A stretch of 64,000 bases of DNA from Polytrichum commune (lineage: Eukaryota > Streptophyta > Polytrichopsida > Polytrichales > Polytrichaceae), in NCBI GenBank assembly GCA_950295325.1, contig OX485809.1, positions 28,148,001-28,212,000 of the forward strand, written 5' to 3'. Every line of letters begins with the position of its first letter. The first letter of the stretch is position 1. The translations under genes and the position numbers were made by a program. This document shows, one piece after another, positions 1 to 64,000 of the stretch. The notes under the pieces are model-generated. The model made no database searches. It was not told the DNA's origin and worked only from the letters and a program-made list of their open reading frames with translations.

Positions 1-671
1 TAGGATGCAGGGACAGGCACCTGGGAGGACATTGCAGCTCCGTTGCCATGCATTGCGTGCATGGACGATGGCGACAAGTGATCCGCCTTGCTCAAGGGTG
101 AGGGGTATCCACCTTGGTTCTGATGATCCGCCAGAGAGAAAGGAGCAAAGTGGTTTTGTGGATGATGATGCTGCGGCATGTAAGGCCCAGAGAGCTGCGC
201 GAAGTTCAACCCAGTCAAGTCTTGGGTCAGCAATTGTTGGAAGCCGCCTGCTGCATTCTGCAACAGGCCACCTTGGCCTCCAGCGCTGGCTATGGCAGCC
301 AGGTGCACGCTGCTGTTGTTGTTGGATCCCGGGCTATGCCTGAGGTAAGGCTCCCCTCTTTGGTGTCTGTTTTTTTTCCTGGAGCCTCCGCCCACGGGGA
401 CGTTGCGAAGAGTGCCCCCAACGGTCCAGTACCTTTGGCATTGCCTGCAAAAGTGACGCGGTTGGTTGACGCTGTAATTGTTGTAGTAGCAAAACTTGGT
501 GTTCATCGACTCGCACCGCGGGCAAGGCAACACCTTCACAGGCTTCTGGCGAGAGCCTGCCTTGCCAGGGGAGCCGGGTGACGAAGGCGACGCGGATCCG
601 TCCCCCTTGTGAGGATCCTTTTCCAGTGGACCCCCTCCGCCAGCCACATCCTTGGGTACCGGCAATTGCAT
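1..671 (-). CDS. Dof-type zinc-finger transcription factor (partial, C-terminus beyond window)
   Basis: A plant-specific DNA-binding factor that acts in the nucleus; Dof proteins bind AAAG cores in promoters. Read from an ATG at 671 on the minus strand, the frame stays open for 223 codons to the window edge. Residues 50-78 hold the C-x2-C-x21-C-x2-C finger (Cys 50, 53, 75, 78), seen in [17 protein letters not shown] and [13 protein letters not shown], followed by the basic tail [18 protein letters not shown]. The first 49 residues are rich in Gly, Pro, Ser and Lys. After the finger come Asn/Ser-rich and His/Gln-rich stretches typical of Dof activation regions. The frame is also open upstream of 671 to a stop near 824 without an ATG, and an acceptor-like TTTCTCAG lies just upstream. 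Many Dof genes have an intron just before the finger, so a short first exon further right is possible. The finger is certain; the subfamily is not assignable here. Confidence 0.93.
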
Positions 672-1355
672 GATGATGATGAGCAAGCAGGCAGCTGAGG
701 GCCACCTACCTGAGAAACAACGACGACGCTCCCAAGGTACGTCGAAATCTGCAGATATGGATGATGCAACACTTAATCCCCTGTCGACCACCTGCTCCCA
801 TCCAGATCCTCTCCTCCTCTGCTACGCCCAAGCTCCACCACCCCAACCCCACCTCAATTCCAAGTCCCAACCCCGCATCCAAAACTTCCTCCGCCCTCCC
901 TCCCTCGCTCAATCACCCGGCAGCATCAACACGCGCTCGCCGCGGCCGCCACCACCACCATCCCAGATGACCTCGCCACGATCACATCCACCCGCCAACT
1001 CCAAATCCACCACCGGCCCTCCCTCAATTCCCCCACCCACACCGCCCACCCGACCCCAACTCCCCCAACCTCACCTCGTAAACAACCCAACTCCACAAAA
1101 CCAAAGCCGGCACACACACAACCCTGCACTGCAATGAGTAACACAGCAAGGCCACCTCGCCTCCCCGACCTCCAAGCCGAGCAGGCACGAACGTATGCCC
1201 CAACAATCCAGCCCAACAAGTTAGCCCGCAATCTAGCTAGCGCGGCATGCAACGCACAGCTAGGCTGCGGAGGAGGTGCAGCTGTGGGAGCGACGTCCAG
1301 GAAGAGCTGTGGAAGCGATGCCCAGCACGAGCTGTGGCCTAGAGATGGCGGTGGG

Positions 1356-1395
1356 TGATGAGATGAGATGAGATGAGATGAGATGAGATGTGATG
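1356..1395. repeat. GATGA pentanucleotide microsatellite
   Basis: Eight near-perfect units of (A/T)GATG lie in a row, in the upstream region of the Dof gene. Confidence 0.9.
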
Positions 1396-1744
1396 TGAGG
1401 AGCGAGCCAGCCTGCGCGCCTGCCTGCCTGCCTGCCCGCGAGCCTGCGACGACGTACAGCGACGAAGGGGAGGGAGGCCAGCCAGCTAGCGGGCGATGAG
1501 ACTAGCCAGGGGCATGGCATGGCATGCATGCCATGGGAGAGGGAGAGGGAAGAGGGAGGGAGGGGGATGATGCGAATGGATGGATGGGGGTTGGATGGGG
1601 CATGGGTGGCTGCATGGGGGGCCTGCGGCAGCGGCTGCAAATATCTGGCTGTGAGAGCCGCAGCTGCCGAACGCCGTCGGAAAAGGGACGCGCCGCGGGC
1701 TCACCACAAGGCTGCGTGGTGGTGAGGAGTTGGTAAGTCGTCTT

Positions 1745-1790
1745 GGGTGGGGTGGGGTGGGGTGGGGTGGGGTGGGGGGGTGGGGAGGGC
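1745..1790. repeat. GGGGT tandem run, possible G-quadruplex
   Basis: About seven GGGGT units are followed by a run of seven G. Four or more G-tracts separated by single T are the classic quadruplex-forming pattern. The tract marks the boundary between the Dof upstream region and the repeat-rich DNA to its right. Confidence 0.8.
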
Positions 1791-1805
1791 GGATCTACCT
1801 TATTA

Positions 1806-1930
1806 GTGTGGGTGCACTACTAGGGGGGGGGGGGGGATCATCGGTAGGGATGCACACCACTATACTACACATCTTATTTAGTGTGGTCCATACTATTCAT
1901 CATCACACCACACTAGTGCCCAAGGAGAAA
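1806..1930 (+). repeat. Short dispersed repeat, copy 1 of 3
   Basis: It begins with GGGTGCACTACTAGGG and a 14-base G run, then ATTTAGTGTGGTCCATACTATTCATC, and ends near CACTAGTGCCCAAGG. Related copies lie at 2550-2670 and 2816-2915 in the same orientation. The unit is probably a piece of a mobile element; no coding potential is seen. Confidence 0.6.
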
Positions 1931-2330
1931 TGACCACTCGTTACATACGGAACCGGTTGAAGTTTCAACACATGAGGAAAATTGCCCATCATTCTAGAGG
2001 AATCTAATAGAATATACTAACAAATTTATACAAGGGGAAAACCAATCGAGCATATCATGTAATGGGGTCTCTGCCGGTTATGCTAAAAAGCCTCCCTGGA
2101 CATTGTCCCCGTAGTTGCACTAATTAGTCCAGTGGGTGTGGGTGGGAAACGAACTTGAAAATAATTAGCGTGGGCCGCAGTCATCTTCTTGTCAACATGG
2201 AATTGATGTGGGTCCAAGAATCCGGGGTGTTCCCTAAGCATGAAGACATCCGACCTACACATTGAGTATTAGTTATAGGACAAAAGTAGCCCAAAATAAA
2301 ATCATCACCCACATTTAAAATAATTATTTA

Positions 2331-2333
<3 letters not shown>

Positions 2334-2376
<43 letters not shown>
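2334..2376. repeat. (CA)n microsatellite
   Basis: About 21 uninterrupted AC dinucleotides. Confidence 0.95.
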
Positions 2377-2378
<2 letters not shown>

Positions 2379-2549
2379 GTGGCCCACGCCAATTTTTTCA
2401 TAGAAACTTAGCGGGGGTTGAGAATTAATGTGGCCCACAACACTAGGACTATTTAGTGTAGCTACTAGCAAACAAATGCCATGGAACAATGCTACCTACA
2501 ATGTGAATTAATTTTGAGGTGTGTGTGTGTTTGGGGGGGGGGGGGGAGG

Positions 2550-2670
2550 TGCTAGTTTGGGTACACTACTAGGGCTAGTGAAGGGATGCACGATAATACA
2601 CATCGTTTTAGTGTGGCCTATGCTATTTATCATCAACCCACATTACATCCCTAAATGCTCGAGTAGTTTT
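2550..2670 (+). repeat. Short dispersed repeat, copy 2 of 3
   Basis: It shares the order GGGTACACTACTAGGG, TTTAGTGTGGCC and ATTTATCATCAACCCACATTA with the copies at 1806 and 2816. A 14-base G run lies just upstream at 2533-2546, as in copy 1 where it is internal. Confidence 0.6.
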
Positions 2671-2815
2671 CATAGATTGATAAAAAAAAATTTAAGAAAA
2701 AATTGACCTCACCTTTCTACAAGTTGTGAAATATTACTTCTATATATAGAAGTGTTGCGGAAGTTGGAACAAGGTTGTTTGCAATGTGGGTTGGTTTTTC
2801 CTTTTCTTGGGTGGG

Positions 2816-2915
2816 GGGCTAGTAGGGGTGCCCAATGCACTACACTAAATGTCTTATTTAGTGTGGCCCACATTATTCATTCTTGACCCACATTAACTCC
2901 TAAGTGCTCAAGGAT
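2816..2915 (+). repeat. Short dispersed repeat, copy 3 of 3
   Basis: It contains CACTACACTAAATG, TTATTTAGTGTGGCCCACATT and TAAGTGCTCAAGG, matching the other two copies. The G run is reduced to GGGGGG. Confidence 0.6.
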
Positions 2916-3337
2916 TTTTTTTTTAAAAAACCTCATTGATTGTTTTAAAACTTTCACTCTCTTTTGGCTTCTCATATTTATAATACATCTTATCTTTCTA
3001 TAAAGTTGTGGAAGATTTGTATAAATCACATCCATATGGTTATAAGGTTGAAAAAATCTTTGTGAGTTTTATATTTCCAATTTAAGTAAAATTTACTTCA
3101 AGAAACCATAAGATATTAACATATCTAACTAAGGCTCCTCAACTTGTTAAAGTTGCCACAAAACTATGTACTTTCACTCCATGAAAGTGCCATACAAAAA
3201 ACAAATATATGTGGGAGGTATAATAAAACTTCCTACTTGTAGTAAGAAATTTGACAAAGACGCAATTAATACCACTCATGTACAAAATCACACATGAAAA
3301 TAGTGGGCAACCCTAGTTACATGCCTTTGTGGTATAC

Positions 3338-3747
3338 CACGGGGGGGTCACTCCATTGTCAAGTTGAACACCACGTGCGACCAAAAAAAATCTTCTTTTG
3401 GTAAGTTGCACCACCAAAATGGATCAATTTTTTATCAATTTTTTTTCATGAGTAGATATACACAGTACCTATGACATAATTAGAAGTGGTAACTAAATTT
3501 GATGATTTGTTTTTTTCATAAAACATACCGTTTCTAACTAGAATGACACAGAATTGAACTAAAAAATTTACTAAAAAAATTAAAAATGACTAAAAATTTC
3601 ATAAAAATATACAAAAGATACTATCAATGGTTATGTATATGTAGAAAAATTATCATAAATTTTAAAATTATATATGGCATGTAATATAGGGGTAGCAAAC
3701 TTTGTCCGCATGTGGTGTCAACTTGACAATGAAGTGACCTCCCCGTG
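3338..3747 (+). mobile_element. MITE, 410 bp, 8-bp target duplication (copy A)
   Basis: The ends are inverted repeats beginning CACGGGGGGGTCACTCCATT on the left and, in reverse complement, CACGGGGAGGTCACTTCATT on the right, continuing through TGTCAAGTTGA. It is flanked by a perfect 8-bp duplication TGGTATAC at 3330-3337 and 3748-3755. There is no coding potential. A second copy lies at 41692-42100 with its own, different duplication. The 8-bp duplication suggests hAT-type or possibly Mutator-type mobilisation; TIR length and sequence do not settle which. Confidence 0.93.
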
Positions 3748-3755
3748 TGGTATAC

Positions 3756-5605
3756 CCACCAAACTTGCAAGCTTGAGCTTGAGCTAATGTTTTATGTGCC
3801 TGGCCTTGTAGTTCTAGGAGGACGGAACTTGGATGGTAGCGTGGTAGTAGTTGACTAGGTGGGGGAGATTGTTGTGGTATATATTGTAGGCGGATGTATC
3901 ATGTGGCTTGCCTTGGCAATCCTATAGTACACAATAGAATATACAATATACACCATCACATATGAAAATAATATCCAACCCTAGTTATCTAAGTCATTCA
4001 ATTGCACATTTTTTTCAATCCAACGGAGAAATTCCAATTCAGAATGGAAATTTCTAATGCTAAATATCGTGGATTGGTAAATAGTAAGCACCCATAACAT
4101 TTCCCCCCATACTTTGAGTATGAAAAGTGGCTCAATAGCGTGCTCCATGTAATCAATGTACATCATTTATGGTATTTAGTGTTTTGTACATTATTTGTGA
4201 AGGGCCTAAACTAGGTGCATGGAGGTCTCAAAGTGTCACATCTGCTAATTGCCAATAGGATACTACTCGTCAACATAAGTATCTTCTAAAGTGACAATTT
4301 TATTTCTACTATGACATTTGGTGTACTACATTGGGATACTTGAGTTGATAGTTTTGAGGTAGTTTTGTGTTTTAGTATGCAAGGGGAAGATAATATTGAG
4401 CATACTAATTGGCAAGTGTCATGTCTAAGTTACATTTTAGTATGTAAGAGGAAGATATTCTTGAACATATCAATGCCAACTTTTGTGTACACTTTAGTCA
4501 ACTTGTAGACCATTGTGTGACATAGGCATACACACCACCTAGGGGTGGACTTTGCATTGAAAACCTAAATGACATGTGTGGGTTACTATGAAAACAAACC
4601 CCTTAGTCACGGGAGTTTATAGAGAAAAACAAACACAAACATACTAATGGCATGCTAGAAAATGGACCCATGTATTTATAGTAAGAACTTCAATTTTAAT
4701 ATAATAATTGCCTCCACTACATATACAAAATATACCTTTCTTACACATAAATTCCACTATCACTTTCCAATGAGAAAGTCATGGAGCACTTTTTCATCCA
4801 TAGCATGTAACTCAACGATTGCATCAATCAAACAAAGACCATAGCACAATAACTTAGCCACAATCCAGAGAGCAAACCTCGGGTTTGTAAAAGCCTAGAA
4901 CCCAAATGCAAACCCGAACAAGAATAAATAGGGTAGTCATTGATGATCGTTACCATATGACCACAGGTAGATCACTTAGTGCATTTCAAAAATGACGTGC
5001 GGCATAATATAGAGAGGATTAAAATCATTTGAAATAAAAATTAAAAAGGAATTCCAAATAATGAAGGGGCCATTAAATGTAGATAATCCCATTATAAGTA
5101 AGTTAGATGGACATAAAACGTGGACCATTATTTTTTTGTAAAATCAATATAGGGGCTAAAGATAAGGATCCTAGAAGGTATGTTTAGTATGGTATGTAAA
5201 TGGGTTTAGGACTCATGGGGATGGATGAGAATTGGGATTTCCGTCTGTCCACCCTAAATTGTAAATTCTAAACCCGCTTTACTATGCTCTGTGTTTTTGG
5301 TCACTTGCATTGCAATGACCGCTATGGTATTTGTGCTGACATCTCCTATGTGTTTTCATCATAACAATGTTTGCAATGGTCTCCTATGTGTTTTCTTCAT
5401 AACTATGTTTGCAGTGGTATTACTGTTTGCACCCTTCTTTGTTTCCATGTTTTCCCTCAACACTCGTCAATTGCGTTAGGAAGTAGATTAGCTTTTTATT
5501 ACTTAAAAGGAATATAGAGTACAAATAATTGCAATGACTTGGACAATATAAGTAATGAAAGGGTGCAAACAAATGGGCCATTTTTTAGATTTAAGTAATT
5601 ATAGG
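3756..5605. other. AT-rich intergenic stretch with a dispersed-repeat remnant
   Basis: No gene is visible. Positions 4660-4800 (TGTATTTATAGTAAG, TGCCTCCACTACATATA, CACTTTCCAATGAGAAAGTC) match 37440-37600 closely, in the same orientation and order. This shows an old dispersed repeat of at least 140 bp. The remainder shows nothing recognisable. Confidence 0.5.
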
Positions 5606-6348
5606 GGGGGGCATTCACGGTTGAGGTACTACTTTTGGGTGTCTAACGGTTTAAGGACTTTTTTAGATAACTTCACATGCTTGGTATGCTTAGATTTGTA
5701 TTGTGAAGCATATTTTGGATCATACCTACATTTCATACTCCATATTGAGTACACCGACAAAGTTAATTTAGAAGGAATAGGGTCATCTAAGATATCATTT
5801 TGATTCCTTAAAGGACATTTAGGAGTGTTGTCTTAATTGTTCACCTTAGGATCAAGGAATGAAAAGGACAACAAGAATCAATCGAAACAATCCCAAATTT
5901 TTTCCTCACAATCATCTTTCAAGTGTGTACCAATAGAACCAAGTATGTATTGAATACCAATTGCCCAATTTTACATGAGGCACCAAACATGGCCAAAAGT
6001 ACATATAATTACAGCCACACGTAAAAGGAACGTCTAGTATTAGAATTGGACAAAAAAATTATATGAACGGACACATGACACTTATACCAAGGTACTAAGA
6101 TGCAAAACAAGAAATAATTGACCTCCAATGCACACCTCCAATGCCATTGATGTGGCCCAGGGTTTAGGGTTTAGGGTGATTATTAAATAATAATAAAAAT
6201 CTTTCTTGATAAAGCTTATGAACTATCTACTTATTTATGTAAATTTTATTGATCAAATAATAGTAAATCGTGATAAACACCAAGATCAATGCGACATAGT
6301 CCTTAAGTCCTTTGTCCCAAAAGTAGTACCTCAACCGTGAATGCCCCC
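5606..6348. mobile_element. Non-autonomous element with about 35-50-bp terminal inverted repeats
   Basis: The left arm at 5606-5639 (GGGGGCATTCACGGTTGAGG, then TACTACTTTTGGG) is the reverse complement of 6316-6348. Weaker pairing continues inward over the TTTAAGGACT segments at about 5650 and 6300. The interior is about 640 bp and AT-rich. It includes an 82-codon open frame without domains and, at 6160-6177, two and a half units of TTTAGGG. I see no clear target duplication, so the superfamily is unassigned. Confidence 0.8.
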
Positions 6349-7059
6349 AGGGAGGCTTTAATTCAGCCCTCGAAGGTAAATAGCCCCAAAACAAGAAAAA
6401 AACCCCAGCCGCACGTGGTGCACAAAAATGCCTTAGAGTGATCTACCCGTGCATATGACAACTTGAATGATGCAAATTGGATTAAAGTAACATATCCATT
6501 ATCAAATTTTCTTCAAACCTTAGGGCTCCCCTTTTTACATCTACCTTTACTTTAAAACTAAATAGCCTTTTGAAATGTACAAACTAAACTTAAATAATAC
6601 CTCTCCCTTATGTATACTATGTATGCTAATGCCTCAAATAATACCCCTTCTTACACTCACGTTAGTTTGTATGTGGTGTGAGGAATCCATCCCCTGGGAC
6701 ACCTCATAACACTAGAGAACATACTAATCCCAAGATATCAGTAAGCACTCTTAAACACCAAGTGTCATTAGGTGACATTAATGATGATCATTAGTGTAAC
6801 CCGGCATACACCTTGAAATAAGGTAAGTGACACTATTACACATGTGACATTAAATACCATACACAATGTAGTCCCCCACGTAGCCATCAATTGTAACCTT
6901 AGCACCCAAGCTCCTTCCCACAGCTAATCCACTACCATGCCCATGTGGAGGTCACACACGTTCGAAAACGCCAATTTTGAACAAGGTTTGGTAAGCCAAG
7001 GTAATAGAAGTTCAGCCTTGACATGTGCCTCACTTCAAGAATTTTGGTTTCAAGGTTGG
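6349..7059. other. Intergenic stretch
   Basis: No gene is visible. Around 6770-6875 there are pieces (AAGTGACACTATTACA, ATTAAATACCATACACAATG) that resemble the terminal repeat of the MITE family at 14261, 17647 and 40178. This may be a decayed copy. Confidence 0.4.
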
Positions 7060-7677
7060 TCACTCTTTTATTGGGTCAATGCTCGTGTTTCTCCTGTGGT
7101 ACAGAATCATTTCAAGAACTTTATGATCTAAACCTATGGCAACGTGGATAAAGAAGAGTTGGCACACAATAAGATGAAGAAATTGGTGCAGAGAGGCTCA
7201 ATTGAGTCCTATGCCCAAGATTTCCATAAATTGTGTGCAGAGATTGTTTCATTACCGCTTTCCATTGGGGGTAAGATTTCTTCATAGAGGATCTCAAACC
7301 AAGTATTCGTTTGCAAGGGGCAATTGATCCTCGAGGCAATGATGGAGGTTGAAAGGATTTCAAGAGATTGGTTACGTGTGTAGGTTTCAACCCTCTCCCA
7401 AATTTCCCAAAAGAACAAGAAGCAACCATTACCGGGAGGTACTTCTCATGGCAAAGGTGGACCCATTTGTATCATGAACAAAGGCAAAGGAAAGATCAAG
7501 AGTTTTATGCAGTTTGACAATGATTGCACCATTCCTTATATCCAAGCAACAACATTCAAATGGAAGGCAAACATTTCTTTTGGAAAGGGCACATGGCATT
7601 TGACACAGAATCGTCCTAACAAGACCTATGTTGTCAAAGACCAAGGAAAGAAGGATTTTTCGAAGACCGATAATTGA
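7060..7677 (+). pseudogene. Ty3/gypsy-type retrotransposon Gag remnant
   Basis: The plus-strand frames give TYGNVDKEELAHNKMKKL and VQRGSIESYAQDFHKLCAEI, then after a stop and frame change MNKGKGKIKSFMQFDND and WKANISFGKGTW. The first two blocks are typical of plant Gag capsid-like domains, where a variable acidic stretch precedes a Q-x-GS-x3-Y-x3-F-x2-LC core. In life Gag would package element RNA into virus-like particles. There are at least two in-frame stops, and no protease, reverse transcriptase or long terminal repeat is seen nearby. This is an isolated old fragment. Confidence 0.6.
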
Positions 7678-8630
7678 CTAGTCAGTAAATTGTTGGTGGT
7701 GAGAACAGAGAAAGGGTTTTAGACATCGATTTGACATCTTTGCTCAAAACCAAGATAGGGAGACCTTTTGACATCTTTTTATTTTTATTTTTTATTAATC
7801 AAAGATCGCAATGGTAAACACGATCCACGCCCTCCATGCATGCAGCCCTCAAGTGAAAGAACGTTTAACCATAAGACCTTCGTTTCAAATTGTCTGCAAT
7901 CTGCAGGTTCAATTGAAGGGCCTCACGTACAGAATTTCTAGCCACATCCTCATGTGAAAACTCCTGAACAAAGCAGAGCCCTGCAACCCAGTACGCTTTT
8001 CTTGGCGTTCTCAAGCTATAAACCTTGGGTCGTTTTGATGCTCAATGTAACTCCCACATTTGGGGCCAGGATAACAAACCAACAAAAACAACGCCCGCGA
8101 TCAATCAAATGCCCCCAATTTTGTATTCTTTAGCCACCCTAACACCATTGCAGATCCTTAGGGAGTTGGGGGTTGGCTTGGTGGCACTGCACTAGAAACT
8201 GTTGCGTTAAGCACCACCTTGCATTGCCACCTCGGCTCAGCTCGGCGCAAAGGAACAGACATGGGTATGGAACGCAGAGAGGTAAGTCCAGTTGTTACCC
8301 TAAAACCGATGAAGATAGAGTCATGTGAGGAGGGATATATAAGTTATGTGGGATACTAGTGGGGAGTACATAACACTAGCTAGCCTCCCTCTCTCCCCAC
8401 CCTTGCACAAGTGACTCCAATATGGTAACTCTGAGGTAGAGGCACCGATTCCTATCTAAATCCGTCCCCTACGTCTCTCCCATTCGAATATCTTCATGCA
8501 GTCTAAATCCGTTCTCACTATAAGTACATACATTAACTTTCAAAACCGAGTCAATCAACCAAAGATCAAATTTCGGGAAGCCATATTTGGTGGTATTGAT
8601 CTTTTTGCCAAACCATACATCGGGTCATAT
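7678..8630. other. Intergenic stretch
   Basis: No gene or repeat is recognised. Base composition is more balanced between 7800 and 8500 than in the neighbouring AT-rich DNA. Confidence 0.4.
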
Positions 8631-8860
8631 CAGGGCCACACCGGGCGCTCCAGTCACCAAAAACATCAGCCCTACGTATTCTCCGGAAATACAGGGCTGA
8701 GATTTCAATTGGCTGGAGCTGATGGTTGCAGGCTACCCCCCTTCTTCCAGCCACTCCAGTAGCTCCAGCCAACCGAAATCCCAACCCTGTATTTCCGGAG
8801 AATACGTAGGGTTGATGTTTTTGGTGACTAGAGCTGCTGGGGTTTTTGGTGTGGCCCCTG
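8631..8860. mobile_element. Foldback MITE (palindromic, about 230 bp)
   Basis: The two halves are reverse complements over roughly 100 bp each. Outer ends are CAGGGCCACACC and GGTGTGGCCCCTG. Inner arms share CACCAAAAACATCA, CCCTACGTATTCTCCGG, AAATACAGGG and GGCTGGAGCT. The CAGGG start is common among hAT-type elements, but I find no clear 8-bp duplication. Transcribed, it would form a long, slightly mismatched hairpin. Confidence 0.85.
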
Positions 8861-8960
8861 TATCAAAGGCGCAACCAAGCTAGCTATAGTAGTCCTTTCA
8901 AATTTCAACTCGAAAGTTGTAGCCGAAAAAAAGAGATTACATTTTGAATGAACTTAGGTC

Positions 8961-10160
8961 TATTGACTCAATTTTGGAACTACTTTCATTACTCACCTTC
9001 AATTGCAAGAATAGTTCACAGTGTCGCATGCGGTTCTTCTTCTCACTTCTAGTTAATAGTGTGACCTCTTAGGGTATTTTTCTCTTACAATTATGAAGGT
9101 TTTCTTTGTGCATGAGAGCATTACCAGAGGTTGAATGCTATAGTCATGTTGCAACATGGGTGTAGCACACGGGAAGTGTCAAAATTGTTGGGTATCTCTC
9201 AATCTACATGCTCTAGAATTTGTAGAGAGTGTGTTCCTCATGTGGAGCCTTCAAAAGGAGGGCATCCAAGAAGCATCACCCCTGCTCAACAAAGAGCGTG
9301 TGTAGGAGCCACCACATGTGGTGGACTAGATAATGATGTAGACATGAGGGATGCTTTGAGTGACCGATTGAAGGTGGTAATGAGCACCAACACAATGTGG
9401 CGTGCACTTCACGAAGTAGGTATTGGGTCATTAGAGAAGCGGAAGAAGTTGTTGCTCGCGGCCAAGAATGTGCGTTGCGGGTCGGAATTTGCTCAACGTC
9501 ATCAAGATTGGACTATCCATGATTGGTATAGGGTGATTTTTAGTGATGCGCCTAAGATCAGTGGATTCTAGTCTGATGGTCGCGTTTGGTGTTGGGTGAA
9601 GGATGGAGAATCTCAATTACAAGCTCATCATGTGAGTCATGCAGTTAACATGGAGGCGGTGTAATCTTTATGTGGGGTTGTATGACTTCATGTGGCATGG
9701 CTTACATGTTCAAGATAGAGGGGAAGATGACACAAGGTCCGTATCTTAGCATTCTTCAAGATGGGGTCATGAAGACAATTGAATGGTATTGTTTCAATCC
9801 TCCTCATGTCATACTCCAGCATGATCATGATCCTAAACATATTGCAAAATTGGTCAAGCAACGGTTGTCAATGCAAAGTTTTGATGTACTTACTTGGCCT
9901 CCTCGATCACCTGACCTAAATCCGATGGTGCATGTGTGGGCACTTTGTGAAACGGAAATGAAATGAGCATCCAACACTACCCAAAGGAATGTCAATTGTG
10001 GGAGTGTGTGCAAGCTTCTTTCCATTCCACCACTGTTGGGCAGTGTCCAAAGTTCTATCATAGCCTGCCCAATCGTATCCAAGTTGTTTTGACTTCTAAA
10101 GGAGGGTGGACAAATTATTGATGTACAGGTAGATGTATGTTACAAAAGTGAGTCAATGTA
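8961..10160 (+). mobile_element. Tc1-like (IS630/Tc1/mariner) DNA transposon with both inverted repeats
   Basis: Terminal repeats of about 24 bp lie at the edges: TATTGACTCAATTTTGGAAC on the left and, in reverse complement, CATTGACTCACTTTTGTAAC on the right, with 17 of the 20 quoted bases matching. TA sits at the left edge. On the right TG then TA follow the repeat, so one TA may have decayed or the ends are offset by two. The 1.2-kb length fits Tc1 elements. The interior is almost entirely the transposase pseudogene at 9131-10121. Confidence 0.85.
9131..10121 (+). pseudogene. Tc1-like transposase, DD34E type, inactivated
   Basis: It would cut and paste the surrounding element by binding the inverted repeats. 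The N-terminus shows a helix-turn-helix (STREVSKLLGISQSTCSRI). The catalytic core shows VIFSDA (first Asp), LQHDHDPKHIAKLVKQ (second Asp) and SPDLNPMVHVW. In the last motif the third acidic residue, usually Glu in NPIEHLW, is Val; the spacing of 34 residues marks the DD34E class. The C-terminus (LPNRIQVVLTSKGGWTNY) is the standard Tc1 tail and ends at a TGA at 10119. Total length is near the usual 340 residues. Disabling changes are a TAG at 9569, a frame change near 9655, another near 9955, and the Glu-to-Val change. Confidence 0.9.
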
Positions 10161-12353
10161 TGTAGTACTCTTCAAATTATTGTTTCTCCATGTCTAGTTT
10201 TGCAATAGACATGAGACTTTGGAAATGATGTACTAGACTGTGACTATTAACTTACATAAATGAAAGTTTGTAAGTTCTTGTTTTTATTGCCTGGCATTAT
10301 GTGTAAAAATTGATGTAGGGAGTCATTGACTCGGTTTTAAGTGTCAATGTAGCTCAAGGGTTGGTATTGAGTGAGTTGACTACGACAGTGAGGTTGGGCG
10401 TTGATTGGACATGTCATTGATTGCTTGGGGTCAACAAAGGCTAATTAGAGAATGTGGTTAGCTAACTTGAATGACGCATGATGCATGAGATGGCATATAG
10501 TGCCGAAGTTATTAAGTAGCGTGTTGGCTTATGGATGGATTAAGCCATATGGGCCCTAGGGCCCGGTTCAAGTGTTAATGGGAACGGGTTTGGGTCCACA
10601 TGCTAGACATGGGAACGGACAAATTAAGGTTGTGGCAAACTGACTCAAGGGTAGGATGGCCATGAAAAAGCTATGTGTGAACAAATTAAGGCTATAAGGA
10701 ACTTGTTTTGTGATTAGGTAGTGGTGTAGTCAAGGCCCCTTATATGACGACATTGAGAAGATGTTGCATGTGGTGAAAATGATTGCCTGTTATATTCAGG
10801 TTGTAGTGAAAATATTTTAATATTATTTTAATGAAAATTGGGTTGTCTTTGCTAAGGCGTACATGCCATTTCTTATGTAGTTTGGATGCTATATGTAGGC
10901 TGAATCGACCAACGATTTGATTGAGGCACCCTCTACCTTGCCTATAATTGTATTCAAGCATCTTGAAATATTTATTTGTTACTAGATTACATTCATTGTT
11001 GTTGGATCTTGTTGGTAATTGGAAGTAGACTTCAACACATCATAGTATAGAGTACTCGGACATCATATCACATCACATCCATTGATTGTTGTGAACATGT
11101 TCTACAAATTGTTAACTTAAGCGAGTTTTTGTTAAGTTATAACATTTTCTTAAATTTTTGATGTTTGACCTTTAAAGACGTATGAGGGTAAAGCATCTTC
11201 TAGAATGTCTTATAAAGTTAAACTTGTCGGGATCTATCATAGAAGAGGAGTTGTGAGGAATCATCAAAGGATCATATCCATAAGTTTGTTAAAAGTACAT
11301 ATATGCAAATAAAAAAGCATGGACCTCCCATATTACTAATTAATCATCATGATGAAACTCCTCATTCTGTTGATGAGAAACCTAATGAGGTTGGTTGAAA
11401 TTGCAAAACATACTATAGATGGGTGGAAAGTTGTGTGCTTGATGTGATTTTGAAATGATCAAATTGTCAATGTGTGACTTGAGATGATGCAAGCACTTCA
11501 TGGGAATAGAGAATAACCAATTATGAAGTTTTACAAATAGACATTTGGATGTGACAGGTAATTTTAAGCAATGTGTATGTCCAAACAATGTGAAAAAAAT
11601 AATTTAGTTCTTAGAAAGATCCAATACACTTTCAAATTGCATTTTTAGTAGTCCAATGTTACTTAACCATGTTGTGACACTACTTGAATCCATATGGCAA
11701 TTAGTGTAACTTATACTTAAGCTTCGATACATGGTTAGTGACATTGTTGCATGACACTTGATATCATGAACACAACAATAGAAGTGAAATTACAAATTAA
11801 CCCTTGTCTAGTGTGTGTAGAGCACCACTTTATAAATAGAGATAGTCATATTGACAGGTTCTAGCATCATAAATTCCCATAAAGCACTCCACGTAATAGC
11901 AAAATAACCAATGTTGGCACATATTGAACAATTATATTGCTCTAAGGACTAAAAACACATATCATCGTTTGAACAAGACGTGAACAAGATAAAATGTCAA
12001 TAATTAACATTGTCCACTTTGGAGGGTCCTCTGTCATTAGGAATGGTCAACGAGGTTTGTGACTTTGAACATCTATACATAACTTATAAATTCTACAATT
12101 CATGTGATCTCAATGTTGTTATGCTCAAGGTGTAATTGCTAATCCAAAAAACAATATTGGGTAATTTGCTAGGGTTAGATAAGGGACAATATTGCTCAAA
12201 GTTTCCATAATAGGTGCTTCTACCTTAAGGGCAATGAATGTGAAAGGAGGGCATGGTTATAAGTATGGCCATTCAATTACATTATTGTAGGTAGGGCATG
12301 CATGGCTTGAGCTTTGTGGCATCTAGGTAAAAACACAAACCCCTTGTAAGTTG
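10161..12353. other. AT-rich intergenic stretch
   Basis: No gene is recognised. Short open frames here have no domain or repeated homology. A GAGTCATTGACTCGG palindrome at 10319-10333 resembles the Tc1 terminal repeat but lacks a partner. Confidence 0.4.
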
Positions 12354-12825
12354 AAGGTGTGTTTACACACAATCACCATTCCGGTGGTTGATGGCTGTAG
12401 TTTACTTTCTCTGGTTTTATTTGTGGGACAAGGAGGGAAAATATCTATTGATGTTAACCACACCCATAACAACTCTTACTTGCCCATCTATGATACAATG
12501 TGTAGTTTGGGAGTAGTGGCAGTATTGTTGTTTACTTTTGTTTCATTCCATTTTGTCTGTACTGACTATGTGACACCGGGAGAGAACCCCAAGGCCAAAG
12601 CACGGGACAAAATTTGTAGACAACCCCTCCCACTAGAATCCATAGAAGCGCTTGTCTCCAATCCGTTGATTGCACCAATGGGAGAAACAATTGTTGACGA
12701 TAAATCCACTCTTCAACTATCGTGGTGGTTGGTTGTGCGTACACAAAAAAATAATGGTTGTGGTTGAAAGTGAGCCTAAAACACACCAATCCAACCATCG
12801 CAGTGGTTGTATGTAAATGCACCTT
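12354..12825. mobile_element. MITE-like element with short terminal inverted repeats
   Basis: The left end AAGGTGTGTTTACACACAA pairs with the right end TTGTATGTAAATGCACCTT (12807-12825). Pairing continues weakly inward (GTGGTTGATGG against CCAACCATCG). A second right end follows at 12952-12970 because of a tandem duplication. The 138-codon open frame inside shows no domain. Confidence 0.6.
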
Positions 12826-13050
12826 GAGGAATTTTTTTAAAATTATATATTAATATGGAATCCTCAATGTCATTTTTTGAAGTAAAATTAGCTCCCTAAT
12901 GGTTGTGGTTGAAAGTGAGCCTAAACCACACCAATCCAACCATCATAGTGGTTGTATGTAAACGCACCTTGAGGGGAAAAAAACAATATTTTCCAATTAT
13001 ATATTAATATGGAATCTTCAATGTCATTTTTTGAAGTAAAATTAGCTCCC
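12753..13050 (+). repeat. Tandem duplication, two units of about 145-150 bp
   Basis: Unit 1 (12753-12896) and unit 2 (12899-13050) share AATGGTTGTGGTTGAAAGTG, the CACCTTGAGG end and the AT-rich block ending GTAAAATTAGCTCCC, with few differences. The unit includes the right end of the MITE at 12354 plus flanking DNA, so the duplication occurred after insertion. Confidence 0.9.
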
Positions 13051-14260
13051 AGCACTAAAAGTATAGATTATAGAACACTTTGGTGTGGTTTCACCTTCAC
13101 AATGGACGAGTTTATCTAGATATTATGCTCTAACCAATGCAAGGGTAAGCCAAGCTTTTGGGACTTGTGAAAGTTAGGGATACACTACACTGATTATCCT
13201 AATTAGCGAGGGAGGACTAATATTTCCTTTGAGAAATCAGTGAAGGTGATACTAATTCCTTCAACTAAGGCCACCAAAAGATCTAGGAAACAAGCACGTT
13301 TCATCTCGACAGTGTTCACTGCAAACGCTATTCACTAAGAATACCGGCACCATCGATCCTTAGAACGCACGCGCGCGCATCAATCTGTTTGAAACATATG
13401 ACAAATGCGCATGTATTCACGAACTCAATAGAACTCCCAACCCTCACTTATTCCGAGACTCGACGAAACAGTGTGTGTTTTGGAAATGAGTACCCGCACG
13501 CACTAATTGGGAGAATCGGTGTAGCGAGCCCACGTACTTGGTGGGCAACTTAGTGGAGTTTGTTTGTTTTTGGAGGGGAGGGGAGGGGGGGGGTAGCTAG
13601 CGGACCTAAGATATGTGTGTGTGTGCGGGCATGATGGGGTACGTGTGGTTATAGTGGGGAGGTGGGACTCATCTCTTCTCATCAGGGAGTACCACCAAGC
13701 AGCAGCAGCAGCTAATAAGCACTCAATTAGTGGGGGACTAACTAGTGGAGTGGTACTAGTCTAGTGGAGTGATGTAGGTGGGGAATAACAGTGGGTAGGG
13801 GAGGGTGACGTGGAGGGAGGAAGGCCGTATGAAGGTCGGCCATTGGCCCCTCCATGTTGGGGCAGCCGCCTTATCCTCCGCCCTCCACAGGCCCAATGGG
13901 CAGGCGTCTCCCTTTCCCAGGCCCTCCCTTACTTCCATACATCTCTCTACTCTCTACTCTATACCACTCTATACCACTCCATACCACTCTACTCTATACT
14001 ACTCTACTCTATACTTCTCTATATACTCTCCAGGCAGGCAGGCTAGTAAGGTGGCTGTGATAGGGAGGGAGCCCTGCTTGAGCTCCAAGAATGTTCTTTT
14101 CCCCACTTGTTTGCAATATCTCCTCCTTTCTTTAAACCCCGTTCTTTGCCCATCAACCAAGTCCGCGTCGGAGCCTCGATATACAACTACGTAGGTACAC
14201 ATGGTGCACTAACCCCCCCCCCCTTCCTTCACACTTTAAGTGGCATGGCTAGCTAGCTAA
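13051..14260. other. Intergenic stretch with CTCTATAC-type simple repeats
   Basis: 13560-14060 is richer in G and C than its surroundings and carries G runs near 13590. At 13940-14030 there are irregular repeats of TACTCTA and TACCACTCTA. A C-run of 11 lies at 14213-14223. Open frames over the simple repeat are compositional and I do not call a gene. Confidence 0.5.
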
Positions 14261-14566
14261 CTACACCGTTTAGGGTGTCTAGTGTCACCTACTATTCGGA
14301 GTTATACCCCTTTTTGTTTGGATCGAGTGAAGTCTTTAATGTTGGATTTGGGCGAACTAACCCATTCACTTGTTTCTTGTTGGATGCCTAAACCCTTGCC
14401 TCCAAAGCACCAGTGTACGGGTTGGTTTGCCCCAACCTTAATGTTGTATATTGTTCATATAGTGTATTTAATCTTTGTTGGTAACGAATGAAACCTATAG
14501 CGAGACGTCATGGTCATGCATCGGTACAAATAGGAAGTGACGCTACATATCGTGAGCGACGTAGTG
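14261..14566. mobile_element. MITE with about 45-bp terminal repeats, copy 1
   Basis: The left end CTACACCGTTTAGGGTGTCT, then AGTGTCACCTACTATTCGGA, pairs with the right end, whose reverse complement runs CACTACGTCGCTCACGATAT then GTAGCGTCACTTCCTATT. The centre has ATAGTGTATTTAATCTTTG and TTGGTAACGAATGAAACC, shared with the copy at 17647. No coding potential. Confidence 0.75.
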
Positions 14567-17500
14567 TGTTGATGTTAAAGGTTTTGTGAAGGGGTTATGG
14601 CTCGGTAGTAAGTAAGGTAGGAGCATCGTAAACCAAGAAACTAAGGTATTTGGCATAACATGTGGCAACCTTTACGAACTCAAAGAAGCTAATTCAAGTA
14701 GGGGGAAAAGAAAAAGACCTTGTGTGTTGCAAGTACCCCTTTCCTTCCCAATGTTGAAATAAATACAAAATTTTGACGTGAAAATGGTGTTGGCGCCCAA
14801 AACCATTAGGGGTGTGGGGGGATTCATGTTCACATGATAAACAATCTCACATCAACATGTACTTATTATGCAAGATTTTGCGGGTGTTAGTTTTGGGGTT
14901 CGCCTTGGTATGAGATGCTCCTACCTTAAGTGAGAGGGGATTCCGTTGCACTAGAAGATGTCTTATTTTCATCCCGCATGTGGAATTTATGAGGTTTCAA
15001 CATTCTATCGGTACATGACTCCCAAAACCAACACGGCAACCTAGTGTTAAGGTGACGGGGGTGAGACCTTCTCATAATCAATATGTACTTTGTGTATAAG
15101 AGTTGAGGGTGTTGGTTTCTGGGTGGGATGCTGATTTAAGTACCAATTGCCCTAATGACCTGGTGTAAGTGTATTGGTTGTGAGTGTGTTGGTTGCTACT
15201 ATATTTCTACCTATAACGTATGCTTGTTTCATTGCACTAACTTCCGTCTCCGATGACGACTCTGAAGTCAAATCGACTTACTTTTGGAAGAGAAACAAGA
15301 ATTCGAGATGTGAAGGATAACTACCCAATGTGTTTCACTATCAATGTGTTCCGCTCATGCCGGGGTCTATCAACCATGTAAACTCAACCCTCAAGAGGAT
15401 CAAAATGTCGTGAATTGTTTTATAGTCCCGAGTTCACATCTTTTAGTTAACCTCTGGAATGCATGCATAGTATTAATTAATTGCATCGCTTTTTATGTTG
15501 GATGGATGGATGAGAGGTAAGCTCGTATATGATAGTCCCCTTCCCTCAACGTATAGTTCTTTTGGCAAAAGGCTGATGCATTTTGAAGTCAGAGAGTCTG
15601 ACCACCTTCGAAATCCGAAAGTCGCTAGAGATGCAAAAAGAAAATGTTAGGAAATGTTTATGATCCCGACCAGAGCAGAGCAGAGCAGAGCAGACCCGAC
15701 CCTCCCTTTGCACTTTATATTTTTGGTGTTGGTAACCGCAGTTCACAGCCAGTCATGCCCACTGTGGTTGTTGTAATAACACTTGAATGTCCCTTTTTAC
15801 TATATTCATCATGCCCTTTTCCCCAAGGAGAATCACGGCTCCCAGTTCACCACGGTCAAAACTTTTCACTCACGTTTCTTTTCGATCCAACTTCTTGATT
15901 CGGGTGCATATATATATACTTACTTTCCACACCCACCGATGAGCCTGTCACAATGCCATTCACACTCCCACAAAAGCAGCCTTCATTATTACCAATTTGA
16001 GGGGAGTTTTGTAGTCTTCATCTGAGCCCCTGGCCTGTTCTTCATCGTGTTCACTCATTGCACCTGTAAATGTGGGCAGTGACTGAAGTGCATGCTTCGG
16101 GTGACTTCCCCAACTTAAGCAAAGAATGAATATGGATTGTAAATCTTGCAAGCAAATACGATGAATTCGTTTGGAATCAAGGTGTGTAGATGGTTAAGGT
16201 GAATCTAAGCAGCATCAGCTAACTAGTCTAGAAGGAAAAGAAGATACTTTTGGCCACAAAAATTATGAGCAAAACATGATGCAAGGTCACCCACATTTTT
16301 TTTAAACTTTTTTAATGATTATTCCTCAAAAACCAATCCAAACATCTCCCACCAATCTCCTCTCACCTCCCTCTCCCGCTCAATATCAATCCAACCTGCT
16401 CATCTCGATCTTAAGGCCCTGGCACATGAATAGAGCTTAGCCGGGGCGCGCATGCTACCACCTAGGTGGCTTTGTCTCTCCTACATTACAAATGTTCATA
16501 TGGAGCACATTCAGTGTCGCGCTTGTCTCGGCAGCAGCCGAGGCCCATGATGTAGTTGTTGTCACCATGAGCCCTGCAACCACAGTAGCGGTCGCAAGTG
16601 CCCTCTATGTGGCAATTACCATTGTGGCGAGCCCCCCCAAAGTGGGGAACTCAAGCCCCATGTGCCATAGTTGTTAGGCGTAGGCCGAATCCTAAGAGTC
16701 CCCCTACCGTCATCGATGAAGAGGTTCTTTATTTAAGCTTTCTTCCTAAGGAATCCGATGTCATACTAGTACATGATTTATAGTATTATGTGTCACCTAC
16801 ATATAATTCTACGACTTTTTTGTAGGATTTAAATCCTACTAACAAAAGTTGAATATGTTGTTCGGACATTATAGAACATGTAAATGACTTCACATGATAA
16901 AATATTGTAATCTCATGTAAATGTTTATGATATTTAGTGTCACTTACCCTATTTTGAAACATATGTTAGGTTACACTAATGAATAACAACTACATCATTA
17001 GTGTACTATTTATGGTAGTGTACTAGTATGTTACTATAAACGTCGCGTACCAACGTCACATCTTGGTTTTCAGCCATTTGAACTCCTTGAACTCCTTAAA
17101 CATCTCTTGCAAGTTACGTGGCCTATTGTGGACTCTTCCAACTTCGCAAACAATTTTGGCCATTGGATCGAATTGGAAATTGCCTCATATGGCTAGCACA
17201 CACAAAGCACGTAGATTATCATTTCAAGTTTCAGGGTTGAAATTGCGCTACAACAAGACGGATCAGAGTCGTAAGAAGATGGTCAAAGTGGAGATTTTCT
17301 TTCTTTTGAAATGATCACATAGGCTCTCCTAACCGTGCTAAATACTGAGGCTAGAGTGACTGTGCCTACGTTTGAGCACAAAGTCCAATCTCAATATGAC
17401 ATATGTCTTTTTGGTGCATGTTCTTAACTACAAACTTTGTCATATACCACATAAATGTAGGTTTCCAATTAAGAAAAGTGACCACATAAGGACCACATAC

Positions 17501-17646
17501 CCTTATAAACATTTTTTCTTTTTCTTTTCCATTTTTGTAGTTGAGATGGTGTGGCATGGACGCGAAGGTTTGCATATTATGGCACAATTAGTGCCAGGGT
17601 AACCTAGCTCGAATTGTTCAATACTAACCTTACATGTCACCAATCT
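14567..17646. other. Intergenic stretch
   Basis: No gene is convincing. At 15671-15694 there is a short (GCAGA)n run. At 16773-16816 and 16917-16970 two direct copies of the ATTTATGATATTTAGTGTCA end appear, probably decayed relatives of the MITE at 17647. The moderately GC-rich open frame near 16490-16780 shows no domain. Confidence 0.4.
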
Positions 17647-17870
17647 CTACACCATTTATGATATTTATTGTCACTTACTACTTGGGGTTACACATTGCTA
17701 TAACATTTTATTGTTAATTTAATTTTTACCAAGTAAAGATGTTAATGTTATATAGTGTCCACACAACCGATTTGACCTTTGTTGGTAAGAAGTGAGATCC
17801 ATAGTACAAACTTATAGCACAACATAACTCCAAGTAGTAAATGACACTAAATACTATAAACAATGTAGTG
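17647..17870. mobile_element. MITE with about 50-bp terminal repeats, copy 2
   Basis: The left end CTACACCATTTATGATATTT, then ATTGTCACTTACTACTTGGG, pairs with the right end, whose reverse complement is CACTACATTGTTTATAGTAT then TTAGTGTCATTTACTACTTG. The interior is only about 125 bp and includes CTTTGTTGGTAAGAAGTGAG, shared with the copy at 14261. The CACTAC terminus recalls CACTA elements, but no clear 3-bp duplication is visible. Confidence 0.85.
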
Positions 17871-18165
17871 CATTTTGTAGGGCCTTGGACACGAGAATGA
17901 AAATGTGATGAGGCATGTGTTATTTGGATTTTTTTTCCCTACACTTACTTCTTGTAGGATGTGAACACGCAACCAATTCAACACAATTACCAAAACCCAA
18001 ATTGTGCCCGTCGTCATTGGCCTCACAAAACTTTTGGAGCTCATATGAATCTCTTCTTCATTACCAAAGCAAATATTCAGGTTCATAAACCAGTGTCTGG
18101 TGAGGTCCGTCTTTTGGCAATAGTGTAAATACTAGAGTGGAGCCACCTATTCCCGATCATGACCC

Positions 18166-18381
18166 CATCAGGAATCTATAGGGTGCCATAACTTCGATCA
18201 CGATGAGACTGAGTTCAATGATTTCTTTTCGTGCGTGGATAAGGTTCCACGTTTCATGGTCTCTAAGGGTGAATTACCATGTAGGCCGCTTGCTCACCAT
18301 ATTCTAGTGGATGAAGCAACCTACATGGTAACTTACCCTAAGTCTCCAGCTTCGGTTATGTTATCACCAAGGAAACGATAA
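18166..18381 (+). pseudogene. Coding-like fragment of unknown function
   Basis: A frame of about 70 codons without an ATG start reads FDHDETEFNDFFSCVDKVPR, FMVSKGELPCRPLAHHILVD and EATYMVTYPKSPASVMLSP, ending in TAA. The amino acid mix is that of a real globular protein, and codon use looks constrained compared with neighbours. I do not recognise the family. It may be an exon or remnant of a transposon gene. Confidence 0.4.
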
Positions 18382-19799
18382 GGCCATGACACATGTTTCG
18401 GTGTTGCATGCTACATTAAGGAGGAATTCGTCTCAAAATGAGCGGTTCTGGCAAAACTTTGTACAGTTGTGATGTGTTCGGACCAACTTTTGACGTCAAA
18501 AACTCAAATTTTCTTTATTTAAAGAATAAAGTTGCCAAAAATAGAAGAAGATCGCAGTCCTCTTGATTTCTATCTTCTTGCACGGGGAAAATTTGCACTG
18601 CCTTATACTTCTCCAGATTTGGTGCAGAATCTTAAGTGGTCCGTTATGGGCGCCTCTACTCTAATAGGGGCTGCAGTAAGTTAGAGCTCTCCAGCCTAAA
18701 AGGGGACCAAAGTACTTGATCTCTGTTCGAGTCTGAACACTGCAGCCAGTAATACAATTATTAACTTACATTGTACAATTATTACTTGATTGATGGATTA
18801 TTATATTACTGTAGACAGTGTCCAGTTCATTTGTAGTACGTATGCACATTTTCACTGCCAAAATATACATAATTACTGCACTCTTCCTTCTTTAATGGAA
18901 AGAGAGAATTGAAAGTGCTTGACACCAGATTGATGATAGCTAACAAAGATTGTGGAGAATTTGATTTCAGTGTTGTTCAGTCAGCTGCTCATTGACTACT
19001 TGGACTCGCTATATTTCGTGAAGTCAACCACTTCCTACTTGTCAATTTTTAACACTTTCACCTACTCTGGGTAAGCAAATGTAAGGTAGATATACGGAAA
19101 ACGGCGAAAATTAGCTGATTCATTCGTCCAGAAAGAGTGGTTTAAAATTCGTGCAGTAATATTTTTCAGAGATGGAGTAGAGGAAATGATGAGGAATGTT
19201 GGTTGTTTTGTGATTTCGTTCTTTGTAAACAATTATTTACATTTTTCCAAAGAGGTAAGTAGGTCAAACTTCCTATTTGTACACTAGCGTCTCCCTAATA
19301 TGAGCATTAAACATATCCTACTTTGCATACGAATATACACTACGTGGTTAACTTAATGGCACCCAAAAGTGATCGCAAGTGATGTGAAACAACGCCTATT
19401 CGACCAATCACTGCATCTCCACCTATCACTGGATCCTTTTTGGGCCATCGCTTTTGGAATTAGCTACTTTGGGTCCACACAATAATCATTGTACCCCTAG
19501 TCTAGTGCAGTAGTAATGGTCATTCACCGTTTTCCATTTTTCTACCTTAAGGGCATCTCCATCACTACCACCGTATCTCCCTCTAACACTACTCTAGAGG
19601 GCAGAAGGCATAATAATCGCCACCTCATCCCAACAAATCTCCTTGCAAAGTGGTTGATTCAAATATTTTAATGAAAAAAAACTCAAAATAAATGAATGGG
19701 TAATGTAGGTTTAAAGGAACCAAAACAAAGAAATAAAGGGTCCTCTACCCCAGTGAACTTTCTTTTCATGTTAGAATAACATTATTTAAGTAATTCTAG
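18382..19799. other. Intergenic stretch
   Basis: No gene is recognised. A motif TTAAGGGCATCTCCATCAC at 19549-19567 looks like a PIF/Harbinger-type left end, but I could not find its right end. Confidence 0.4.
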
Positions 19800-20237
19800 A
19801 AATTTTGGCCAATTCTCAGACTGTAGTTGGGGTTTGTGTAAATTTGGGGCCATAGCAGATTTTTGTGGCGGTTTCCCATGTATTCAGCATACCTAATTTT
19901 TTGAATTTGTATTATTTGGGCGGTGGTGATGTGTATTAGATTTTTCAAAAGTAGTTTGATAGTTTTCAGTCAATTTGGTCATTGTTTTGCCATTTCTTTG
20001 CGTATTGGAATTTCTGGGTGGCTACTACGAAGTGTCTTGTGTGTTCTTTTTGGATGAATGATTGTAGGTTTTTTATTATCCTGGTGAGGTTTGTTGATGA
20101 TGGTGGTTTGGCTAGTTAGTATGGGATTGTGTGGGCAATGAATGCGTGATACTGGAAAAAATAGGGCTTTTGAGGGCACCGGTATCTGCTAGTGCATCGA
20201 CTTGGTCGTTACCCTAGATTCATGTATGGGCATGTAC

Positions 20238-20597
20238 AACACAATATAGTGCTTGTACAATGCCATCAAGAAACGAAACCCGGACCACTAAACATGTGAT
20301 ACTAACCCTCGCATATATTGAACCACTTAGAAGTCCTATGACTCGGCGGCTACCTCATGCAGATAAATGATCATGTACCCCTACGACACCACAACCACAC
20401 TAACCCTACCAGTACACATAACACCCATACACTAAGTTCCCATGGTCATTTTGGTTACCTTGGTTACTATAGTGCTCACCCCGAGAGGGGTTAGTAATCC
20501 TGCACCACTGATATTATGTCAAGTGGACATAATACCAAGGGTGGGTCGAACATGCATTTTAATCACGTTGATCCCACTAAGGTCAACGTTTCATCTC
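20238..20597 (-). mobile_element. Probable tRNA-derived SINE nested in LINE copy A
   Basis: A 360-bp insert is flanked by a perfect 13-bp duplication TATGGGCATGTAC (20225-20237 and 20598-20610). On the minus strand its 5' end carries an A-box-like GACCTTAGTGGG (20584-20573) and a B-box GTTCGACCC (20551-20543), with the spacing expected of an internal RNA polymerase III promoter. It interrupts the LINE frame exactly between KVHAH and GNDQVDALAD-type sequence. No long A tail is present; the 3' end is TTGTGTTG. It depends on LINE enzymes for movement if the call is right. Confidence 0.65.
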
Positions 20598-21925
20598 TAT
20601 GGGCATGTACTTTTTGTATGGTGGTTTTGTGTTGCAACCAAGTAATGTAGTTTACTATGGATGTGTTGAGGAGTTGCCTAGGTGGTTGTATTGGATGCTT
20701 GGGCGTCGGATGTGATTGTTTACAAGGTTTATTTTGTTGAGGTTATTATTGAAGCACAATAAAACTAGAGATCAGATTGCATAAGCAAATACACATACAC
20801 AAAGGCATATGAACAATGCTTGGAGTGAGATGGTCACCTCCACTCTTTGCGTTGCTCTTTATTGCATTTTTTCCTCTTTGGTTCATACAATCCATATGGG
20901 ATATCTCAACTCCCACTTCCCCCAATTCATACCTTATTCATTCTTATACCTCTAACATTCACTATCTTATGACTACAAGCAACTTAATGCTCTACCTTCA
21001 ATAATTGTCTGTAAAGATGTGTATGTCATTGGGGGGGGGGTGTCTTGGCTTGGGTGTTGGCCAAGGCTAGCCGAATGGCATATAGTTATGCTCATAATAT
21101 GTTTTGGAAACTTGGGAGTCTTTATGTTATTTGGAGGTTTTTTATTAGGTTGTGTGCCCCTCGAGCCTGCTAGGTTACCATTTATCTTTCCGTTCGGTGG
21201 TATGAAGGATCCATATGTGTAGATGCTTTGTAGGGGGTTATATTTAAGGGGGTGTTGTGTGTGGACTTGTGTGGGATGGGGGGGGGGGGGTTGTTGCTTG
21301 AGGTGGTGTGTCCAATGAGAATTTGGCAACTGGGGAGTTTTCAAATTCAACATATTAACTTTGTATGGTTTGATGGTGGTAGATGGGTTATGGGTATGTA
21401 AGTTTATGTTATAAGTTTCATGGAGAATGAGTTTCCATTGGGGACAAATGTGTGGCATGTGGGTGGAGTATCTAGGTTGTGTATGCATACGATTGTGGTG
21501 AGGACAATTTCGAATTGGTTGTAATATGCTGGCCATTGTTGGGCAGGTGGGTATACTTGAGTGTTTGGAGGGGATGTAACAATGATGTGGATATCTTGGT
21601 GTTTGTCGATTGACAATTGTTGGGGCATCCAACCATTATGGTCTAGGGTCATGATTATGATGTTATGCAGGTTTTCTTTGGTTGTCATCCTAGCCCAATG
21701 TATGGACTCTAGTGTGGTTTGGTACCCTGCGGGGTGGACGTATCCCACTCCATTCCATTGGGACGACAATGCTAGTCTTTGTGAGCCGAATATGATGTCT
21801 CTTTGGTGAGGTGAGTTGTATCTCTTGAGGGTAAGTGGGGATGAGAAGTAAGGGTGTGTCATGTCAAAGGATTCTAGAAAGCGGTTACTAGTTATTTTGG
21901 GGTGTATACAATGGTCTTGATATGG

Positions 21926-21939
21926 GGGGGGGGGGGGAT
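21926..21939. repeat. Poly-G tract
   Basis: A run of about 13 G. Similar runs lie at 21031-21040 and 21279-21290, all inside LINE copy A, where they break the reading frame on the minus strand. Confidence 0.8.
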
Positions 21940-22909
21940 TTGTTTAGGATTTTTCACTGGTAAAATAGTGGTATATCTATATAAGAGTAGAAATATTATG
22001 GTTGCGGAGTTTTGTGGTAATGGGTGGAGAGTGGTGAGAAGTAGATTGTGTGCGTTTTCTAAGTGTCGTTTCCAAAGCTATTGGAATCATTATGTGGTGA
22101 TGGATGTGATGTAAGAGCATGTGTGGTCAAAGTTTAGGATGTGTTGGAGTTGGATTCGTATGGTTGGTTGTGTGGCAGTAAAATCTTTGTCAAGGCTGCA
22201 CAATTGGGTAACAAGGGTGAGTTGGGGAGCTTTAATGGGTGGGCGCTACGAATCTTATGGAATGTTAAAGTTGTTTGGGTATTCTTTCATTTTAGTATTA
22301 TCATACTTGTTACGACTAAATTGTTTACTATTGTGAGAATGTGGTCATAGGTTAGGTTGTTGGTGTTAAGGAGGTGTTGTTTGTCAACCTATTTGACAGT
22401 ATTTCGGGCTTAGGCATCCCACATGCATGAGAATTGTTAGTTTGTAGTTGTTGCACCTCATTTATCTTTTACGTTTTTGGTTCTTGTATGTGCCTGTAAT
22501 TCCTTGTATCAATGTTTTGTTCTTGAAAGGTGGTTGGTTGTGTTGGGGGTTGTGGTTCTTTGGGTTTGTTTGTATGGGGGTTTCTGTGGAGCGGTGTGAA
22601 GTTAATGTAAGGAGGCGGGGGATATATTGTTGGCTTTCTTTAAGGCTTACTCTATCATTTTGGGGAGGTTTATATATTTGTTTTTGAACTCTATGTGAGA
22701 GACGATGGCAGTGCGGTCTTGGTTTTGGAGTTGTCTGAGGGTGGATTTATTGTATTGGTATAATTTGTTGAGGCATTTTCTTGTGTGGGTTTTTCCTTCA
22801 AGGGGTAATTGTACGTATCATGGGTTGGTGAGCCATTGAATTTATAGGGAGGTTTGATGTATGGGGAAGGAGGTCTTTGTTGTGTCTATATATCTATGTG
22901 TATGTGTAT

Positions 22910-22933
22910 GTGTACACACACACACACACACAC
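22910..22933. repeat. (CA)n microsatellite
   Basis: A short CA run inside LINE copy A, preceded by TGTATGTGTA-type sequence. Confidence 0.8.
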
Positions 22934-23775
22934 TTACTTTCTAGTAGGACAAAGGATCCTAGTAGTTGGGGACCTGATGCAAGCTTGGTGAGTGAGTTTT
23001 GGGAGATCGAAAGATCCCCATACTTGGTGAGGATATATTTGATTAATCCTTGATATATTTTGCCAAGTTGGCTTTAATTGTTGAGGGCTTGGATAAGTTG
23101 TTTGCCCATACATGTGATGCACTCTAGTATGATGGATGTCATGTTGATGCCATAGTTGTCATTATTGAGATGTGCCATTTGGGATTTAAAAGATGGCTTT
23201 GGTTACTTTGTTGAGGATTTTGTTGATTTTGCATGTGTATGGTTTGGAGAACAATACTGCAGAGTAGGAGTGTGCTATCCCCTGGCTTGATGATAGTGTT
23301 GAGGATTTTGATTATTTGTCTAATGGTGGCAGATGAAGCTATGAGGAGTTTGCTCTATTCTTTGGCTTTGTTCATTGTGATGTCTTTCCAATTTTTCCAT
23401 TTGAGTGATAAGACTAAATGGATTCCCAAATAGGTATAAGGTTCATTTTATGTGAGAATGAGGAATTGCATGCCTTTATATAAGATTCTTTGTGCTTAGA
23501 AAATACTTTGAATATAGTGGGTTGGAGTATAGCTTTGTTGGGGCTTCCTACAATGTTGCATTTGGCAAGATTGAGGCCCATATGTGCCCATTTGGTGAAT
23601 TTATGGAGTTTTTCTATATGTGCATGTAGGTGCTAGATTTTGTTAGTGAGCAATGGTAGGTCGTTAGCGTGTGTAAACGCTTTAGGAGGTGTTGAAGTGG
23701 TAACCAAGTGATCTTATTTTCATCCATCTCAAGAGTGGTTCTAGGAAGATGATGTAGAGGTAGGGGCTCAGGGTT

Positions 23776-24414
23776 TAGGACATATCATAGACCATGAGAC
23801 ATATCATTTCTTTCTTGCAATACCCCTTAAACCGCTCTCACATGTTTCACCAAATGTGGGACATCTAGAACTCAAGGATTTGAGTACATATGGTGAAGTG
23901 GGTTGCAAATAATGCTCAATGTACAACACAAGGTACATATCACAAGTAAATTACATTGAACATGTACAAATTAAATCGCTCATTTTTTTTTTGTAAAATT
24001 TGTTGTGAGAAGATTTACAAGCCACATCTTCCACACATTTAACAAGAAGTGAAGATAGGTGAAGCCCAAGAGAAGACAAGAGAATGGTCAAACTTAAATT
24101 CTTTTCAAAACTGCCCTTCTTGGGCATCTTTTTTTTTTAAATAAAAAAATCAACACATTCACTTTTTGGTGCATGGTCATTCTTCTTGGTCTACATTTGG
24201 TTTACACCTAGTGAGGGGCCCAAAGGCTTTGTAAATTGATTTTTTAAAGAAATCATACCATAGAAGTTGGACCATCAAGTCGGATCATGGAAAAAACCCA
24301 TCTTTCATGGTCCAACTTCATGGTCCATGGTGTAAACTGGCCCTAAACTTGTCAAGCCAAACACCCGGCTACTAGGGCATGTTGTTGTGGGGTAAGTTAT
24401 GCCCTACCCACCCT
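23776..24414. other. AT-rich intergenic stretch
   Basis: No gene is recognised. Around 24250-24335 two imperfect inverted copies of ATGGTCCAACTTCATGGTCC-like sequence occur, suggesting another small decayed foldback element. Confidence 0.4.
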
Positions 24415-25375
24415 TATCGGTGGGCATAGCCAGTGAAAGGCTCCCACCATTTTGGGGCACTTTTTTATTTGTTTTTAAACAACAAATAATGATAATATGA
24501 ACATTACATTATAGCCTACACACGTTTATTGGTGCAAGCCACTACCATAGCACCATAGCTGGTTCGTGCAAAAATAATTCCCAAATAAAAACCGGAAAAA
24601 TGGAAATTATGAACCCAATCAAATGAATGAGTGAAAATTTATATTAGGAAAAAAACTAATTAATGGAAATTTTGGATTCTTCTAAGCTCCAACCACGTCA
24701 ATGCACCATAAGAGGTTGCATGCTAATTCATTAATGGCTTGGCACCCTGCTCACTCAAAGCGGCAAACTCACTTTCTATATCCATCTCCCTCTCCTCTTT
24801 GCTAATAGGGATAAAAGAAAAAAAATCAACCCGTCGTTGTTTTGGTGCCATTTCTAACACTCTTCTCACACATGTCAAAGTGCAAATACATACAAAAGAC
24901 CTAACACATACATTATGCAAAGACAAACAAGAGCCACACTAAGTAAGGTTAAGGTGGATACTTAGGTTTAAGGCCAAGAAGCCACCACGAATGAATGAAA
25001 AAAACAATAACCTACTTCTAGTACTACTGGACCTTAGCAAAAAAACGAATTAAATTATTTTAAATCATAGGACTAACGAAATTTCATAAATTATATTTTT
25101 AGTTGACGAACCTTATTTTTCAATAAATAAATAAATATTCGTTTTGAGGTGCATGACCCGGCTATGGTGCTACTATAGTGAATGATTCCTACCAACATGG
25201 GTCATTTTTAGAGTCGGTTTAGCTAGTGAAAGCCACTGGTTGCAACCAATGTTGGTGCTCACTGTTAATTGGTGGCATGCACCAGTAAGTGTGGGTGGGC
25301 CATTAGTTGATGGTAAAAGTGCCCCATATCGGTGGTAGTTGTCCGTTGTTTGTGCCCACTAGGGAATGTGGGCTT
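24415..25375. mobile_element. Degenerate element with long terminal inverted repeats
   Basis: Two blocks pair in mirrored order. Outer block: CACCATTTTGGGGCACTTTT (about 24447-24466) with AAAAGTGCCCCATATCGGTG (about 25316-25335). Inner block: CCACTACCATAGCACCATAG at 24539-24558 with CTATGGTGCTACTATAGTG at 25163-25181. This gives arms of about 150-200 bp and an interior near 570 bp. The interior has no recognised domain. Both arms are worn and no target duplication is clear. Confidence 0.6.
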
Positions 25376-25548
25376 GGCTTTAGTCATGCAAGTCACGGGT
25401 TGGTATATATGATGTACAAAATTAGGTAAACATTTGGAGGTATTGGTTTTCGGTTACATACCTTAGCAATGTTTATTTCATTGTCCAAAAAAACATACAA
25501 GTTTGTTGGCGTTTACAAGAAAGAAAAATAAATATTGTTGATTTCATT

Positions 25549-25812
25549 GACACTAGGCCCATGCAAGGGACCCACTTCTTTGAGTTGGGCCCCATCAACA
25601 TTATCCAAGGTGAAAATGAAGTCAATGCTAACATAGCTTGTATTTTATTTTTTTAAGGAATATATGACCCCGAAATTAGCATCAAAGGTCCCGGATTAGT
25701 CTATGGGGACCCACTTGAGATAAATTAGCCACACATTATTAGACTCTCTTTACCTTGGTAATGTGGGTGGGGGCCCAACTCAAAGAGGTGGGTATCTAGC
25801 CTTGGCCTTGTC
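25549..25812. mobile_element. Foldback MITE, about 264 bp
   Basis: The left arm 25549-25611 pairs with 25751-25812. Both contain TCTTTGAGTTGGGCCC and ACATTA(T)CCAAGGT when read inward. Arms of about 60 bp flank a loop of about 140 bp. No target duplication was found. Confidence 0.7.
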
Positions 25813-28369
25813 TCTACCTATCTAAAGAGGTTGTTATGAACACTTAATAACACTAGATCTTCAAATTTAAGGAGACACAAAATTGTGCACATGGAGGATA
25901 ATTGTGTGAAAGACAACTTTAATTGTAGACATGAGGTATGTGGACCGTTTGTGGTCACTTTTCTTTATCAAATTATAAAGACCTCTAGTTAAATGATATA
26001 TGACAAGACTTGTAGCTAAGAAAGGACACCACAAAGATGTGTCTTACATTGAGATCTATCTATCTATCTATCTACCTACCTACCTACATAAGTTCTAGAT
26101 TTAATTGTGAGAGCAATTTGGGAGAGAGGGGGGCATGTATGCTTGTTTAAAGAGGAGGATAGTCTTCACTTGGATTCTTACAACTTTAGCATCTTCATTT
26201 CTAAACCAAAAACTTGAAATGACAATCTTCATGATTCGCACCAGATGACCCAATTCCTAATCTGATCCGATCCAATTCAATCCAACGGCCAGTAGTTTAG
26301 CATTAGGATTGGCCACATATACCTGATATGTGTGGATTATTTGCATCTTCAACTCTTGCAGAGAAGAAAAAAATAAAAAAATAAAAAGAATCGATCAGAT
26401 GTCATGAAAAAGAGCTAATTCTGTTCAAGTTCGTTCAACATGGCAATCACGCCTACCTGCCTGTAAGCACCACTGCAGTCGAATATTTGTCCCTCATGAT
26501 GCACAAAATCTTTAGCAGTTGGTGGTCGTGTCGCTACTTAACTTATTACAAACAAGCCCACTGCCACTCTGAGGCTTATCTATCTATATCTATATATATA
26601 TATAAAACAAGGTTTGACAAAACTTGATTGATTCTTGAACTTAGGGCCAGTTTAGACTTCATTGATAAAGTGCATCGGTCGAAAATTTTAGGTGAATGGA
26701 GCAATATGATTGGTTACAAAATGGGTTCTTCATTGGTTATGGTTTATACTACTTTCAAAGACTTCTCTAGTCGAGAACTTCAAGCTGGATGAAAAAATGA
26801 CATGGTTGTTAACATGGCAATACTTTTTGCTAGGGGAGTTTTTTAGAGGTCAAGTTTCTTGGGCAACTTCAAACTCTTTGACAAGAAACCTCGCCTCCGG
26901 AGAACTCCAACTTGAGGCATTTTTTTTGTTTTTAAAGTAATTTGTTTTCCTGTCTTTTCCACCATACTCTAGTAGAAAATGGGTCTCAATATGATTGCAA
27001 AATCAATGTGTTGTGACTATGTTTGGGCCACTTTGAGCTATGTCGAAGGGAATTCAAGTTTTCAAATTTGATGTCGATGTGTCGTCATGTTGGTCACTTC
27101 ACAAGTAGAAACAACGCATGGAAACGACACAAAATGGCATATATTTGGCCCTTTCGACTCATGTTGCAATTCCCCTCCCGAACCTATACCAAACTTCCCG
27201 GCCTGCCATTAAATCATGACTAATATAATATGTGTCCCATCATGGGCATGAGAGGAAAATGTCAAGTTCTTGGACTTGACAACTTACCCTAACTAGATGG
27301 TTCTTTCACGCTCACTTATTGGATGATCCTTGCCATCACCTAATCTATGTGGCAATATTGGAGTAGAGAGGAGGAGTTGAACACCCCACATCCTTGTTGT
27401 GGGTGGAATCCCTAGCCAACTCTCCAAACAAGCTTGCATGAAAGTTTTAATGGCTTGCTATTATTTGGCCCATATAATCAATCCACATTATTTGTGTTGA
27501 GGGAGTGCCATCATGTGAGTGGTGAGGGAGGCAATATATTGGAGATACATCCGCTAGTATCTTATAACCGTGGTATTTTGGCATAAATAATAACATTCTT
27601 TCTTATAATATGAGTTGGGAGTTCACACAAAGCGTAATCAACCTAATGAATGCCTTACTTTACTTTTAAAATCAACAACCACAAGCTTGGCATGAGGGTT
27701 TGAAAATGATGACTAATATTGTGGTTTGATTTATCACTATATTCGTTAATTTGGGACTTTTTCGGCATTTTGAGACAGTTACAAATATAAGAACATGGAT
27801 AAATCACACAGATATTGGAGAATGTTGTAAGATGCAAATACTTTGAAGCAAGTGTTCATATCAAGAACCCAATTAAGAACTCATATCAAGATGGTTTGGG
27901 TAGGACGACCCAAACATTAGACCATGTTGTTGTGGTCAATATATTAATTTGAGACAAGAGAAAGTCTCACATTAACAAATATAGTGATATTTAGCATTCA
28001 TTTAAAAATGAATAAAAGCACATTCCAAGTATTGAGCATGCTCTAGACAATAGTTGTACAATTCATGAAGGTTTGAGATATGAAATGATGGAGGCATTGT
28101 GGAAAATATAGAAATTGAAAATTTTGGAAAAAGATGGAAGTATAACAATAGGAAATTGCTCAATAATAATAAAATATAAATAACATTGGTGCTTTCTATT
28201 TGCACCAATGTGAATGGGAGCCCTTCTTCCTTACCCTGATTTTGTTTGACCAAATGACATGGTGGGCAAACTTTCTACCTTCCAAAAGGTGGGCTCCTTT
28301 AAATAATAGTTTCAGTGGGGGCCGGGTGCCATTTATAAGTTTTTGGTGAATTAGGTGTGCATGTTTGGG
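25813..28369. other. Intergenic stretch with microsatellites
   Basis: No gene is recognised. At 26055-26090 a (TCTA)n run passes into (CTAC)n, and at 26577-26604 there is a short (TA)n run. Confidence 0.45.
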
Positions 28370-29640
28370 TTCATGGGGTTAGGTCAACTAGGGCTTGGTT
28401 ATTGTCGAGTTTTTTTAAAACATTTTTGTCAAGATATGTGAGGTATTTTATGCCTATTTGATGTATGTGTTTCTTGAGTTTTATTTTAGTATTTTTAAAA
28501 AAAAATTCTCTCGGGGGTATTTGAGTTTTTCTAGGGCTTTGAGTGATTTTTTGTGCACAACTCCTCATATCCCCATTGTGGCAGTAATAAAGGGGACAAC
28601 ATTGTATCCCACAACTTTTAACGTCTAAATGAGGGAGTCATATTTGTTTGTTTGTTTGTTTTTTCTTTTTTCTTTTTTTCTTTCTCTTATGTTAGTAGTT
28701 GGAAATCTAGCATGGTAGTAGGTGAATTCTATGTATTGTAAGGTGTTTGATGGATTTGGGGGGATGGGTGTATGGCTATCTATGGGAACCACTGGTACAC
28801 ATACTATGTCAAATCTTAGTCAGGCCATGCATGTGCATGTGTTAGGGAGACATGTGCATTGTATTAACCGTTCCAGGATTGTGATGTCTTGGGGCCAATT
28901 GTGTTAGTTGCCGGCATTTACTAGGGTATAGCACCCTGTGTGTTTGTTGATTTAAATTTGTGGACTATTTGGTATACTACTTTGTTATGTTGAGCTATGT
29001 GAAGGCCTTTTATGTGTGGGTGGGTGTAGGTGGAGGGTAGGTGTGGCCACGTGCCGATTTTGTGGTTTCGGCAAAATATGCATTTGAGGATGGGATATGT
29101 TAGAGGCCAAAAGATGTTCTATCAATGATTTTCCATGTATTGGGCGTATCGGAATTCGAAGGTATGTGGAATTTGTGCATTAGATATTATGAGGCTTTCC
29201 AAAAATGGTTTGAGAGTTTTTGATCGATTTGTGCGTTGGACACCCATTTGTTGACGTATGCAAATTTGGATTTTGCGTAGTTCTTGTTCGCAGTGGTATT
29301 TGTCTATCTGGAGGTTGCGGTTTTCACCACAATGTTCGCATGTCGGGACTTCGTGGAGCCATTAAGGTATGGTGTATGCGATGTGTATGTGGGAGTGCAG
29401 AGGTTGGTTTGTTGCAGGTGGTTCCCTTGTTTGCTAGTTGGTTTAAGATTTTGTTGCTCGAGATCCCAATGTGTGCTCCAACTTCTTGTAATATTACGTT
29501 ATGTTTGGTCCATATAATTTGATGGATTATGGCTAAGATAAGTAGTTTGTCCGGGTGGTTGTGTTGGGGTGAGGGGTGGCGGATGTGATTGTTAATGAGA
29601 TATATATTGTTGAGGCTATCAATAAATGTAGTGAATGTTT
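28370..29640 (-). pseudogene. LINE retrotransposon, copy B (RNase H half and C-terminal tail)
   Basis: On the minus strand from about 29640 it reads FIDSLNNIYLINNHIRHP, then WTKHNVILQEVGAHIGIS and NKILNQLANKGT, the second half of an RNase H domain. Further down CIFCRNHKIGTWPH is a zinc-knuckle-like motif of the kind seen at the C-terminus of plant LINE proteins. The end is IKYLTYLDKNVLKKLDNNQ followed by a stop. It overlaps in content with copy A (both have NNHIR with downstream HNH) and therefore belongs to the same family. The reverse transcriptase part is absent, a strong 5' truncation. Confidence 0.7.
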
Positions 29641-30130
29641 TTCATTACGCTTCAAACCAACCCAAGGAAATAACCCATAGAACTAGATCTCAAGGAAGAC
29701 TGAGCTAGTGTCTATAAGGATAAATGTCACATTGGATTGAAGATTTTAATTAAATCTAGGTCTTTACTCATTCACTTCTTCTTTATTAAGCTTAATCTCC
29801 ACTCTTATGATTCATTGTGCTTTCTCGGTTGTGTGTGATTTAGTTCTATATGTGTGTGGACTTTTATAACTCTAATTACATCCTCTAAATCAATCGTGAA
29901 GCTTAAAAGCTTGGCAAGTAGTCAGTGGCTCATAGTTAGGACAATGTGTGGACTAATGTCTTTTGAGGTATTGCATCGTCTTTAATTACCATAAATTATG
30001 CTTGTGATAATCTCAAATTTAGTCCATTTTAATTAAGTTACAATCACCACCTTCATCTTTGGTGGACCTAGCAACTTATATCAAGATTCAACTACATAGG
30101 TTAGCTAAACATCGAGGGAAGCTATCTTCT
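29641..30130. other. Intergenic stretch
   Basis: Nothing recognised between the LINE piece and the tail of the Mutator-like element. Confidence 0.4.
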
Positions 30131-30226
30131 GAGCGATGAGCAATGAGCAATGAGCGGTGAGGAGTATGACATGAGCAGTGAGCGGTAACACATGCGCAAT
30201 GAGCGGCAACACATGAGTAATGAATT
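30131..30226 (-). repeat. GAGCAATGAGC-type repeat array at the 3' end of the Mutator-like element
   Basis: About ten irregular units of GAGC(A/G)(A/G)T lie in a row. On the minus strand they read GCTCATTGCTCATCGCTCA followed by ATAGCTTCCC. The same array followed by CTAGCTTCCC lies downstream of the related fragment at 46112 (46484-46530). The shared array and shared boundary suggest this is the element's subterminal region. Confidence 0.7.
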
Positions 30227-30469
30227 CAAAATTAGTAAAGGTGCATGGGTTTAGGGTTCATGAACTAAATATAGTACTACATGAATTAAATGTTTTCAAT
30301 TGTAAAGATTTTAAATGAAGTAAGAAGGAAGGAAACGTATTACCATGGATCATTTGAAATACTTTCAGTGTATTGCTAATTTTTATTATAATAATCCAAA
30401 CCAAAACATGTCATTTATTGACATTCAAATATATGTTGCTTAATAAAACACTTGCAATACTACTCACAT

Positions 30470-33400
30470 TCTACAATACCAGCAAGTTCAAGTAGTCGCA
30501 TGACCTCATTATAGGTATATGTAGGTGCATGAATGAACTTGTCACTCTCGTAATCCACCTTGCACAAAAATCTAAACACATAATAAAGATGTTTACAATA
30601 CATCCATTTTCCTTTCTTTCCCAATGCATGAGAGGACATTTTCGTGAAATCCGGGCATGTGCAATGTGGGATGTCGCAAATTGTGACATGATATGTGATA
30701 TCCTGCTTGGAGACAATGTTGATTATCATTCCAAAGCCCAGATATGGAATGGCAGTGACCCCAACCACAAGTAACCTTCCATAAGTCCGGCGTTCTCCCA
30801 TTTGTTTTTGTGATCCGATAGCGGTGTTGTTGGATTACGACACACTATCTTCCCAAACCTGAATGTAGGGTGGGCGTCCAGGTTTGGTGGCATACAAAAA
30901 TGCGAGCGAGGAATGGGGAGAGTTGCGATTGTTGAAAGCCTACAAGGAGGGGACAATGCCTCCCTCTACTGTAGTTGAAATCCAACATCTTCAAGTGCCA
31001 AAACCTCCTCTCTCGATAGATTGGTACCTATCTTCACCAGCCATGTGTTAGGTACTATAGGCCAATCCAACACATATTTCTTCTTACTACCACTCACATA
31101 ACGCTTAATGTCGTCATGGCAAAACCAAAATTCATACTCTTGTTGGGAGAGCGAAATTCCTTCCTGAGCCTTTTGTATGTTGGAGCAGGTGTGTCATGTT
31201 TCCCAGTCTCGACTTTGGCATTGCATATAGTCTATGTAATGGCTTGCAATGCCCAACATCGTTTGGCTGAGTTGGATGGTAATCTTGCAATGTGCCACTT
31301 GGAAGCAAGACAATCGGTTTCTAACACGGATGTAGTATGAGCCACACTATGAATTGCAGAACTCAATGATTTCTCTATGCGTTGACGAATTGCTTAAGTG
31401 TTGGGACGAAGAATAGAATAGTTTACTTTGTCGAGTCGATGAGAGTCATAATCAACATCCGGTGGTAGGTTGAGTTTGCATTTGGTGAAACCAAAGAGCT
31501 CTGACCCTTCCAATGCACAATCTTTAGTGTTGACGTCTTCTGCCCTTGGGTAAGACTTCATGACATTAGCCAATATTTTTGGATCTCCACACCTGGTAGC
31601 CGCTTTGAGCTTTAAGGATGCCGAATTAGGACCTTCACCATCAGACCCCATTTTCAACCATGTCCGGTAATTTGCAATTTACATGAAGATACGGATCATG
31701 TCGTCCACTATAGCTTCATATAAACAAGTCATCTTGTTGCTGGATTGTTGGAGCCATTTATTGTGTACAGTCTCTGCAAGGTTGCATGTTGGTATTTCCG
31801 CACGTTCTTCTATTGTCATATCCTATGAATAACACACAAATATGAGGATAAGAAAAACATAAGATTTATATAACAGTGGAAGAAGATTGAATGACATTGA
31901 ATAATGAATTTTAATATGTACTTACAAATAACATATGACCACCCCATTGTCTGTAACGAAAGTGCCAAAAATCCAACCACTCTGAAAGGCCAAAGATGCC
32001 TTCTTCCGAGGCAACTCCGAATGACAACCACCGAATGAATCACATAATACTTAGTCTCGGCGTTGTCCATTGTTCTCGCGTCTTTGTAATCATTGCATAT
32101 TTGTTTGTGTTGAAACTGCAAGGATGGTTTGATATATTTTTGGGTCACCTTATCCAAGCTCGCATATAAATGGAAAACACATGTACGCTCACGTGCAACC
32201 ATAGAGAGACTTAGATCACCATCCCCGTAAATCGCCCTCACCACATTCCAATTAGTTTGAGCACTATCAGCCATAAATCCTTTGAAGTTTATGTTTGGTA
32301 CACCATTTTCTGCCATGACAGAATTCAAATTTTCCCAAAAGAGAATTTATGTTGTACCATCTTCATATTGCGTGTCACAACATGCAATAGTTAATTGTTT
32401 ACAGTATCGACTGTCGTACACATGGCAAGTCATTGTCGTCTAGTCTTCAAACGTTTGACGTGATCAAACATAATTTATGAATTCTCCATAACCCCCCTGA
32501 CTTGCATCTTCTTCACAAGTTCCACACCACTACTTGAAAGGTCTACAAACATCTTGAAAACAAACACTTTATCTTTTGATTGCCCTGGGAACCGACTATC
32601 GTGGACGAACTTAAAAGCATAGTGGTCTTTAAGTGCCATTATACTATCCATAGTTCCAATTCCACTAAGCAAAAATGCTTTGATCCAGATACAAAGTTAC
32701 GACAAGTTGGGGACGCAAGAGTGCTGAATTTGTCCATGACCACCTCTAAAGATGAACCAACCAAGTGATAGTTTTTGCCACTAGCGGAAGATTTGATAAG
32801 GTAATCGGCCAAAAATTGTTTGCTCGCTGCCATAACTATGATTGAATTTTTGCAGTGGGTGTTTTCAATATTTTATTTGTAACGCACTAGTATATCATGT
32901 CCAATGATTCACGGCATGTGTCATTGGCCACAAGATGATCATGTACACCAAGATGAATGCAAGCCCTGGACATTCCAACAGATGTAGAGTGGATGTATAT
33001 TATTCGAGTATGATACAAAGGAATGCACACATGTGTAGAACGACATACCTTACACTCAATAGTGGACCTAGTAGGGGGAACACTACCCACAATAAATGGA
33101 AGAAGAGTTGAAATAACCCATTCAGTGTTGTTCCGAAGACCCCCATTGCGATGCATGTAATCACAATAGTCATTAGGACATTGGAGATGATCTGCACAAA
33201 TAGACCGCCGGAAGAATAATCCAAAATCATTTTGGATATTTGTGGTTTCGGTGGTACACCAAGGGTGACCGTCGTACATCTTAACCATGTCGTCCATTGA
33301 GCGATCATACGTACTTGAAACTCTAAGTGCCACATGGGGCAAGAGAAACAAAACGTTGCCATTAAAAGAAGATGGTAAGTATTTGACATCACGAACATCT

Positions 33401-33790
33401 ATATTGTCAAAATCAATATATGCGAGATATGACCTTGATTTTTTTCTTGACTTTGTAAGCTTCAAGGCATCAACGATAATCAACTCTATAGATGAAGGGT
33501 GTAATGAAGAACGTTGAGAAGGTGAGATTTGGGGAACCAATTTCCTGTAAATAGGACCGTATGGGATTCGACTACATGTATAGGAAGTTGTGAAATAATA
33601 AAATGAACACTTTTAAATGGAAAAGGCAATGCGTTTGGAAGATCAACAGATGCATAAATGTCATCTTCTGAATCTAATAGCATAAACACATTGTCATTAG
33701 TGGGTTTTAATTTAACAAATGCGACAGAGGGAATTTGAACTGTGGATGTACCGGATTCGTTTGTCAATATGATAGTTGAAGCTTGCATCT
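30470..33790 (-). pseudogene. Mutator-like transposase with N-terminal Cys motif and C-terminal SWIM zinc finger, inactivated
   Basis: Pieces on the minus strand line up in protein order. At about 33790-32890: ISQLPIHVVESHT, HLQCPNDYCDYMHRNGG and IECKVCRSTHVC (paired Cys motifs), and MSRACIHLGVHDHLVAN. At 32833-32475: YLIKSSASGKNYHLVGSS. At 32440-31816: CHVYDSRYCKQL, ACCDTQYEDGTT, FKGFMADSAQTNWNVV and RERTCVFHLYASLDK, the likely catalytic region with its Asp residues. At 30801-30470: CTCPDFTKM and WMYCKHLYYVFRFLC, a SWIM finger (C-x-C ... C-x-H). SWIM fingers are standard in Mutator-like transposases. Breaks include a TAA just after the EDGTT block and several frame changes. The superfamily is inferred from domain order. 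Confidence 0.7.
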
Positions 33791-33799
33791 AAGACTCAG

Positions 33800-34685
33800 A
33801 AGATCTATCACCCTAAATGAACCAGATCCTAAGATCCACATAAAACCAACATCAATTTAGTTTTTTTGAATCAAAATCGTTTCATATACCTCTCCATCTG
33901 CAGAGTACATCTCCTGCTCTAAATACATGGTTCATATCTAGAGGTTGAATATCAAAGTAAGCAAATCCTCTGAGATATCCACATGACCATCATCTTGAAG
34001 TGTCAAAATGAAAGGAACAAAAGATCCGTGAGCTCTAATGATAGCCATGGAGAACAAAGAATAGATGAACAACACATCACAATAATTTTGGATCAATGTC
34101 GTTTTTGTATTGAATGATGTACAATATAATAATAGATGTAAATGAAAATATGTGATACCATAGCATCTACTAATATAGAAGGAGACAGATCATAATAGTA
34201 GTCAGAGAATATTTGCAAGTAAAGCATAAAATCCTAAACCAGATCCTAAAAAATATCTCCTTTGGAAACTAAGCCATAGGAAATTTCGAACCCACAAAGG
34301 AGTTGTGTAATATAAGATTACCATATGGGAGAAATGCGGGTACGGATATCATAGAGAAAACGGCATCAAATGGTAAACAAGTTGGCAAAGTTTTAAAATG
34401 TGATTGTATAGGCTGGATGTAGATGCAGGAACAATTAAATTTGGCCGGGATAGTAAATAACTGGTCATTATAAATAGAACAAAGTGGATGTGGAAGGTTG
34501 GAATTTTAGAGAAATTTGGCGGATATAATAAAAATAAAAGTAGAATGAAAGACGCGTTGAGATAACTCGGTTATTGAACGCCAATTACAACATGGATTAT
34601 CGTAATATGCGTCAGGTTTATGTGAGATATAAACACTAGAAGAATGTATGAAAGTGGAGTGGTAGAGGACATATCATAGACACCA
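33800..34685. other. Intergenic stretch next to the Mutator-like element
   Basis: No gene is recognised. It probably contains the 5' non-coding end of the transposon, but I could not define its terminal repeat. Confidence 0.35.
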
Positions 34686-35036
34686 ATGATGTTGGAGGAT
34701 ATAGAGAGAACACCAGTGAGGCGGAAGAAAAGGCGTAAGAAAACTTTATATTTTATTTCTGAGAAAAAAAAGTTCAGATTGAATATAGGAAAGAAGAATG
34801 TAAATAGGGAAGGAAAAAATATCATTTTGAGTACAATAGAAGAAACTGTGAAGACACTGGATTTTGATACAATATCGACAATGGCGATGGAAGACGATGA
34901 AGGTGCAAAGAGTGAAGAACATGCAAACGATTGTATATCGGAGTCGGAAATGAAGACGAGTTCAAAAAATAGAACAAACAAACGTAAGTCAAACAAAACA
35001 AACATGGCATGTGGTACCGACTTAGAGAGGTTATAA
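34686..35036 (+). CDS. Hypothetical lysine-rich protein, 116 residues
   Basis: The longest clean plus-strand frame in this part of the window starts MMLEDIERTPVRRKKRRKKT and ends ACGTDLERL. The N-terminus has a basic cluster resembling a nuclear localisation signal; the middle is acidic (EDDEGAKSEE). It is highly charged and probably disordered, with no recognised domain. It lies about 900 bp from the N-terminal end of the Mutator-like element and points away from it. It could be an accessory gene of that element or an accidental frame. Confidence 0.3.
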   Translation: MMLEDIERTPVRRKKRRKKTLYFISEKKKFRLNIGKKNVNREGKNIILSTIEETVKTLDFDTISTMAMEDDEGAKSEEHANDCISESEMKTSSKNRTNKRKSNKTNMACGTDLERL

Positions 35037-35069
35037 GTTAAAATAAAGAACCATGTGCGTTGACGCACA

Positions 35070-36880
35070 ATGTATATGACATATGATGTGTTTTATTATG
35101 TGTGAATCTCTCCCACATCCAGTATAGTCTTGTAAGTGGGATGGAGATAATGTATGTCCATGTGTGGTCAAATATGTGTGCGTTGGTCTTTGGATTTTAA
35201 TAATTGGTTGAGATACGTGGATGTCTTTGTCCGAGTTGCATTCTTTGATGTTCACAATTAAGTGTGAGGCTTCTGATGAAATTGATCTTTGGGTTGGGAG
35301 AAATTGATGCATTAGTCATAGGTGGCTAGTGTGTTTTGATTGTATGTGTCATGTGTAAATTTATGAAATAGGAATAGGTTATGGTTTAAGGCGATGTTGT
35401 ATGTGTGGAGAATTTGGGATTCTCCTACTCATTTTGATGGTGATTGGGGTTGTGTTCTATGGGCATATGTAGGATTTCTTGATGGCTTGGGCTCCACATT
35501 TATCTTTGTAGGAGGTGGTTTTTGTGAAGGTGATGTGATGTATTAGTTTTCCGACATGTTGATTGTTGTTATTGGTGTTTAGAGCATGCGTTTGTTCTTG
35601 TGGCGGGGGTGTGGCTATTGGTTGTGTTGGGGGTGGAATTAGGACTTTAGCTTTTCGTAAGGCTCTATTGATTAGTTTATGGAAATTGCAGAGAGACATA
35701 ACAATGGCAAAATTTTATTTTTGAATTCTTGTGGGGATAATATATGTTGGGTTGTTGGATTTTGGATTTGGGTGATGGTGATGGTGGTGATGCTATACAT
35801 GTGAAATTTGTTGAGATATTTAGTGGCGCGTTTTTTCTCGTCTTGAGAGAGTAAACCGTATTGGGGTGTGTGTTTCCATGCGAGTTCAAGAGGGGTTTAT
35901 TGTATTAGAAAATCTATGTTGGTGATATTTATGAATATTTCATATTTGTTTCTAATAAAAACATGGTGCAAGTAGTGGGTAACCGTGAGCATGCTTGATA
36001 GTGAAGTTTGAGAAGGTATCGCAGTCCTCCATATTTAGCGGTGATGTGTTTGACTAATACATTGTTATGTCCCTTTGCAATTTCCATTTGAGTGAGGGAA
36101 CGAGATGTATGTCCAAGTATGTGTAAGCTTTATTTTGGGTTAGGGTGGGAAAGGGCTTGTTTTTGGTAAGATAGTTTGGGCTTGTCTATAGGCTTTGAAT
36201 ACATATGTTTTGAGTTTAGATTTTTTTTGAGGCTTCTGGTGATGGCATTGGTTAGGTTTAGGTCTAGGTGTGTCCACTTTGAGAATTATTGGTTTGTGGA
36301 TTTGTGGTTGTATGTTTGCTAAATTGTCCGTGATGATGGCTAGATCATTGGGTTAGGTTGTGGTAGTACATGTGGTTGTGAAAGTATTAGAGTGGTATTT
36401 GAGGTTTTTCTAATCACTTTAAAAGTGGGTTTAGGAAGTTGATGAAGAGGTATGGGTTGGAGTGTGTCTTGTATTGTACCTCTGTTGATCTGGATTGGTG
36501 GTGTGGCACTAAAGTGGTTGTGAGGGAAGGATGTGGTGGTGTGGCACCGAAGTGGTTGTGAGGGAAGGATGTGGTGGAGTTTGTGTAGATGTTACTGATT
36601 AGTTCTACTGTGTCTGTGGAGTATCCTAGGTATTCTATTAGGGCAAGCAGTCTCATGTGGTCAATGGAGCCAAGATGTTGTACAAAATGGATATATGCAC
36701 AAAAAAAATCTATGCATGTATGCAAGTAGGCAGTACAAGGATTCAAAATTGGATAACCATTCACCACCCTCAAAGAGCGTAAGCAGGAAACCCTATGAAG
36801 TAGGAAGAAGACCATGTTGGCTCCATTGGTAACATGTCCACAAGATGTGGCTAAGACTGCTAGTGCAACCACCAATCAGA
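35070..36880 (-). pseudogene. LINE retrotransposon, copy C (reverse transcriptase fragment)
   Basis: On the minus strand from 36875 the frame reads GSIDHMRLLALIEYLG, STDTVELISNIYTNSTTSF and SNPYLFINFLNPLLK, which are fingers and palm parts of a non-LTR reverse transcriptase. Near 36340 NDLAIITDNLANIQPQI follows, matching the ADD motif region (first residues lost). A 38-bp tandem duplication at 36497-36572 shifts the frame inside the domain. The sequence down to about 35070 has the same AC-rich composition as copies A and B, but only weak motifs, so the lower boundary is approximate. Confidence 0.7.
36497..36572. repeat. 38-bp tandem duplication
   Basis: Two units containing GTGGTGTGGCACYRAAGTGG and TTGTGAGGGAAGGAT lie back to back, differing at two positions. 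It lies within LINE copy C. Confidence 0.95.
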
Positions 36881-38328
36881 GGAGACCAACTAGTTATTTT
36901 TCATAAACGTAGGAAACTAAATTGAGGGCAAAAGGACTTGTTGCCTTGATGTCATGATTCCTTGTGGTACCCCCCAACCGTGCATACCACCATGTGTCAT
37001 GGAGAGGTGGACGATAAAAATATCCAAAGTTTGCGCAATTTTTAATATAGGTGTTGATTAAGCCAAGATCAATTGTTGATGCTTATGCATCTACATGTGT
37101 TTTTTTTTCAATCGTGAATTTTAAACACTGAATATAATCTCTATGTCTATGTGGAAGCAACCTGCATCTTTTCATGCGTGTTGGTGTAGTAAAACTACAT
37201 CATCACATTCGAGAGAGACTTTGTCATATTCGATGTCATCTTGGCACCATCATACAATACCACACCCTCACCTCATGGTGGTGGCTCAATGGCAAAGATG
37301 ATCTCCCTCGATGATGGTGAGGAGGATATGCAGAAAGTTCTCACAAAGTCATGATGGAGTACGTAAGTTCTTGTAGGAGTGGGCTTGAGGGTGATGCTCA
37401 AGTCCTGCAAGGCAACAATATGCTAGCCACCCACATATGGATTTGTGTATTTATACTAAGTTTTTTAAATTTAGTGTGAGAAATGCCTCCACTACATATA
37501 TGAAATGCAAATCATGAAATAAATACACCTTTATCACATGTACAATCCACTTTCACTTTCCATTGAGAAAGTCTTTGAGCATTTGTACTATCATGGTACT
37601 ACCAAGGTCTAAGGTGTCTTGTAGCAGGGCGTATGCCATGTGCTCCGCACTTAGGTTTATTGAAGGAAATGGGACTAAGTTGTGTATGACCTTGTTTGTA
37701 GAGTTCATGGCCTTGCAAACCCAATGAGTCCCACTTGGCAGCCATCATTGTCACACAACGGGTTGCCTTTGAACTAGGTATGGGTTTGGGTTGCAACAAC
37801 AACAACCATCCTTAGTGTAAGTGATCCTTAAAAGTTGCATGGGCTAGTTGGTGGGGTACCATGGTTGTGATTGTTGACGACTTCACATCAAAAATATTTT
37901 GTTGGAGGTGGAAATATTTGCGATTATCTAAGCTTTATTACCTGAACACACCTCCAAAATATGTTCTTCTTTACATTGTGATGAAGCTCCATTACTTCAT
38001 TTTCCCTTCCAACCTTCTACACCTCTTGAAAAATGCTTGTTGAATTTGTTCATATCTTTACATAAAATCTTCAAATCTCCAAATTCACTTTAGCAGTGGC
38101 ACTTTGTTTGATTTCCCAACTTTTCATAGTTGGACACTATTCCACATAGTTCATTGTCTATGTGACATTGAAGTTAAAAAAATTGTTACCATATTTCAAT
38201 AGTTGTCTAAGGTAAATAACACATACGATTCCTCAAAATCACTTCTCTATATGTATATATATGCATGGTCCACTTCAAATTTTAAGCAACCCTCAAGCTA
38301 CTACTACTAATACTTATCAAGTTTGTTA
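36881..38328. other. Intergenic stretch with dispersed-repeat remnant
   Basis: No gene is recognised. Positions 37440-37600 match 4660-4800 (same order of TGTATTTATA, TGCCTCCACTACATATA and GAGAAAGTC blocks). Confidence 0.5.
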
Positions 38329-39266
38329 GGGCAAGGCCACTCACCCTGCATCCGCATCTGCATCTCCACTTTTACATCCGCGATGCAGATGCGGATGCAG
38401 GAATGACGCCCAATGGTCCCTGTATATTCTAAATCGGGATGAAAAGTATTGCAGGCACAACAGCCCTCCCTGCATAACGTCAACTTATGCAGGGAGTCTG
38501 CTATTTCAATAAGACACGGCCCATTAAGACACACGTCAAATAAGACAAGCCACCTGCGTGAATTCTACATCTCACTTTCTTACTTACAGGTGAATTCGAG
38601 AAATAACCACATGAGAATTAGGGTAAATCTGGAGGAATTGTTGACCTGGGTTACTTACTTGAAAATTAGTTCGAGAAATAACTGCAAGAGAAATACCCAC
38701 ATGAGAGTTGGGGTAAATCTGGGGGAATTGTTGAGCTGGGCTACTTACTTGAAAATTAGTTCGAGAAATAACCACATGAGAGTTGGGGTAAATATGGGGG
38801 AATTCTTGAGCTCGGTTACTTACTTAAAAATTAGTTCGAGAAATAACCACATGAGAAACAACCACATGAGAGTTGGGGTAAATCTCGGGGAATTCGTTGA
38901 GCTGGGTTACTTACTTGAGAATGAGTTCGAGAAATCACCACATGAGAATTAGGGTAAATCTGGGGGAATTCGTCAGCTGGGTTACTTACTTGAGAATGAG
39001 TTTGAGAAATAACCACATGAGAATTAGGGTAAATCTGGGGGAATTCATCAGCTCACTTACTTACTTGCAAATGAGTTCGAGAAATAACGGGTTGAAGTTC
39101 ATGACTTCAGAAACCTACCGATCATTTTAGAGGAACTTCTGAAGTTAGTGAAAAATGCGATGCAGGATGAGTGGCACATATGCCTGGGTCTGCATCTGCA
39201 TTCTGGACGGAGGCCACTTTTCATTGCCAGATGCAGATGCAGATCCAGGAACGAGTGGGCTTGCTC
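38329..39266. mobile_element. PIF/Harbinger-like non-autonomous element, 938 bp, with internal minisatellite
   Basis: It is flanked by TTA on both sides (38326-38328 and 39267-39269), the duplication typical of PIF/Harbinger. The left end GGGCAAGGCCACTCACCCTG pairs with the right end, whose reverse complement is GAGCAAGCCCACTCGTTCCT. Each end carries its own hairpin built from GCATCTGCATC sequence: 38345-38364 with 38382-38401 is a perfect 20-bp inverted repeat, and a similar one lies at 39187-39250. The interior is mainly a tandem repeat (38590-39090). The 167-codon open frame over it is a by-product of the repeat. Confidence 0.85.
38590..39090 (+). repeat. Minisatellite, unit about 75 bp, seven starts
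   Basis: Units begin at about 38597, 38671, 38762, 38836, 38930, 39004 and 39078 with CGAGAAATAACCACATGAGA, followed by TTGGGGTAAATCTGGGGGAA and GGGTTACTTACTTG. Two units carry an extra 16-18 bp that duplicates the ACCACATGAGA part. Confidence 0.9.
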
Positions 39267-39269
39267 TTA

Positions 39270-40177
39270 CCACCTCTCCCACTGCATAATCTTTGGGATG
39301 GAAGTCGGGGCCCACCGGGAAAAGGGACATCCTCATTGGTATGTCATTGATGACAACAAGAGACCAAAGTGGATTCCTTTCCACCATGGCAATCAAGGGA
39401 TATGGCCCTTTTATGCAACATTGCACCCCATGCACTTTAGCAATAAGGATGTCTTTGTGAGCGACTTCTTATATTACAGGCTCTCAAAGTTTTAGACTTT
39501 TGAGCCCACTTTTGGATGAATCCACAAGGACCTAGTGAGTTGTCATGCCAATTGTGGTTGCTCATGTAATTGGGAGTTGTAATTGGGTGCCTTTCAAGGA
39601 GTACAAACAAACTTCCCCAAATTTCATCGGTCTTTGAAATACCCTATATATATATGTATATATATATATGGAGCTAATACTGTACTTTTTGAAACGTCAC
39701 TTTACCTTCCAAACAGTGTCTGGAGAGATTTTTGGGCTATTGTGTCCAACATAAACCAGTTAGTTACATGTTGACATCTTTCAGTTTTTCTCTGTTGAAT
39801 ATTCTGTAGATTCCTCTATATATATCGGATAATTTCCCTGAAGTCTTGAAGGTGAGCCGGTTTTTCCTCAAACTAAAGCCGTTCTTCTGTAACTAGCTGT
39901 CGGTTCTCCTTGTGCATCGCTCCCAAACACTAAGCAGTCAAAAAACTCAATCTCTTGAATGTTTCCCAGCATGTGAATTTCCTTAGGTTCCTTCAACGTT
40001 CTAAAATGTACATAGAACTTGTGACTTGTGTTATGAGATGGGTGGCATTCACACACTAATTGTAAGCATCACTTGATCCACATCAAGTGATTGAAATTAG
40101 TGTGGACCACATCACTTCCAGAATTGCAGTTATACTTTTTAGATTAAATAAAACGGTGTTTTTACCAATTTGTATCA
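39270..40177. other. Intergenic stretch
   Basis: No gene is convincing. 39290-39500 keeps a long open plus frame with ordinary amino acid mix (HPHWYVIDDNKRPKWIPFHH), but no family is recognised. A TATA-rich run lies at 39643-39669. Confidence 0.35.
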
Positions 40178-40426
40178 CACTACACCATTTATATGATATT
40201 CAGTGTCACTTAGTATTTCGAATTATGTAAGGCTGTACCATCATACTATAGATTTTCTTTTCTACCCACAAAGATTACATACGGTGTATGGAGTGTATAC
40301 AACATATAAATGACTTGGTATAAACGTCCATTCTTAGCAAAAAAAGAAAAAGAAAAAGGTTGTACCACTGCATAACTTGGCGTAACTTTGAAGAGTAAGT
40401 GACACTAAATACGGTAATGGTGTACT
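40178..40426. mobile_element. MITE with about 45-bp terminal repeats, copy 3
   Basis: The left end CACTACACCATTTATATGAT, then ATTCAGTGTCACTTAGTATT, pairs with a right end whose reverse complement contains TACACCATTACCGTATTTAG then TGTCACTTACTCTTC. Same family as 14261-14566 and 17647-17870. Confidence 0.75.
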
Positions 40427-41691
40427 AAACACGAGATATGCTAAACTGCAAAATAGGGTGCATTACGAAGACAATCACCGTAACTAATTTCGCCTACGTG
40501 TCGGGTAGGTGTTATGTGGCACCACCATTGTCATCAATTATGTTTTTTCCTATACGTCTACAAAAGCCAACCAGATTTAACCATTGGCACATACCTATGA
40601 GGCCATGTTATCAAATCATGTAAGGTACGTGGTTCTTATGTGATTGCAAGGCTTTGCATTAAGAATGAACACCAAAGAGAAGTGTGACATGAGTCACGAT
40701 GAGATTGGAGTATATTTTCAGAACATATGTGTCACTCCAAGTTGAGAAGTTAACACAATTGGGAGGGTGCCATATGTCATTGTTTGATGAGGAGATGACT
40801 TCTCACTTGCAATGGACTGCTTATCGCATTTGCACCTCAATTCCAAAACTTCAATTTGAAATGTGACCCTTTATGATATGCTATTGCTAAGCACACCAGA
40901 TAATTCTTGATACGATCCAACGGCAAACCTCTCCGTGGAGTTGAAGGGCTCATAATAAGGTCACATATTCTAGAGGGCTCGTTATTTCGTCTTTATATGT
41001 GCCAGAATCGTAGTTTCCACGTGAAATACAAGTGGGTCATAGCGAATGGGAGCATGACACGTGACAAAATGTGAGAGGGAAATAATCATTTTGTGTCAGA
41101 ATAGAGAGCCCTCTACAGTACTTTATAACAACTTATAAACAACAACTTATCTCAATACATGTAATCTAATCCAATCCAATCCAAATGTTCAATGACCCCT
41201 TGGGTGCACTGTACAAAGGGAATGATGTGTTTTGGAAGCACTATATTATTTGGCTGCTAGGATTTGGCGGTGGAATCTGTTGCATCCATTGACAATGAAC
41301 AAGGATTGGAAGCACGTGGGCATGCTTACTTACATGAGCTTATAGTAAGCGCAGATAGAATCTTTGTCATACCCGGAGGCTTGAAGGCTTGGAATGCAAG
41401 CCAACTTATTACGCTTCTCTTGTTTGACCAACTCAAGGCCGCTTTAGACTACGGTGAAGAAATGGCACCAATCGGTTAAGAATTTCAGCCCACAACAAGG
41501 TTATTTGGAAGGGGGTCACACATGGTGGAAGATTGGCAGATTCGCATCATGATACCACCGATCCTGAAATCTGGAAACTCTTTTCAAAGTCGATTCCTTG
41601 TTAGACTAGCAGCTTGGGACCGGTGTTTGCCTCCCCACTAGATTGCTTGCTCTTCAAGAATGATGGAGGAAAAACAGGACCCATCGTTTTG
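40427..41691. other. Intergenic stretch with short coding-like patch
   Basis: No gene is established. 41264-41480 has an open plus frame (SIDNEQGLEARGHAYLHELI, KAWNASQLITLLLFDQLKAA) with protein-like composition. It may be a remnant of an unknown gene; I cannot assign it. Confidence 0.35.
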
Positions 41692-42100
41692 CACGGGGGA
41701 TCACTCCATTGTCAAGTTGAACACCACATGCGACCAAAACAAATCTTCTTTTGGTAAGTTGCACCACCAAAATGGGTCAAAATTTTATCAATTTTTTTTC
41801 ATGAGTAGATATACACAGTACCTATGACATAGTTAAAAGTGGTAACTAAATCTGATGATTTGTTTTTTTCATAAAACATACCGTTTCCAACTAGAATGAC
41901 ACATAATTGAACTAAAACAATTACTAAAAAAAATAAAGATGACTAAAAATTTCAAAAAAATATACAAAAGATACTATCAATGGTTATGTATATGTAGAAA
42001 AAATATCATAAATTTTAAAATTATATATGGCATGTAATATAGGGGTAGCAAACTTTGTCCGCACGTGGTGTCAACTTGACAATGAAGTGACCTCCCCGTG
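41692..42100 (+). mobile_element. MITE, 409 bp, 8-bp target duplication (copy B)
   Basis: Same family, orientation and length as 3338-3747, differing at a small number of positions. It is flanked by a perfect 8-bp duplication TCGTTTTG at 41684-41691 and 42101-42108. The ends are CACGGGGGATCACTCCATTG and, in reverse complement, CACGGGGAGGTCACTTCATT. Confidence 0.93.
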
Positions 42101-42664
42101 TCGTTTTGGGAGCCAATGAGAATGCAACATTGGATTGAACATATTTAAAATTAATGTGTTGGTCTATTTGTTAAGTAGTCGACCTTGAGGTGGGTCAGTG
42201 CCGGAAACGAGGATTCTCATATTTTATCAATATTTTAATGAAGTTTTATGGAACTCTAGAAGCTCATAAAGCTTGCTTGCTTAGAAGCTAACATACCCAA
42301 AAACTTCGACATGTATTTGTGCCTTGAATTATTTTTATTTTTTGGGTGATGTTTTGAACTATGCTAGTCTACTTGTAAATGCACTTCTATTTCATTTTTC
42401 TTTGTTGGAGTTGGTTAAGAATTGAGGAAGAAAGAGGGATGAACGATTTCATGTCAAAATTTACACTAGTTTCCGTTTCTTGGGTATTGGTCAAAGCATG
42501 TAGAAATTTTGGTATTGTTGTTCCTCATTCAACAAAATGATTGACTTGAAGGCAAAAATGAACCAAAGATCATATTGTTCCGTTGGAATTTGCACCTGGT
42601 ATTAATTTTCAAAGTTTGGGATATATTTCTAAATTTCTAAATTTAGTATTTATTGTGTAGCATC
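42101..42664. other. Upstream flank of the Myb-like remnant
   Basis: No gene is seen. A splice-acceptor-like TTTATTGTGTAG lies directly before the ATG at 42665, so an intron or upstream exon may once have been here. Confidence 0.35.
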
Positions 42665-43138
42665 ATGGCTCCCAAGACTTCCAAGACTTCCACAAGTTCA
42701 ACAATGAGATGGGAAGATGATCATATTACCTCTTTGCTCTAAACTTACCAAGAGCTTTGTGTGACTCACATTAATTGCAACAACTTGAAAGCGCGTCATT
42801 GGTGTGAGATTGTCAATATTTTTAACCAAAAAAATTGACAAGGCATAGACCATCAATGACATTCATGTCAAGTGCAAATGATCTTGGAAGTAAGGTACCT
42901 ATCACAACTAATATGGTAAATTTGAATGACTATGAAGATACTCGATTTGTTATAGACCTCAATTTTGAGGCTACGGAAAGACCCGAGTCGATGTCTCCTT
43001 CTCCTTATGAGATTTTAGATAACACACATTCATCTCCACATATAGATGTCATTTAAGAACTCCCTCCTCTAGCAGCACCAAATTGTCCTAGAGAATAGGT
43101 TTGCAAAATTGAGTAATGTTGACGGCAAAGTTATTCCA

Positions 43139-43161
43139 AAAAAAAAAAAAAAAAAAAAAAA
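43139..43161. repeat. Poly-A tract
   Basis: A run of about 22 A inside the Myb-like remnant. Confidence 0.95.
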
Positions 43162-43216
43162 GTATGCAAGAGGGGATTCCAATAGTTTTGGCATTGAAAA
43201 GGTTTGTGGACACTTA

Positions 43217-43634
43217 GGGCATGCCCAGGAGAGATAGTAAGCAACCCGCCAAAAATAATGTATTATATGGTGTTTGGGGAGCCCTCCATCTTGGGCGGGG
43301 CAGCTCATCTTGAGTCAGAGCCCACCAAAGCCTAGGCATACCCCCGGTATAATTAGGAAGCAATCAATAAGACAACGACACCTATTATCTGACATGGGAT
43401 AAAGTAGGATATCGGAGTATCTGATATTAAAGTAATCTCTTGGCGGGCCGGAGGAGGGTCGCCATATGAACCATTTATGGCGTTGGAAGGCCTTTACTAT
43501 ACCCGGGTCGGTTCTAAATTATGCCGGACCGGACATTGGTGGGGCTCAATTTATGCCGGTACCGCCACCTAAGAACCCGGGATGCCCCATTTTTGGCGTT
43601 GGCATGCCCCATGGCGAGGCTGCTGGGGACGCCC
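43217..43634. mobile_element. PIF/Harbinger-type MITE, 418 bp, inside the Myb-like remnant
   Basis: It is flanked by TTA on both sides (43214-43216 and 43635-43637). The ends are GGGCATGCCCAG and, in reverse complement, GGGCGTCCCCAG. The element is clearly more GC-rich than its host sequence. Joining the flanks at one TTA restores an open frame across the junction, which shows that this is a clean insertion. Confidence 0.88.
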
Positions 43635-43872
43635 TTACAAAGCTACGGAGGAGACTAAACTAAAATTGGCAAATGATCATATGGCCTTGGTTGCAAAAAC
43701 GCACTATGATAGACAGAGCTTGGAACTCCATCTCCATGAAAATACTTTGGACTTGGAAAATAAAAAAAGTGAAAAGGTCCAAAGATCTTAAAGTCCAACT
43801 TCCTCGCTTGAAATTGGAATTTGGAAGAAATGGACAAGGATATCAATATTCGGCATCAAGTGGACTTGAATA

Positions 43873-45003
43873 AAAGATAGACAACTATGTTGAGATATTA
43901 TTCCAAGTATAAGTTTATAGGTATTGATATATTACAAGTTTATTTGAATTTATAGATAGGTAGAAAGATTGTACATGTCTTTTATTACAATGTTCTTACA
44001 TAAATGTTATAATAATATCATGTATTATAAGGAGTTACTTCAGTTGTGCGTGTAAATCCATGTGGAAGGTGCGCAATTATGGCACCATTGACTTAGATTG
44101 CAAAGCTTCCCCAAAAAAATTAGAAAGTAATGGTTTCAAGATTTGAGTAGGTACATAGACCCTCTTTGGAATGAGGGTAACATTTTGTCATTTGGAGATG
44201 ATTTAAGTGGAGGTTTGATTAAAAAACCAACCTCAATTTAATTTCTAAATTGTTGCCCCTCAAGACCACTAGTGACATTCCTATTATAATCTCCCACATA
44301 ACACAACTTCATTGTCTAAAATTTGGAATGGGAGTAGTCACCTCTAACTTGCAAACATCTACACGGTTGGAATTGTCAAAAAGCTTTAAATGTGTAGCTA
44401 CGGTCATTGAAATTGAGGTCACATTTCTTGGGCAAATTTGAGGGAAATTGGGTGGGAAGTTAGGGGTTAATATAATATGGTTTTGAACTTGCCTCATAGT
44501 GGAACAATGGGCACATAGGCACACGTGATGAAGGGTTCCAAAAACCAAAGGCTATGAGAGAAATGTGCAATATAGATATCACTAACAAGTGAGATGATGA
44601 GAATACTAAGAAATGTATTCCGTGCATTTATTATTGAAAACATAGCCACGTAGTGCGGTATATTTATTATATGTAACTATGCTCACTCTTCACCACATTA
44701 CTTATTATCATTAGATGAATTCTCACCCATTCCCTCTAATGCCTCCATCTCCATATAAACCACAACACCGGGATCATGAGACAATTTTGTAGTCAACGAG
44801 GTGGAGTGGATGCCTTGACCATGGCCATGGCAACGTCCTTGACACAATATGGAAGGACATGCTTACAAGGTAGGAATGCAATAGATGCTAGCAGTTTGCA
44901 CATACAATGTGACATTCATGTGGTTAGGATGTATACGTTAAACCAACAATACTTTGAAATAACAACCACAAAACTAAAACTTGCGTACTCAAGCGGGACC
45001 ACT
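43873..45003. other. Intergenic stretch
   Basis: No gene is recognised. A part near 44776-45003 may be the far end of the methyltransferase-like remnant on the minus strand, but the frames are too broken to follow. Confidence 0.35.
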
Positions 45004-45975
45004 TCAATCGAGGTTAGATGGGACATCTTCATCATCGAGTGAGGATCTTGACCTCACTGCAACAACAGCGGCATGTGTTTCTTTGTCATAGAGTGGAATA
45101 AACACCTTCTTAAAAATGGAAACATCATCTTCATATGCAATGACATTGCGTCCACTTTGTCGACAAGCAATAATGGAATCATTTGCAAGGACATTGAAAA
45201 ATAAGGTCATATGATGTTATATTATTTACACATGAATGGAAGGAAAGAAATGAAAACATATTCAACTGTACATGCCAAGGTGTGAAGAACAACATCACCA
45301 AATTTTGTGCAGGCCTCAATCAAAATCTATAACAAGAGAGGGTCCTTCTCACGAGAACCTTGCCGTGGTCTAATTCCATCCTTGAGTTATGTTTCTTCAG
45401 TAATGGAGTTGAAAGAATATCATCATCATTGACATTCAAATTGCTTCGGATTTTGAAGCACTCCCCAGTCCATTGCCACAAACAAAAGAAGGATGCAAAA
45501 ACATTTAGTATGTTATTCACGAAAGCAAACTCAAATCGATGTAGAGTATTAGATTCATTGTAGTTTGCAATGAACAACAAGCTAGTATTCATGAACTTGA
45601 GGATTTTTTATATGTTCAATAGTGTCAAAGTGTTGTCCAAAGGCGAGCATAGCCTCATCTCATTGACTCCCACCTATCATAGAGAAAGGTTGAAGTTATA
45701 AGTGAGGGCAAAAATCCTGACATCGCCTCTATCTTTCTTGAATTCTTGGACAAAAAACAATCAATGCAACATCATCGTGCAAAAGAGAGTACACAAACTC
45801 AAAAATTGAGTCTACTTTGTCAATGATATGTTCATTCCACACCGGGACAATATTGGAAGGGGAGGACATGCTAGGAACTAGCAATCCCTCAAGAATATCA
45901 AACACCGTCAAATCAACACCTCCATGAACCAAAGTAGTAGATGAACATCTAGTTGTACGTGCACTTCCCACCTAC
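45004..45975 (-). pseudogene. Beta-class DNA amino-methyltransferase-like protein, inactivated
   Basis: Enzymes of this fold add methyl groups to adenine N6 or cytosine N4. On the minus strand from 45970: GGVDLTVFDILEGLL, where FDILEG stands in the position of the catalytic DPPY/F motif, then DDVALIVFCPRIQE, a core strand. After 45690: DVRIFALTYNFNLS. At about 45370-45300: REKDPLLL, stop, ILIEACTKFGDVVLHTLACT, matching the EK-P-x-LIE-x-C-x3-GD-x-VLD S-adenosylmethionine-binding region. At 45190-45010: IIACRQSGRNVIAYEDD, the following strand that ends in an acidic residue. The order (DPPY first, cofactor motif later) is the permuted beta class. A gap at 45200-45290 between the last two blocks looks like a former intron. 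Catalytic residues are lost and stops are present. Confidence 0.55.
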
Positions 45976-46016
45976 AAACCAAACCAAATCCAACATAATC
46001 AAACACAAAGGGAAAA

Positions 46017-46020
<4 letters not shown>

Positions 46021-46053
<33 letters not shown>
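46021..46053. repeat. (CA)n/(CG)n microsatellite
   Basis: ACACACGCGCGCGCACACAC-type run just upstream (on the minus strand) of the methyltransferase-like remnant. Confidence 0.9.
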
Positions 46054-46111
46054 AAGAAAACCATATTGCACTTAAAAGGCAATGGGTAAGAGGGGTTAGT
46101 GGGTTTTGAGC

Positions 46112-46246
46112 AAACATTTGTACTATGTGTTCAGATGCCTATGCAAGGTTGACTACGCCACGGATAGGTTCATTCATGCCCGAACTTTCAGTTACAATGA
46201 GGTCATGCACCTAGTCGAGCTTGCTAATGTGGCGGAGCATGGATAA
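46112..46246 (+). pseudogene. C-terminal fragment of a Mutator-like SWIM transposase, second copy
   Basis: It reads KHLYYVFRCLCKVDYATDRF, IHARTFSYNEVMHLVELANV and ends AEHG with TAA. This matches the last 45 residues of the element at 30470-33790 (KHLYYVFRFLCKVDYESDKF and so on) at about two thirds of positions. The fragment starts exactly at the second half of the SWIM finger, so the break may be an insertion or deletion junction. The same GCTCA-type array follows downstream. Confidence 0.85.
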
Positions 46247-46483
46247 GTACATTGGGATGGATGATGGTTTGGTATAAATGTTAGAGTTAGCATTGAATAA
46301 AGGTGTGAATTTTATAACATATATTCACATGTGAATAAAGAGCATGTAACCATGATATGCAATCTAGAAAATCCATGTTTTTTTTTTGGTCATGCCAAGA
46401 GATTTTTTATATGAAACTAAAGTTGAATTCATGCCAAAGACTTACAGAGAACGATAGATTAGCTTACATAATTTTTCTCATCA

Positions 46484-46530
46484 CTCACATGTCATTGCTC
46501 ACCACTCACCGCTCACATGCTAGCTTCCCA
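46484..46530 (+). repeat. CTCA(T/C)(T/C)-type array following the Mutator-like fragment
   Basis: TCATTGCTCACCACTCACCG followed by CTCACATGCTAGCTTCCC. It corresponds to the reverse complement of 30131-30226 and lies at a similar distance (about 240 against 245 bp) from the coding end. Confidence 0.7.
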
Positions 46531-47241
46531 ACAACCCTGCTTACACTCCTTAATGTTGCCTTCCATACATCACCCCTACACTTGTCCAAACACACCGGCC
46601 TTTGTGTCCTTGGTATTGTTGAGTGACATTCCTTGGTTTCTTATTCTTTGATAGAGCCCATGCCCAAAGGGTTGTTGGTATCCCGGGCTAAAAAAACTCT
46701 TCATTCATGCTTGCTTCTAAGAGAGCTAGTGCTCATATTTATCCATCTATCATTCAATCATTCATTCAAACAGTTGGTGTGTATTTGTGGATTTTGTTAC
46801 CACATAATCAACCCCTAAGTGTCTAAGAGGTCCATTATGGGCCTCTCCATGCACAAAATGTGATTTGGGCTACAAGCTTTCATTTTTAATAGATTGTGTC
46901 CAAAATGACTATATTCGAAATTCGCTTGTTCTTTTGGTAAACTCTCAAAATCAGTTCAATTCAGTTTGAAGATTTGGGTTCAAATACACATCTAGGGTGG
47001 CCTTGGATGCAAGTGTATATGTGGTATGTTGATCATCAATGTCACACATGAGTATTGTACAATATTCCAGAACATTGGTTGTACCTAAAGATACGGAGAT
47101 GTCAATTGGCTACTCCTTTTACTACTTCACAACTCAATGGTGAACACAAGTGAGGACATGGGTGTTTCACTTAAGGAACCGACAAACGCGCACTTCCGAT
47201 AATCACGATCACCCAAAGTGATATGATTCTCAACCCCGTCG

Positions 47242-47526
47242 TTGCACATTCGTCAATGCAACAAAAGCTTGGTTGTGTTGGTGTCACGGTGTGAATCTAC
47301 TCGGGAGAAGTTGGAGAGAGAACATGAAGGGAATGAACCAAATAACACGCACATACCTTTCACCACACGGTACTACACTACAAGGCGCCGACATTTTGCC
47401 CAACCAATTCGGGTGCCCAATAATTCCCCCTCGCCACAAGCGAATCACGAGCGGGAGGTTATGGAAGTGGACTCCAAGGGCCAATTCATGGAGAGTCCAA
47501 TGGTCAACCTTGCCCGTGCTCGCAAG
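47242..47526 (+). pseudogene. Coding-like exon of unknown function, Arg-rich
   Basis: An open frame reads STREKLEREHEGNEPNNTH, FTTRYYTTRRRHFAQPIRV and MESPMVNLARARK, followed directly by GTGAGTAG, a good splice donor. It is rich in Arg and probably disordered. No family is recognised. It stands in the same orientation as the coding-like pieces at 48563 and 49051 and may be the first exon of the same gene. Confidence 0.4.
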
Positions 47527-48562
47527 TGAGTAGTCCCCTTTGCCTTGGGTTGAAAGAAAGGATGGCGTGGCGCCACCCCATTGGCCGAGACCCTACACGC
47601 CTTGCACACATGTGGGGTGGACTACCACTCCTCGTGTTTCTGGGGTGGGCCCCACTTGTCCCGGCCACTCCCGTGGCCCGCCCACCCTAGCCTAGGTTGA
47701 AGCAAGGGTAGCAACGTACTTTACCCTACCCTAGTTAGTAGTACCTACACTACTACCTACAACTATGTATGCGTGGGTTTAAGGACCAAAAAGTGCACAA
47801 GTAATGTCTTTCCTAGTTCCCAGCTTCCGGGACCTCCAAAGTTGGTAGTTAAGTTCTTATTTTATTTGGTTTTCCTATTCGTCCCCGGCAGACTTTATCC
47901 CCGATTCCACCTATCCTCGATTACATGCGTGCATGCCCACTTCCAAACACCGACAAGTGGCGAGCTCTCGTTGGTCGATGTCCAACTCATTGTTGCCCAT
48001 CTTCGGACACAAAAAAGCTTTTCCATAAGCGCAAGTTATGTGGGTGCATGGGTGTTGTTTGTTTGGTTCGTGTTCGTGTTTCATGTTCTCCGATGTCTTT
48101 CACCAACCACATTTATGAACAAATTTGCATCAGCGAATCGGTGACGGAGCATTAGCAAGGATGAGCGTGAGGATCGGAGGGCTTCTTCTCATTCGATTAA
48201 GGTCATCGATCGCAAGCGCGTTTTTGTTGATGATGTCTTTAATGGAATACATAGGTCCTCTCGATTGTGTTTGCTGTTGAGTGTGAAGTAGTTGCTAAAA
48301 CTCAATGACATAGGCCAATCTCTTCTGAACGTGTTTTGTTTGTTTGTTTTGGAACACAAGAGGCACGTGACCTCCTGACTAGTGTTTTCGTCAAGCAGAG
48401 AGAAGATGTCACAACCAAGAACCGAACCGTCAATCAAGTTCCATTTGATTTTGGGTACATCTCCACTATCATCCGGTAGTTCGGGGTCATCTCAAACCCA
48501 ACATGTGTTTGAATGATGTTTGTTGTTTAATCGTCCCTAAACCCTAAACCAATCAAATGTAG

Positions 48563-48793
48563 GTGCCCGAACAAGGGAAATTATCAAATAGCACCCGCTT
48601 ACATTGTGTACTTACCATCAACCAAGGGTCAATTGAAGAGTTGGAGAGTAGGAATGAGCATCTGATGATTTGGCTGGTGGCCTTGTTGGGTATATTTGGG
48701 GGCAAGGAAACAAACGTTTCTATTTCTCTTCAGAAAAACCAAAAACCAAAACAATTGATTGAAGCGGTGCGCAGAAAATGGAATCATTCTTGA
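48563..48793 (+). pseudogene. Coding-like exon of unknown function, possible coiled coil
   Basis: The frame opens at an acceptor-like CAAATGTAG and reads NQGSIEELESRNEHLMIWLV then LQKNQKPKQLIEAVRRKWNH. The EELESRNEHL pattern suits a short coiled coil. The fragment ends at a TGA at 48794. Confidence 0.35.
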
Positions 48794-49050
48794 ACGACCC
48801 GGAGAATCCAAAGGTAGTTTTGTGTAGGATGAGGGAACACTAAATAGGCAAGTTAAGAATATTAGGAATTGATTCAATGAGCCTCAAGTGAATATGTAAG
48901 TGACTTGGAAGAAGAAAAGAACGCTTTGGAATTAGGGCCACGGGGGCAAGGCATGCTTTTTGTCATGGGATTGGAACCCACATTCGGACATATTGTACAA
49001 TACATTTATAAAGAACAAGGGTGAGTTGAGCTCGGAGAGGAGCTTGCAGG

Positions 49051-49296
49051 GTGGCTTTTTCTTGTGGTCAAGTGCATCAACCGCCAATGGCAAGGGTGCA
49101 AATTAAAGTGCACGCCTTGAACTTTGTTAGTGGGCGAGTGAGGGACACATGGCAAAGCTATGCTTCCGTTTCTTGCATGTATGTCGTGCAATCGAATTAT
49201 GACACATTTTGTCGTCTATTTATTGCACCTCTACCTCCAATTGTGCACCCCTTTAAAATATTCCGTGAAAATGTTAGAGAGGCAAAAAATCTATAG
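49051..49296 (+). pseudogene. Coding-like fragment, transposon-type protein of unknown function
   Basis: It reads PMARVQIKVHALNFVSGRVR, DTWQSYASVSCMYVVQSNYD and TFCRLFIAPLPPIVHPFKIF. The composition and the W-x-Y and PLPP-x-HP patterns are those of a folded protein. I cannot name the family. The neighbouring methyltransferase-like and Mutator-like remnants make a transposon origin likely. Confidence 0.4.
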
Positions 49297-50263
49297 AGGT
49301 GCCCAGAAAGATGACTGTACATAAGATCGAGGCATCCATATTCGACTAGGTCTACTTAACCGCTCGCAAGAGTACATGTAATGCCGACATGGATGAAATC
49401 TATATATTTTTAGGTGAACGGAGTTCAGGTTTGTGTTGGCGGCGTGTGGTTGATTACCCTTGTAAGAGTTTTGACAACTGTCGTAGTCAAGAATTAGCAT
49501 TTAGACGAGTAGTTATGGGTTATGGGTCATTTAGATTGGTCGTGTGCTCTAGTAAACTTTACCGCTTCAAAATTTGCAAACATTCCCGTACTCATGAAAG
49601 AAAATGTAATTTTGGATTTTCCCCAGATTTTCCCTTACGCTCATTCACATTGTGCTCATGTAAGATTTTAAAAGTGCCAAGGTTAATTATGATTATATGT
49701 TTCAAAGAAATAGCATAAGCACGCACAAAGTGATGAAATAATCAAGAAAATCAGAAGACGTGCAAATTGGTTAACACAAGAGATATAATTAATAGCCTTG
49801 ATTGTCCAATGTGTCTTTCAATCTAATTTAAGTGGTTATGATTGTCCAAGAAATGCGTCCATAATAGAAACTTGCCTACCTCTCCTAACCTATTCCCTAG
49901 GTTTCATACCCCTTGTTCTCATGGTTGTTGTTGGTTAATTTCTAAATAGGCTCCCTGAAGTAACCCCGATATGGAACAAGGCCACGCTTTGAGTTGTTAC
50001 TCTTGATAGGGCGAGGCTAAGGATGTTTTACGAACAGACACTCTATTCACTCCGGCCTCCTTCGGCTCCTTCGGAGACTGGAGTTCTTCTTCTTCTTCTT
50101 CTTCTTCTTACTCTTGTTGATCGTATAGCTTTCACTAGGTTACCAACAATGGGTCATTGGGTTATCTTATAACATTGCTCACCTCATGACATATGTTGAC
50201 TTTGTCCAAGCCCAAATCCAATATGGCTACAAAGAGATTCCGGCAAGCAATGTTAAGATATAA

Positions 50264-50297
<34 letters not shown>

Positions 50298-51407
50298 AGA
50301 GGCTTTGACAAACTTTTTCATTCATTCATATTTGTTTAGCCATGAATTTATTTTCATTTTGATTTTACTAGGGTAGGTTGGAGTCATTGTCAAACTTACT
50401 CCAACCTAGCCTAGTTTCATGATATATTATCTTGTTAATCCTTTCTCAAATGTGAGTCATATCATGTTGGGGAATCATCCTCTAATACCAAGATCTAATA
50501 TATTCACTACATTTCATGTTTATTTATACTTGTTTATTTCAAAAACTTACTGGCAACATGTTTAGATTGGGGTTGGATGAAGAAATATAGGTGACAAAAT
50601 GTCAGTCGAGATTTTAGAGGCAATAAAGAGAAAATTGAAATCTGCACTTTCCAAGAACTTGAAATTTTTGTTTGGGTACTCAATGTAGTCTATACAATAC
50701 CACATGAGTGTACGCAAGGTTTTTTTTAATGGAAATTTGGCATATAAAGTTATGTTTGGGAGGGGTATTGTTTCACATGTTTTTGGGAGAGGTGAATACA
50801 CACTACTACCTAAGGTTTCTTACATCAAGAAGAGCTTATTTCATCTTGATATACCATATACCCCTCAAAAGCTCATATGTCTTAATATATGAAGTAACAA
50901 TTGTCATCCCCACACCATACTTCAAGAGTCCTATACAATACAAAATGATTTATGAGCATACATCCAATAATGTCAAAAAAATTTCTTCCAATCACTTAAA
51001 TATAGTATACAAAATCAGGTGAATATACTCTATGAGTTCAAATTTTCCATATATATATATAGATATAAGCTATTATTTGTTTTATGATTTGTATGTATGA
51101 CATATTTTTGGTTATGACTTTTTTGTATGTAAGAGGTATCAATAAAGAGTCCATGCACATGTAGCTTTGACTCTCAAAAGAATTCCTCCCCCACAGTGTT
51201 GCCAATTTTTAGAGGCAACTTTATGACCTTGTCTAAGTTTATTCCCCAAGATGCAAGTGCATTGGTTGTTAATATCAATGGACAACCTTCAAAAAGTTCT
51301 TAAGTTCAAAGTGGAGTTAGACAAGGGTACCCATTGGAATTTGGCATGGCCCTTCCATTTTGTTATTGTTGGGAAGACACTCAACCAACAACTACATAAG
51401 CAAGGAA
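49297..51407. other. Intergenic stretch with microsatellites
   Basis: No gene is established. 49389-49720 has an open plus frame (GERSSGLCWRRVVDYPCKSF) that may continue the unknown gene to its left. Microsatellites: (CTT)n at 50084-50110 and (GT)n followed by (GA)n at 50262-50301. Confidence 0.4.
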
Positions 51408-51790
51408 CTACACTAAATATAATATTTAGTGTCATATGGTATTTCATGTCACTCTGTTAACTTTCTGATGACTCTTCTTATAAATAAGTTTACAAATATT
51501 GTCATGGATGATGGATGAGTTCATCCATTGGCCAAAACCCTACCTTCTCTTGTCAGCAACTTGTGATGAAATATTGTCATGGATGATTGAAATTTGGATG
51601 AAAATCACTTAGTAAGTGACAATAAGTGCAACAATGTAAATCTATACCCCCCCAAAAAAAATTTTTTTGCAAGGAATGACAAATAATGTTGGGTTAATAT
51701 ATAGTGTTGGTGACACTACACCGCAGTTTACAATTAGTATTGAGCAAGACAATTAGAATTGGTGACACTAAATATCATATTTAGTGTACT
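51408..51790. mobile_element. MITE-like element with palindromic AT-rich ends
   Basis: The left end CTACACTAAATATAATATTT then AGTGTCAT pairs with a right end whose reverse complement is TACACTAAATATGATATTTA then GTGTCACC. Each end is itself nearly palindromic (ACTAAATAT-ATATTTAGT). It is probably a distant relative of the 14261/17647/40178 family. Confidence 0.6.
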
Positions 51791-52149
51791 AATCGGCACT
51801 TCAAAAGAGTTGTCATGCCATACAACATTCGCCAACAAGTAATTGCCTAATAAGAATTATGTGGATGACATCTTTTATATTGTAGGGGGAAGAGGCGGTG
51901 GTAATCTTATTAAATTACTCAACACTCTTAGCTTAGCATTGGGGATAGACATTAACATGAATAAATCAACAACATACTGATGAAACAATGTAAGAGATAA
52001 ACATACTTTAGCTTGACAACTTTCAATAAAAATGGGCACAAAAAGGTGAAGTATCTATTGAGCTTATTGGCACCACCTTTGAATCATTGCTTGACGTTCA
52101 AGATGATGCCAATTTTAATATTAACAAAGTTTACCAAAAAATCACATAT

Positions 52150-52276
52150 TGCATAACATCATTCAGATCCATAACAATGTTTTGTGGGATTGACGATATT
52201 CTGCAGAATATTCTATAGAATATTGTTAGACCCACAAAACAATATTATGAATTTGAATAATGTTATGTAGGGAGTG
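52150..52276. repeat. Near-perfect 120-bp hairpin
   Basis: Left arm 52151-52207 (GCATAACATCATTCAGATCC, AATGTTTTGTGGG, GATATTCTGCAGAATATTC) pairs with the right arm through 52270 with roughly 85-90% complementarity and almost no loop. It could be a small MITE or a transcribed hairpin. AATATTAAC-type sequence repeats just outside both arms. Confidence 0.85.
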
Positions 52277-52544
52277 CATAATCCTTCATTTGCAAGATGG
52301 AGGCTTAATATTAACTAAAGTTTGGGAATCCAATGTTTGGTTTTACAAATTGGGTAGGCACTTGGAAAGCATTAAGACAACAATAAGAGGTTGCTTAGAG
52401 ACTATTTGTGGATGGTCATCTTGGGCATATTAGAGCAAGGGTGACATGGATGGCCATTGTGTTAAGATAAAAAAAATGTTGGTACTAAGAAGTTGATGCA
52501 CAAAGCCTTCATGATGAATGCATTTGCAAGAACATGGTCCCCTC

Positions 52545-52577
52545 ATTTTTCTTTCTTTCTTTCTTTCTTTCTTTTGA
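52545..52577. repeat. (CTTT)n microsatellite
   Basis: About seven TTTC units. Confidence 0.9.
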
Positions 52578-55500
52578 GAGAGGGTCTTGGGCATGTGGTC
52601 GTGTTTCTTTTTTGTTCTTTCATTTATTTTTTATCTGGACATCAACAAACAACAAGACGTGGTGGGGTGACAACGTTACCACTAAGCTTACATCTTCGTT
52701 GGATATTAGGTTCGCACAAATTTCAATGCACGGATGTACTGTATGGGAGGCAATAAAAACTAAATGCAATTTCAGCTGATTATTCTTGTCTATTTACATG
52801 TTTCATTTTCATGCAAATTCCGGCACAAAAACTGCCAAATTTGATCTCGGGGTGAGCACTTAGAAAATTAAGGAAACTTGATGGGTAAGAACATGTGATC
52901 ATATGAATTCCTATGAGAAAAATGTCACATAACACACATTTGAATTAACATAGAGTCCTTTCTTGATTTTAAAAAAAATTGACCATGTAAAAAACATGAA
53001 TAGAATCTTAATACCTATCATTATGTGGGCATTAGAAAAACCATAACATACCAAGAAAAGGGTCCATTTTAAAAATTTATGCAATTGGTATTTATGGTCC
53101 ACATGGATGAAAATCCTATATTGTCCCTCATTATTCAAAAAAATGAAACCCTAGTTCTATTAATTGTTGGATTGCAAGCTCTAGCTTCATGATTATTTCT
53201 ACACATTATGCACTAGCTCAACAATATGGCATCTGTGCGAGTGAAACTTTATTCTCTATAACAAAAGTGAGATCTATTGTACTTCATTAGGCATGTGGAG
53301 GTGCAAGTAGGAGGCCTTTGTTGTGATCCTTGTGAGAAAATTGAGCAAGTGATTGTTGCCGATTGACCCTATCAATCTTGGGATGTTGAAAATAATTGCA
53401 TGGTTTAAACCAAATTGGGACAATTAAATACGACTCAAGCAAAAGTTCATGTGATTTATGATGTTCTCATTTGCAATCTATCGTTTGAAACCACTAACGT
53501 ATGTTGGAGTGGGATAGGGTTGCAAGAATGTTTGAATTTATGTTCCTTTACAGTGGGGTACGCTTGTTGTTTGCTACGGTGTCGGGTAGAGAGGGTTCCG
53601 CCTTGGGAAAACACTAGGCTTTTGGCTGCAACTAGATTTGTTTGTCAAACCGTCGAATCTTCTGGTCTTCAAGAGTCACGGTCTTCAATTTCTTCAAATC
53701 TTCAAACTCTTTCCCATCGGCCTATCCTGTTGCGGCTCTAAATGGGTTAAGGGTAAGGGTAGGGTGATAAGAAACCACATGCCTCGGACGGGTAAAACGG
53801 GACGTCAAAACACGAGCTAACGTCCGAAAGATTGGCTCCTCAACTTTCAAACCCACAGCAATCTTGCCTCACCAATGGGAACAACATAATACAACCTTGT
53901 GGGTCATCAATCCCACTTCGTTGTCACCAACACGAAACCGGGTTTTTATGGATTCCCACAAAACCCGCAACAAATTTACGATGTAAAAAATCAAATGCGA
54001 CTAGCCTCCAAATCCGGTTGGGATTCACAGAAATGACAACGAACCACAAGCCACAACACACTTGAATCTTGAGAAGTCTTCAAATCTTCAAATCTTCATA
54101 TGAATGCCAAATTGAGCGAATGAGATCTTTACAGAAAGCTAACAATAAGTACTACACTTCCTCAAAGTTTCGTTGCAAACAAAAGACCTGTCCGTCTTCT
54201 ATGGTCGGTCGAAGTCTCAGCCTTTCTTTTTAAGAGCCAACATACCTCCCTCCAGTCAAACTAGCACAACTTTTTTTGCTAACTTCAAATCAAGCAAGTG
54301 AGATCACTCTAGAGAAACAACACCATGAAACACAACTCCTTCATATTTGATTTCAATTTTTTTTTTATCTAACTCACACCATCCGCTTCAACCCCAAAAA
54401 CCTCTTCTCCTCAACAACCTCTTCTCTTCAACCACAAAAAAATAATCATCCTCTTGAGAGAGACAAAGTCCCTTTTTTATCCTCATCACATGGGCTTCTA
54501 ATCTCTCATTGGTCCAAAAGTAAACTAAGAATAAAACAAAAGATAAAACTAAAAGGGTAAACTAAAAGTAACTAAACATAAACTAAGAGTAAACAAAGAA
54601 GTAATCTATTTCTATTTCCTTTTACTTTCCTCCAAATCAAAGAATCACAATGCAATACTAAATAAGTACACATTTATATAGTGTACGTATTTACATTACG
54701 ACAACGGGTGGTGTAGGAAGGTTCTAATCTAGTTTGATATGTGTAAGGGAGTTTGGGTGGCCTCAACTACTTGATTAAAGTGTGTGCTAGTTATGTATGT
54801 TACATGTTAGGTTCTTTGAATCAAGCAATATATTTTGGTACAACCAAAAAATATATGTAGAAAATCAATTTTCTAACAAACAAGTGTGCTATATATTTAT
54901 GTCTCCTAATCATATAAGCAATAACATGGTCAAATATATTGACAAAAAATGGCATTATTTATAACCATAGGTTGTTTTCAAACAAGGGTTTGTGCATAAT
55001 ACCCCCCCAATTCCCCTCATAAAAAAACCCTCTTAATGCATGTGTATATCACAATATACCAAGTGCCTACCTTCCGTATATGATACATTGGTAGCTTAAA
55101 GCATTATTTTTGGTAATTTATGGATTTTCCATGATTTGAAGACTAATGAAGGACTTCAATTCCGAATGATATGATACAAAATACGAGAAAGAAAGAAAAA
55201 AATTACATGCAAATCAATCATTTACAACCATGAAAAATAAATAACATCAGACATTCAAGATTGCACTCATGGCATAGCACCATAATCCAATTCTCAAACA
55301 CAAGGCAAACACTACAGACAATAAGGATGCATCCAAATGTATACGATGTAGAACATACAACATATGGAGAGCTGAAATGGAGATAGATATATTATATACT
55401 AAATATAAAACATAAGGGACATTCTTTAACAAATGATTCTAATGCCAAATTCGCATTTGAATCCGCACTATCTATCTAAGTACTAGGGAGCAGTTGCAGA

Positions 55501-56011
55501 AGCCTTTGTGGCAACCTTTTTTTTTTTTTTTTTTACTTGTGGTGCCTCAACAACCCTAAAAATCTTTTCTTCATCGCTATAATTTTTGGTGCAGAGTGGG
55601 CCCACCAATCCAAATACATTCAAATATTTTCACTAAGAGACCACACAATGGGAGGATCTGCAGCTTGGAGTAACATATGTTGAGCATCACAAGTTAATTA
55701 TCTTCTAAGTTGAGCACAATGATGAACACTGGCTACTTGACATGACTTTTGGTATAACTTCTTCACTTTGGAATCAATGTTGGAAGGTGGAATATCCTCA
55801 TTTTCGTCTGTCATAATTCAAAGGTCTATGAAAGTCAACCTGATCTCCAGTTTGAACTTCCAAGTATTGAAATTCTCTCCATCAAACTTGTCAATGAGTC
55901 CAACACCCTCACCTTCAAATGATACCATCCCACGCTAAAAACTTGAGATGTACTCTCCAATCAATTAAATCAACATTTTCTAAGTGATCAAATACATTCA
56001 ATGACTTCACA
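52578..56011. other. Intergenic stretch
   Basis: No gene is convincing. 53415-53740 has an open plus frame of 108 codons (TQAKVHVIYDVLICNLSFET) and 53832-54065 another, both without a recognised domain. (CTTCAAAT)n-like patches lie at 53690 and 54075. Poly-T of 22 lies at about 55510-55533. Confidence 0.4.
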
Positions 56012-56235
56012 AGCCCATTCAAATCACTCAAATCAGGCCCTCTTCAACTCAATTGTGCCTTTGCACTCCAAATCAAGCCCTTTTCAATTTTATTATGCTT
56101 TTGCGCCCTCAAATCATTCAAATCATACCTCTTCAACTCTAATGTGCCTTTGTGCCCTTAAATCATTCAAACCATGCCTTCTTCAAATGAAATATGACTT
56201 TTCACCCTCAATATATTCAAATCACCTTCAATACC
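56012..56235 (+). repeat. Minisatellite, unit about 55 bp, four to five degenerate copies
   Basis: Repeated blocks TCAAATCATTCAAATCA, CCTCTTCAACTC and ATTGTGCCTTTGCGCCC recur in the same order. The 104-codon open frame here follows the repeat and is not called as a gene. Confidence 0.8.
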
Positions 56236-56984
56236 CTAAAATTAGTACAATTGCACTCAACCAACTCAAATTAACATTCAATTGCATCAAATATGCATTC
56301 AAGTATTTTAAATAATCAATGCAATATTTACAACCTCCAATGCTCCAAATCTCCAAACACCAACTGGTACACCAAACATGCACCATGTAGATGTCAACTA
56401 CCTCTACTTGTTTCTAGGGTTGATTGTATCGTAATGACTAAGAGCGTTGTCCAAATTAATTTGACTAAACTACCTAATATCCTTGTCAATTGTTGTTGTC
56501 TTCCCTTGGCTTTGAAGATGGCTTCTTTTGCTACACTGACATGTGTCTAAGTTTCTCCTTCACAAGCTCCTCTTCCTTGTATTCATCATGATGGACTTTT
56601 AAGTCTAACTATAAAGTCCGTTCGTTGTGATGAACTCTTCTTTTGGTGGTACCTCTTCAAATAGTCTTTTGCAAGTTAATTTTCACTCCTATTTGTTGAA
56701 TTGGTTGTATCAATATCTTTTGAGTATTGGAACCCTTCATATGTCATAGTTGTCTCCACTTCTCTTCTTTGAAACTCCTTTGTAGTGATAGAAGTCTTCT
56801 TTGTTTAATTAACATTTTTCTTCTCAAAACAATTTTGGAATTCCTCTTTTAGTTCAAGTGTCACTTTCTACCACCTTATGGTAGAAATAGGCAATCGTGT
56901 ATCCTTGCTTGTTGTTTGTTAATTTCTAACCAATGTCTTTTGCCGTTGTGGTACAAAGTAGGTGAAGTAGTTTAGGTTTCTCTT

Positions 56985-57352
56985 TTTGTTGTTGTGGAGC
57001 CAAGTGTATCTAGTAAATTAAAAGTTTTTGTTGTTGTAGATCCAAGTAACTCTAGTAGGCTAAGTATCTCTTGTTGTTTGTAGAACCAAGTATCTCTTGT
57101 GGATTAAAGTTTCTTGTTGTTGAAGAACCAAGTATCTCTAGTAGACTAAGAGTCTCTTGTTGTTGAAGAACCAAATATCTCCAATAGACTAAGAGTCTCT
57201 TGTTGTTGTAGGACCAAATACCTCTAGTAGACTAAAGTCTTTTGTTGTTGTAGAACCAAGTTTCTCTAGTAGACTAAAGTCTCTTGTTGTTGAAGAACCA
57301 AGTATCTTTAGTAGACTAAGAGTCTCTTGTTGTTGTGTAACCAAATATCTCT
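56985..57352 (+). repeat. Minisatellite, unit about 45 bp, about eight copies
   Basis: Unit: TTGTTGTTGTAGAACCAAGT, ATCTCTAGTAGACTAAGAGT, CTC. Units vary by a few bases each. The repeats are directly adjacent without unique spacers, so this is not a CRISPR-like array. It is followed by AAGTAGCC/AAGTAACC repeats to about 57420. Confidence 0.9.
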
Positions 57353-57420
57353 TTTATAAGTAAGTAAGTAACCAAGTAAGCAACTAGTCAAGTAGCCAAG
57401 TAGCCAAGTAACCAAGTAAC

Positions 57421-60127
57421 CAACACCTCAATAATCACTCTTCGCAGTTTCAAATTAGCTTTCAAACTAACCCCATCTCTTTCTGGCACTTTTTCCTACC
57501 CTGCTATTTGTTGCTCTCTGTTATTGGAGTTACGTTCCGGCAAGTCGTAGGTAGCAATCAATTTAATAATCACCAAGTTGTTGTTGGTTGCTCTCTTACC
57601 ATGTAGGGGTGATTTCCTATCCACATATGTGACAACACCTCTACTAACCTTCCACTTGCTTAATCTTCTTGTTGCATCCTTGCATCACTCTCTCTAAACT
57701 TAACATTTTCTCTCCATTATTCAATTCTTCTTATTAAGGTCACCACCTTCTTATGATAAACTTTCATTCATAATATGGTTAGCACAAATCACAACTATGA
57801 ACAATCACTATCTTTTTTAGCACATATGTACTACTGCATAAATATCACAATTATAATTGGTTGTAATTTATTTTTAGTGCAATTGCATTTGTGTATGTAG
57901 GTCAATCAATACTTATAGCTATAACATGATCATGCAATTATATCATATATCAATATTGATAATGAACTCATCATAGTTGCCGTATATATATGTTTTCCCA
58001 CTATCGACTCGTCATGTTAGTATCAATAGAATGTGTATCCTTCCTAATTAATTGCATTCTTTGGTTGGCATAGTCCAATAACATAATTACTCTATGACAA
58101 AGACATTCTATAAATATTTACAATGACACTATTACACTTTATAATTATCAGTTACTATTTTAATATAATGTATAATAGCTTAATCTGGTCTCTTGGTTAG
58201 AGTGTCAATGATAAGATAGTAGAATTTTTCGCACATTCAAAGTGGAATAATGTAGGATTAGGATGATTTCCAATTATACTTCAATGAAGGTTTTGAAAAA
58301 TCTTGTCATTCTTCTCATTATATTCAAAATAATTAAGTTATTGTTTTTTGACTTCTTGGATATTGTGAGATTGATTGCATCGTTTATACTTAGTATTAGT
58401 TAACTATATTGCAAAAAGTTGAAAGCATACTCATAATTGCAATGATTTGGTTCTTAGCTACATATTAATAAATGGAGTAGCTTACTTTGTGTAAAAAGAC
58501 TTATGGTAATGGAAAGAAAATATGGAGAAGTAGGTGAGAGGTGAGTGGTAGAGCGATAATGTTTCTTATGCCAATTGCATGCTTCACTCTCTCACTCACT
58601 CTCTTTCTCTCTATGATTGCCTCGGTAACACTCACACATGTGCCTTCTTAATTATGTAAGAACCGCTCAAGTATCAAGTCTCACTTTCTTGCTTAGCAAC
58701 TCTATAATCAATTTCTCATCCAAGTATCTTCTTCCACTTATGCGACTATCTTCACCTTATGAGAGTTTCTATAATCATTTCTTACACAATTTACTTTTCT
58801 TCCACTTATACAACCATTTTCACCTCATGTGAATTTTTATACATAGCACTCTTCAAGCAATAAGATGTCTCTCAATCATAACCTCTTGACTCGATGGTGT
58901 CTATACTAATGATAACTTTGCCTCTACCTTGATAGCTATGGAGATAAGTCATGGATCTCATAGGAGAGTTCAAATTGATAACCACAGTTGACCAGACATG
59001 GGCCATGTGGTGTCGGGTCTTGGATTGCCACAATAACAACATAATCAATCCAAAGACAGTGGTGACGTACAATTAAAGACCCTAAGGCCAAGGTGCCTCC
59101 AATCTTAGAGAGTTATTCATGCCTCTCTAGGGACTTTTAGATTTAGAACTCTCCTAAGCAACACAACACATCTTGTTTGAGACCCCCATGAGGACATTGC
59201 CTCACTCATAGTTTTTTCTTAAGCAGCCTAGACACATGAAGCCCTCTACTTATCACATCAAAGACTGTGGATGTGAAAGAGAAAACTGATGGACCATGGA
59301 GACCATGGGTTGTGGTGTGAATATAAGAAGCATAAAACCATGGATGTGAAGGAGATCAACAAACTCGTCTAGGAAAGAAACTACTCAATCTTGATGGAGA
59401 GATGATATAATAGAATTGGACGGCCTTCAAACTTGACTACAACATCAACAAAACCTCTATGAGGGGTTGATTGGTGGACAACCCAATCTACAAACCCTTC
59501 TATTCTACATTAAAAATCATCACTCTCCTTACATTTGGGAGACTCTCGTGTGGTTGTGGATCGTTGAGTCAAAGAAAGTTGGCATGTTTGGAATTTATAA
59601 CAACTCTATCAACACCAAATACAACATATAGCTTAGCACCTACATGTCAACAAAGATTGAAAGCCTCACCGTGGTTTAGGAGGCAAGGGGCTTCAAGCAA
59701 GTAGGGGCGGTTCAATTATATTTTTTGACATGCATAAAATCATCAGCAAGAAGGGTTCCAACCAAATATTCAATTTTAAGGAAAATGTATGACTTCTCTA
59801 CAACATGAAAGACATGATTGAGGAGACTTTGTATGATATATATTATCCAGTTTTTGAGTTCTATATGGAATTCTACATTAACATCCTGAAAGTTGTCACT
59901 CTTTCAGGGGAACAATACACAACATCTTTGGCAACACTAAATTCATCTACGCCGCATTAGTGAGTTTCTCAACTCCTTGTGATTGGACATTTTATAGATG
60001 CACATCCACCCAATAATAATAATAATAATAAATCTTTTGAATGATAACATTCATGAACATCGCCCACATGGGAACTTAGGGACGCGCATCCATAATTGCC
60101 ATAGACTTCCATTAAGAGGGGCAACTT
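57421..60127. other. AT-rich intergenic stretch
   Basis: No gene or element is recognised. (AAT)n lies at 60015-60031. Confidence 0.4.
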
Positions 60128-60664
60128 ATGGACGCTTGTCTATATGTGTCCATGTGTTCAACATTTGACTATATTGTATCTTTGATACATATGCTTGCGC
60201 TCATCATGACAATGTTTGTGGAAATTTCAGACTATGATGATCCAAATGGCCACAAGGCTCCACCGTCCAAGATGGACATCTTGGACATCCTTCCAACACT
60301 TGGTGCCCAAAGCATCACCTCCGTAGCTTCCCAAGGTGATTTCACGGATGCAATGGATATAGATTCTAACATCAAAGTCGGTCCATCAAACACACCCCAT
60401 CAACAAACCACATTGCAACAAGAATTTTCCAGTGTTGTGCGGGATCCACTCATAGGATTGTATATTTTGGATGTTGGTCAAGACAACCTAATAGAAACAC
60501 AATGGAGAAAGAAGTGCAAAAGTGGTGAAGAAAAAATGCTGAAAAATAAAGGAAAAAAAGTCAACGACAAAACAATCCTAAAAGCTGTCAACTTTTTTTG
60601 CCAAAAACAATGTGGCATCCTCCTCCGCAACACAATAGCCTCAAACCATAAATTGCACACATAG
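60128..60664 (+). CDS. Hypothetical protein, 178 residues, possibly the N-terminal part of the DUF7869-like remnant
   Basis: A clean frame with an ATG start. Residues 1-30 are hydrophobic (YIVSLIHMLALIMTMFVEIS) and may be an artefact of a too-early start; a methionine just after, near DYDDPNGHKAPPSKMDILDI, is more plausible. The middle is Ser/Asp-rich (SQGDFTDAMDIDSNIKVGPS) and the end is basic (WRKKCKSGEEKMLKNKGKKV) with a Cys pair (FFCQKQCGILL). No domain is recognised. It lies on the same strand and 1 kb upstream of the DUF7869-like remnant. Confidence 0.4.
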   Translation: MDACLYVSMCSTFDYIVSLIHMLALIMTMFVEISDYDDPNGHKAPPSKMDILDILPTLGAQSITSVASQGDFTDAMDIDSNIKVGPSNTPHQQTTLQQEFSSVVRDPLIGLYILDVGQDNLIETQWRKKCKSGEEKMLKNKGKKVNDKTILKAVNFFCQKQCGILLRNTIASNHKLHT

Positions 60665-61094
60665 TATCCTAAGTAGCTAAGTTGGAGAAGAGTTGGAGCT
60701 CGATAATGTTGACAATGATAGGTGGGAGAGATTTGGAGAGGGATTTAAAAAAAAAACCAAAGTTACCCACCCAAGTTACCGGTTGGGATGCCTTATTGGG
60801 AATGAAGGCTAGAATTACAAGTCTAAATTTGCAAATATCTAGATTTTAGCATTTCACCTTTATTTAGCCTAGCCTTTACCCACATCAAACAATAATATTT
60901 ACACTTTATGTTTATTTACTTTGCACCCGCCCACAACCCTAAATGGTACCCCAGTAGCATTGCTATCTAAAGTTATGTCAAGGTCATACAATGGTGACCT
61001 TGGGAAAAGTAGAAGTATGTTGTAAGGCCTGGTACATCATCCATGCGGTATCAAAAGCTGACTTTTATAGGCTCTAAAATCATTCTTCTCAAGG

Positions 61095-63095
61095 TTGTTG
61101 TTCTTCTTTCATGATAACTTCCGCACAAAAAACCTAGAAAAGCTACACGCTAAGCTACTGGAACACTACCAACCTTTAGTTTGCGCTTGGCTAATGCGAT
61201 GCTACACGAGAGGAGAAGGTTGTTCAAAGGGTTTTGCTTACAAGCACAAAATGGAAGAATATATTGGTGGACATTAATCATGTTGATCAAAAGACGGGTT
61301 GTTTCGACCCATTTCTTTGTCCAATTTGAGTGTCATCAAGAACCAACAATTCATGGAGTATATTACAAAGAGATATGGAAACAAGTTTGCATGTTGTATT
61401 GCTTATAAAAATTAAAAGGCCTTCAAGATGATCATTTGTTTGGCACAGAGCCACACAGTAGACATTAAAGGAAATACATTGAGCATGCCAATAACCAAGA
61501 GGCACACCATCAAGAGTATTGTAAGAATCGTGCACTTTCCATAATAAGGTCAATGAGTTTCTAACAATCACTCATGATAAGATGGACCATACCAAGTTGC
61601 TTGCCCTTGTTATGCTCACAAAATTAAGACAATGGATGGATTTTTCAAGCTTCCAATAGTAGTCACATCTTCGTAATATTTGCAATGCCTTAGCAATTTG
61701 TTCACTGTTAATTCTGGGTTATAATTGCGCATCCGTAAGTTGGTCATTTCTATATGCTAGGCAAAGAATTTGGATTTGTTGCCATGCATAACTTATAAAA
61801 GACTTAAGGTAGATGTGGTTGTGGACACCTCAATCATTCTGGAATCATCCAACCGATACATTTGTGCATTAGAAGCTTGAGCACGATAGCAATTGCGAAT
61901 CAAGACCAAAGAATTTGAAATCATTGGAATCAGAGTTCGGGAAGGTGTTGACCTAGGCTCTGGAATAAAAGATTCTCTACTTTCCAATCCAATGTTATAG
62001 AGGGGAACTCCTTTATTGTTCAATGTTGTATTAGTAAACAACATCATTAGCAAATATTACATGGGTCATTTGCCAATGAAAACCAAGTTTGATGCCATTC
62101 TTGGTTGTGTCATGTCTCTAAAATGGCCACATGTACGATGAAATGTTGCCGATGTGGCTTTTATACCCACCATGTATTACTCATCCACCGAATTTTAGCA
62201 ACTACACCACCGATTAGGAGCCAAAAATAGGTATCCAATGAAGGAATCTAACCGAGGTAACCTCATCTACCTTACACATCGTCTTCATTTGTTGTTGTTG
62301 TTCTCAACGCATCCCCCCCCCCCCCCAATATGATCGCACATGGCCATGTGGCTGTGAAGTATGCGCATTATGGGTTGGACTCCTACCCTAGTGATGCCAA
62401 CTATATGGGATCTTCTACAAAACTTCTACAAGATCTTGAAAAAATCACCAACATCTTCATCTCATGCTTTATTTGAGGGTTTCGGAACAACACATCTTCA
62501 TGGAGCAATACTTGATGGGAAGGATGTATATTTGACTTCATTGGCGGCACCCCCTCAACAACCCGTTCTTGGTAAAGTAATGACACCAACTCTTACATGC
62601 AATGTGATTATTGTGCAAAGGACAACAAATGTCCATACGTATTTTATTTTTGGTCGATACTGGTAGCCAAAGCAGTTTTCAAGGAGGTGTTTGTTTCTTT
62701 CTTGATGGTCAGGCATGCACATGACAACATTGATGCTTCATTTGGATGTTGGAGCATGAAGTTGCACAAAGAGGATTTTCCAACAATTTTACTTCTCATA
62801 AAATCATACATGAATTTGGATATTAATGTGTTGGTCATCCTACATTTGATTGAAGAAGTATATGATTTCAAGGCGTTCATCAAACCATTATATCTTAAAA
62901 GAGTTGACTATTTAGTTGGCTATCCCAAAGCTTAACAATTGTGCTTTTATAAACGTGACGATAGTATACTAGCCATGCAATTCAAGGTTTTGTGCACTTC
63001 ACCGAATTCAGGCCTAGAGGATAGGATACTTGTTTGGTGCCCAAAGGGTGCACGTGAACCACATGCTTCCCAACATATTTTAAAACTCCCCATAT
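61095..63095 (+). pseudogene. Transposon-like gene of the DUF7869 type, inactivated
   Basis: Pieces in different frames follow one another in protein order: LHAKLLEHYQPLVCAWLMRC; EYITKRYGNKFACCIAYK; EAHHQEYCKNRALSIIRS; NEFLTITHDKMDHTK; ACPCYAHKIKTMDGFFKLPI; MIAHGHVAVKYAHYGLDSYP; SSSHALFEGFGTTHLHGAIL; CAKDNKCPYVFYFWSILVAK; SFLMVRHAHDNIDASFGCWS; CFYKRDDSILAMQFKVLCTS. The HDKMDHTK-type acidic motif, the NCAKDNK-type block and H-x-HD-x-ID-x-SFG are, as I recall, the conserved DDE-like landmarks of this family; the first Asn-Cys pair reads DYCAKDN here. The role is unknown but probably transposase-like. There are at least six frame changes or stops. A 650-bp stretch at 61675-62330 without homology splits the gene and is an insertion or a decayed intron. 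Confidence 0.6.
62312..62326. repeat. Poly-C tract
   Basis: About 15 C at the right edge of the non-homologous stretch within the DUF7869-like remnant. Confidence 0.9.
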
Positions 63096-64000
63096 AGAAT
63101 TTTTTTTTGGTAAAGTCAAGCTATATGTGAACAATTTCAATGATAGAAATACAAGTGAAAATATGTACATGTAGAAAAATCTACATTCATATATAGTCAT
63201 TCACATAAGGGTACAATTTATTTTTTTAGTAATAATGAATCCCTATCATATGTATAATGCAAAACCTTAGCATTCATTGGCAAAGTTGTTGAAGACTTTT
63301 TGATACCCCTGATGTAACTCACAAGTATCTAATTCAATAATATATGTCATTGAAGCTAATGCCATTATTGTTTCTAAATCTACCATTGAATGTTATGTAA
63401 GATCGTAAGTTCCCCGATGTTCCCCACGTTCACAATATTGGCAACCCAAACTATGGGTAATATGTATTTTGAGATCTTCCAAAGTCTCCGATTGATGAAC
63501 ATAGTGTTTTAACTTAAGACAGATGGTGCTAAGAAAGTGACCCCACACCCACCCAACACAAACACTTCCCACAAAATGGAAATCTTGACTCTAAGAATGT
63601 ATCCGAGACCTTAGCATCATACTACCGTGTTCGTTGTGCGTCGTCTTCCAAGAAAGCTTTGAACCCTTATAACTTATACACACCGAACTCAAATAAGACA
63701 TACTTTGGTGTGTTGGAATCTTCTCTCATTTGCTACCAAGAATGATTCACTTAAAACTTCTCTAATCTAATAACATTACTTATGCTCAGTGCTTAAAGTG
63801 ACAGAAGAAGAGATTCAGAACAAAGCAAAAGTCGCTCATATCAATCCTGCTCCAAAACCTACAACACGCAACTCAACTTACCGCAAAACAACACTCACAA
63901 AAACCAGGGTTAATTATGAGTGTGATCACCGGCCACGTCCATGTGTGGAAAGATGGAAGGTATTTTGTGGTGCCTGCAACTTAAAGAGCTGTAGCAGCCA
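63096..64000. other. Intergenic stretch to window end
   Basis: No gene is recognised. The last 200 bp are less AT-rich than the preceding sequence and may belong to a feature beyond the window. Confidence 0.35.

Follow-up and report, generated by a model that had tools for sequence, protein, structure and literature searches.

A dead copy of a Tc1-like (DD34E) transposon family that very probably expanded once, long ago, in a plant genome

Described plant Tc1 elements and the window copy

Tc1-like elements of the DD34E type were published in 2014 by Liu and Yang from a moss and nine angiosperms (PMC4054914). The two moss families, PpTc1 and PpTc2, have CAGT ends and intact copies, with transcripts reported for PpTc1, and plant Tc1 elements outside that one moss were reported to be patchy and mostly fragmentary (PMC4054914). 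A fungal origin has been proposed for moss Tc1 elements in a second report (PMC7466625), and PlantMar is defined in a third as a DD39D plant family (PMC7325037). A literature search with subscription papers mostly outside its scope returned no title closer to plant Tc1 elements.

Here we describe an element in the window, i.e. the whole stretch of 64,000 nucleotides that was analysed (C7:28148001-28212000), from a source genome whose 64 contigs, including seven large ones, total 407.8 Mb; within the 42.08-Mb contig C7 the element lies at 28.16 Mb. Plant Tc1 elements had been described before, and the window element adds a member to this known kind. We are highly confident that the Tc1-like (DD34E) family to which window positions 8531-10349 belong went through a single, ancient expansion in this plant genome, and that the copy at these positions is dead. 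Compared by description, PpTc1 and PpTc2 resemble it in their DD34E transposase (about 338 aa), TA duplications and length of 1.58-1.71 kb (1,586 bp for the window element without a nested fold-back insertion), and differ from it in having CAGT ends and 33-bp repeats as against CATT and 25 bp (PMC4054914); the same CAGT ends are also seen in two other families of the source genome, A and B.

Architecture and decay of the window element

The element is 1,819 bp long and is flanked on either side by TA, the target-site duplication (positions 8529-8530 on the left and 10350-10351 on the right, no strand assigned), with 25-bp terminal inverted repeats that match at 21 of 25 positions. The left repeat (CATTAACTTTCAAAACCGAGTCAAT, 8531-8555, plus strand) forms an end shared with sibling copies of the family, and the right repeat (10325-10349) reads CATTGACACTTAAAACCGAGTCAAT on the minus strand; TA duplications and terminal inverted repeats are both as in Tc1-like (DD34E) elements. 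With the TA counted in, the outer pair (8529-8555 and 10325-10351) matches at 23 of 27 positions, which no TA-anchored pair among 300 same-sized flank pairs elsewhere in the window reached (best 21), and which 4 of 200 null flank pairs equalled once the TA condition was dropped. In an end-to-end alignment of the element with eight siblings (L052 and L073-L079, nine copies in all), the outermost 25 bp agreed, ungapped, at 73% on the left and 58% on the right, and the 15 bp beyond the TA at only 26% (left, 15 pairs) and 33% (right, 36 pairs). Agreement among the siblings thus stops outside the outer repeats, and the element borders are therefore 8531 and 10349; the whole-genome DNA search, whose query was trimmed at these two positions, does not by itself allow a border test. 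TA is present on the left of 8/9 aligned copies, on the right of 7/9 and on both sides of 6/9, and the terminal four bases, CATT in the window element, are CACT, CATT, CAAC and others among the siblings. Long inverted repeats of about 210 bp were also considered and rejected: judged by eye, the outer-to-inner stretches of the two ends have no clear match, and the best local match is the outer repeat itself.

These borders replace those of an earlier note on this DNA, which had described an almost complete element within 8961-10160, with TTGACTCA ends; the true ends lie farther out, and CA, not TA, stands outside the right TTGACTCA member. As element ends the two TTGACTCA boxes were rejected: 54 of 200 null flank pairs match as well as they do (20/27), so that the pair alone is unremarkable, and it gains weight only as an inner copy of the outer repeat and from the siblings. 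The left inner box (ATTGACTCAATTTTGGAAC, 8962-8980, plus strand), formerly taken as the left end, is most plausibly the outer repeat in an inverted copy and has a similar box in the sibling rows; the right one, the former right end (10139-10157), reads ATTGACTCACTTTTGTAAC on the minus strand. With the fold-back set aside, the boxes sit 191-198 bp (about 195 bp) inside the outer ends, and their best match to the outer repeat is the inverted one (15/19 left, 12/19 right). A score as good was found for 1 of 4,851 random stretches on the left, which is rare, for 251 of 4,855 on the right, which is not rare alone, and for 2 of 5,000 null pairs when both sides were scored jointly. Against shuffled arms, the inner box of the window element was supported (14/17, equalled by 2/200, and 13/17, equalled by 11/200), the inverted inner box of family B, at 192 bp, stood out clearly at either end (15/17 and 16/17, equalled by 0/200), and that of family A was not above chance (equalled by 174/200 and 68/200). 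Sleeping Beauty has outer and inner boxes at each end, roughly 200 bp apart, as direct repeats, whereas the inner box of the window element fits best inverted; no paper on such inverted boxes in Tc1 elements turned up in a literature search.

The left end is interrupted by a nested fold-back element, a long hairpin of 230 bp (8631-8860, no strand assigned), with inverted arms about 80-86% complementary and TAT at 8628-8630 and 8861-8863, which contributes about 233 bp. The aligned siblings are without it. Left-end pieces were recorded for 27 of the 39 other places recovered in the source genome (the remaining 12 are uninformative on the hairpin); in 27/27 they reach no farther than query position 103, and similarity resumes at query position 333 or later, no more than 80 bp away in the genome, a break-and-resume pattern from which it follows that the hairpin is missing here from all 27. 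A relative of the fold-back (88%) occurs at C5:3558652-3558888, where it abuts the right-end side of another copy of the window family.

Between the inner boxes lies a Tc1-like transposase pseudogene (9112-10121, plus strand) with putative helix-turn-helix regions and a DDE domain. Its frame is damaged by one in-frame stop and three indels, near 9128, 9650 and 9945, of which the N-terminal one near 9128 is deduced from the siblings and from the start codon, itself a predicted one. The earlier count of one stop and two frame changes thus holds for the stop and falls one short for the frame breaks. On the plus strand, the first catalytic Asp codon is at 9545-9547 (Asp in 6/8 siblings), the TAG stop at 9569-9571 (missing at this place in 8/8 siblings) and the second catalytic Asp codon at 9823-9825 (Asp in 8/8 siblings); the third catalytic position, at 9928-9930, is GTG, i.e. 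Val, as had already been noticed, and is Glu in 8/8 siblings. The window copy should be unable to make an active transposase now. The read-through protein also has the SPDLNP motif and ends in KGGWTNY, both in frame, which bears out the motif and the KGGWT-x-Y tail reported before.

The protein falls with Tc1-type transposases. For its read-through, the match to Sleeping Beauty SB100X (5cr4) has an E value of 7.2e-29 and covers residues 110-340 (32% identity over 231 columns), a likeness that extends to the motifs, and the best mariner-type chains are far weaker (SETMAR 0.0011, Mos1 0.038). The second Asp and the third catalytic position are 34 residues apart, so that by spacing the triad is D, D, 34 residues, E, with Val in the window copy and Glu in the siblings. 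PlantMar and the DD39D mariners, compared by description, have the superfamily in common with the window element (PMC7325037), but neither the spacing of 34 nor the third residue of the siblings fits a DD39D triad; the original assignment to Tc1-type DD34E, and not to the plant mariners, was correct. PF13358 (DDE_3) just reached its cut-off of 28.6 bits (28.8 and 28.6), and HTH_23 (6.6e-5) and HTH_Tnp_Tc3_2 (PF01498, 1.4e-6) both remained under their curated cut-offs in the decayed window copy, with PF01498 exceeding its cut-off in two loci of other families, L011 and L018; the NCBIfam IS630 family model (3.3e-17) was likewise under its cut-off.

From homology and from established Tc1/mariner biochemistry, a transposase with two helix-turn-helix regions would have recognised, at each end, both the terminal repeat and the inner box some 195 bp farther in, and its Asp-Asp-Glu site would have excised the element and joined it at TA sites; the TA flanks and the dispersed copies point to such cut-and-paste movement. 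After insertion, the window copy would have gained the stop, the frame breaks and the Glu-to-Val change, and the fold-back element would have landed in its left end.

Elsewhere in the window, strand asymmetry is strong at 20001-24000, 28001-30000 and 34001-36000 (GC skew 0.26-0.41 per 2 kb), and Pfam gave no match for two open frames at 20976-21943 or for a third at 34680-35033. A 410-bp direct repeat (41695-42104 and 3342-3751, 95% identical, 38 kb apart) could represent a pair of long terminal repeats or a single repeat present twice.

Copies of the family and their age

A DNA search of the source genome, proposed earlier as a check for other copies, recovered the family, at 78-84% identity, from no fewer than 39 other places, with copies on each of the seven large contigs, a lower bound given that 40 of 315 candidates were scored. 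One aligned sibling, L073 (79.7% over 1,512 bp), is an extra copy beyond those 39. The 39 include matches on two small contigs that may be duplicate assembly pieces, C32:5011-6410 having the same match length and score as C2:2063696-2065095, and C59:4413-5627 the same as C1:37826954-37828168.

Pairwise identity among the nine aligned copies is 81.3-86.6%, with the element at 81.6-85.0% to its siblings. Their tree is a star, with internal branches totalling 0.017 and terminal branches 1.07, which amounts to about 0.12 changes per site in each copy; mean K2P is 0.196. The CpG ratio in these copies is 0.47 in the element and 0.22-0.56 in the siblings. The copies diverge by 0.163, 0.165 and 0.140 at the first, second and third codon positions (36 pairs), and by 0.189 outside the frame; the three codon positions are similar, and there is therefore no excess of silent change separating the copies. 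All nine carry at least one in-frame stop, 1 in the window element and 3-10 in each of the eight siblings, where the count may be inflated by a codon phase taken from the read-through of the window element itself. Fewer stops in the window copy would fit a somewhat younger copy, and its identity to the siblings is within the range of the others. The family is thus one old burst, dead in every one of the nine copies examined. Liu and Yang applied a rate of 1% per million years to moss elements (PMC4054914), at which about 12% per copy would correspond, very roughly, to an age on the order of 10 million years; the previous description of the element as not ancient does not hold at a mean K2P of 0.196.

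Other Tc1 families, origin and residence

The window family has company in the same genome. A PF13358 profile search gave at least 149 matches (150 scored of 457 candidates), from which 68 loci were taken (67 places, as L012 and L032 overlap) and joined with six more siblings into a set of 74 loci; three of the six extra siblings hold further PF13358 rows, and about 78 of the 149 rows are outside the set. By nearest bait, the 74 loci divide into 22 of L006-type, 18 of family A, 12 of B, 5 of C, 9 of D1-D3 and 8 of the window family, where the A and B counts include distant members at 35-55% identity, and where a single B element is counted under both L012 and L032, with a D element in each left out of the count. 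Families A, B and C (L011, L018 and L029) have 37-40% protein identity to the window transposase, with uninterrupted frames in A and B (L011, L026, L018). They are younger than the window family, with mean pairwise DNA identities in the coding part of 94.7% in A (7 copies), 97.5% in B (6) and 90.2% in C (4); D2 stands at 84.8% (5 copies, 74-93%). Of 14 loci searched, 9 have outer TA-flanked repeats, with spans of 1.59-1.64 kb, and 5 of these 9 (families A and B) have CAGT at both ends; at L014, L026, L029 and L033, among the same 14, no outer TA-anchored pair was found, and at L024 only an inner pair.

In a protein tree of 16 rows, the window family forms one clade (100/100) and family D another (100/100), and Sleeping Beauty, the single outside reference, falls among A, B, C and the window family in no settled order. 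Family D (L013, L023, L027) is a distant Tc1 clade, at 22-24% identity to the window element and with open frames of 273-354 aa, whose motifs, MEDGAPVH and WTDES among them, may be like those of fungal Tc1 elements. The L006-type loci (L006 994-2049 and 21 further loci) are a separate DDE_3 (IS630-type) family; L006 has an open frame of 352 aa and PF13358 as its sole Pfam match at 1e-4, its type matched the Tc1 baits only weakly and in family B alone (24%, E 5.5e-5), and its third acidic residue may, to judge by its motifs, be changed. We tentatively read the Tc1 families together, as close to an even call, as a long-resident radiation, with waves ranging from a dead family (about 83% identity) to a family with near-identical copies and an open frame, and with an inverted rather than direct inner box shared by the window family and family B.

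Contaminant DNA in a plant assembly, which had been named beforehand as what would undo the account, is extremely unlikely because the element sits far inside C7 and its CpG ratio is like that of the window (0.46 against 0.47); family copies on all seven large contigs contradict it further, and nothing was found that speaks for it. TTTAGGG repeats, which fit a land plant or a green alga, occur in 5/6 chromosome-end stretches (the sixth is N), including both ends of C1 and of C7, the element's own chromosome, so that the plant-type context presumed earlier is sound. Domestication, in which the host would have kept the Glu-to-Val form as a DNA-binding protein, has a vanishingly small chance: two Asp residues and much of the sequence can still be read, as such a role would allow, but the change is seen in 0/8 siblings, four breaks interrupt the frame, and codon positions 1 and 2 have diverged no less than position 3.

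The remaining alternatives concern horizontal transfer. A recent arrival of the window copy from a fungus or animal is very improbable; the single in-frame stop and the patchy plant distribution in print (PMC4054914) speak for it, and are outweighed by at least 39 other places with the same family at 78-84% identity, by the star tree, in which each copy has accumulated about 0.12 changes per site, and by a CpG ratio like that of the window (0.46 against 0.47). It had been left between horizontal arrival and a rarely described plant Tc1 lineage; the second fits better, plant DD34E elements being in print, and an isolated arrival is contradicted by at least 40 places and several Tc1 families. 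An older entry is another matter, in which the family would have come into the plant lineage from a fungus or animal before the burst, and the burst alone would be local. This is plausible, though we lean against it. In its favour, two moss Tc1-like elements are described as closest to fungal ones, with horizontal transfer proposed (PMC7466625), and the transposases of A, B, C and the window family group with the animal Sleeping Beauty, apart from family D; on the other side, several Tc1 families of differing age in one genome suggest long residence, and the tree has Sleeping Beauty as its single outside reference, in an unsettled place.

Searches outside the source genome were made with short exact peptide patterns or among prokaryotic and viral records, and say little about eukaryotes. 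Three protein or alignment queries of viral contigs gave no confirmed relative, and one DNA pattern gave 5 matches there, none Tc1-like in translation; a peptide-pattern scan of genome contigs gave 64 matches, none confirmed. Phages held no relative at E 0.01 and PHROGs none, and plasmids gave 2 weak Mesorhizobium matches (22.6% identity, E 2e-3 and 3e-3).

This genome, in which several Tc1 families of graded age coexist, can be used to ask whether plant Tc1 elements are inherited over the long term or reintroduced, and the value of the window fossil lies chiefly in marking the oldest of the waves compared, those of A, B, C and the window family.
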